From a virus: a stretch of 29,473 bases of DNA. The first letter of the stretch is position 1. Each line of letters opens with the position of its first letter. The position numbers and the translations under genes were made by a program. Positions 1 through 29,473 of this stretch are shown here, in pieces. The stretch lies in IMG/VR virus record IMGVR_UViG_3300005860_000051, positions 1 through 29,473 of that record. One strand, written 5' to 3'. The notes beneath the pieces are model-generated. The model was given only the letters and a program-made list of their open reading frames with translations. It did not search any database and had not been told where the DNA came from.

Positions 1-14
1 TTGAAGCATTAAAA

Positions 15-407
15 ATGGCAAGGAAAATTTTGAAAGAAAAGAATAGAATTTTGTTGGTGGCTCACACTGACCATTACAAAAGGGCTGTAGAAATAGCAAG
101 GTTTTGGGGTTTTAAGGTATTCGAAGATAAAGATTACGACCATACATATTTTAACTTTTCATACGATAAGAATTCAAAACAATGGTGGACAAGAAATAGA
201 AAGATATATTTGATTTGGAATTTTGTGGCAAAAATTTACTTTAAAATTTATGCTTTGATTAAGAAATTGTTTTCAAACGAATGTCCTTTTAGAAACGAGT
301 GTCCTTATTATTTGGTAGAAAATAGCACCTGTAATTTGGGAGACTGGTCTTTTCATTGCGGTTATTACAAACATCTAAAAAATCAAAAACAATGGATAAA
401 GAATTAA
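15..407 (+). CDS. Hypothetical Cys-rich small protein
   Basis: A 130-residue protein I do not recognise. The N-terminal half is basic and aromatic. Residues 63-85 are hydrophobic with scattered lysines (LIWNF..KIYFKIYALIKKLF) and could form a membrane-associated helix. The C-terminal part has four cysteines (C90, C96, C106, C115) spaced like an irregular metal site or disulfide pair. The start ATG follows a TAA that may end a gene lying left of the window. Its last 16 nt overlap the next gene, so the two are probably co-translated. No function is assigned. Confidence 0.6.
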   Translation: MARKILKEKNRILLVAHTDHYKRAVEIARFWGFKVFEDKDYDHTYFNFSYDKNSKQWWTRNRKIYLIWNFVAKIYFKIYALIKKLFSNECPFRNECPYYLVENSTCNLGDWSFHCGYYKHLKNQKQWIKN

Positions 408-712
408 AACAACTTATCGAAAAAGAAATAATTTCAGAGGTTGAAAAGAAAATTAAAGAAACAAAAAAAGATATTTTGTGGATAGAATTTTTAATGAAAA
501 AAAGAAGAGAAGAACTTAGAGAATTAGAAAAAGAAACTATTATTTTACCAAACCAGAAAATTGAAAAGGTTATAAAAGAAAAAGCAATGAAAAAGAACGA
601 AGTCAAAACAGATATAGAAAACCTTGAAAAAGTGAAAAGAGCAAAAGAAAAATTAATTGAATTTTACCAAGAATACATTGAATGGTTAAAAGAAAAAATG
701 AAACAAAAGTAA
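392..712 (+). CDS. Coiled-coil hypothetical protein
   Basis: A 106-residue, Lys/Glu-rich, almost entirely helical protein with heptad-like spacing (KQLIEKEIISEVEKKIKE near the N-terminus), so probably a coiled coil. The same frame is open from 356, but the ATG at 392 gives a 16-nt overlap with the previous gene and removes a non-coding-looking N-terminal tail, so I prefer it. The AAAGGTCG box lies just after its stop. Function unknown. Confidence 0.6.
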   Translation: MDKELKQLIEKEIISEVEKKIKETKKDILWIEFLMKKRREELRELEKETIILPNQKIEKVIKEKAMKKNEVKTDIENLEKVKRAKEKLIEFYQEYIEWLKEKMKQK

Positions 713-715
713 ATA

Positions 716-723
716 AAAGGTCG
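716..723 (+). promoter_or_regulatory. AAAGGTCG box 1
   Basis: AAAGGTCG ends 19 nt before the ATG at 743, which opens a seven-residue frame. This copy is followed directly by GAGG, so it also holds a Shine-Dalgarno-like core, but that core too is about 15 nt from the ATG. Confidence 0.6.
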
Positions 724-742
724 GAGGTTCAAAATAAAAAAA

Positions 743-766
743 ATGAGAAAAAAGAAAAAAAAGTAA
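743..766 (+). CDS. Possible micro-ORF, MRKKKKK
   Basis: A seven-codon frame (M-R-K-K-K-K-K-stop) with a leader like those of longer genes: AAAGGTCG box, A-rich spacer, ATG. It is followed within a few bases by a GC-rich hairpin. It may be a leader peptide or the decayed remnant of a gene. No conservation or function can be claimed from one sequence. Confidence 0.25.
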   Translation: MRKKKKK

Positions 767-770
767 TAAA

Positions 771-796
771 GGATGGGGGGAGAAATCCCCCCTTCC
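771..796 (+). terminator. GC-rich hairpin, possible terminator or processing signal
   Basis: GGATGGGGGG, loop AGAAAT, then CCCCCCTTCC forms a strong stem (six G-C pairs plus an outer GGA/TCC) with one T-T mismatch. It sits between a micro-ORF and the next AAAGGTCG box. No T-run follows on this strand, so it may be an RNA stability or processing element rather than a classical intrinsic terminator. Confidence 0.5.
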
Positions 797-813
797 TATT
801 CCAAATTATACCA

Positions 814-821
814 AAAGGTCG
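814..821 (+). promoter_or_regulatory. AAAGGTCG box 2
   Basis: AAAGGTCG ends 18 nt before the ATG at 840. The spacer is A/T-rich with no Shine-Dalgarno site. Confidence 0.65.
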
Positions 822-839
822 TGAAAATACAAAATTACC

Positions 840-947
840 ATGTTATCAGAAATTTACTTGAAAAAGGCAAATTTAGAAAAAGAGGAAGAGGAAATTGAAG
901 AAGAAACCGAAGAAGAAATTTTTGATGACGATTTTTTTGCTGTTTAA
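840..947 (+). CDS. Very acidic 35-residue peptide
   Basis: The frame starts MLSEIYLKKANLEK and continues as an almost unbroken run of Glu residues, ending IFDDDFFAV. The net charge is strongly negative, as in small phage DNA-mimic or inhibitor proteins, but no homology can be claimed. It has the standard leader of this genome (AAAGGTCG box plus 18-nt spacer), is closed by tandem TAA-TAA-like stops, and is followed by another boxed gene. I take it as a real small gene. Confidence 0.5.
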   Translation: MLSEIYLKKANLEKEEEEIEEETEEEIFDDDFFAV

Positions 948-954
948 TAATTTC

Positions 955-962
955 AAAGGTCA
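955..962 (+). promoter_or_regulatory. AAAGGTCA box 3
   Basis: AAAGGTCA (A variant at the last position) ends 18 nt before the ATG at 981. The spacer ends AAAAAACT, as in several other leaders. Confidence 0.65.
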
Positions 963-980
963 TAAAATAAACAAAAAACT

Positions 981-1160
981 ATGGAAATTAAATTTTTGAG
1001 CGGATTTAAAACTTATTTGGTAGCAGTAGCAATGATAGTATGGGCTATTTTGGGGTTGAAAATGGGATTGTTAGAACAAACTCAAACGATAGATATTATT
1101 TTTAAGGGATTGGCTTTAATAGGTTTTCGCTCTGCGATAGCAAGGTTGGAAACAAAATAA
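981..1160 (+). CDS. Small holin-like membrane protein
   Basis: 59 residues. GFKTYLVAVAMIVWAILGL makes a first membrane segment and TIDIIFKGLALIGFRSAIA a second amphipathic or membrane segment. The pattern 'G-[YF]-KTY-[IL]-V-A ... G-L-R-x-A-I' is familiar from small phage holin-like proteins with the two segments split by a short polar loop. Its role would be to permeabilise the inner membrane for lysis. The family call is from pattern memory and is moderate. It is close to nuclease genes rather than a lysin; two lysin candidates are encoded elsewhere in the window. Confidence 0.55.
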   Translation: MEIKFLSGFKTYLVAVAMIVWAILGLKMGLLEQTQTIDIIFKGLALIGFRSAIARLETK

Positions 1161-1172
1161 AGAATTTTTTAA

Positions 1173-1192
1173 GGGGAGGGGTAACCCTCCCC
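1173..1192 (+). terminator. Perfect 8-bp hairpin with GTAA tetraloop
   Basis: GGGGAGGG, loop GTAA (GNRA type), CCCTCCCC. It is placed between the holin-like gene and the SWIM gene and ends 9 nt before the next ATG. It lacks a 3' T-run, so termination is uncertain. It buries a purine-rich stretch that would otherwise act as a Shine-Dalgarno site for the ATG at 1202, so translation control is an alternative. Confidence 0.5.
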
Positions 1193-1201
1193 TGTTAATT
1201 C

Positions 1202-1459
1202 ATGAAACTTGAAAAAAATCCTTATCTTTCTGAATGGATTGTTATTGGAGAAGAAATACCATCTGAAAAAACAAAAGAGAAATTGGGGCTTCCCGATGAT
1301 TGGGTTTATCATATTTATTTGAATTTGAAAACAGGGAAATTAAAATGTGATTGCTATGGTTATATTAAAACTAAAAACTGCAAACATATTAAAAAGTGGA
1401 GAGAAATTTTAATTCAAAAAGTCAAAAATGTTCTTGAAAAAGAGGGAAAAAGTGAATAA
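1202..1459 (+). CDS. SWIM zinc-finger protein
   Basis: An 85-residue protein with the SWIM signature CxC-x8-CxH: C49, C51, C60, H62 (KCDCYGYIKTKNCKHIKKW). SWIM fingers bind zinc and are usually nucleic-acid or protein interaction modules. A stand-alone short one next to a PD-(D/E)XK nuclease and an HNH nuclease suggests an accessory DNA-binding role. The 3' end overlaps the nuclease start (GTG at 1452), consistent with translational coupling. Confidence 0.7.
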   Translation: MKLEKNPYLSEWIVIGEEIPSEKTKEKLGLPDDWVYHIYLNLKTGKLKCDCYGYIKTKNCKHIKKWREILIQKVKNVLEKEGKSE

Positions 1460-2162
1460 AAACAAAAGAGAATTTATTCGAGACAGGGTTTCAATGTTTT
1501 TTGGGTCTTTGGCAAATCTTTATAGTTCTTCTTCTAATCCACCTTCACCTGATTTTCTTTATCAAAAAGCAGTAGAATTGGCAGAAAAAAGTTGGAATTT
1601 GGGAGCAATAATGGACGATTTTGAAGAATTGGACGAAAGGTTAATGATAAAAGCAATGGAAGAAACAAACGAAAGGCAAATTGGAAGGTATTATTGTTCT
1701 GAATTATGGGATTATTTTACAGGAAAGATTCCCCCTGAAAAGTTTTTAGAACCTAAAATTCCTGATTTAGAAGAATTGAGAATGATGCAATGGGGAACCA
1801 TAATTCACAAGGGAATTCAGGCTATTTTTGGCTATGAAGAGAGAAAAATTGAAATTCCTTTAAAGCACGGAATTGTTTTAGTGGGGAAAATAGATTTGGA
1901 ATTGGAAAACGGAGAGATAGTTGAAATCAAAACAAAAGAATTCCCAGAACTTTACGATGAAGTCCCAATGAGATACATTTACCAATGCACACCTTATATG
2001 AAAGCACTAAACAAAGACAGAATGAGAATTTACCTTATCTCTTGGCACTTGTCAAGAAAGAAATTTGAAATTGAATTTGACCCCAAAATTTGGGAAGATA
2101 TAGAAAGAAGAATTTATGAATATCACGAAAAAGTTTTAGAGTATGCCCAGAAAAAAATCTAA
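1452..2162 (+). CDS. PD-(D/E)XK nuclease, Cas4/RecB-like
   Basis: 236 residues from the GTG start at 1452, which follows GAGGG by 5 nt; an ATG at 1428 in the same frame is also possible but overlaps the SWIM gene more. Motifs, numbered from the GTG: H119 (GTIIHKGIQ), D148 in GKIDLEL, E158-x-K160 in EIVEIKTKE, then Q178-x3-Y182 in YQCTPYMKAL. This is the H...D...ExK...QxxxY order of the Cas4/RecB/AddB nuclease superfamily. The four-cysteine iron-sulfur set of true Cas4 is not visible: one cysteine lies before YYCSELWDYF and one in the Q motif. Likely a phage exonuclease for recombination or replication; no CRISPR array or other cas gene is present. Confidence 0.75.
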   Translation: MNKNKREFIRDRVSMFFGSLANLYSSSSNPPSPDFLYQKAVELAEKSWNLGAIMDDFEELDERLMIKAMEETNERQIGRYYCSELWDYFTGKIPPEKFLEPKIPDLEELRMMQWGTIIHKGIQAIFGYEERKIEIPLKHGIVLVGKIDLELENGEIVEIKTKEFPELYDEVPMRYIYQCTPYMKALNKDRMRIYLISWHLSRKKFEIEFDPKIWEDIERRIYEYHEKVLEYAQKKI

Positions 2163-2550
2163 AATCAAAATTTTAGAAAAAGAATGCGAAAAACTAATGA
2201 ATGAAATAGCAGAACTTTTATGGGAAAAAGAATGTTTAGTATGCAAAAGCAAAGAAAAAGTTTTAATTCATCACTTTATCCCAAGAAAATTAGCAAAACA
2301 TTTAGTTTACAACCCAATTAACTGGATTTTTTTATGCCAAAAATGTCATTTTAGTTTACACAAAAGAGAAAATCACACAATTTCAGTAGAAATTTACAAG
2401 AAAAAAGGAGAAGATTGGTATAAAAGATTGATTTCTCTTTACAAAGAAAAACCTATAAAAATGTCTCGTAAGAAATTTTTAGAAATAGAAAAGGCCAAAT
2501 TGTTGAGTTTAAGGCGTACTTTATTGTTGGAGATATGTGAAAATACCTAA
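2143..2550 (+). CDS. HNH endonuclease
   Basis: 135 residues, overlapping the preceding nuclease by 20 nt. The HNH core is clear: C31-x2-C34, then H43-H44 (LIHHFIP), N60 (NPINW), C65-x2-C68-H69 and H73. The two CxxC pairs should bind structural zinc, with H43/H44, N60 and H69 forming the active site. A basic N-terminus and helical C-terminus flank it. Adjacent to a RecB-like nuclease and close to the packaging genes, it may act in recombination (NinG-like position) or cooperate with terminase. A free-standing homing endonuclease is less likely because it sits compactly in the operon. Confidence 0.8.
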   Translation: MPRKKSKIKILEKECEKLMNEIAELLWEKECLVCKSKEKVLIHHFIPRKLAKHLVYNPINWIFLCQKCHFSLHKRENHTISVEIYKKKGEDWYKRLISLYKEKPIKMSRKKFLEIEKAKLLSLRRTLLLEICENT

Positions 2551-2603
2551 AAGAAGGAAAACAAGGCTCTGGTGCGATTTTAAGGCCAATTTTTAGGGAA
2601 TTT

Positions 2604-3086
2604 TTAAGGTGATTTTTGGTTAGTCTCAAAGAAAATTAGTTTCTTTTCAATGCACTTTTTAGTAGTCCAAGCAGAAATTCCTTCTTTCTTTAAAATTTCT
2701 GATGCTATTTTGGCTTGTCTACAAGGGTCTACAAAGTCTCTTAAATCTTTTGCTCCATATCTTAAAGCGGTTTCCCAATGAACCTGTAAATGTCCTCCGT
2801 CTTTTGTTTTGTTTAATATCCAAGCACTACCTCCTTCACATTCTTTAATGGCATAAAATACCTCTTTCTTTATTCCTGTTTCCTGTGATACCTTGCTAAA
2901 ACAATAATCAACATATTCTGAGTCATCATAATCTATTGGAATCTTTACTTCTTTAACCTTTTCAATTATTTGTGGTTTAATTTGATTGAATTTGGGATAA
3001 CTTTTCCATCCTAACCAAAATCCAATTAATATTAAGATTAAGGTAAAGAGCAAGAAAAGAGTTGCTTTTTTTCTTCTACAACTCAT
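2604..3086 (-). CDS. Membrane-anchored lytic transglycosylase-like protein
   Basis: 160 residues on the minus strand, with basic residues then a hydrophobic segment at about 9-26 (signal anchor). The C-terminal half resembles the lysozyme-like/SLT fold: the helix FYAIKECEGG has candidate catalytic Glu82 or Glu84, followed by GGHLQVHWETALRYG (the usual 'G-x-[LM]-Q-[VI] ... A' motif), then DPCRQAKIASEILKKEG and AWT. It should cleave peptidoglycan glycan strands from the outer face of the membrane, either in lysis or in DNA entry. Cysteines C62, C83, C122 and C145 could form disulfides outside the cytoplasm. Its leader has an AAAGGTCA box 16 nt before the ATG. Confidence 0.7.
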   Translation of the reverse strand: MSCRRKKATLFLLFTLILILIGFWLGWKSYPKFNQIKPQIIEKVKEVKIPIDYDDSEYVDYCFSKVSQETGIKKEVFYAIKECEGGSAWILNKTKDGGHLQVHWETALRYGAKDLRDFVDPCRQAKIASEILKKEGISAWTTKKCIEKKLIFFETNQKSP

Positions 3087-3102
3087 AGTTTTTTTAATTA
3101 GT

Positions 3103-3110
3103 TGACCTTT
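3103..3110 (-). promoter_or_regulatory. AAAGGTCA box 4 (minus strand)
   Basis: On the minus strand, AAAGGTCA ends 16 nt before the start codon of the transglycosylase-like gene (ATG at 3086-3084). Confidence 0.6.
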
Positions 3111-3136
3111 TGTAATTTAAATTTTAGCAAAAATGG

Positions 3137-3168
3137 GGAAGTTTTACAATTGACCGCTGAAAACTTCC
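3137..3168. repeat. 9-bp perfect inverted repeat
   Basis: GGAAGTTTT (3137-3145) and AAAACTTCC (3160-3168) are perfect inverted repeats around a 14-nt loop. They lie between two minus-strand genes, directly after the terminator-like hairpin of the upstream gene. It may be a second termination/processing hairpin or an operator. Confidence 0.55.
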
Positions 3169-3198
3169 AAAAGGCGGGGAAGGGCTTTAACCTTCCGC
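3169..3198 (-). terminator. Intrinsic terminator-like hairpin overlapping a stop codon
   Basis: Read on the minus strand, GCGGAAGG, loop TTAAAGC, CCTTCCCCGC is followed by CTTTT. The stop codon of the 3187-3492 gene lies in its loop. A short U-tract makes partial termination between the two minus-strand genes plausible. Confidence 0.5.
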
Positions 3199-3492
3199 TC
3201 TTATTTCATTTAACAACATTAAAACCACTTTGTCAACCTCACTTAAGTTTGTCATAGGGAATTCAATCTTTTTAAGAATGTCTATTGTATCCATTCTCTT
3301 TAACCTTAATTGAAAATCTTTTAATGCTTCAACAACATTTTCAGCCTCAATATTCAGTTCTAAAATTCCTCCAGTGTCAGTATCTTTTAAGGTAAGGCTA
3401 TAAATTCTTCTCTTTTTTTCAAACAATTCCTTTTCCATCTCATCAGTATCTAATCCGAAGTTATTTTTTAATTGTTCTCCTAAATTGTCCAT
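3187..3492 (-). CDS. Hypothetical small protein, acidic/helical
   Basis: 101 residues, not recognised. N-terminal charged helix, a short beta-like middle (IYSLTLKDTDTGGILELNIEAEN), then a helical region VVEALKDFQLRLKRMDTIDILKKI. The beta-beta-alpha-beta order is common in small phage proteins and is not diagnostic. It is middle gene of the minus-strand operon, with an AAAGGTCG box 17 nt before the start. Confidence 0.6.
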   Translation of the reverse strand: MDNLGEQLKNNFGLDTDEMEKELFEKKRRIYSLTLKDTDTGGILELNIEAENVVEALKDFQLRLKRMDTIDILKKIEFPMTNLSEVDKVVLMLLNEIRAEG

Positions 3493-3509
3493 AGTTTTAA
3501 TTTATTTTA

Positions 3510-3517
3510 CGACCTTT
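3510..3517 (-). promoter_or_regulatory. AAAGGTCG box 5 (minus strand)
   Basis: Minus-strand AAAGGTCG, 17 nt before the ATG at 3492-3490. The box overlaps the TAA stop of the upstream gene (TAAAGGTCG), as it also does at 8328-8336. Confidence 0.65.
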
Positions 3518-3720
3518 TAAAGAGGAATTTCTCCGTATGGATAAAGCGATTTACCTTCACGCCATACTTCATAAAAGTAATCGATATCTTCATCAGTAAA
3601 ACCCAAACTTCTTAAGTATTCACGGCAAGCAGTAAACATTCCCTCCTCTAAATAACGCCAACATTTTTCCTCTATTTCTTGCGTCATTTTTACTTTATTG
3701 GTTTTGACCTCTTCTGTCAT
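3517..3720 (-). CDS. Alternative internal product of the 3517-3948 frame
   Basis: 67 residues from an internal ATG (MTEEVKTNKVKMTQ...). The 19 nt before this ATG and the AAAGGTCG box before them match the leaders of independent genes, including the ending AAAAACTATG. The downstream half is a self-contained helical domain. This is an inferred second translation start, not proven. Confidence 0.45.
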   Translation of the reverse strand: MTEEVKTNKVKMTQEIEEKCWRYLEEGMFTACREYLRSLGFTDEDIDYFYEVWREGKSLYPYGEIPL

Positions 3721-3948
3721 AGTTTTTAATTTTATTTTTCGACCTTTGTTTTTCTTTTTTGTCCATTTTTCCATTTCATATTTTTTAATTTTTTTGATTT
3801 TGGTGTAAATGTAATCGGTCAATGTTTCCAATGCGTCCTCTGTCCATTTCCAGCCTCCACTGTCGTCTACTTCGATGGGAAAATAACTCTTAAATTCAAG
3901 CCTTTTTAATCCATTTTTAATTTTGTCAAATTCTGTTTTTTTTCTCAT
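3517..3948 (-). CDS. Hypothetical protein with internal in-frame start
   Basis: The open frame encodes 143 residues with no known family. The N-terminal half (KIKNGLKRLEFKSYFPIEV..GGWKWTEDALETLTDYIYTK) is followed by a Lys-rich linker, then a helical C-terminal half with WRYLEEGMFTACREYLRSLG and DEDIDYFYEVW. The linker KKKNKGRKIKLKTM is encoded by a complete AAAGGTCG leader, so a second start at 3720 in the same frame is likely. Either one gene yields two products, or two genes have become fused. It is the first gene after the minus-strand promoter at 4085-4112. Confidence 0.6.
   Translation of the reverse strand: MRKKTEFDKIKNGLKRLEFKSYFPIEVDDSGGWKWTEDALETLTDYIYTKIKKIKKYEMEKWTKKKNKGRKIKLKTMTEEVKTNKVKMTQEIEEKCWRYLEEGMFTACREYLRSLGFTDEDIDYFYEVWREGKSLYPYGEIPL
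3740..3747 (-). promoter_or_regulatory. AAAGGTCG box 6, inside a reading frame (minus strand)
   Basis: Minus-strand AAAGGTCG, read as K-G-R in the longer frame, 19 nt before the internal ATG at 3720-3718. Confidence 0.55.
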
Positions 3949-3973
3949 TTTATTTTTATTTTTTTTATTTTTT

Positions 3974-3981
3974 CGACCTTT
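3974..3981 (-). promoter_or_regulatory. AAAGGTCG box 7 (minus strand)
   Basis: Minus-strand AAAGGTCG, 25 nt before the ATG at 3948-3946, about 100 nt downstream of the mapped-by-eye promoter. It is therefore inside the transcript leader rather than being the promoter. Confidence 0.55.
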
Positions 3982-4084
3982 TTTGATTTCGGGCGGTAAG
4001 GTTTCTCTTCTTTCCTGTTTTCTGTTCGTTTTCTTTTTTGTTTTACTTTTTAATCTTTTTTAACTTAATTTTATTTCACTTTCT

Positions 4085-4112
4085 ATTATAATCAGAAAAG
4101 AAAAAAAATCAA
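4085..4112 (-). promoter_or_regulatory. Sigma70-type promoter for the minus-strand operon
   Basis: On the minus strand, TTGATT (4112-4107), a 16-bp T-rich spacer, then TATAAT (4090-4085), followed by AGAAAGTGA. The bases after the -10 closely match those after the two plus-strand promoters at 24414 and 25699. It drives the three-gene minus operon ending at 2604. Confidence 0.65.
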
Positions 4113-4154
4113 GAGGCAAAAGAAAAAATCAAATTCTCTCTTAAAAATGCTTAC

Positions 4155-4174
4155 TTTTTCACAAGTTTTTCACA
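4155..4174. repeat. Two 9-bp direct repeats, 11-bp period, DnaA-box-like
   Basis: TTTTTCACA occurs at 4155-4163 and 4166-4174, an 11-bp period that puts both on one face of the helix. Each fits the loose DnaA box TTWTNCACA. They lie in the divergent AT-rich control region between the minus operon and the terminase operon. They could be initiator or repressor binding sites. A similar TTATTCACA is found at 25658. Confidence 0.45.
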
Positions 4175-4212
4175 TCCCAAAAATAAAAAATAAAAACAGA
4201 GAAAAAACAAAG

Positions 4213-4230
4213 GAAAAATCTTGATTTTTC
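4213..4230. repeat. Perfect 8-bp palindrome over a -35 box
   Basis: GAAAAATC TT GATTTTTC is a perfect inverted repeat whose right half covers the putative -35 (TTGATT, 4221-4226) of the terminase promoter. It could be an operator or the stem of a weak hairpin. Confidence 0.4.
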
Positions 4231-4249
4231 AAAAATCTCAAATTAAAAT
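4221..4249 (+). promoter_or_regulatory. Candidate promoter of the late (terminase) operon
   Basis: TTGATT (4221-4226), 17-bp spacer, TAAAAT (4244-4249). The usual start point about 7 nt after the -10 would fall on or next to the ATG at 4256, so the first message could be leaderless. The rest of the 3949-4255 gap is AT-rich with no open frame I trust. The promoter call is tentative because such matches are easy to find in AT-rich DNA. Confidence 0.4.
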
Positions 4250-4255
4250 AAAAGT

Positions 4256-4585
4256 ATGGTATCAGAAAAATCCTTGGCAAATCTAAAAAAATTTCCAAAA
4301 GGAGTATCAGGAAATCCAAAAGGAAGACCAAAAGGAGCAAGAAACTTTAAAACAATCTTCCTTGAAGCTTCAAAAGCAGTAGCAGAAGCTTTAAGATTAG
4401 GAAAAGAGCCAGACAAAATCCAAGTTGAAATAGTCAAAAAAGGAATAATACAAGCTTTAAAAGGAAACTATGCTTTCTACAAAGATATCCTTGACAGATT
4501 ATACGGCCAAGCAAAACAAACAATAGAAACAGAAGAGAAAAAAATTTTGGTGTTAATAGATGAAGAAGATGAAGGCGAAAAATAA
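4256..4585 (+). CDS. Small terminase-like protein (DUF5681 type)
   Basis: 109 residues. The N-terminus FPKGVSGNPKGRPKGARNFK is the signature of DUF5681-type proteins that precede large terminase genes in many phages. The remainder is helical with an acidic tail (LIDEEDEGEK). It should bind the packaging site and hand DNA to the large subunit. It is encoded 11 nt before terL and is the first gene of the head operon. No Shine-Dalgarno site or AAAGGTCG box is in front; a leaderless start is possible. Confidence 0.7.
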   Translation: MVSEKSLANLKKFPKGVSGNPKGRPKGARNFKTIFLEASKAVAEALRLGKEPDKIQVEIVKKGIIQALKGNYAFYKDILDRLYGQAKQTIETEEKKILVLIDEEDEGEK

Positions 4586-4596
4586 AAATAGCTTAA

Positions 4597-5940
4597 ATGG
4601 AAAAAATAAACTTTTTCAAGCTTGCTAATTTTACTCCAAAACAAAAACTCTTTTTAGAATTTACGAAAAACTACAGATACACTTTGTGGGGGGGAGCAGT
4701 TGGAACAGGGAAAAGCAGAGCTTTAAGATGGATTATTCTCTATTGGCTTTTATACTGGGGAGCAAAAGGTTTTAGAGGAATACAAGGGGGGTTATTTTGC
4801 AAAACCTATCCAGAACTAAACGATAGACATTTGAAAAAGGTAAAAGGAGAATTTCCTGAATGGCTTGGAACTTATTACGAACAAAAGCATGAATTTCATC
4901 TAAAACCAGAATATGGAGGAGGAATTTTAATGTTTAGGAATTTAGATGAACCAGAAAAATACAGGTCAAGTGAATGGGTTATTGTAGGAGTAGATGAATT
5001 AACACAAATTTCAAAAGAAACCTTTGATTTACTTTTGGAAAGAAATAGATGGCCAGAAATTAAAAATCCAAAATTTGTAGCAGTAACAAATCCAGTTGGA
5101 GAATTTTCTAATTGGGTAAGAGAATTTTTCGTAGAAAAAACATCAAAAGACAGAAGATGCCAAGAAGCGGGATATTTGAAAGCAGAAATAGGGGACAATC
5201 CTTACATTCCTGAAAACTATTACGAAGACTTAACAAAAGGGATGGACGAAAGAATGAAAAAAGCTTTGCTTGAAGGTAATTGGTATGCTTTTGAAGAAGA
5301 AATGGACACAGAAGGCTACATGAAATTACTTACTTCTCAACAGTTAAACGATGCTATTGTTGAAATAGATTATTCCTTGACTCAACCTTGTATTTTAGGC
5401 GTAGATGTAGGAGCAGGAGGAGACGCGACAGCAATCGTGGTAAGAGATCAATTAACTGCCAAAGTTTTATTCAACCAAAGACTTTCAGATACAATGGCAA
5501 TTTTGCCCAAAATAACAGAGTTTTATTCAATCTATGCTCCCAGAACAATAGCAATTGACATTACAGGAGTTGGAAAGGGGGTTTATGACAGGTTAAACGA
5601 AACAAAGCTTTCAGAGAGAATATATGGGGTTGTATTTGGTTCCAAAGCAGACGAAGAAAGATTTTTCAACAAAAAAGCACAGTTATATTGGAAAGCAAGA
5701 GAATGGATTTTAAAAGGGGGGAAACTGATAAAAAACGATGCTTGGAATGAAGCTTTAACCATAAGATATAAAATCCATTCAGATAGAAAAATCAAAATAG
5801 AGCCAAAAGAAAACTTATTGAAAAAAGGAATTGCTTCTCCAAATGTTTGGGATGCTTTTTCTTTGACATTTGTTGAAGATTTAGAGCAAATTAAATTTTA
5901 CGAAGAAGAGTTATGGGCAGAAAATAAATTCACCTATTGA
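4597..5940 (+). CDS. terL: Terminase large subunit
   Basis: 447 residues, normal length for the family. ATPase domain: Walker A GGAVGTGKS (32-40), Walker B WVIVGVDEL (127-135, D133 E134), and TNPVGEF (165-170) as the coupling-motif region. Nuclease domain with RNase H-like acids D270 (CILGVDVGAGGDATA), D321 (IAIDITGVGKGVYD) and D419 (PNVWDAFSL). It translocates DNA into the prohead and cuts it to genome units. It stands between the small terminase-like gene and the portal gene, the usual packaging order. Confidence 0.95.
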   Translation: MEKINFFKLANFTPKQKLFLEFTKNYRYTLWGGAVGTGKSRALRWIILYWLLYWGAKGFRGIQGGLFCKTYPELNDRHLKKVKGEFPEWLGTYYEQKHEFHLKPEYGGGILMFRNLDEPEKYRSSEWVIVGVDELTQISKETFDLLLERNRWPEIKNPKFVAVTNPVGEFSNWVREFFVEKTSKDRRCQEAGYLKAEIGDNPYIPENYYEDLTKGMDERMKKALLEGNWYAFEEEMDTEGYMKLLTSQQLNDAIVEIDYSLTQPCILGVDVGAGGDATAIVVRDQLTAKVLFNQRLSDTMAILPKITEFYSIYAPRTIAIDITGVGKGVYDRLNETKLSERIYGVVFGSKADEERFFNKKAQLYWKAREWILKGGKLIKNDAWNEALTIRYKIHSDRKIKIEPKENLLKKGIASPNVWDAFSLTFVEDLEQIKFYEEELWAENKFTY

Positions 5941-5971
5941 CATTTTTTGGATTGTTTTATAAGATAACAAA

Positions 5972-6382
5972 ATGGCAAAAGAATTTACAGGATTGCTTTG
6001 GGTAAGATTTAACAAAAAAGAAATTGAAAGAAAGCATCCTGATTGGTTAGTTCAAATAGGCCCTATAAAATTTTTAAAAAACGAAGTCAAAGAGAAACTG
6101 AAAAAAATTCTTTTGAAGGAAATTTACAGAGTGGTAAAAGAGAGAAAATATGAGATTTTAGAAGACATTGTCATAAGAGAAACAGAAGATTCATTTTTAG
6201 CAATAACAATCGCAGAACCCAAAGGTTTTCTTTACTGGCTAAGAAAATTAGTAATGCCCCAAATTACACAAGAAGAATTTGAAAAAAAATGCTTGGAAGT
6301 TTTAGACAAGCTTGATTTTGTACCAATAACTCCAGATGACATTCAAAAATATGAACAGGGAAACATCAATTCCTCTCAATAG
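5972..6382 (+). CDS. Hypothetical protein between terminase and portal
   Basis: 136 residues, mixed alpha/beta, not recognised. It has two basic helices (EVKEKLKKILLKEIYRVVKE) followed by beta-like FLAITIAEPKGFLYWLRKL and a Pro/Asp-rich tail. Its 3' end overlaps the portal frame by 32-47 nt, implying coupled translation. It ends in TAG, and the codons beyond do not look coding, so this TAG acts as a true stop. A structural or packaging accessory role is suggested only by position. Confidence 0.65.
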   Translation: MAKEFTGLLWVRFNKKEIERKHPDWLVQIGPIKFLKNEVKEKLKKILLKEIYRVVKERKYEILEDIVIRETEDSFLAITIAEPKGFLYWLRKLVMPQITQEEFEKKCLEVLDKLDFVPITPDDIQKYEQGNINSSQ

Positions 6383-8330
6383 ACAATTGGAACTTGCTTT
6401 TTTGCCTTTAAAAGAATGGAAATCAGAAGAGATTTTACAGGTTGTGAAAACTCAATATCTTGATGTTACTCAAGACACAAACCAAAAGAAACGAATTTGG
6501 CTAAACTTAATCAAGCTTTATCTCAATCAATACAAAAAATTAATCGCTGATGATATTTATTTGGGCTCTAATTTAGTATTCAATCAATTCCAAGAAACCT
6601 TTTCTGCAATAGACGGAGATCAAAGAAGAACAGTATTTGAAGCAAGAAACCCAGCAGACATTAAAGTAGTTAAATACACAAATGCAGTAGCAAATTTTGA
6701 TTTTGAAGAGATGCAATTAGGGAAAGTGATGAGAGGTTTAATTTGGGACGTTATCTTTTTTGGAACAGGAATTTTGGATGTTTCTTTATATGACAAAAAA
6801 AGAAAACTTTTGATAGCAAAGCCAGTAAACCCAATGCTCTTTTTCATTGACAAACAAGCAACTTGTATTGAAGAGGCAAGATACGCAGGAAGGTTTATTT
6901 ATAAAACTCCATACGAATTAAGACAGGATCCAAGAATAGATGAGAGCAAAGTAAAAGAATTGGTAGCAAGAAAAATAGGCTCTCAATCATACGAAAAACA
7001 GCAATTGGTAGATGAAGCAAAAAGAATTTTGATTGGAAATTTAAATTTCCAAGAACCTTTACATCCTCAAGCTTACGTTGAAATTTTGGAATGGTATTTG
7101 TATACAGGAGACGAATTATACGTTGTTTGGACAGACAATTCAGTAAGCATTCTCTTGGGATACCAAAAGGTAGATTACAGAGACGCAGGAGACAAAAAGA
7201 GCAAAATTCCTTTTGTTCCCTTTTACTACATCAAAACAAATTTGTCTTTTTGGGGTATAGGTTTGCCAGAGAAAATTGAAGATTTACACAGAGCAGATGT
7301 TATTTTGAAAAACTATCTTTTTCAAGGAATAAAGTTAGACGCAACTCCTACTTTCTTGTACAACTATGAAGCACTTATTAATCCAAGGCATTTATCAACA
7401 AAAGAGATGGGAAAATCAATACCAGTTAGAGGACATCCAGCAAATCAAGTTGTTCCCTTCCCAAAAACTAATGTAGTTTCAAACGATACTCTGGCTTTTA
7501 TGTCTTTAATTCAATCTGAAGCTTTAGGAATGGTGGGGCCAACAAGATTAGCAGGGGCTCTACTTGGGAAAACTTCTAAAAAAACAGCCACAGAATACGC
7601 TTTAAGAAAGGCAAAAGAAGACATTTTAATGAGCTCTTTAATGAGAAACATAATAGAAGGAGAAAAAGATTTTTGGTATCGATGGTTAAAAAGACATCAA
7701 AGATTTATGAGTGAAAACGATATAAAATTGGTAGAATTAACAGGTTTTCAAGGAGCAAAACAATTTTTAGAACTTAGAAAATCAGAATTTATTCCCCAAG
7801 TAGACCCCAAAATTACCATTGTTTCATCTTTGGAAGCAGAACCACAAAGAATTCTAAAAAGAAGAGATTTGGCAGAGAATTTACCAGTATTACCAAAAAT
7901 TGGCGGAAACGCAAGAGAAGCTTTAAGATATATACTCTTTTTAACAGATTTGAGCCCCGACCAAATAGAAGCCATTTTACCTCAAACACCACACGAATTT
8001 AAAGCAGAAAAAGAAAACGAAATTTTGAAATTAAACAAAGTGGTTCCAATTGATGAAGAAGATGACGATATACAACACATTTCGGTTCACATGAGAATTA
8101 GTTCAACAGAAGCAAGAGAACTTCACATTGCTTCCCATTTAGCAAATATGTTGAGAAAAGAAAAAGAAAAAAGATTAGCAGAAACAATGAAAAGAGCAGA
8201 AAAAGAAAATTTGTCAGAAGAAATTCCCGAAGCAGAAATGCCCACAAAAACGTCAGAAGATATCCTTAAACAGATTTTACAATCTCCCCAAGAAGGAGCA
8301 AAAAAATTAGGGAAAAGTGCAATCCCTTAA
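6336..8330 (+). CDS. Portal protein
   Basis: 664 residues from 6336; ATG 6351 in the same frame is an equally good start. The assignment rests on size, position directly after terL, and portal-like content: an N-terminal segment with repeated aromatic helices, a central EILEWYLYTGDELYVVW strand pair followed by FYYIKTNLSFWGIGLPEKIEDLHRADVILKN (the wing-to-stem pattern of podoviral portals), a helical stem around residues 430-460, and a Glu/Lys-rich C-terminus suited to a barrel. Twelve copies would form the DNA channel at the head vertex. Confidence 0.85.
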   Translation: MTFKNMNRETSIPLNRQLELAFLPLKEWKSEEILQVVKTQYLDVTQDTNQKKRIWLNLIKLYLNQYKKLIADDIYLGSNLVFNQFQETFSAIDGDQRRTVFEARNPADIKVVKYTNAVANFDFEEMQLGKVMRGLIWDVIFFGTGILDVSLYDKKRKLLIAKPVNPMLFFIDKQATCIEEARYAGRFIYKTPYELRQDPRIDESKVKELVARKIGSQSYEKQQLVDEAKRILIGNLNFQEPLHPQAYVEILEWYLYTGDELYVVWTDNSVSILLGYQKVDYRDAGDKKSKIPFVPFYYIKTNLSFWGIGLPEKIEDLHRADVILKNYLFQGIKLDATPTFLYNYEALINPRHLSTKEMGKSIPVRGHPANQVVPFPKTNVVSNDTLAFMSLIQSEALGMVGPTRLAGALLGKTSKKTATEYALRKAKEDILMSSLMRNIIEGEKDFWYRWLKRHQRFMSENDIKLVELTGFQGAKQFLELRKSEFIPQVDPKITIVSSLEAEPQRILKRRDLAENLPVLPKIGGNAREALRYILFLTDLSPDQIEAILPQTPHEFKAEKENEILKLNKVVPIDEEDDDIQHISVHMRISSTEARELHIASHLANMLRKEKEKRLAETMKRAEKENLSEEIPEAEMPTKTSEDILKQILQSPQEGAKKLGKSAIP

Positions 8331-8336
8331 AGGTCG
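8329..8336 (+). promoter_or_regulatory. AAAGGTCG box 8
   Basis: AAAGGTCG overlaps the portal TAA stop and ends 18 nt before the ATG at 8355. Confidence 0.65.
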
Positions 8337-8354
8337 AAAAACAAAAACAAAGCC

Positions 8355-8555
8355 ATGCCATTAACAGAAAAAGGAAAAGAGATACTCAAAAAATTCATAG
8401 AACAATACGGGGAAGAAGGAAAAAATATCTTTTATGCGAGTTTAGTTAAAGGAACAATACCAGACAAAGGAATTCACAAAAAAGGAACAGGAAAACTTGA
8501 AAAAGCCAAAAGAACTTATGCCAAAAGACACAAAAAGAAAAAGAAAAAGAAATAG
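8355..8555 (+). CDS. Small conserved phage head-module protein
   Basis: 66 residues. The start MPLTEKGKEILKKFIEQYG and the NIFYASLVKGTIPD segment are the recurring pattern of short proteins found next to portal genes in many phages ('MPLT.KGK...YG...FYAS..KGTI'). The tail is a long Lys run. It is probably a minor head component or DNA-binding protein; exact function is unknown. It ends in TAG, directly abutting the next ATG. Confidence 0.7.
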   Translation: MPLTEKGKEILKKFIEQYGEEGKNIFYASLVKGTIPDKGIHKKGTGKLEKAKRTYAKRHKKKKKKK

Positions 8556-8556
8556 T

Positions 8557-8865
8557 ATGGAAAATACCAAATTGGAATATTATTTTGGAAAAGAATTAGC
8601 AGAATACATTGGAAACGATATAGAAAGAGCAAGAGAATTAGTGAGAAGTTTTAGAGTGATTGAAAATAGTCCCGAATGGAGAATTTTAAAAGAGATTATC
8701 AAAAACACAAGAGAAAGAATAATTGACAACTTGAAATCTTCCTCTCTTGATTTTCAGATTTTGATTAGTTATAAAGAACAAATAGGAGCATTAGATTTTT
8801 TGTTGAACCTTCCATCAGAGTTGACAAAATTTCTTGAAATTGAAATAATTAGAAAAGAAGAATAA
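8557..8865 (+). CDS. Hypothetical helical protein in head module
   Basis: 102 residues from ATG 8557. The frame is open upstream to 8497, but that would overlap the preceding gene by 59 nt. All-helical and charged (NDIERARELVRSFRVIENSP...LKEIIKNTRERIIDNL). Not recognised. Position after the portal suggests a small head-assembly protein. The ATG begins one nt after the preceding TAG stop. Confidence 0.65.
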   Translation: MENTKLEYYFGKELAEYIGNDIERARELVRSFRVIENSPEWRILKEIIKNTRERIIDNLKSSSLDFQILISYKEQIGALDFLLNLPSELTKFLEIEIIRKEE

Positions 8866-8871
8866 AGGTCG
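8864..8871 (+). promoter_or_regulatory. AAAGGTCG box 9
   Basis: AAAGGTCG directly after a TAA stop, ending 18 nt before the ATG at 8890. Confidence 0.65.
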
Positions 8872-8889
8872 AAAAAAAATCAAAACATT

Positions 8890-9261
8890 ATGCCAAAAAG
8901 AAAAACAATCAAAGAAGATATAGAAACAGAAAAAAATATGGCAGAAGAAATAAGAAAAGAAGATTTACCAAAAAATGAAGAAAAAAAAGAAGAAGTAAGA
9001 TATCCCAGAATAATAGGAGGAATTTGTGAATTCTGTGGAAAACCAGCAAAAGAATGCAAGCATTACAAAGAGATGTTTGCACAAGGGAAATTTAGATGTT
9101 TGTGTGGAGGAAGCAACAATCCTTCTACGTTTAATCAATCAATTTACATGTATATACCAGAATGGAAAGCTTGGATTTGCAATTCAGAAGGATGCAGAAA
9201 ACACGTAGAATTGAGAGGTGGATATACTGACCCAAAAATTTTCAAATTTTATAATCCCTAA
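8890..9261 (+). CDS. Zinc-ribbon-like hypothetical protein
   Basis: 123 residues. A charged 40-residue N-terminus precedes a Cys-rich domain: CEFCGKPAKECKHYK, then RCLCGGSN, then WICNSEGCRKHVELRGG. The CxxC and C-x4-C pairs plus histidines fit a zinc ribbon or treble clef. The Pro/Gly-rich end forms a probable strand (DPKIFKFYNP). Located between portal and scaffold; a structural or nucleic-acid binding role is possible but unknown. Confidence 0.65.
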   Translation: MPKRKTIKEDIETEKNMAEEIRKEDLPKNEEKKEEVRYPRIIGGICEFCGKPAKECKHYKEMFAQGKFRCLCGGSNNPSTFNQSIYMYIPEWKAWICNSEGCRKHVELRGGYTDPKIFKFYNP

Positions 9262-9277
9262 ATTTGAAATTTAATTC

Positions 9278-9303
9278 CTCCTTACATTCCCCGATGTAAG
9301 GAG
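9278..9303 (+). promoter_or_regulatory. 10-bp perfect hairpin before the scaffold gene
   Basis: CTCCTTACAT, loop TCCCCG, ATGTAAGGAG: a perfect 10-bp stem in the leader of scaffold and capsid. The 3' arm contains AAGGAG, but 26 nt before the ATG, too far for ordinary Shine-Dalgarno use. It may end transcripts from upstream, protect the capsid mRNA 5' end after processing, or act as a control element. Confidence 0.55.
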
Positions 9304-9310
9304 CGTATAA

Positions 9311-9318
9311 AAAGGGCG
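9311..9318 (+). promoter_or_regulatory. Variant box AAAGGGCG
   Basis: AAAGGGCG, one mismatch to the AAAGGTCG box, 11 nt before the ATG at 9330. Shorter spacing than the others, so counted as a variant only. Confidence 0.35.
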
Positions 9319-9329
9319 TAAAAAAAACC

Positions 9330-9854
9330 ATGGAAGAAATAAAACAAACACAAGAACAACCAACAAATGAGATAGAAGAAAAAAACCAATTAGAACAAAG
9401 AATTGAGGAAAAAAGTCCAACAATAGAGGAAGTTGAGGGAAACGCAGTCAAACTTCTTCGAAAGAAATATGAGCAGGTTCTTAAAGAAAAAAAAGAATTA
9501 GAAGAAAAAATTACCTCTTTACAAGAAGTTGCCAGAATTGTCAATGTAGATGAAATACTAAACAAACTTGATAAACTTGAACTTGAGAATTTGATTTACA
9601 AAAAATTCCCAGAATTAAAAGATGAAACAGAAAACATAATGAAAGAAAAAAAAGAAGGAGAAAGTTGGGAAGATGCAATTTATAGATACATTGGCGAGAA
9701 AAAGGCAACTTCTAGAGAGGAAATGACTGGATTTTCTTTAGGGTCTGCTCAGACCCCAAGAATTGTAGCTGAACCCGACTTCCTCAAATTACCAAAAGAA
9801 GAACAAGAAAAAATAGCAAGAGAACTCTTCAAACAAATTTACGGAGTGGAATAA
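9330..9854 (+). CDS. Scaffolding protein
   Basis: 174 residues, very acidic and coiled-coil-forming (KYEQVLKEKKELEEKITSLQ), with a C-terminal amphipathic helix LPKEEQEKIARELFKQIYG. Glu/Lys-rich coiled-coil proteins encoded directly before the major capsid gene are the classical scaffolds; they guide prohead assembly and leave or are cleaved before DNA fills the head. No protease motif is seen in it. Confidence 0.8.
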   Translation: MEEIKQTQEQPTNEIEEKNQLEQRIEEKSPTIEEVEGNAVKLLRKKYEQVLKEKKELEEKITSLQEVARIVNVDEILNKLDKLELENLIYKKFPELKDETENIMKEKKEGESWEDAIYRYIGEKKATSREEMTGFSLGSAQTPRIVAEPDFLKLPKEEQEKIARELFKQIYGVE

Positions 9855-9878
9855 AGTTTACGAAGTAGGAAGTCTTTA

Positions 9879-9886
9879 AAAGGTCG
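9879..9886 (+). promoter_or_regulatory. AAAGGTCG box 10, capsid gene leader
   Basis: AAAGGTCG ends 20 nt before the major capsid ATG at 9907. Use of the box in front of what should be the most highly expressed gene argues that it supports efficient expression. Confidence 0.7.
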
Positions 9887-9906
9887 CATAAAAAAGGCTT
9901 CCTACA

Positions 9907-10851
9907 ATGGATATAACTACTACTCAAAATCTTGAACCCGCTAAAAAAGCGTTGGGTGATTATTTTGACACGAGAGTAATCGAAAGTTTGCAACCCCATC
10001 TCTATTTCGAACAATTTGGAACTGTTGAAATTGTTCCTGAAGGAAACTACACTTCAAGATTCTTCACCTTCAATCAGATTGCAACTGAAGCTGTAGTAGG
10101 ATTGACTGAAGGAACCGCTCCTACTTCAACTGCTGTTTCTGTTAATGCTATTGATGTAACTCCAACTCAGTATGGAATTAATGTTGAAATGACGGATTTG
10201 GTTGCTTTAACTTGTGTTTTTGATTTGGTAAAAGCTTCCCTCAATGAAGTTGGTAAAGCAATGGCAAGAAAGATTGATGAGGTTATTCAAACAGTTGTTA
10301 ATGCTGGTAGAAATGTAATTTTTCCTGCAGGTCGTTTCGCCAGGGATCAGCTTACTTCATCCGATAGAATTAGCGTTGACTTAATTTTTAAGGCAGTACA
10401 GATGTTAAGAACTTTCTCCGCACCTGAATTTCCTGGTGGAGGATACGCTTGTGTAATGCACCCAAGAGTAGCTTATGACTTAATGACCTCTGCTGGACCT
10501 GGAGCAAGTTATTGGGAGATGCACAAATACGCTCAACCTGAAAATCTCTTTCGTGGAGAGATTGGCTCAATTGCAGGAGCAAGAATTGTTCAATCTCCTA
10601 ATGTCAAGCCATTTTATACTGACCCTACGATTATTGTTTATCCGACTACTTTGATTGCTGCCGATGCTTACAGAATTTGTTACTGGTTGGGGAAAAAAGT
10701 AAACACTTACGTGTATCCTCCAGAAAGTGCTGTTTCTATTAGCAATCCATTAGGACAAAAGGGTTGGGTTGGTGCAAAGACAAACATTGGGGTTGCAAGA
10801 ACTCAAGAAGATAGATTGGTTAGAATTGAAACTGCAGCAAGTGTTTTGTAA
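9907..10851 (+). CDS. Major capsid protein (N4-gp56-like, HK97 fold)
   Basis: 314 residues. Family marks of the N4-gp56-type capsid proteins: N-terminal helix and PHLYFEQFGTV, GNYTSRFFTFNQ, the 'TEGTAPTSTAVSVNAIDVT' E-loop/strand region, YACVMHPRVAYDLM, and the C-terminal GEIGSIAGARIVQSPNVK. Several hundred copies form the icosahedral shell. Codon use is less A-biased than in its neighbours (for example more GCT/GGT/CCT), as expected for a highly expressed gene. It has a box 10 leader and a strong RNA hairpin after the stop. Confidence 0.92.
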   Translation: MDITTTQNLEPAKKALGDYFDTRVIESLQPHLYFEQFGTVEIVPEGNYTSRFFTFNQIATEAVVGLTEGTAPTSTAVSVNAIDVTPTQYGINVEMTDLVALTCVFDLVKASLNEVGKAMARKIDEVIQTVVNAGRNVIFPAGRFARDQLTSSDRISVDLIFKAVQMLRTFSAPEFPGGGYACVMHPRVAYDLMTSAGPGASYWEMHKYAQPENLFRGEIGSIAGARIVQSPNVKPFYTDPTIIVYPTTLIAADAYRICYWLGKKVNTYVYPPESAVSISNPLGQKGWVGAKTNIGVARTQEDRLVRIETAASVL

Positions 10852-10880
10852 TGAATAAATAGAACTTAAAAACCCTGATT

Positions 10881-10924
10881 GGGGGCTATGGGTAAGGGAG
10901 GGTATCCTTGTGGCCTCCGCCCCC
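10881..10924 (+). terminator. Structured RNA after the capsid gene
   Basis: GGGGGC (10881-10886) pairs with GCCCCC (10919-10924), and GGAGG (10897-10901) with CCTCC (10914-10918), which stack directly on the 3' side and leave a 10-nt bulge on the 5' side. No T-run follows. It could be a partial terminator or a 3' stabiliser that sets the capsid mRNA level relative to tail genes. Confidence 0.5.
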
Positions 10925-10940
10925 ACATACTTTAACTACA

Positions 10941-11615
10941 ATGCAACTTTCAACAATCTTTGAAAAAACAAGAAAAATAACCAATACGAATTCAACAACT
11001 TTACCAGATGTTGAACTTTTATCTCTTACCAATGAGACTTATTTAGATATTCAAAGAGCTTTGGCTAATGAAGAAATAGAATTGTTTGGTACCATCAAGA
11101 AAACAGATTTGATAGCAGGACAAGCAAACTATGCTTTACCAAGTGATTTGTTAACTATTTTAAGATTAGAAATTAACTATGATGACCCAACTGATGAAAG
11201 TAAATGGAAGAAAATAGAACAGGCAGATTTGGGAAATCTACCTTATGAATGGTATGAATTATTAAAAAAACAACCCAAAACAAAACCATTGATGGATTTA
11301 TTTGGGGGACAAGTTTTTATTTTCCCAAGACCAGAAGAAAATAAAGCAAGTGGATTAAGAATTTGGTATATTGCTAAACAACCAGAATTTACTTCTACCT
11401 CAGATGAAATCCCTCCAATTTTGGATTCTTACTATGATGTTTTTGTTTATGGAAATGCTTTTAGGTATTTAGAACAAATAGGACATCCAGACGCTAACAG
11501 AAAATTTGAGTTATACCAGTTTTATTTAAAGAAAATGATTGAAGATTTAAAGGTAGAGATAATAGAGCCAATTAAAATGAAAAGCATTGATTATTTTAAC
11601 AAGGGTTGGCTTTAA
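10941..11615 (+). CDS. Head-tail adaptor (connector) protein
   Basis: 224 residues from ATG 10941; the upstream in-frame extension to a TTG at 10908 runs through the GC hairpin and is not credible. Helical N-terminus (MQLSTIFEKTRKITNTNS...LLSLTNETYLDIQRAL), then beta-rich GQANYALPSDLLTILRLEI and FGGQVFIFPRPEE, then SGLRIWYIAKQP and DVFVYGNAFRYLEQIGHPDANRKFELY. This order (helical bundle, ALP-x-D-L, 'W-Y', 'Y-x-A-x-x-Y-L-x-x-x-G') is typical of podoviral adaptor proteins that ring the portal and attach the tail. Confidence 0.7.
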   Translation: MQLSTIFEKTRKITNTNSTTLPDVELLSLTNETYLDIQRALANEEIELFGTIKKTDLIAGQANYALPSDLLTILRLEINYDDPTDESKWKKIEQADLGNLPYEWYELLKKQPKTKPLMDLFGGQVFIFPRPEENKASGLRIWYIAKQPEFTSTSDEIPPILDSYYDVFVYGNAFRYLEQIGHPDANRKFELYQFYLKKMIEDLKVEIIEPIKMKSIDYFNKGWL

Positions 11616-11621
11616 TAAACT

Positions 11622-12800
11622 ATGTCAGCAGATGCAGTCAAAAATTTTTGTAAAGTAGAGGTTTTGGGATACTACGGAAAAACTGAAACTTCTATTATTT
11701 TAAAAACAGGAGAAGGAGCAAAATTACCTTCGCCTCCTTTTAATTTGGTTTGGTGGAATGCTACTGATTATCAAGACCCCACTGATGATCCATACAGAGA
11801 AATTGTAAGAGTGATTTCTATTAATGGCGATATTATTACAGTTTTGAGGGGACAAGAAGATACAAGCCCTCAACCTCATAATATTTCTGGAAAAGTTTAT
11901 AAGATGATGAGGGCTATAACTGCCAAAGATTATAATGACTTACAAAATATTGATGTTTATAAAGATGGTGTTTTAATTGCCTCAAGACCAAAAATAGATT
12001 TTAGGGGCGTAGAAGTTTCAGATGATAGTTTAAACAATAAAGTAAATGTTTTTTTAACTGGTAATTTTGCTGTCAGAGCAACAAATCCTCCTTCTTTGCA
12101 ATTATATGTTTCAAAAGGACAAGTAAATATTGGAGGGGCTTATGTATTTTTTAGTGGTGGTTATTCTCCTTCTTTTACGATTCCTGCTAATTATCCCAGA
12201 ATTGATTTACTTTGTTTGAATTCCAGTGGTAATTTAGAAATAGTTCAAGGAACAGAAAGTGCCACTCCTACAGCTCCTAGTTATCCATATGGTAAATTTG
12301 TAATTTGCGAAGTTTATAATAGACCAAATCAAACTTGTATTAAAGATAGTGATGACGGAACTAATGGGTATATTTATAGGGATGTGAGAGCGTTTAATTA
12401 TAGAGTATTCTTTTCCAAAACTATACCCTCCGAGACTTTGCAACACGCAAATGATGCCGAAGTATCAACGGTTTCAACTAATATGGTTAAATTAAAAGAA
12501 ATTAAAGTAAATAATGGTTACTTAGAAAAAATAAGAATTAAGTTTGATATGTGTATAGAGAGCTCTTCATACGTGGCTTATGGACAAATTTATAAAAATG
12601 GAACACCAATAGGAAATCTCTGGTCAACGACTAGTACTTCTTATGTAACTTTTGTTGAAGATTTGGGTCCCTTTCAAGCGGGTGATTTAATTCAACTATA
12701 CGGACGTTCTAACTATACTTATCGGTCTGCTTATTTTAGAAATTTTAGAATATATTTCGATGAGGTATTTCTATCATCAGGTTTTATCAATTTACTTTAG
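11622..12800 (+). CDS. Tail fibre / receptor-binding protein
   Basis: 392 residues. The N-terminal domain (EVLGYYGKTETSIILKTGEG, PPFNLVWWNATDYQDPTDDP, EIVRVISINGDIITVLRGQE) is the attachment domain found at the start of many tail fibre proteins. The middle is beta-rich and Gly/Ser-rich. The end (SYVAYGQIYKNGTPIG, SYVTFVEDLGPFQAGDLIQLYGRS) looks like a jelly-roll tip for receptor contact. It ends in TAG; the frame stays open beyond the stop through the next small ORF (see that entry), so a read-through form is possible. Confidence 0.75.
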   Translation: MSADAVKNFCKVEVLGYYGKTETSIILKTGEGAKLPSPPFNLVWWNATDYQDPTDDPYREIVRVISINGDIITVLRGQEDTSPQPHNISGKVYKMMRAITAKDYNDLQNIDVYKDGVLIASRPKIDFRGVEVSDDSLNNKVNVFLTGNFAVRATNPPSLQLYVSKGQVNIGGAYVFFSGGYSPSFTIPANYPRIDLLCLNSSGNLEIVQGTESATPTAPSYPYGKFVICEVYNRPNQTCIKDSDDGTNGYIYRDVRAFNYRVFFSKTIPSETLQHANDAEVSTVSTNMVKLKEIKVNNGYLEKIRIKFDMCIESSSYVAYGQIYKNGTPIGNLWSTTSTSYVTFVEDLGPFQAGDLIQLYGRSNYTYRSAYFRNFRIYFDEVFLSSGFINLL

Positions 12801-12812
12801 TCACATAATTCT

Positions 12813-12998
12813 ATGCTTTCTACTATTTCATCACAACCAATAGCGGGAGCATATCAAGATACAAAGGGCAGGAGAATAACAAAGTTAGAATGGCAAGAGG
12901 AAGCAAAACCAACAACGATTTGGCAAAGTGATTTATCAAAACCAACAACTTCTTGGCAATCAGATTTAGAAAAACCTACTATCAATTGGCAAGAATAA
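12813..12998 (+). CDS. Small repeat protein or fibre extension
   Basis: 61 residues with three tandem 11-residue repeats: KPTTIWQSDLS, KPTTSWQSDLE, KPTINWQE. It lies in the same frame as the tail fibre gene, separated only by one TAG and four sense codons. It has no Shine-Dalgarno site and no AAAGGTCG box. Either it starts at its own ATG by reinitiation, or it is a C-terminal extension made by TAG read-through. Tryptophan-bearing repeats suggest a structural decoration or attachment role. Confidence 0.5.
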   Translation: MLSTISSQPIAGAYQDTKGRRITKLEWQEEAKPTTIWQSDLSKPTTSWQSDLEKPTINWQE

Positions 12999-12999
12999 T

Positions 13000-13320
13000 A
13001 TGTCAGAACAAGAAGAAAAACAAAAACAATTATCAATTCAAAGAAGAAAACCACGTGGTGGAATTGAATTCCCATTAGATTGGGAAGATATTTCGGCAAT
13101 TAAGTCTTCATTTGTTGGTTGTTATATTGTAAATTTAGTTAATGGTTCAGCAACTATTTATGATACTAAAGTTCAAGCAACATCAGTAGCAATTGCCACA
13201 CATAGAGTTTTTAATGGAACAATAGGAGTTTTATCTGCTTATTGTGATAATGGAAGAGTTACCATTATTTCTTCGTCTTCATCAGATAATAGTCAAGTAA
13301 ATCTTATTGTAATCTACTAA
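13000..13320 (+). CDS. Hypothetical beta-rich tail protein
   Basis: 106 residues. A basic Gln/Lys-rich N-terminus is followed by a compact beta-rich domain (GCYIVNLVNGSATIYDTKVQ, VAIATHRVFNGTIGVLSAYC, GRVTIISSSSSDN). This resembles short phage head- or tail-decoration proteins but is not diagnostic. Start is one nt after the preceding TAA and the stop is one nt before the next ATG, a tightly packed structural operon. Confidence 0.6.
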   Translation: MSEQEEKQKQLSIQRRKPRGGIEFPLDWEDISAIKSSFVGCYIVNLVNGSATIYDTKVQATSVAIATHRVFNGTIGVLSAYCDNGRVTIISSSSSDNSQVNLIVIY

Positions 13321-13321
13321 T

Positions 13322-14896
13322 ATGCCGAAAAAGAAAAAACAAGCAACATTTATAAAGGAAGCAAAAAAGACAGCAAAATCTACTGGTGGAGCTATTGTTT
13401 TGGAAAATTTTTCATTTAGTACGCTTTTTAGAAGAGAAACAAATACAACTGATTATTTGCACTATTTAATTGCTTCACCTACTTTTCTTTTTAAAGATGT
13501 AGATTTTTCTCAAATAACAGATATGGGAGATGTTGCTTATCCTTTACTTTGTCAATTGCCAAAAACAGATTTGTCTTTAACTTCTAATATTGGTTATCCT
13601 ACTGCTACTTATTTACCATCAAACTATAATGACGAAAGAATTTTATATTGTGCTTTTTCAAAAGGTAAGGTTTTGGCTTTAAAGAAATCAGGAATAGCAA
13701 GGGACTTGGGAACTCCTTTGTCTAATCCATCTTTACCAAATGATACCTCATTGGCTACTTTTACTGGAAATCTCTTTTTTGTTAATCCTTCTTCAACTTC
13801 AGTTTATTATATTTCAGAAACTACAACAGGAACCACTTGGAATTCTTTATCGGGATTTAATTCTCCAAAGTTTGCTGTGCCATTTTCAGTTTATCTTTAT
13901 ATTGCCGATAAAAGTTCATCATCGGCTCCAAATAGACAAAATATCAAAGTTTACGGAACATCTCTTACTTTAACAGGAACTTTTGATTTAGGAACTAATT
14001 GGGACATAATAGATATTGGGAATAATAACAACAAATTTTTGGTTATTGTTGCTAATCCAGTTGGAGTAAAAGCAAATCAATATCTCTTTTATTGGGATGG
14101 CTCTTATCAAAACAGATATTTTCATGCTGTTAAATTACCAGGACTTTATTTGGGAAGTTTATCATTCCAGGGAACTTATTTAGTATTTTTGCAAATTGGA
14201 AACAATATGAAAGTTTACGAAATTTCTGGATATGCTTTAAAATACATTGATACTTTTCCAAATACTTCTGTTAATACTACCCTTTTGCCTTCTGCTCGCT
14301 TTTCTACTTACGGGAATTATATTTTCTTCATAACAAAGAAAAAAGATGTAGACGCTAATGTTTTGGTTGCTTACAATCCAATAGAAAGAGAAGTTTTGAC
14401 TTTTTATCTTGACAATTCAAGCAAAAATTTCATTCAGAATGTAGCAGTTTTAGATGGACAAGGGGCTTTGAGGGTTTTTTATAATGATACCACACCAGAT
14501 AAGATTTCACAAATTCTTTTAATTCCAGAAGTGTCTCTTGACTATTATATTCAAAATTATTCTAATCCATTTCAAGAGGTATCTTTAAATTATGTTTCAA
14601 ATGTGATAAACTTAGTAAGAAGGAGTAGAATTGATAAAGTAGAAGTTTTTTACGGAACAAAACCACAAAATTCAAATCAGGGAATAATAATTGAGATAAC
14701 GGGAATAGATAGTAGATTAAATCAATCAAAGACTATAACGCTGGAAATAGACAATCAAAAGCAAGATTATTATTGGTTATTTTCACAGGTAGGTATTATA
14801 GGGGACAAATTTCAATTTAAGATAAAATTTAAGACAGATGGCAATTTTAAAGGCAATTTAAAAAGGTTGATTGTTTATTACACATACATTGATTAA
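13322..14896 (+). CDS. Tail hub/tube protein with beta-propeller-like repeats
   Basis: 524 residues, beta-rich throughout. Repeated blade-like segments, for example TFTGNLFFVNPSSTSVYYIS, FSVYLYIADKSSSSAPN, NKFLVIVANPV, QGTYLVFLQIGNNMKVYEIS and YGNYIFFITKKKD, each end in a hydrophobic strand plus a short turn. Such propellers form part of podoviral tail hubs and stabilisation proteins (T7 gp12-like in general role). C-terminal part switches to a different beta domain (IIIEITGIDSRLNQSKTITLE). No enzyme motif seen. Function inferred from position and fold pattern. Confidence 0.6.
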   Translation: MPKKKKQATFIKEAKKTAKSTGGAIVLENFSFSTLFRRETNTTDYLHYLIASPTFLFKDVDFSQITDMGDVAYPLLCQLPKTDLSLTSNIGYPTATYLPSNYNDERILYCAFSKGKVLALKKSGIARDLGTPLSNPSLPNDTSLATFTGNLFFVNPSSTSVYYISETTTGTTWNSLSGFNSPKFAVPFSVYLYIADKSSSSAPNRQNIKVYGTSLTLTGTFDLGTNWDIIDIGNNNNKFLVIVANPVGVKANQYLFYWDGSYQNRYFHAVKLPGLYLGSLSFQGTYLVFLQIGNNMKVYEISGYALKYIDTFPNTSVNTTLLPSARFSTYGNYIFFITKKKDVDANVLVAYNPIEREVLTFYLDNSSKNFIQNVAVLDGQGALRVFYNDTTPDKISQILLIPEVSLDYYIQNYSNPFQEVSLNYVSNVINLVRRSRIDKVEVFYGTKPQNSNQGIIIEITGIDSRLNQSKTITLEIDNQKQDYYWLFSQVGIIGDKFQFKIKFKTDGNFKGNLKRLIVYYTYID

Positions 14897-14897
14897 A

Positions 14898-16991
14898 ATG
14901 GAATTCAAGCCTTTTCAAACCGTAAAAAATGTATTTAATGTTTTAAAAGGAGCGGTTCAAAGTGTTGTTTCAAAAGCGGCTGATTTTTTCAGAGGAATAA
15001 TAAGTGCTCCTCAAAAAACGCCACCTCCTTCAAAACCTACTACAATCGTTAGTGGGGAACCCAAGTCAATTCCAAAATCACCATTGGATATATCGCCTTT
15101 ACCAAGAGAAACGGCAAAAAGTACTGTTCCAGTAATAACAAAAACAACGAAAACTGACAATCTTATTTCAGGTGCTCTTTCGTGGTTGGAGGGATTTTTA
15201 GGAGGAATAAAAAGCAAACCTTCAACACTTTCTGCATCTTTACTTGAAACAATAACACCATCCACTCCTTCTCGACCTGCCCCCTCAACAATTTTAAAAT
15301 CACCATTAGATATAACGTTACCATCAACAGAGACAGCAAAAAGCACCGTTCCAACGTATACAAAAAAGGAGACTTTAAAACCTGAAGAATCCACAAAACC
15401 CAAAATTAATATTTTCGTAGACCCATCTTTAAAAAGTGGTTTTACAAGCAAGGGAAGTGTTTTTGTTCCTCCAAAAGATGTAGAGAACGTGGAAAGGTAT
15501 TATAGAAGTTTAGGATATGAACCAATTATTAAATCTGGAAAAGCACCTCCTTATGTAACGACAACTTATACTAGGAAAGAAATTCCTCCACCTTCTACTT
15601 TTGAAATTACTCCCAAAACAACAGATAAAGAACCTCTGGTTGGAGTTATGCCCCCAACAGAGACAGAGCCAATTTTGTATCCTAAACCGTATGATGTTAG
15701 CGGATTGTTAGAACAAATTTATGGAAATCTTTATAAAGAAGGGCTTTTACCACAATTTAATTTGCCAGAAGGGGTAGCAGGCTATATTTATAAAGACCCA
15801 CTTGGAGGCTCAAGTTATGTTTTCGATTACACCATAAAACCAGGTGACACTCTGGAAAAAATTGCTTCTACTTTTGGAGTTTCAATAGAAGAACTTAAAA
15901 AATTAAACCAAGATAAAAAATCAATTAAAGGAGTTTTAATGGAAGGAGAAACCTTAAGAATTCCAATCAAATATAAAGAACCAGAATTTAATGAATTAAT
16001 TCAACAATTAATTCAATCTGGACTAACCACAGATCAAATAAACAGACTTCAAAACCAACTTTACAATTACTGGGTTTCAAAAATATTGCCAGATAGGATA
16101 GTGGATGATACTGTTGCATATTTGTTTAATGAAGAAATGCGTAGATTGAATGATTTGCTTGATGCCTATAATAGGCATACATCAGTTGAAAGTTACAAAA
16201 GCATATATCAAAACCTCTTAAATGAATACGGAATTCCAGCAGATTATCAAAGATTGTTTGACTTACAAAGAATAATGCAAAAAACAAGAGAAGATGTTTT
16301 GAGAGAGGCACAACTTGCTGGTGGAATAGTAACAGAAAGCCAAGTAGAAGCAGTTGTTAATTTTAGATTGGGAATTTTAAAGCAAGAAGCAGAAACTTTA
16401 TCAGAAATCATTGATATGAAAGAAAGAATGGTTGACAAAATGATGAAATATGTTGAAATGGATAGAGAAGAATTAAACAGAAGACTTGAAAAAGCGTTAA
16501 ACATTGAAGAAAGATTATTTAAATTAAAAATGGATGCTGTTAAATGGCAATATGATTATATGCAAGATTTAATGAATAAAAACAAAAAGAAAGTTGATGC
16601 TTTTGCTGAAGCAGGAATATTACACACATTTTCTCCTTATTATCTTTCTACTTTTGCTAACCCATACCATACAAACTATTCTGGTTATTCTCCAGAAGAA
16701 CTTGTAGCACTATATCAACTATCAATAGAAATAGAAAGAGACAAAATGTACAAAAGACAACAAATAGAAGAAAACATCAGAAAAACAATAGAAAGCCTTG
16801 AATTAGCAAGACAAAGATTAGAATTACAACAAATGAGAGCACAAATACAACGTGGATTAACAGAGAAAAGATTAAAGTTGCAAGAAAAAGGATTAGAATT
16901 AAGAGAGAAAGAATTGGAATTAAAAGAAAAAGAATTGGAAAGAAAATTAGGCACGTCTTCACTTTTCAGCATTGAGTTTTTCCAAAAATAA
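14898..16991 (+). CDS. LysM-containing coiled-coil virion protein
   Basis: 698 residues from ATG 14898, one nt after the preceding stop. Order: an amphipathic N-terminus; a Pro/Thr-rich linker (about 40-220) with a duplicated 22-residue segment, SPLDISPLPRETAKSTVP and SPLDITLPSTETAKSTVP, 74 residues apart; a LysM domain at about 311-358 (YTIKPGDTLEKIASTFGVS ... GETLRIPIK), which binds peptidoglycan; then a long helical region with strong coiled coil to the end (ELREKELELKEKELERK). The combination fits an internal or tail virion protein that reaches the cell wall and helps DNA cross it. No glycosidase or amidase motif is seen. Confidence 0.7.
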   Translation: MEFKPFQTVKNVFNVLKGAVQSVVSKAADFFRGIISAPQKTPPPSKPTTIVSGEPKSIPKSPLDISPLPRETAKSTVPVITKTTKTDNLISGALSWLEGFLGGIKSKPSTLSASLLETITPSTPSRPAPSTILKSPLDITLPSTETAKSTVPTYTKKETLKPEESTKPKINIFVDPSLKSGFTSKGSVFVPPKDVENVERYYRSLGYEPIIKSGKAPPYVTTTYTRKEIPPPSTFEITPKTTDKEPLVGVMPPTETEPILYPKPYDVSGLLEQIYGNLYKEGLLPQFNLPEGVAGYIYKDPLGGSSYVFDYTIKPGDTLEKIASTFGVSIEELKKLNQDKKSIKGVLMEGETLRIPIKYKEPEFNELIQQLIQSGLTTDQINRLQNQLYNYWVSKILPDRIVDDTVAYLFNEEMRRLNDLLDAYNRHTSVESYKSIYQNLLNEYGIPADYQRLFDLQRIMQKTREDVLREAQLAGGIVTESQVEAVVNFRLGILKQEAETLSEIIDMKERMVDKMMKYVEMDREELNRRLEKALNIEERLFKLKMDAVKWQYDYMQDLMNKNKKKVDAFAEAGILHTFSPYYLSTFANPYHTNYSGYSPEELVALYQLSIEIERDKMYKRQQIEENIRKTIESLELARQRLELQQMRAQIQRGLTEKRLKLQEKGLELREKELELKEKELERKLGTSSLFSIEFFQK

Positions 16992-17004
16992 AAAATGAAA
17001 ACTT

Positions 17005-20000
17005 ATGTTTGAGGGATTAACAGAAAACTTAAAAAAAATAGGAAAGTTCGCGGTTGATATTGCAAAAAGTTTTGGACAGGCAATTAAAGAAGATGTCCTT
17101 GGTTTTTATAAATGGGGGAAAGAAAAGATAACTGGAAAAAAAATAGAAGGAGCAAAAAGTCCTACAGAAATTATAGGTTCTTGGACTTGGCAACCTTTTA
17201 CAAGGGCAATTAGCAAACTAACTTTAACAGGAATAGAAAAATTGACTGGGAAAGAGGTTGAATCAATTTCTCCTACTAAAACAAAATTTACTGAATTTTT
17301 ATTTGGAAAAGAACCAATTCCACCAGCAGAAAAAGAACTAAAACTGTATCAAGAAAAGTTTGGCAAAGGGTTGGGAACTTTGGCTTTTATAGGATTTACT
17401 GCGTTTGATTTGTATTTTCCTATGGGAGAAAGAAAAGTAGCAAAAGTTGCTGTTAGTAAACAATTTTTAAAAGATATAGCAAAAACCACAGACAAAGAAG
17501 CAATCAAAGACTTACTTTTAAAAGAAATTCCAGAATTACATCACTCATCTTTAATTGAAAAGATTGACAAAATAGCAGAAAAATTAGTTCAAACTAATAA
17601 ACATTCTTTAGTAAGAAAAACACTTCAAGAAGAATTTAATAATATCGCAAAAGAAATGGGGTTTGATTTGGAAAAAGTAAAAGTAGGAACAAAAGAAACT
17701 AAACCACAAGCAGAAAGAATTGCCAAAACCGCAGAAGAAATAAAAGAACCTCCTATTCCTCCAAAACCACCTAGAAATCCTCCATTAGATGATATTCCTT
17801 TTAAACCAGATTTTAACGAAAAAGGAATGAAAAATTATAGAATAAGGGGAACTTTTAGAAACTTTTGGGAGAATAATCCAGAATTTAGAGAAAGAGCAGA
17901 AAATCTTTTAAATGAATTGTCTGTTTATTATCCTCAAATATCAAATAAAGAAATGATAGAAAGGGCAATTGCAGAATTAAACAATTTGGACATTGATGAA
18001 GCTTATCAACAATGGGCAAGGAAGTGGTTAAGAAGTTATCCAAGAGATCCTGGGAGATTTGCAATAGAGAGAATAAAGGCAACGATTATGTCTGAAGTTT
18101 TTTGGGATTTAGGACAAAATAAAAAAGCATTAGATTTGGCTAATTGGGTTTTTGAAAGTGGAACAGAACTAGGAAGGGCAGTAGAAGTTGGTAAGGTTTT
18201 ACCAAAACTTTCTTCTCCTTATTATAGAGTTTGGGCTCCTAATCAATTCGAAAAAGTTTTAAGAGAAATGGCGACAACGAAAGGAATAAAAATTACAGAA
18301 GAATTTATCAACGATGTTAAAAGCAGATTGGCACATATTTATGAAACTCAAATTGATCCAGAAAAGTTAGAGAAAGAACTTAAAAACTTTATAGAAAAAG
18401 AAATTGCTCCACAATTAAAATTAACGCCAAAAGAACGTTTTGATTTATTCAGATATTCAAATATGCTTTCTGGTCCCCTAACTCAATTTAGAAACATTTG
18501 GGGAAACTTTACTCAATTAATTCTAAAAAATTTTTTCGTTTTACCAACTCAAGCAGTCATTGAGTGTATGAAGCATCCTTTAAATCCTGCTTTAAGAGAA
18601 GTGGCGTTTTCTGATATTCCTGTGGTGTGGAAAAAAACTCTTGGAGCTCTTAAACCTGCTGCTCAAGCTTTTTGGAAAGTTTTAACTTGGCAGGAAGAAC
18701 CAATATCGTTAAAGTGGATGGATATTTTAAAAAACAAAGATAATTTTAAAACCTTGATAAACTATTACAGATATAGAAACGCTCCCTTGCTTGACAAAGC
18801 GTATCAACTTCCTTTAAGGATATTAGAGGGAATGGATAGATTTTTCTCTGTTTTAATTGCAACAGGAGAAGAAGTAAGGCTTACAAGGATGTATGAAAGA
18901 ATGGGCAAAAAAATTACGCCAACATTAGAAAGAGAAATTCAAGAAAGGGCTCAAGAAGTAGCAGAAAATTATTTGTTTAGAAGGGACCTTGGATACAAAA
19001 GGGAAGAGTTAAGTTATATTTCTCAAGCATTAGACGCGGTAGGAGAAACTGTTTTAAATATAAGAAATCATTATTTAAACCATTCTAACAAAGCATTAAG
19101 AATTGGTTTGGGGTATCCTTTTTCTTTTGTTGTTCCTTTCATTAGAACTCCAATTAATGTTGGTATTGCTATGCTTGAATTTTCTCCATTGGGGTTTGTA
19201 AGAAACAATTACACTTCTGAAAAATTGGCTCAAGCAACTGTGGGAAGTATGGCTTTTCTTATGGGCGCCATGAAGGCTTTTAATGGAGAAACAACTTGGG
19301 CTCTTCCATCAAACCAAAAAGAAAGAGCGATTTTCTATGAAACAAGAAAACCATTTTCAATAAACATACATGGAATTGATGTTCCCTATTTGTATTTTGG
19401 TTCTTTTGGTTTAGCAATGGCAATTCCAGCAGCAATTAAATGGGTAATTACAGAAAGACAACCAAAATGGTCTCCAGGATTAGACGAAGCAATAACTATA
19501 TCAATATTGCAAGGTTTAAGATTTCTTTTAAATCAAACATCTTTACAAGGATTAACAAATTGGGGTGCTGTTTTAAGCGGAGAACAAGACTGGAATGTTG
19601 CTGGTGTTATGGGCTATACCTTAGGTCAATTTATTCCTTTAGAGGGTTTTTTCAAATGGGTATCAAAAATAGTAGACCCTGTATATAGAAAAGTAGGAAT
19701 AGATTTTATGGGGTCTATTAAAGATACTATACCATTTTTAAGAAAAACAATGGAAGCATACGAAAACGTTGGAGGAGAAGCAGAATATCACTGGTATAAT
19801 TTGGCTTTACCTTATGGGGGTGGTAAATTTAACTTACCACTTCAAGTAGCCTTAAGGGAATTACAAATTGACAAAAGAAGGAGAAAAGCTTGGGCTTTTT
19901 ATGAAAAAGGTAAATTAAAACTTGAAGATATTGAAAAGTGGGTAAATAGAGCGTATGATATACCAGAAAAACCATTGTCAAAAGATGATATTCAAAAAGG

Positions 20001-20427
20001 AATGGAAATAATAGAAAATTTAGGGAAATATAACTTTGAAAGTACTGAGGCAGAAAATGCTGCTTTATATTTCACTACTGTATTTTTAGAACAGTTAGCC
20101 AAAGAAGATAGAACAAAAGAATTCGAAGAAGCAGTTGCTAAAATTCCAGAAAAATATAGAGAAAAAATTTTAAAGATAAGAGAAGAAAGAAGACTTGAAA
20201 AACAATTACCAACTTATATTCCATACGATATAAAGGAATGGAGAGTTAAAGATAGAGCCAAATTGTTATATAAATACTTTAAAGATTTAGCAAAAAGAGG
20301 AATATCTGAAGAAGATTTTGCTAAAATTCAATATATTTTAAGAGAAAAAGGAGTTTTAACTGATGCTGTTGCAGATGAAATAAGGTTGTTGTTGATGAAA
20401 GAAAAAGGTGGTGTATTTGCAAAATGA
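17005..20427 (+). CDS. Large DNA-ejection / internal virion protein
   Basis: 1140 residues, mostly helical. N-terminal 130 residues are amphipathic; a hydrophobic TLAFIGFTAFDLYFPMG lies near 127-143. A Pro-rich linker PPIPPKPPRNPP sits near residue 250. The central domain is charged helices. Residues about 690-830 hold hydrophobic, Pro/Gly-rich segments (GLGYPFSFVVPFIRTPINVG, YLYFGSFGLAMAIPAAIKW); the 'PF-x-RTP-x-N' pattern recurs in large polyvalent or ejected proteins of podoviruses. It probably enters the cell with the genome and makes the trans-envelope channel. The 3' end overlaps the ATP-grasp gene (ATGA). Confidence 0.7.
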   Translation: MFEGLTENLKKIGKFAVDIAKSFGQAIKEDVLGFYKWGKEKITGKKIEGAKSPTEIIGSWTWQPFTRAISKLTLTGIEKLTGKEVESISPTKTKFTEFLFGKEPIPPAEKELKLYQEKFGKGLGTLAFIGFTAFDLYFPMGERKVAKVAVSKQFLKDIAKTTDKEAIKDLLLKEIPELHHSSLIEKIDKIAEKLVQTNKHSLVRKTLQEEFNNIAKEMGFDLEKVKVGTKETKPQAERIAKTAEEIKEPPIPPKPPRNPPLDDIPFKPDFNEKGMKNYRIRGTFRNFWENNPEFRERAENLLNELSVYYPQISNKEMIERAIAELNNLDIDEAYQQWARKWLRSYPRDPGRFAIERIKATIMSEVFWDLGQNKKALDLANWVFESGTELGRAVEVGKVLPKLSSPYYRVWAPNQFEKVLREMATTKGIKITEEFINDVKSRLAHIYETQIDPEKLEKELKNFIEKEIAPQLKLTPKERFDLFRYSNMLSGPLTQFRNIWGNFTQLILKNFFVLPTQAVIECMKHPLNPALREVAFSDIPVVWKKTLGALKPAAQAFWKVLTWQEEPISLKWMDILKNKDNFKTLINYYRYRNAPLLDKAYQLPLRILEGMDRFFSVLIATGEEVRLTRMYERMGKKITPTLEREIQERAQEVAENYLFRRDLGYKREELSYISQALDAVGETVLNIRNHYLNHSNKALRIGLGYPFSFVVPFIRTPINVGIAMLEFSPLGFVRNNYTSEKLAQATVGSMAFLMGAMKAFNGETTWALPSNQKERAIFYETRKPFSINIHGIDVPYLYFGSFGLAMAIPAAIKWVITERQPKWSPGLDEAITISILQGLRFLLNQTSLQGLTNWGAVLSGEQDWNVAGVMGYTLGQFIPLEGFFKWVSKIVDPVYRKVGIDFMGSIKDTIPFLRKTMEAYENVGGEAEYHWYNLALPYGGGKFNLPLQVALRELQIDKRRRKAWAFYEKGKLKLEDIEKWVNRAYDIPEKPLSKDDIQKGMEIIENLGKYNFESTEAENAALYFTTVFLEQLAKEDRTKEFEEAVAKIPEKYREKILKIREERRLEKQLPTYIPYDIKEWRVKDRAKLLYKYFKDLAKRGISEEDFAKIQYILREKGVLTDAVADEIRLLLMKEKGGVFAK

Positions 20428-21869
20428 AATACGCATTTTTCACATATTCAGGTGAGGGATTAGCAGTAGCCTTAAGACTTTTACAAGAAGGAAACGATGT
20501 TTTAGTTGGAGTTTTAGAGGAACACGAAGATTTAAAAGACAAAAACGAAGAACACAAAAAAAGAAGGTTAAGACTTTTTGATGGATTACTTAAAAAATAC
20601 AATGCGAACGAATTAGTGGAAAAATTAAGAAAAGAAAAACCGAAAAATTGGTTTGTTGTTTGCGATTTTAATTATCTTTATCCTGTAGCAGAAAAACTAA
20701 AAAAACTTGGTTTTAGAGGTTTGTTACCTACAAGAGATGACTATGAATTAGAAAAAGATAGAAATTTGGCAAAAGAATTTGTAATGAAAAACTACAAAAT
20801 TTTTTCTTATCAAGAGGTTTATGAGTTTAAAACGATACAGGAAGGAATAGAATTTTTAAAACAGCAAGAAAAAGTTTTTGGAATAAAGGGAAATAATCCT
20901 GATGCTCCTACATTTTTTCCTTTCTCTAATAATCCCAAAATAGCATTTGTGGAACTTCTTGATATAATGGAATCTGCTCAAAAAGAGTTTGAAAAAGACG
21001 GGTTTATTTTAGAAGAAAAAATTGAGGATTTAATAGAATTTACTCCAGAATGCATTGCTTTTGACGGAGAAATTTTAGGAATGAATGTTGATATTGAATT
21101 AAAACCAATTGGTAATGGAAATTTGTCCTATCAAACTGGATGTGCTGCTGACCTTGTAATGTGGGTTGAAAAAGATAGTCAGGCTTGGCAAAAACTTTAT
21201 GAATTGTTTTTCAAGCCCGCTCTCTCTAAAATTGTTAGGCCAAACGAAATGGTTATTTGGGATGCTTCTGTGTTTTATTCCCCAAGTAGAGAAAAATTTT
21301 ATTTTGGAGAATACTGCTCAAATAGACCTGGTTATAACTCATGGTTTACCGAATTATCAACATTTAAAAGGGTTTCAGAATTTTTTGAAAGAATAATAAA
21401 CAAACAGCCTTTATTTGATGGAGAAACAAAACCAATTTCAACAAGTGTAAGAGTGTTTAATCTTTTGGAAGATAAAAAAGAAAAGGGATTACCAGCAAAA
21501 GATATGTTGCTTTATGCAGATATTAACAACAAAAATATATGGTTGCTTGATGTTTACAAGAAAAAAGAAAACCTTTATGTTTGCGGAACAGATCCAAATG
21601 TAGCAGTTTTAACTTGTTCAATAGAAAATAGAGAGGATTGGAAGAAAGGATTTGAAGAAATAGATAAAAAGTTATCTAATGGCGAAACCTTCATTTTCCC
21701 CTATATGTATTATCGAAAAGCATTTGACATTTTGAACAACTCTTATTATAATAATTTAACAGATAGATACAAATTTGTTTGCGAATTTTTGGGAATAGAA
21801 AGCGAAAATAAAAAGGTCAAAGAAAATCAGATTTTAGAAATTTTAAAAGAAATTATCAATAAACTATAA
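20424..21869 (+). CDS. ATP-grasp ligase, PurD-like
   Basis: 481 residues. A Rossmann-like N-terminus (KYAFFTYSGEGLAVALRLLQEGNDV) is followed by an ATP-grasp domain: DRNLAKEFVMKNYKIFSYQE, FGIKGNN, FILEEKIEDLIEFTPECIAFDG and DIELKPIGNGNLSYQTGCAAD. The order is that of phosphoribosylamine-glycine ligase (PurD), though longer than the usual about 425 residues. ATP-grasp enzymes join a carboxylate to an amine or thiol. Being translationally coupled (ATGA) to the ejection protein gene, it may modify nucleotides or a virion protein rather than serve purine synthesis; no other purine gene is in the window. Confidence 0.7.
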   Translation: MKYAFFTYSGEGLAVALRLLQEGNDVLVGVLEEHEDLKDKNEEHKKRRLRLFDGLLKKYNANELVEKLRKEKPKNWFVVCDFNYLYPVAEKLKKLGFRGLLPTRDDYELEKDRNLAKEFVMKNYKIFSYQEVYEFKTIQEGIEFLKQQEKVFGIKGNNPDAPTFFPFSNNPKIAFVELLDIMESAQKEFEKDGFILEEKIEDLIEFTPECIAFDGEILGMNVDIELKPIGNGNLSYQTGCAADLVMWVEKDSQAWQKLYELFFKPALSKIVRPNEMVIWDASVFYSPSREKFYFGEYCSNRPGYNSWFTELSTFKRVSEFFERIINKQPLFDGETKPISTSVRVFNLLEDKKEKGLPAKDMLLYADINNKNIWLLDVYKKKENLYVCGTDPNVAVLTCSIENREDWKKGFEEIDKKLSNGETFIFPYMYYRKAFDILNNSYYNNLTDRYKFVCEFLGIESENKKVKENQILEILKEIINKL

Positions 21870-21916
21870 CATCCTACTGCTAAAACAATTACTTTCAATG
21901 ATTATTCCTCTATTGA

Positions 21917-21924
21917 TAAGGTCG
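21917..21924 (+). promoter_or_regulatory. Box 11 (TAAGGTCG)
   Basis: TAAGGTCG, one mismatch at the first base, ends 18 nt before the ATG at 21943. Confidence 0.6.
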
Positions 21925-21942
21925 TAATCTTAAAAATAAATT

Positions 21943-22218
21943 ATGGAAAAAGAAAAAATAACAGATAACAAAATAATTGAAAAGGTAAAACTTTTGCTCG
22001 AATTTTTCGATATTTCCATTAAAGATGTAAAGATAGATATTAGCGTTTTGCCATTAAAAGGGGTGAATATAAAACTTAAAGCGAATGATTTAGAATTAAC
22101 AAAAAAGTTAGTAGGAAAGAATGCTTCAACGATTAGAATATTCAGGGAATGCTTTAAAAAATGGGGGACATGGAACGGGATTATGGTTTATTTATTTGTA
22201 GAACCATTTAAGGAATAA
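21943..22218 (+). CDS. Possible KH-domain-like RNA-binding protein
   Basis: 91 residues. Layout beta-rich first (DVKIDISVLPLKGVNIKLKA), then LTKKLVGKNASTIRIFRECF, then YLFVEP. The segment 'LVGKN-x-x-T-I-R-x-[FL]-R-E' resembles the GxxG helix pair of small KH proteins such as KhpA, but the second Gly of GxxG is Ala here. RNA binding is therefore tentative. It has a box 11 leader and stands alone after the structural operon. Confidence 0.5.
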   Translation: MEKEKITDNKIIEKVKLLLEFFDISIKDVKIDISVLPLKGVNIKLKANDLELTKKLVGKNASTIRIFRECFKKWGTWNGIMVYLFVEPFKE

Positions 22219-22250
22219 AAGGAAAAATTTGGATTTTAGGGAAAATAACC

Positions 22251-22541
22251 ATGACAGACACTTTCCCAATTTCAATTGATAAGTTAATAGATTTGGGAGC
22301 CACCGCTATTATAGCCATCATCGCTATCTATTTTCTCTTTTTGTTGGGAAAAACCCAAAAAGATAATGGAAAAATAATGGAAATTTTGAAAACGTTTGAA
22401 GAAAACCATTTTGGTAGCATCCAAGGTAAATTAGAGAGAATGGATGAGAAATTAAACAAAATTGAAAAAGTAGACGATAAATTGGACAAAATTATCACTT
22501 TGATTGAAATCGTTAAAGAAAAGCTCAAAAAAAGAAAATAA
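22251..22541 (+). CDS. Holin-like membrane protein
   Basis: 96 residues: short N-terminus, one strong membrane segment (about 14-32, GATAIIAIIAIYFLFLLG), then a long charged coiled coil (KLERMDEKLNKIEKVDDKLD) with a Lys-rich end. This is the layout of BhlA/Hol-type small holins with one membrane helix and a cytoplasmic coiled coil. Its leader (TTTTAGGGAAAATAACCATG) differs from the AAAGGTCG type and is partly repeated at 22550-22568. Confidence 0.55.
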   Translation: MTDTFPISIDKLIDLGATAIIAIIAIYFLFLLGKTQKDNGKIMEILKTFEENHFGSIQGKLERMDEKLNKIEKVDDKLDKIITLIEIVKEKLKKRK

Positions 22542-22602
22542 AGGGAAATTTTTAGGGGAAAATAGCCACAAAATTGCCATTCAGAGGCGAGTTATTTCCA
22601 AA

Positions 22603-22818
22603 ATGAGGTATAAATCATTTAAACAAATAAAACCTTCTTATATGCCAAAATACAGCGATAAAATGCTCATTTATCTTTTAAAACTTTTGAAATTCTTTAT
22701 TAAACCCTCAATCTCTTTTGTTAAAAGGTTAAAAAAGGTTTTGTTGAAAAAAATTAATGAAGATGTTAAAATGTTAAAAAAGCACATTAAAAAAAATAAA
22801 AGGAGGTGTTTGCCATGA
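22603..22818 (+). CDS. Very basic amphipathic small protein
   Basis: 71 residues from ATG 22603; ATG 22642 is an alternative. Very Lys-rich with two amphipathic or hydrophobic stretches (MLIYLLKLLKFFIKPSISFV and RLKKVLLKKINEDVKMLKK). Its stop overlaps the next start (ATGA), and its last codons encode the AGGAGG of the next gene's ribosome site, so it is probably translated. It could be membrane-active or nucleic-acid binding; nothing more can be said. Confidence 0.45.
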   Translation: MRYKSFKQIKPSYMPKYSDKMLIYLLKLLKFFIKPSISFVKRLKKVLLKKINEDVKMLKKHIKKNKRRCLP

Positions 22819-23345
22819 AAATAGTTTATTTTGACATTGAAACAAGTAATCTGAACGCAAACTATGGAATAGTTCTTTGTGCCTGTTTTTTGGAAGATGC
22901 TACTGGTGAAATCAGAATCTACAGAATTGATGGTTATCGGGGATTTAAAAGAGACCCAGCGAACGACAAACAATTGATAATTGACATCAAAAATGAAGTA
23001 GAAGAAGCTGACATTTTGGTTTCTTACAACGGAAAAAAATTTGACATTCCATTTGTAAATTCAAGATTGGCTTATTGGGGAATAGATACCATTAGAGTTC
23101 CCAAACACGTTGACCTGTATCCAGTGATTAAGTGGCACTACAGACTTTCAGATTACAAATTACAAACCGCTTCTTACTTTTGGCAAACAGAAAGTCAAAA
23201 GACAATAGTAGATGGAATGCACTGGGTGAGGGCTTTGATTTCAAAGAAATCTATGGATTACATTGTTCAACATTGCGAGCAAGACGTTAAGGTGTTGAAA
23301 GAAATTTTTGAAAAAGTAAAAGCATCAATTAAATACATCAAATAA
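22815..23345 (+). CDS. DEDD 3'-5' exonuclease (RNase H-like)
   Basis: 176 residues. DEDD motifs in order: YFDIETSN (D7, E9), NGKKFDIPFVNSR (D77), and YIVQHCEQDV (H153, D157). This matches the YprB-type ribonuclease-H-like exonuclease family that removes nucleotides from 3' ends of DNA or RNA. The start at 22815 follows AAAAGGAGGTGTTTGCC, a full Shine-Dalgarno site with good spacing, unlike most genes in the window. It is the first of three genes with such sites. Confidence 0.8.
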   Translation: MKIVYFDIETSNLNANYGIVLCACFLEDATGEIRIYRIDGYRGFKRDPANDKQLIIDIKNEVEEADILVSYNGKKFDIPFVNSRLAYWGIDTIRVPKHVDLYPVIKWHYRLSDYKLQTASYFWQTESQKTIVDGMHWVRALISKKSMDYIVQHCEQDVKVLKEIFEKVKASIKYIK

Positions 23346-23359
23346 AAGGAGGGAGCACA

Positions 23360-23575
23360 ATGAGAACTTTACAAATTATTGCTTGCCCTTGTGGCAGAAT
23401 AAAAGTTTTAGGTGAGTGGAGATGGAACGACCTTGAATTTTCGGAAATAGTTTCTATTATCTTTCGTAATTATAGGATGGAACTTGGAAAAGATTTTCTC
23501 ATTATAATTCATTACCAATATTGTGATGATTGTAAAGAAAAATTTTATAAAGGGGGTGATGGCAATGTTAGTTAG
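23360..23575 (+). CDS. Zinc-ribbon-like hypothetical protein
   Basis: 71 residues. CPCG near the N-terminus and CDDCKEKF near the C-terminus give a CxC plus CxxC pair suited to one zinc ion, with a hydrophobic core between them (EFSEIVSIIFRNYRM). AAAAGGAGGG before the ATG is a strong Shine-Dalgarno site. It overlaps the following protease gene, so translation is coupled. Function unknown. Confidence 0.6.
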   Translation: MRTLQIIACPCGRIKVLGEWRWNDLEFSEIVSIIFRNYRMELGKDFLIIIHYQYCDDCKEKFYKGGDGNVS

Positions 23576-24221
23576 GCCAGTATATAACGCAAAATACGTT
23601 TGTCAGTTTCCCATTAGAGCATTTACTTTAGTTCCCATTGAAGTAAGAAAATCTTGTTGCTTTATCGGAGTAGAGCATTCAGAGCATCAAAAAATAGGTT
23701 GTGGAAGTGGGTTTTTAACCCATCTTGGAATTATAACTGCATATCACGTAGTTAATGTAGAAAAACCAGATTTAGTTTATGCTTCTTTTATTCATTCTGA
23801 CCACGATTATTTCAGTTTTGAATTAGGGGAAGCACTTGTTTTTCCTGAATTGGATTTGGCTATTTTTGAAGCTCCAACAATTCTCTCTGACTTTTATGAA
23901 CCTGCAAGCGTAATAGTAGACCAACCAAATTTAGTTAAAGAGATACTAAAGAAAGAAAAGATTTATGGATTTGGATGTCCACAGGGAATATTGGGAATAG
24001 TGTGGGAAGCCAAACCTCTTGCTTTTCACGAAGGAAAGATTTACTCAAAAGGACTTGCTTTCTTTGGAATTTCTGGAGGACCAATGTTCTATCTTAAAGA
24101 TGGAAAGTTAGTAGTTCTTGCCATTAATTTTGCCATTTATGCTGGAAGCGGAACAATAATATCTCGAACATTAGAGTTAAATTTAAGAGAAGGAGGTGAC
24201 AAAAGGGATTGTTCTTTGTGA
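23565..24221 (+). CDS. Trypsin-like serine protease
   Basis: 218 residues from ATG 23565 (ATG 23559 also possible), chosen for its spacing to GGGGG. The catalytic triad is readable: H61 in GFLTHLGIITAYHVV, D97 in FPELDLAIFEAP, and S170 in FFGISGGPMF (the GxSGGP motif). There is no signal peptide, so it acts inside the cell or the virion. In a phage it could process structural proteins or attack host proteins; the head genes are far away, so a host target or defence-related role is as likely. It ends just before a terminator. Confidence 0.8.
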   Translation: MLVRPVYNAKYVCQFPIRAFTLVPIEVRKSCCFIGVEHSEHQKIGCGSGFLTHLGIITAYHVVNVEKPDLVYASFIHSDHDYFSFELGEALVFPELDLAIFEAPTILSDFYEPASVIVDQPNLVKEILKKEKIYGFGCPQGILGIVWEAKPLAFHEGKIYSKGLAFFGISGGPMFYLKDGKLVVLAINFAIYAGSGTIISRTLELNLREGGDKRDCSL

Positions 24222-24261
24222 AAACAACACTATCATTACACAACAAAATAGTTCTTTTGAG

Positions 24262-24292
24262 GTGGTGTCCCGTTTGGGGCACCACAATTTTA
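24262..24292 (+). terminator. Intrinsic terminator
   Basis: GTGGTGTCCC, loop GTTT, GGGGCACCAC (10-bp stem with one T-G wobble) followed by AATTTTA. It closes the exonuclease/protease cassette and ends only 8 nt before a tRNA-like cloverleaf. Confidence 0.75.
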
Positions 24293-24293
24293 T

Positions 24294-24363
24294 GAGGCTG
24301 TAGATTAGTAGAAATCGGCGCTCCCTATGGGCGCAGACGCTGGTGCAATTCCAGCCAGTCTCG
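24294..24363 (+). tRNA. tRNA-like cloverleaf with CUA (amber) anticodon
   Basis: The sequence folds into all four arms with no bases left over. Acceptor GAGGCTG/CAGTCTC (7 bp, one G-T), linker TA, D arm GATT-AGTAGA-AATC (4 bp), G26, anticodon arm GCGCT-CCCTATG-GGCGC (5 bp), AGAC variable loop, T arm GCTGG-TGCAATT-CCAGC (5 bp), discriminator G at 24363. The middle of the anticodon loop is CTA (24325-24327), which would read UAG. Odd points: C instead of U at 33, U at 37, a 6-nt D loop without GG, G instead of T at position 55 of the T loop, and no encoded CCA. It is either a divergent suppressor tRNA or a tRNA-like ncRNA. The short D loop recalls tRNA-Pyl, but other Pyl marks are absent. Confidence 0.5.
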
Positions 24364-24391
24364 CAAATAGTTAAACAATTGGATTTTTCTC

Positions 24392-24419
24392 TTGACTTTT
24401 TTAAAAAATTTTTTATAAT
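24392..24419 (+). promoter_or_regulatory. Strong sigma70-type promoter P1 (replication gene)
   Basis: TTGACT (24392-24397), 16-bp spacer of T, A and T tracts, TATAAT (24414-24419). Start point about 24426. It is almost identical to the promoter at 25677, including the T6-A6-T6 spacer. It drives the structured leader and the replication-initiator-like gene. Confidence 0.8.
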
Positions 24420-24437
24420 AGAAGTAAACAATAACTT

Positions 24438-24445
24438 AAAGGTCA
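24438..24445 (+). promoter_or_regulatory. AAAGGTCA box 12, in the leader RNA
   Basis: AAAGGTCA lies 19 nt after the -10 box of P1, hence within the transcript, and 21 nt before a short ATG frame (24467). AGGTCAA here is perfectly complementary to TTGACCT at 24484-24490 in the same leader. Confidence 0.65.
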
Positions 24446-24460
24446 AACAAATAAACAATA

Positions 24461-24530
24461 GGAGGAATGGGGCACGCCGCGGGTTGACCTATTTTGGGTA
24501 AGTCCTCATTCCTCCCCCGCGGTTTTTTTT
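24461..24530 (+). promoter_or_regulatory. Leader RNA with alternative hairpins (attenuator)
   Basis: Two mutually exclusive stems. Stem A: GGAGGAATGGGG (24461-24472) with CCTCATTCCTCC (24504-24515), 12 bp with one G-T. Stem B: CCGCGGG (24477-24483) with CCCGCGG (24516-24522), 7 bp of pure G-C followed directly by eight T, the form of an intrinsic terminator. Stem A would act as antiterminator; the box 12/TTGACCT pairing offers a third state. It ends 6 nt before the ATG of the replication-initiator-like gene, so this gene is probably controlled by transcription attenuation. Confidence 0.65.
24467..24487 (+). CDS. Possible leader peptide MGHAAG
   Basis: ATG at 24467 opens a six-codon frame (M-G-H-A-A-G) ending in TGA within the leader RNA. 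The AAAGGTCA box lies 21 nt upstream as for real genes. A GGAGGA abuts the ATG, too close for normal use. A ribosome here would open stem A and sit on the 5' half of stem B. Speculative. Confidence 0.3.
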   Translation: MGHAAG

Positions 24531-24536
24531 ATTATT

Positions 24537-25286
24537 ATGGAAGAAGAAGTTCAAATAAAAAGAAGTTTCTGGGCGTTTATTCCTTCAATGGCCTTATCTG
24601 ATAAATCTTTATCTTCTACAGCAAAGTTAATTTTGGCTGAAATTTATTCTTTAGCGGATGAAAACGGAGTATGTTATCCAAGCAATAAACATTTCTCTGA
24701 AATTTTAGGAATAAGCGAAACTCAAGTAAGTAAATGTATATCTCAACTTAAAAAAAGAGGATGGGTTGATATTGAAATTATTCCAGAAAAAGGAAATTTG
24801 AGGGTCTTGAAGATAAATTTAAGAGGTATTGATGAAAAGTTAAAGAGGTCTTATCAAAAAGTTAAAGAGGGGTATTGTCAAAAAGTTAAAGAAAGAAATA
24901 CATATATAGAAAATCAATTAGAAACTCAATTAGAAAATAAAATTATTATGTTCTCTAAAGAGAACAGGAAGACTTCGTCTTCTTCTTATGGAAATTCAGA
25001 TATTAACTACTTAATGGAAAAATTTAAAGAAATAACGGAACTTAAAAAGATGGACGGTTCAGAAAAACAAAATAGGCGTTATTGTTGGCTTTGCATTAAA
25101 AAGTTTAACGGAAAAGAAAATGTGGAGAAACTCTTAAAAATAGCAGTTAAATTTGATTTTCATAAAGCCAATCTTACCAGTTTCAAATATCTGTATTATC
25201 ATGGAGTAAAAATTTTGAATGAATTCAAAGAAAAGATCAAACATCCAACTTATATTGAAATAAAAAACGGAAAAATAGTAAGATGA
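24537..25286 (+). CDS. Replication-initiator-like protein with winged helix
   Basis: 249 residues. The N-terminus (KRSFWAFIPSMALSDKSLSS, AKLILAEIYSLADENGVCYP, SNKHFSEILGISETQVSKCI, LKKRGWVDIE) is the winged-helix domain typical of phage replication initiators and helix-turn-helix replisome organisers. A linker rich in Ser (residues 140-160) leads to a C-terminal helical domain with YCWLCIKKFNG. It should bind the origin and help load the host helicase. It is controlled by promoter P1 and the attenuator leader, and overlaps the next gene (ATGA). Confidence 0.75.
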   Translation: MEEEVQIKRSFWAFIPSMALSDKSLSSTAKLILAEIYSLADENGVCYPSNKHFSEILGISETQVSKCISQLKKRGWVDIEIIPEKGNLRVLKINLRGIDEKLKRSYQKVKEGYCQKVKERNTYIENQLETQLENKIIMFSKENRKTSSSSYGNSDINYLMEKFKEITELKKMDGSEKQNRRYCWLCIKKFNGKENVEKLLKIAVKFDFHKANLTSFKYLYYHGVKILNEFKEKIKHPTYIEIKNGKIVR

Positions 25287-25645
25287 AAATTTTAATTAAA
25301 CTATCAGATAAAAGAGAAATTGAAATCGAAGTAGACGAACAAGAATTCGAAGAAATAAAAAAAGAACTTTTAGAGGGAAAAATTAAATTTTTAAGTATAG
25401 AGGGAAAAATTATTAGAGCTTCACTAATAGAAAGCATTGAATCATTAAAAGAAAGAACAGTGCCCGAATTTAGTTTACCAGAACCAAAAATGGAAAGCGT
25501 AGACGAAACAATAAGAAGAAAAAAGGTTAAAAAATATATGAGCAAAATTTGGTATTCCTTAAAGGAAAAAGGATTGTTTGAAGGATATGAAACTCCAGAC
25601 GAATACAGAAAGGCAAGAGGAATGCCATTGTCAGACGAGATGTGA
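25283..25645 (+). CDS. Hypothetical acidic protein after the initiator
   Basis: 120 residues. N-terminal beta-strand pattern (KILIKLSDKREIEIEVDEQE) then IRASLIESIESLK and a long helical C-terminus ending GYETPDEYRKARGMP. Not recognised. Start overlaps the initiator stop by 4 nt, so it is co-translated and may be a partner in replication. Promoter P2 follows. Confidence 0.6.
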   Translation: MKILIKLSDKREIEIEVDEQEFEEIKKELLEGKIKFLSIEGKIIRASLIESIESLKERTVPEFSLPEPKMESVDETIRRKKVKKYMSKIWYSLKEKGLFEGYETPDEYRKARGMPLSDEM

Positions 25646-25657
25646 AATAATAAAAAG

Positions 25658-25666
25658 TTATTCACA
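25658..25666 (+). promoter_or_regulatory. DnaA-box-like TTATTCACA
   Basis: TTATTCACA fits the consensus TTATNCACA and is 11 nt before the -35 of promoter P2, a position suiting a DnaA or initiator-regulated promoter. The sequence match is short, and could be chance in AT-rich DNA. Confidence 0.4.
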
Positions 25667-25676
25667 AAAAGGGTTC

Positions 25677-25704
25677 TTGACTTTTTTAAAAAAATTTTTA
25701 TAAT
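25677..25704 (+). promoter_or_regulatory. Strong sigma70-type promoter P2
   Basis: TTGACT (25677-25682), 16-bp spacer, TATAAT (25699-25704). The stretch CTTGACTTTTTTAAAAAA is shared exactly with P1, and the whole 31-bp promoter differs by one base. It drives the small genes from 25753 on. Confidence 0.8.
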
Positions 25705-25752
25705 AGTAAGTGAAAAAAAGATAATATAAAAATACATTAAAAAAACAAAACA

Positions 25753-25950
25753 ATGAAAGCAAAAGAAAGAAAAAAAATAAAAATGGAAATGTATAACTGG
25801 TTGTGGGAAAACTATAAGAATGAATATACGATGCAAGAATTAACAAAAACACTTGGAATTCCTCTTTCTACTTTTGCCAGATATATTATGGAATATAGAG
25901 AAAAAAAAGAAGAACAAAAGGTCGAAAACTTAAATCAAAAAAATGAGTGA
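25753..25950 (+). CDS. Small helix-turn-helix protein
   Basis: 65 residues, basic. MQELTKTLGIPLSTFARYIM is a helix-turn-helix pattern (helix, GIP turn, recognition helix), preceded by a Lys-rich N-terminus and followed by a charged helix. Probably a transcription regulator of the early genes. It lies about 50 nt downstream of P2. Its last codons contain the AAAGGTCG box for the following gene. Confidence 0.6.
   Translation: MKAKERKKIKMEMYNWLWENYKNEYTMQELTKTLGIPLSTFARYIMEYREKKEEQKVENLNQKNE
25917..25924 (+). promoter_or_regulatory. AAAGGTCG box 13, inside a reading frame
   Basis: AAAGGTCG within the 3' end of the HTH gene, ending 18 nt before ATG 25943. Confidence 0.6.
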
Positions 25951-26134
25951 GATTTTAGCAACAAGTTCAATTGGGGTTCTTCAGTCAATCAGTTTAACAT
26001 TATTAGTTTTTTATGCTATAGCAGTATTTTTAGGTACTTATATTGCTTCAAGGTTGTATGGCTTTTTAGGGGTGTGTTTTTATATTATGGGGGTTGCGAT
26101 TATTTCAATGGTGTTGAATGTTTTGTTCGGTTAA
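25943..26134 (+). CDS. Two-helix small membrane protein
   Basis: 63 residues, mostly hydrophobic: ISLTLLVFYAIAVFLGTYIA and LGVCFYIMGVAIISMVLNVLF form two membrane helices joined by a short SRLYGF loop. Not recognised. Overlaps the HTH stop by 8 nt. It could be a host-membrane effector, or a superinfection or lysis timing protein. Confidence 0.6.
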   Translation: MSEILATSSIGVLQSISLTLLVFYAIAVFLGTYIASRLYGFLGVCFYIMGVAIISMVLNVLFG

Positions 26135-26165
26135 AAGATTAAAATAATAAAAATAAAAAAGCAAA

Positions 26166-26549
26166 ATGAAATTAGAAAAGAGTATAACAATACAGGATAA
26201 ACAAAACATAGCAAGACCAAGTGTAGATATTTTTAATGGAGATATTATTAAAATACTTGATGAAGGAAAATGGATTACCTTTAAATATAAAGACAAAGAA
26301 AGAAAAAGATTGGCATTTTTAATTCAGACAAAATATATGACAGAGAAATTATTGCCTCTAAATCAGCAATCTATAAACAATCTCATTGATGCTTATGGAG
26401 ATGAAACTAAAAACTGGGTAGGAAAAGAAGCAAGAGTATGGATATTTAAAAGTAATGTTGGGGGTAATTTTAGAGATGTTGTTTACTTGGCACACCCAGA
26501 CTGGATTTTTAAAAAAAATCGGTTTGTTAAACCAAATGAGGAGGAATAG
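26166..26549 (+). CDS. Hypothetical protein with ssDNA-binding-like layout
   Basis: 127 residues. Beta-rich, with FNGDIIKILDEGKWITFKYK then QSINNLIDAYGDETKNWVGKEARVWIFKSN. The pattern 'N-x-x-x-L-x-x-x-[YF]-G-D-E-T-x-x-W-[VI]-G-K' is common in small phage proteins encoded near replication genes. A nucleic-acid binding role is plausible but not shown. Ends in TAG 1 nt before the next TTG start; its last codons supply AGGAGG for the next gene. Confidence 0.55.
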   Translation: MKLEKSITIQDKQNIARPSVDIFNGDIIKILDEGKWITFKYKDKERKRLAFLIQTKYMTEKLLPLNQQSINNLIDAYGDETKNWVGKEARVWIFKSNVGGNFRDVVYLAHPDWIFKKNRFVKPNEEE

Positions 26550-26550
26550 T

Positions 26551-26856
26551 TTGAAAGTAAAAATCAATAGATTATTTGTAAAGAGAATTGGAGAAGAAAC
26601 AAAATTTTTTGCTTCCGTAAGAGACTACATTGTTGAAAAAGCAAAAAAAGAAAAAAAAGATTTAGTAGTTTTCTGTAAGGAACTAAACGAAGAAATTATC
26701 GTTCCCCATGAGAAACTTGGAGAGGGAATTAAAAACAAAGAAGTTTTTAAAGGCAAAATAGATGGTAAAGAATATTCATTAGTAGATTATGATTGGAAAA
26801 GGTTTAAAAAACCAAATTTGAATAATCCAATAATATTTTCAAAACTAATTTTATGA
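26551..26856 (+). CDS. Hypothetical protein, TTG start
   Basis: 101 residues. TTG at 26551 is chosen because GAGGAGGAA lies just before it. The frame is open from 26455, but that part lies wholly inside the previous gene. Beta-alpha pattern (KVKINRLFVKRIGEETKFFA, DLVVFCKELNEEIIVPHEKL). Its C-terminus overlaps the next gene (ATGA). Function unknown. Confidence 0.55.
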   Translation: MKVKINRLFVKRIGEETKFFASVRDYIVEKAKKEKKDLVVFCKELNEEIIVPHEKLGEGIKNKEVFKGKIDGKEYSLVDYDWKRFKKPNLNNPIIFSKLIL

Positions 26857-27023
26857 GAGAAGAAAAAAAAATTAGAGGAAGAGAAGTTTATGTTAAATGT
26901 CCTTTTTGTGGGGTTTGGAGAAATAAGGAGTTAGCACCAAAATGTCCAATATGTTTTGGAAGGGGTAAGGGAAATTCAGGTAAGTTAATGAGGAGAAAAC
27001 TAAAAATAATTAAAGAATTATGA
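26853..27023 (+). CDS. Small zinc-ribbon protein
   Basis: 56 residues. CPFCG, then CPICFGRG: two CxxC pairs 13 residues apart, a rubredoxin/zinc-ribbon knuckle. The rest is Lys/Arg-rich. Stop and start overlap both neighbours (ATGA at each end), which supports its reality. Probably nucleic-acid binding. Confidence 0.6.
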   Translation: MREEKKIRGREVYVKCPFCGVWRNKELAPKCPICFGRGKGNSGKLMRRKLKIIKEL

Positions 27024-27336
27024 AAGAAAAAATAATTGAGATATTAAGAGAATATTCTGATGCGACTACTAATTTATTAAGCGATTTATTAAGCGAAAGC
27101 ACTTTTAAAGAAAAACTTGACTACTGTCTTGAAGCTGATTATGAATATGCTAATAAAATAAAATTTTGGAATTATTTTACCAAGAAAAAATCAAAAACCA
27201 CCAGAGATTTATTGATATTTTAGAAGGATTAAAAATAAAAGAAAAATATTCTATACCTGTAATCGTTTATCAAGAAATTCAAAAAATCAACCAAAAAATT
27301 CAAAAAGCAATTAACCAATTAAAAGATGAAAAATAA
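27020..27336 (+). pseudogene. Helical protein broken by a frameshift
   Basis: The frame from 27020 runs MKEKIIEILREYSDATTNLL ... KFWNYF, then shifts into a short Lys/Thr-rich tail ending in TAG at 27223. In the -1 frame, coding-like sequence continues at once (YQEKIKNHQRFIDILEGLKI ... NQLKDEK) to TAA at 27334-27336. The junction is a TTTT run at 27175-27178; one extra T would join both parts into a helical protein of about 105 residues. Alternatives: a separate small gene starting at TTG 27166, an assembly error, or a real inactivating mutation. No convincing slippery heptamer is present. Confidence 0.55.
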
Positions 27337-27337
27337 A

Positions 27338-27345
27338 AAAGGTCG
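27338..27345 (+). promoter_or_regulatory. AAAGGTCG box 14
   Basis: AAAGGTCG, 33 nt before ATG 27379. The spacer is longer than usual because AATAATTAAAATT occurs twice in tandem (27353-27378 region). Confidence 0.6.
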
Positions 27346-27378
27346 CCAAAATAATTAAAATTAAAAATAATTAAAATT

Positions 27379-27708
27379 ATGGAATTTAAAAATGAAGAAT
27401 TGGGAGAGAGAATAGGGAAAGAGGCAAAAAAAATTATAAAAGAATATATAGATGACTTTGCGGAAGATGTGTTTAAAGAAAGAGTAGATAAAGAAGTAAA
27501 AGAAATTTTAGGAGGTTTTATACAAATGTTATATGATGAATATAAGTTCAGGCTGAAGAATTTTGAAGATGAGGTAATTCTGAAAAAGGAGGAAGTAATG
27601 AGTTATGAGCCCCCAGAAAAAAAAATTTATTTTAGACGGGGCATTTTAAAAAGTTTTGAAATCTTTGTTAATTTATTAGAAGAACTTAAAAAAAGATTTT
27701 TGGAATAA
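27379..27708 (+). CDS. Hypothetical helical protein
   Basis: 109 residues, Lys/Glu-rich helices throughout (KEAKKIIKEYIDDFAEDVFK, LKSFEIFVNLLEELKKRFLE). Not recognised. Has a box 14 leader. Confidence 0.6.
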   Translation: MEFKNEELGERIGKEAKKIIKEYIDDFAEDVFKERVDKEVKEILGGFIQMLYDEYKFRLKNFEDEVILKKEEVMSYEPPEKKIYFRRGILKSFEIFVNLLEELKKRFLE

Positions 27709-27719
27709 TAAAAAATTAA

Positions 27720-27727
27720 AAAGGTCG
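27720..27727 (+). promoter_or_regulatory. AAAGGTCG box 15
   Basis: AAAGGTCG, 18 nt before ATG 27746. The leader GGTCGCCAAAAATAATTAAA is nearly the same as that at 27341, so the two leaders are probably duplicates. Confidence 0.6.
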
Positions 27728-27745
27728 CCAAAAATAATTAAAAAT

Positions 27746-27796
27746 ATGGCGGGAAGACGACCCAGAAAAATAAGAAAAGAAACAGATGTTGAATAA
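27746..27796 (+). CDS. 16-residue micro-ORF, AT-hook-like
   Basis: MAGRRPRKIRKETDVE, with the complete boxed leader of normal genes. GRRPRK resembles an AT-hook core (G-R-P flanked by basic residues), which binds the minor groove of AT-rich DNA. It may be a real small protein or the start of a gene cut down by deletion. Confidence 0.35.
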   Translation: MAGRRPRKIRKETDVE

Positions 27797-27810
27797 TAGT
27801 AATTAAAACC

Positions 27811-28032
27811 ATGAGAAAAACCAAATCTAAAAAAATTGAAAAGGAATTAAAAGAGATTAAAGAATTACTGAAAGAAATTTCGAAAAAACTGGATAAGATG
27901 GAAGGGGTTGTAATTCATTATCATTTTGATAATAGGAATAATGGATGGAAATCAACAACAACTTGGTATTCAGTTTATTCTCCTTCCTTGACCACTACAA
28001 ATCCCGAATGGTGTAAAATTTGTTATAATTAA
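27811..28032 (+). CDS. Coiled-coil hypothetical protein
   Basis: 73 residues: Lys/Glu-rich coiled coil (KELKEIKELLKEISKKLDK) then a Ser/Thr/Tyr/Trp-rich tail with WCKICYN at the end. Function unknown. It precedes the peptidase gene by 4 nt, so possibly a partner of it. Confidence 0.5.
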   Translation: MRKTKSKKIEKELKEIKELLKEISKKLDKMEGVVIHYHFDNRNNGWKSTTTWYSVYSPSLTTTNPEWCKICYN

Positions 28033-28036
28033 AACT

Positions 28037-29131
28037 GTGTTCTGGTTTTTAAAAAAACGACAATTTAAAACAGGACTTTTACCAGACAATAGAAAGCCAG
28101 AGGAAAGAGAAAAAGATTATTTAACTTGCGAATTATTAGAAGCGGAACCGATAACTTGGATAGATTTTGAACAATGGAAACAAAAGCCAGAAATTCAAAA
28201 GATGTTAAACGAATTGCCAGTTTATTCACAAAATGGGAGTAGTTCCTGTGTTAGTCAATCAATTGCTTTAATAGCAACAATAAACAATTGGAAAGAAGAA
28301 GGAAAAGCAATTAAATTTTCAGCGAGGGGAATATACGCCAGAAGGAGTAATAAGCCCAACGAAGGAATGAGATTTTATGATGCGGCAGAATTATTCAGAA
28401 AGTATGGAGCAGTTCCAGAACCGCTTTTGCCAAGTCAAGATTTAAACGAAGAACAAATGAATAAATTAGATGATTACTTGCCATCTTACGATTTGATTGG
28501 GAAAATATATGCTCCCACAAATTATTTCTGGGTGAATTCATTTGATGAGATAGTTCAAATTGCTTCAAGAAATTATCCAGTTCAAATAGGGGTTAGGTTT
28601 GGTCCAGGAGAATGGGATTATGTAGTGCCACGAATTATAACTTCTTATACTTTATTTGATTTAAAATTTGGTCATAGTATAGTAGTTTTACCATATTCTT
28701 ATTTTCTTTATGGAGGTAAAAGAGCGGTTTTTATTCAAGATTCTTGGAATTATGGTAGGGGATTGAATGGTAGAAGGATTTTAACAGAGGATTGGTTTCA
28801 AGGAGCAAGATTTATGGGGGGTCTTTGGTATGAGGATATAAATAACTTTGCAGTGTTTAACGCTTCACCAGCACAATTGCCAAAATACCAATGGACAAGG
28901 GATTTGTATGTAGGTTCAAGAGGAGAAGATGTAAAAATGCTTCAATTGGCATTAGGAATGATAAAAGATGAACAAGGGTATTTGTTTCCTTTGATTAGTC
29001 AAGTTCCAACGGGGTATTACGGGGGTCTTACGAGAAATGCGGTTTTAAGATATCAAAAATTATTCAATTTATTGCCTACGGGCATATTTGATACTCCTAC
29101 ACGATTGAAACTAAATGAAATGTGTAAATGA
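28037..29131 (+). CDS. Papain-like cysteine peptidase with peptidoglycan-binding domain
   Basis: 364 residues from GTG 28037. Peptidase domain: YSQNGSSSCVSQS (Q65, C71), FGHSIVVLP (H213), and QDSWNYG (D235 or N238), the Gln-Cys-His-Asn/Asp order of C1-type peptidases. C-terminal about 290-364: peptidoglycan-binding fold with YVGSRGEDVKMLQ, GYYGGLTRNAVLRYQKL and PTGIFDTPTRLKLN, a form frequent in Patescibacteria. There is no signal peptide. Probably an endolysin or virion-associated peptidase cutting the peptide part of the wall or surface protein. The frame after its TGA stays open into a membrane-like segment. Confidence 0.75.
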   Translation: MFWFLKKRQFKTGLLPDNRKPEEREKDYLTCELLEAEPITWIDFEQWKQKPEIQKMLNELPVYSQNGSSSCVSQSIALIATINNWKEEGKAIKFSARGIYARRSNKPNEGMRFYDAAELFRKYGAVPEPLLPSQDLNEEQMNKLDDYLPSYDLIGKIYAPTNYFWVNSFDEIVQIASRNYPVQIGVRFGPGEWDYVVPRIITSYTLFDLKFGHSIVVLPYSYFLYGGKRAVFIQDSWNYGRGLNGRRILTEDWFQGARFMGGLWYEDINNFAVFNASPAQLPKYQWTRDLYVGSRGEDVKMLQLALGMIKDEQGYLFPLISQVPTGYYGGLTRNAVLRYQKLFNLLPTGIFDTPTRLKLNEMCK

Positions 29132-29230
29132 AAAATAGAAGAAAAAACCAAAGATATTTTAATTGATATTGTGATTGTTTTAGCGATAATAGGATTGGCG
29201 ATTGAGATTTGGTATTTTGTTGTTGGATAA
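29132..29230 (+). other. Open frame for a membrane segment without standard start
   Basis: Directly after the TGA stop of the peptidase and in the same frame, 32 codons encode KIEEKTKDILIDIVIVLAII and a further hydrophobic stretch, ending in TAA. No ATG is available; GTG 29171 is possible but gives only 20 residues. Either a TGA read-through tail that anchors the peptidase in the membrane, an unusual start, or chance. Confidence 0.3.
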
Positions 29231-29231
29231 A

Positions 29232-29375
29232 ATGAGGGAAGAAAAAATAATTGAAAAGATAATTGGGAAAATCATAAAATTAAGTATAGTTTTGGGAGTA
29301 ATTGCTACCCTTTTGTGGATTTTATTTTTGATTTTTCTTCCCATTAAAGGTCTAATTTGGTTGTTAAAAAAATGA
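29232..29375 (+). CDS. Small membrane protein (one or two helices)
   Basis: 47 residues: charged N-terminus (MREEKIIEKIIGKIIK) then a long hydrophobic part (LSIVLGVIATLLWILFLIFL) and a short second helix ending LLKK. Starts one nt after TAA; stop overlaps the next ATG (ATGA). Its position after an endolysin-like peptidase suits a holin or antiholin. Confidence 0.5.
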   Translation: MREEKIIEKIIGKIIKLSIVLGVIATLLWILFLIFLPIKGLIWLLKK

Positions 29376-29473
29376 AAAAAGAAAAATCATTAGAAGTAGA
29401 TGCCATTGTAGGATTAGATTTTGGGACAGGACAAACAAATTTCGTTTTGGGTGCAATGATTTTACATCTTAAT
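29372..29473 (+). CDS. Partial CDS, cut by the window edge
   Basis: The first 34 codons read MKKEKSLEVDAIVGLDFGTG then QTNFVLGAMI and onward. The GLDFGTGQTN segment resembles the phosphate-binding loop of actin/sugar-kinase-like ATPases, but too little is visible to say more. Confidence 0.4.
   Translation, partial: MKKEKSLEVDAIVGLDFGTGQTNFVLGAMILHLN

Follow-up and report, generated by a model that had tools for sequence, protein, structure and literature searches.

A leader RNA of three mutually crossing helices conserved upstream of phage early genes

A leader RNA of about 90-105 nt, apparently undescribed so far, stands at the head of replication operons in a group of related phages. Its pairing segments combine into three helices, each of which crosses the other two, and comparison of the copies indicates that this three-helix structure is almost certainly a real conserved RNA. 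The element was found in the window (the whole stretch of DNA analysed, a 29.5-kb IMG/VR virus record) and in 11 related phage contigs, giving 12 copies in total, 11 of which are countable. Neither the window nor the relatives have an Rfam match at the curated threshold.

Anatomy and covariation of the leader

The window carries genes of a tailed phage, including the large terminase, an SU10-type portal and the capsid. On its plus strand, the leader lies between a sigma-70-type promoter, P1 (24392-24419; TTGACT, 16 nt, TATAAT; 11 of 12 consensus matches), and a gene at 24537-25286 encoding an HTH_36 protein of 249 aa. Transcription from P1 is expected to start near 24426. A preliminary description of this DNA had placed the leader between P1 and a replication initiator gene, and it is evident that both the position and the identity of the gene hold (Pfam HTH_36, 2.8e-12; phrog_270 replication initiation protein, 5.7e-18).

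From 5′ to 3′, the segments of the leader run C5, J, A5, L1, B5, C3, L2, A3, B3 and the U-run, all on the plus strand. Helix C joins C5 (24440-24446, AGGTCAA) to C3 (24484-24490, TTGACCT) by 7 bp. Helix A joins A5 (24461-24472, GGAGGAATGGGG) to A3 (24504-24515, CCTCATTCCTCC) by 12 bp, one of them G-T. Helix B, the putative terminator helix, joins B5 (24477-24483, CCGCGGG) to B3 (24516-24522, CCCGCGG) by seven G-C pairs and is followed by T8 (24523-24530), the U-run of the predicted intrinsic terminator. These pairings and T8 had all been proposed in the preliminary description, and they were confirmed to the letter. The three helices occupy six separate segments with zero bases in common. C3 lies flush against B5, and B3 lies flush against A3; both joints measure 0 nt in 11 of 11 copies.

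The unpaired segments differ in length and in conservation. The A-rich junction strand J14 (24447-24460) reads ACAAATAAACAATA in the window, with the group consensus GCAATTAARCAATA; it is 14 nt long in 10 of 11 copies and 16 nt in L002, and its almost fixed letters (CAATTAARCAATA) are conserved in all 12 copies. L1 (24473-24476), a short linker that leads from the distal end of helix A to that of helix B, measures 3-9 nt in the relatives. L2 (24491-24503), the loop joining C3 to A3, has 13 nt in the window, 6 nt in L002 and 24-28 nt elsewhere, and it is largely fixed (CWATCATT..YACRCTA) in copies other than those two. All 12 copies have a terminator-like end, namely helix B followed by T8 or by T4CT4/T5CT4 (T4CT4 or longer in the relatives), and the end of stem B is 14-28 nt from the start codon of the next gene in all copies. 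In most copies, additional A-U pairs can lengthen helix B into the U-run (AAAGGGCGCC/GGCGCCCTTT), which is usual in ordinary intrinsic terminators.

In a scored scan for this crossed layout, the leader of the window reaches 68. Dinucleotide-shuffled versions of the leader stay below this value in all 5,000 cases (maximum 54.5), and the maximum over 4.2 million strand-bases of controls is 51.5. The scored scan superseded an earlier and looser structure scan, which gave too many chance hits. A minimum free energy check, which the preliminary description had proposed, was also run: the nested-only fold of the leader is unremarkable (z = -0.67), and this test is uninformative here because the three pairings cross one another.

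MAFFT put the variable arms in wrong positions with raw as well as with padded leaders, and pairs were counted on helix arms set in register (alignment A5). In this alignment, which is built on the proposed helices and samples phages related to each other, 252 of 252 paired cells in the 11 countable copies are standard pairs, and 22 of the 27 pairs carry changes on both sides (6/7 in helix C, 10/12 in helix A and 6/8 in helix B), whereas none of 500 shuffles reaches any of five measures. Pairing falls to 45-59% when the partner is slid by 1-3 columns. It is 100% for a copy's own arms, compared with 61% (A), 66% (C) and 81% (B) for swapped arms. Helix B is less variable than A and C, with 4 distinct arm pairs among 11, and 173 of 20,000 arm permutations reach its observed pairing. 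The preliminary description had proposed a functional leader RNA and had suggested a search for compensatory changes in stems A and B and in the pairing of its "box" AGGTCAA with TTGACCT, which is helix C. Such changes are found in the relatives and are strong in all three helices, in support of a functional RNA. The combination of variable helices and fixed unpaired strands seen in this sequence comparison is the mark of a folded RNA.

The same comparison removes two other elements of that description. The six-codon frame MGHAAG (ATG at 24467), read as a leader peptide, rests on A5 letters that vary in the relatives and is not conserved. As for the box, regarded as a possible factor-binding site, the letters of C5 vary among copies (AGGTCAA, GGTCGG, GGGACG, GGAAGTC, GGCCG etc.), and only the pairing is kept. 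Counting both orientations, the window contains AGGTCAA 8 times, which by estimate is only modestly above chance.

Distribution and gene context

Related phages were gathered from viral contigs by initiator and terminase searches. The scored scan detected the crossed layout in L002, L003, L004, L016, L020, L022, L023, L026, L029 and L032, with scores of 63-73, and a pattern scan added L028, whose helix A has one bulge. Two pattern scans on different conserved parts returned an identical group. The copies in the relatives always lie on the sense strand upstream of an early gene. Promoters of the P1 type are also found upstream of the element in relatives, and records that were read for the most part contain a single copy each. 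Searches of cellular genome contigs with the initiator profile and the element pattern found nothing. Annotated phages yielded no close relative in a DNA search, a single 27-nt match (E 0.1) in the element search and at most 36% identity in the terminase search. No copy of the element was found in phage contig G005 (36.7 kb).

The first genes after the element belong to several families. An initiator of the window type follows it in the window, L003, L004 and L032, and an O-like initiator in L026 (phrog_9773, 1e-31) and likewise, by sequence similarity to it, in L028. Two further families without assigned function follow it in L016/L020 and in L022/L023/L029. The first gene of L002 encodes a small protein with hydrophobic stretches, and the initiator lies farther downstream. 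According to the preliminary description, the leader might sense a factor and self-regulate the replication system. Self-regulation by this initiator does not fit the distribution, as the identical RNA design also precedes unrelated first genes. With first genes this diverse, sensing of one particular initiator is unlikely, and a signal common to the phage group appears more likely.

Two extra hairpin modules between the promoter and the core are conserved and freely mixed among the phages. One of them, with a GGGCTCCTTG loop, is present in L002 (4100-4150), L022 (390-440) and L032 (5780-5830), and a similar hairpin is present in L020 (1040-1090). The other, GCGGGCGG..CCGC, is present in L003 (1510-1560), L026 (395-445) and L032 (5830-5880), and L004 has a shorter hairpin at this place. 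Both modules are found in L032, and neither is found in L016, L023, L028, L029 or the window.

Topology, terminator gating and alternatives

The order C5 A5 B5 C3 A3 B3 is of the pattern ABCABC. This "pseudotrefoil" is genus-1 class 1C, to which a survey assigned 51 sequences, compared with 1,688 of pattern ABAB (PMC3390330); it is a topological class and not a family, so its equality with the abstract topology of the leader does not imply homology. Read as the blocks C5-J-A5, B5-C3 and A3-B3, the leader is a three-way junction with a non-circular block order, in which the terminator stem B is the third arm. The type-SGC/CSG permuted hammerhead ribozymes are likewise natural three-stem junctions with a non-circular 5′-to-3′ block order, in which all helices cross (PMC10085705), the assignment of ABCABC to type-SGC hammerheads being our own reading of the published block order. 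The leader differs from them in having two junction strands of 0 nt and one of 14 nt, in lying in an mRNA leader and in ending in a terminator. A hammerhead ribozyme was also considered for the leader itself and rejected: the junction order agrees, but the CUGANGA core is absent from all 12 leaders.

Stem A had been described as excluding stem B, and the leader as a set of three competing pairings. Exclusion does not follow from the sequence, as A and B do not overlap; nor do the pairings have to compete, given that they use separate bases, meet at flush joints and can be accommodated together geometrically. In a coarse rigid-body model, which represents only phosphates and axes and shows what is possible rather than what forms, A-form helices under linker-length limits leave room for A, B and C together even in the tightest copy (L002), the angle between A and B being acute. 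The only fit that failed was that with an L1 of 0 nt; A and B are compatible once the linker has at least 1-2 nt. Steric exclusion of B by A, expected at first for coaxial stacking, was abandoned on the basis of these acute-angle fits. That all 11 countable copies retain both flush joints suggests that the helices stack within a single fold.

When the elongating transcript is folded with nested pairs only, the optimum contains C at the point where C3 is complete in 10 of 11 copies, and it contains helix A in full or for the most part (at least 9 of 12 pairs) before B3 exists. Stacking energies summed over the three helices amount to -44 to -58 kcal/mol, with no pseudoknot penalty included, compared with -24 to -36 for the nested optimum. 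On the whole, it is somewhat more probable than not that the element is a cis-acting leader RNA at the head of the replication/early operon, in which folding of the junction would gate an intrinsic terminator through a mechanism and a trigger that we infer. During transcription, C5 would pair with C3 first; A5 would then pair with A3, inside and across helix C; and B5 would pair with B3 last, giving a three-way junction with its strands in the non-circular ABCABC order. Helix B and the adjoining U-run would be the third junction arm and the intrinsic terminator at once. With C and J14 in place, B5 would be held at the junction beside the emerging B3, B would close and transcription would stop. 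Without C or an intact junction, B5 would be buried in the loop of hairpin A, B would close poorly and transcription would read through into the replication genes. The folding order in vivo, termination itself and the direction of the switch are all predicted, and the trigger might be a ligand, a host or phage protein, or the speed of the polymerase. J14 and L2 are candidate binding strands on sequence grounds, and J14 could also be conserved for a reason unrelated to gating.

The general attenuator layout, a G+C-rich stem and a U-run between promoter and first gene, is present in 12 of 12 copies, and the leader as an attenuator is plausible if unproven. Of the attenuator in the preliminary description, the conserved terminator-like end, stem B with the T-run, is supported, and the peptide frame and the competing pairings are not. 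A conserved leader frame and bases common to terminator and antiterminator, as in a trp-type peptide-leader attenuator, were not found in the leader. The mutually exclusive form of the attenuator, in which hairpin A would be an antiterminator holding B5 in its loop, C would tip the balance and only A or B would form at a time, is an unlikely alternative to gating by the junction. Alternative pairings in attenuators normally share bases, whereas A, B and C have none in common, the flush joints point to one fold, and coexistence is sterically allowed. The energies of A and B alone are nearly equal in most copies (e.g., -13.5 and -13.0 in L016, and -12.4 and -13.1 in L026), which would also fit a plain switch between A and B, as would the formation of A before B3 is made; in the window, however, A (-18.3) far outweighs B (-12.4).

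Other terminator-coupled leaders offer partial parallels. Attenuation of pIP501 repR by antisense RNA (PMC4981023) likewise limits replication at a terminator in the leader, downstream of the rep promoter and ahead of the initiator gene, whereas the conserved feature of the phage leader is a pseudoknotted junction; a consensus scan of three loci showed no promoter-like site on the opposite strand within the core. The crcB and pfl riboswitch motifs with overlapping terminators (PMC2864571) are also conserved, terminator-coupled leader RNAs with conserved unpaired nucleotides. Compared with these motifs, the phage leader has no Rfam match and no known ligand and is found only before phage early genes.

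Promoter, leader and U-run together make up a complete small transcription unit, and the compact pseudoknotted fold with its conserved unpaired strands J14 and L2 would suit a stable, mostly terminated small phage RNA of about 105 nt, decoy or antitoxin-like, with the early genes living on read-through. This is improbable, considering that the first early gene always follows the element at a distance of 14-28 nt, an interval that contains no further strong promoter, and that it is single in each record where most of the record was read. Still less probable is processive antitermination of the put or EAR type, in which the folded RNA would stay on RNA polymerase and make it terminator-resistant over the whole early operon. 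The one copy per early operon and the position right after the early promoter match HK022 putL, and put, too, is a structured RNA that closely follows the early promoter of a phage (PMC9378689); put, however, consists of two stem-loops of about 70 nt and antiterminates, whereas the leader has three mutually crossing helices and ends in its own intrinsic terminator stem. Translational control by a pseudoknot that helps or blocks ribosome entry, suggested by the closeness of stem B to the start codon (14-28 nt), is highly improbable, as no Shine-Dalgarno sequence is masked, most genes of the phage lack one and the conserved U-run would be left unexplained.

With regard to gating by the junction, a bolder version can be put forward tentatively. 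The intrinsic terminator may itself form an arm of the non-circularly permuted three-way junction, and tertiary folding into the ABCABC pseudoknot would thereby directly set transcription of the replication genes, possibly with a ligand or protein on the conserved 14-nt strand; the module, combined with several initiator families and optional hairpins, would then represent a new class of regulatory RNA. If this is true, phage biology would gain an undescribed structured RNA family, and the leader would be a rare natural ABCABC pseudoknot that is not a ribozyme, its terminator being an integral part of the fold and not an appendage. Since the element heads replication operons with initiators of several families, the replication decision of these uncultivated phages would also be directly testable on an RNA of about 100 nt that is amenable to in vitro transcription.

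Other features near the leader and its copies

A second promoter-like sequence resembling P1 in the window (25675-25717; 91% identity over 43 nt) precedes a small gene at 25753 and is not accompanied by the RNA element. Within the initiator gene, three direct repeats of approximately CAAAAAGTTAAAGAGG at 24840-24900 are possibly iterons of an origin. Clusters of 5-6 GTTAAC palindromes in about 80 nt, followed by TACTATA-type repeats, were observed within the first (putative initiator) gene of L022 (948-1028), L023 (699-779) and L029 (6165-6245), and they are candidates for a replication origin inside the initiator gene.

The closest relative of the initiator (80% identity) is in G001/L001, where the contig end (L001 position 1, G001 32081) falls exactly at the initiator start codon and the leader is missing, possibly owing to an assembly break at the structured leader. 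A short distance 5′ of P1 in the window there is a tRNA-like RNA (24294-24364; called by ARAGORN as tRNA-Pyl, anticodon cta), and G001 carries a copy of it at 28621-28700 on the minus strand. The acceptor-like stem of this copy is kept by compensatory change (GAGGCTG/CAGTCTC to GGGGCTG/CAGCCCC). Its anticodon-like loop differs from that of the window and ARAGORN makes no call there, so the RNA at 24294-24364 may be tRNA-like without acting in decoding.
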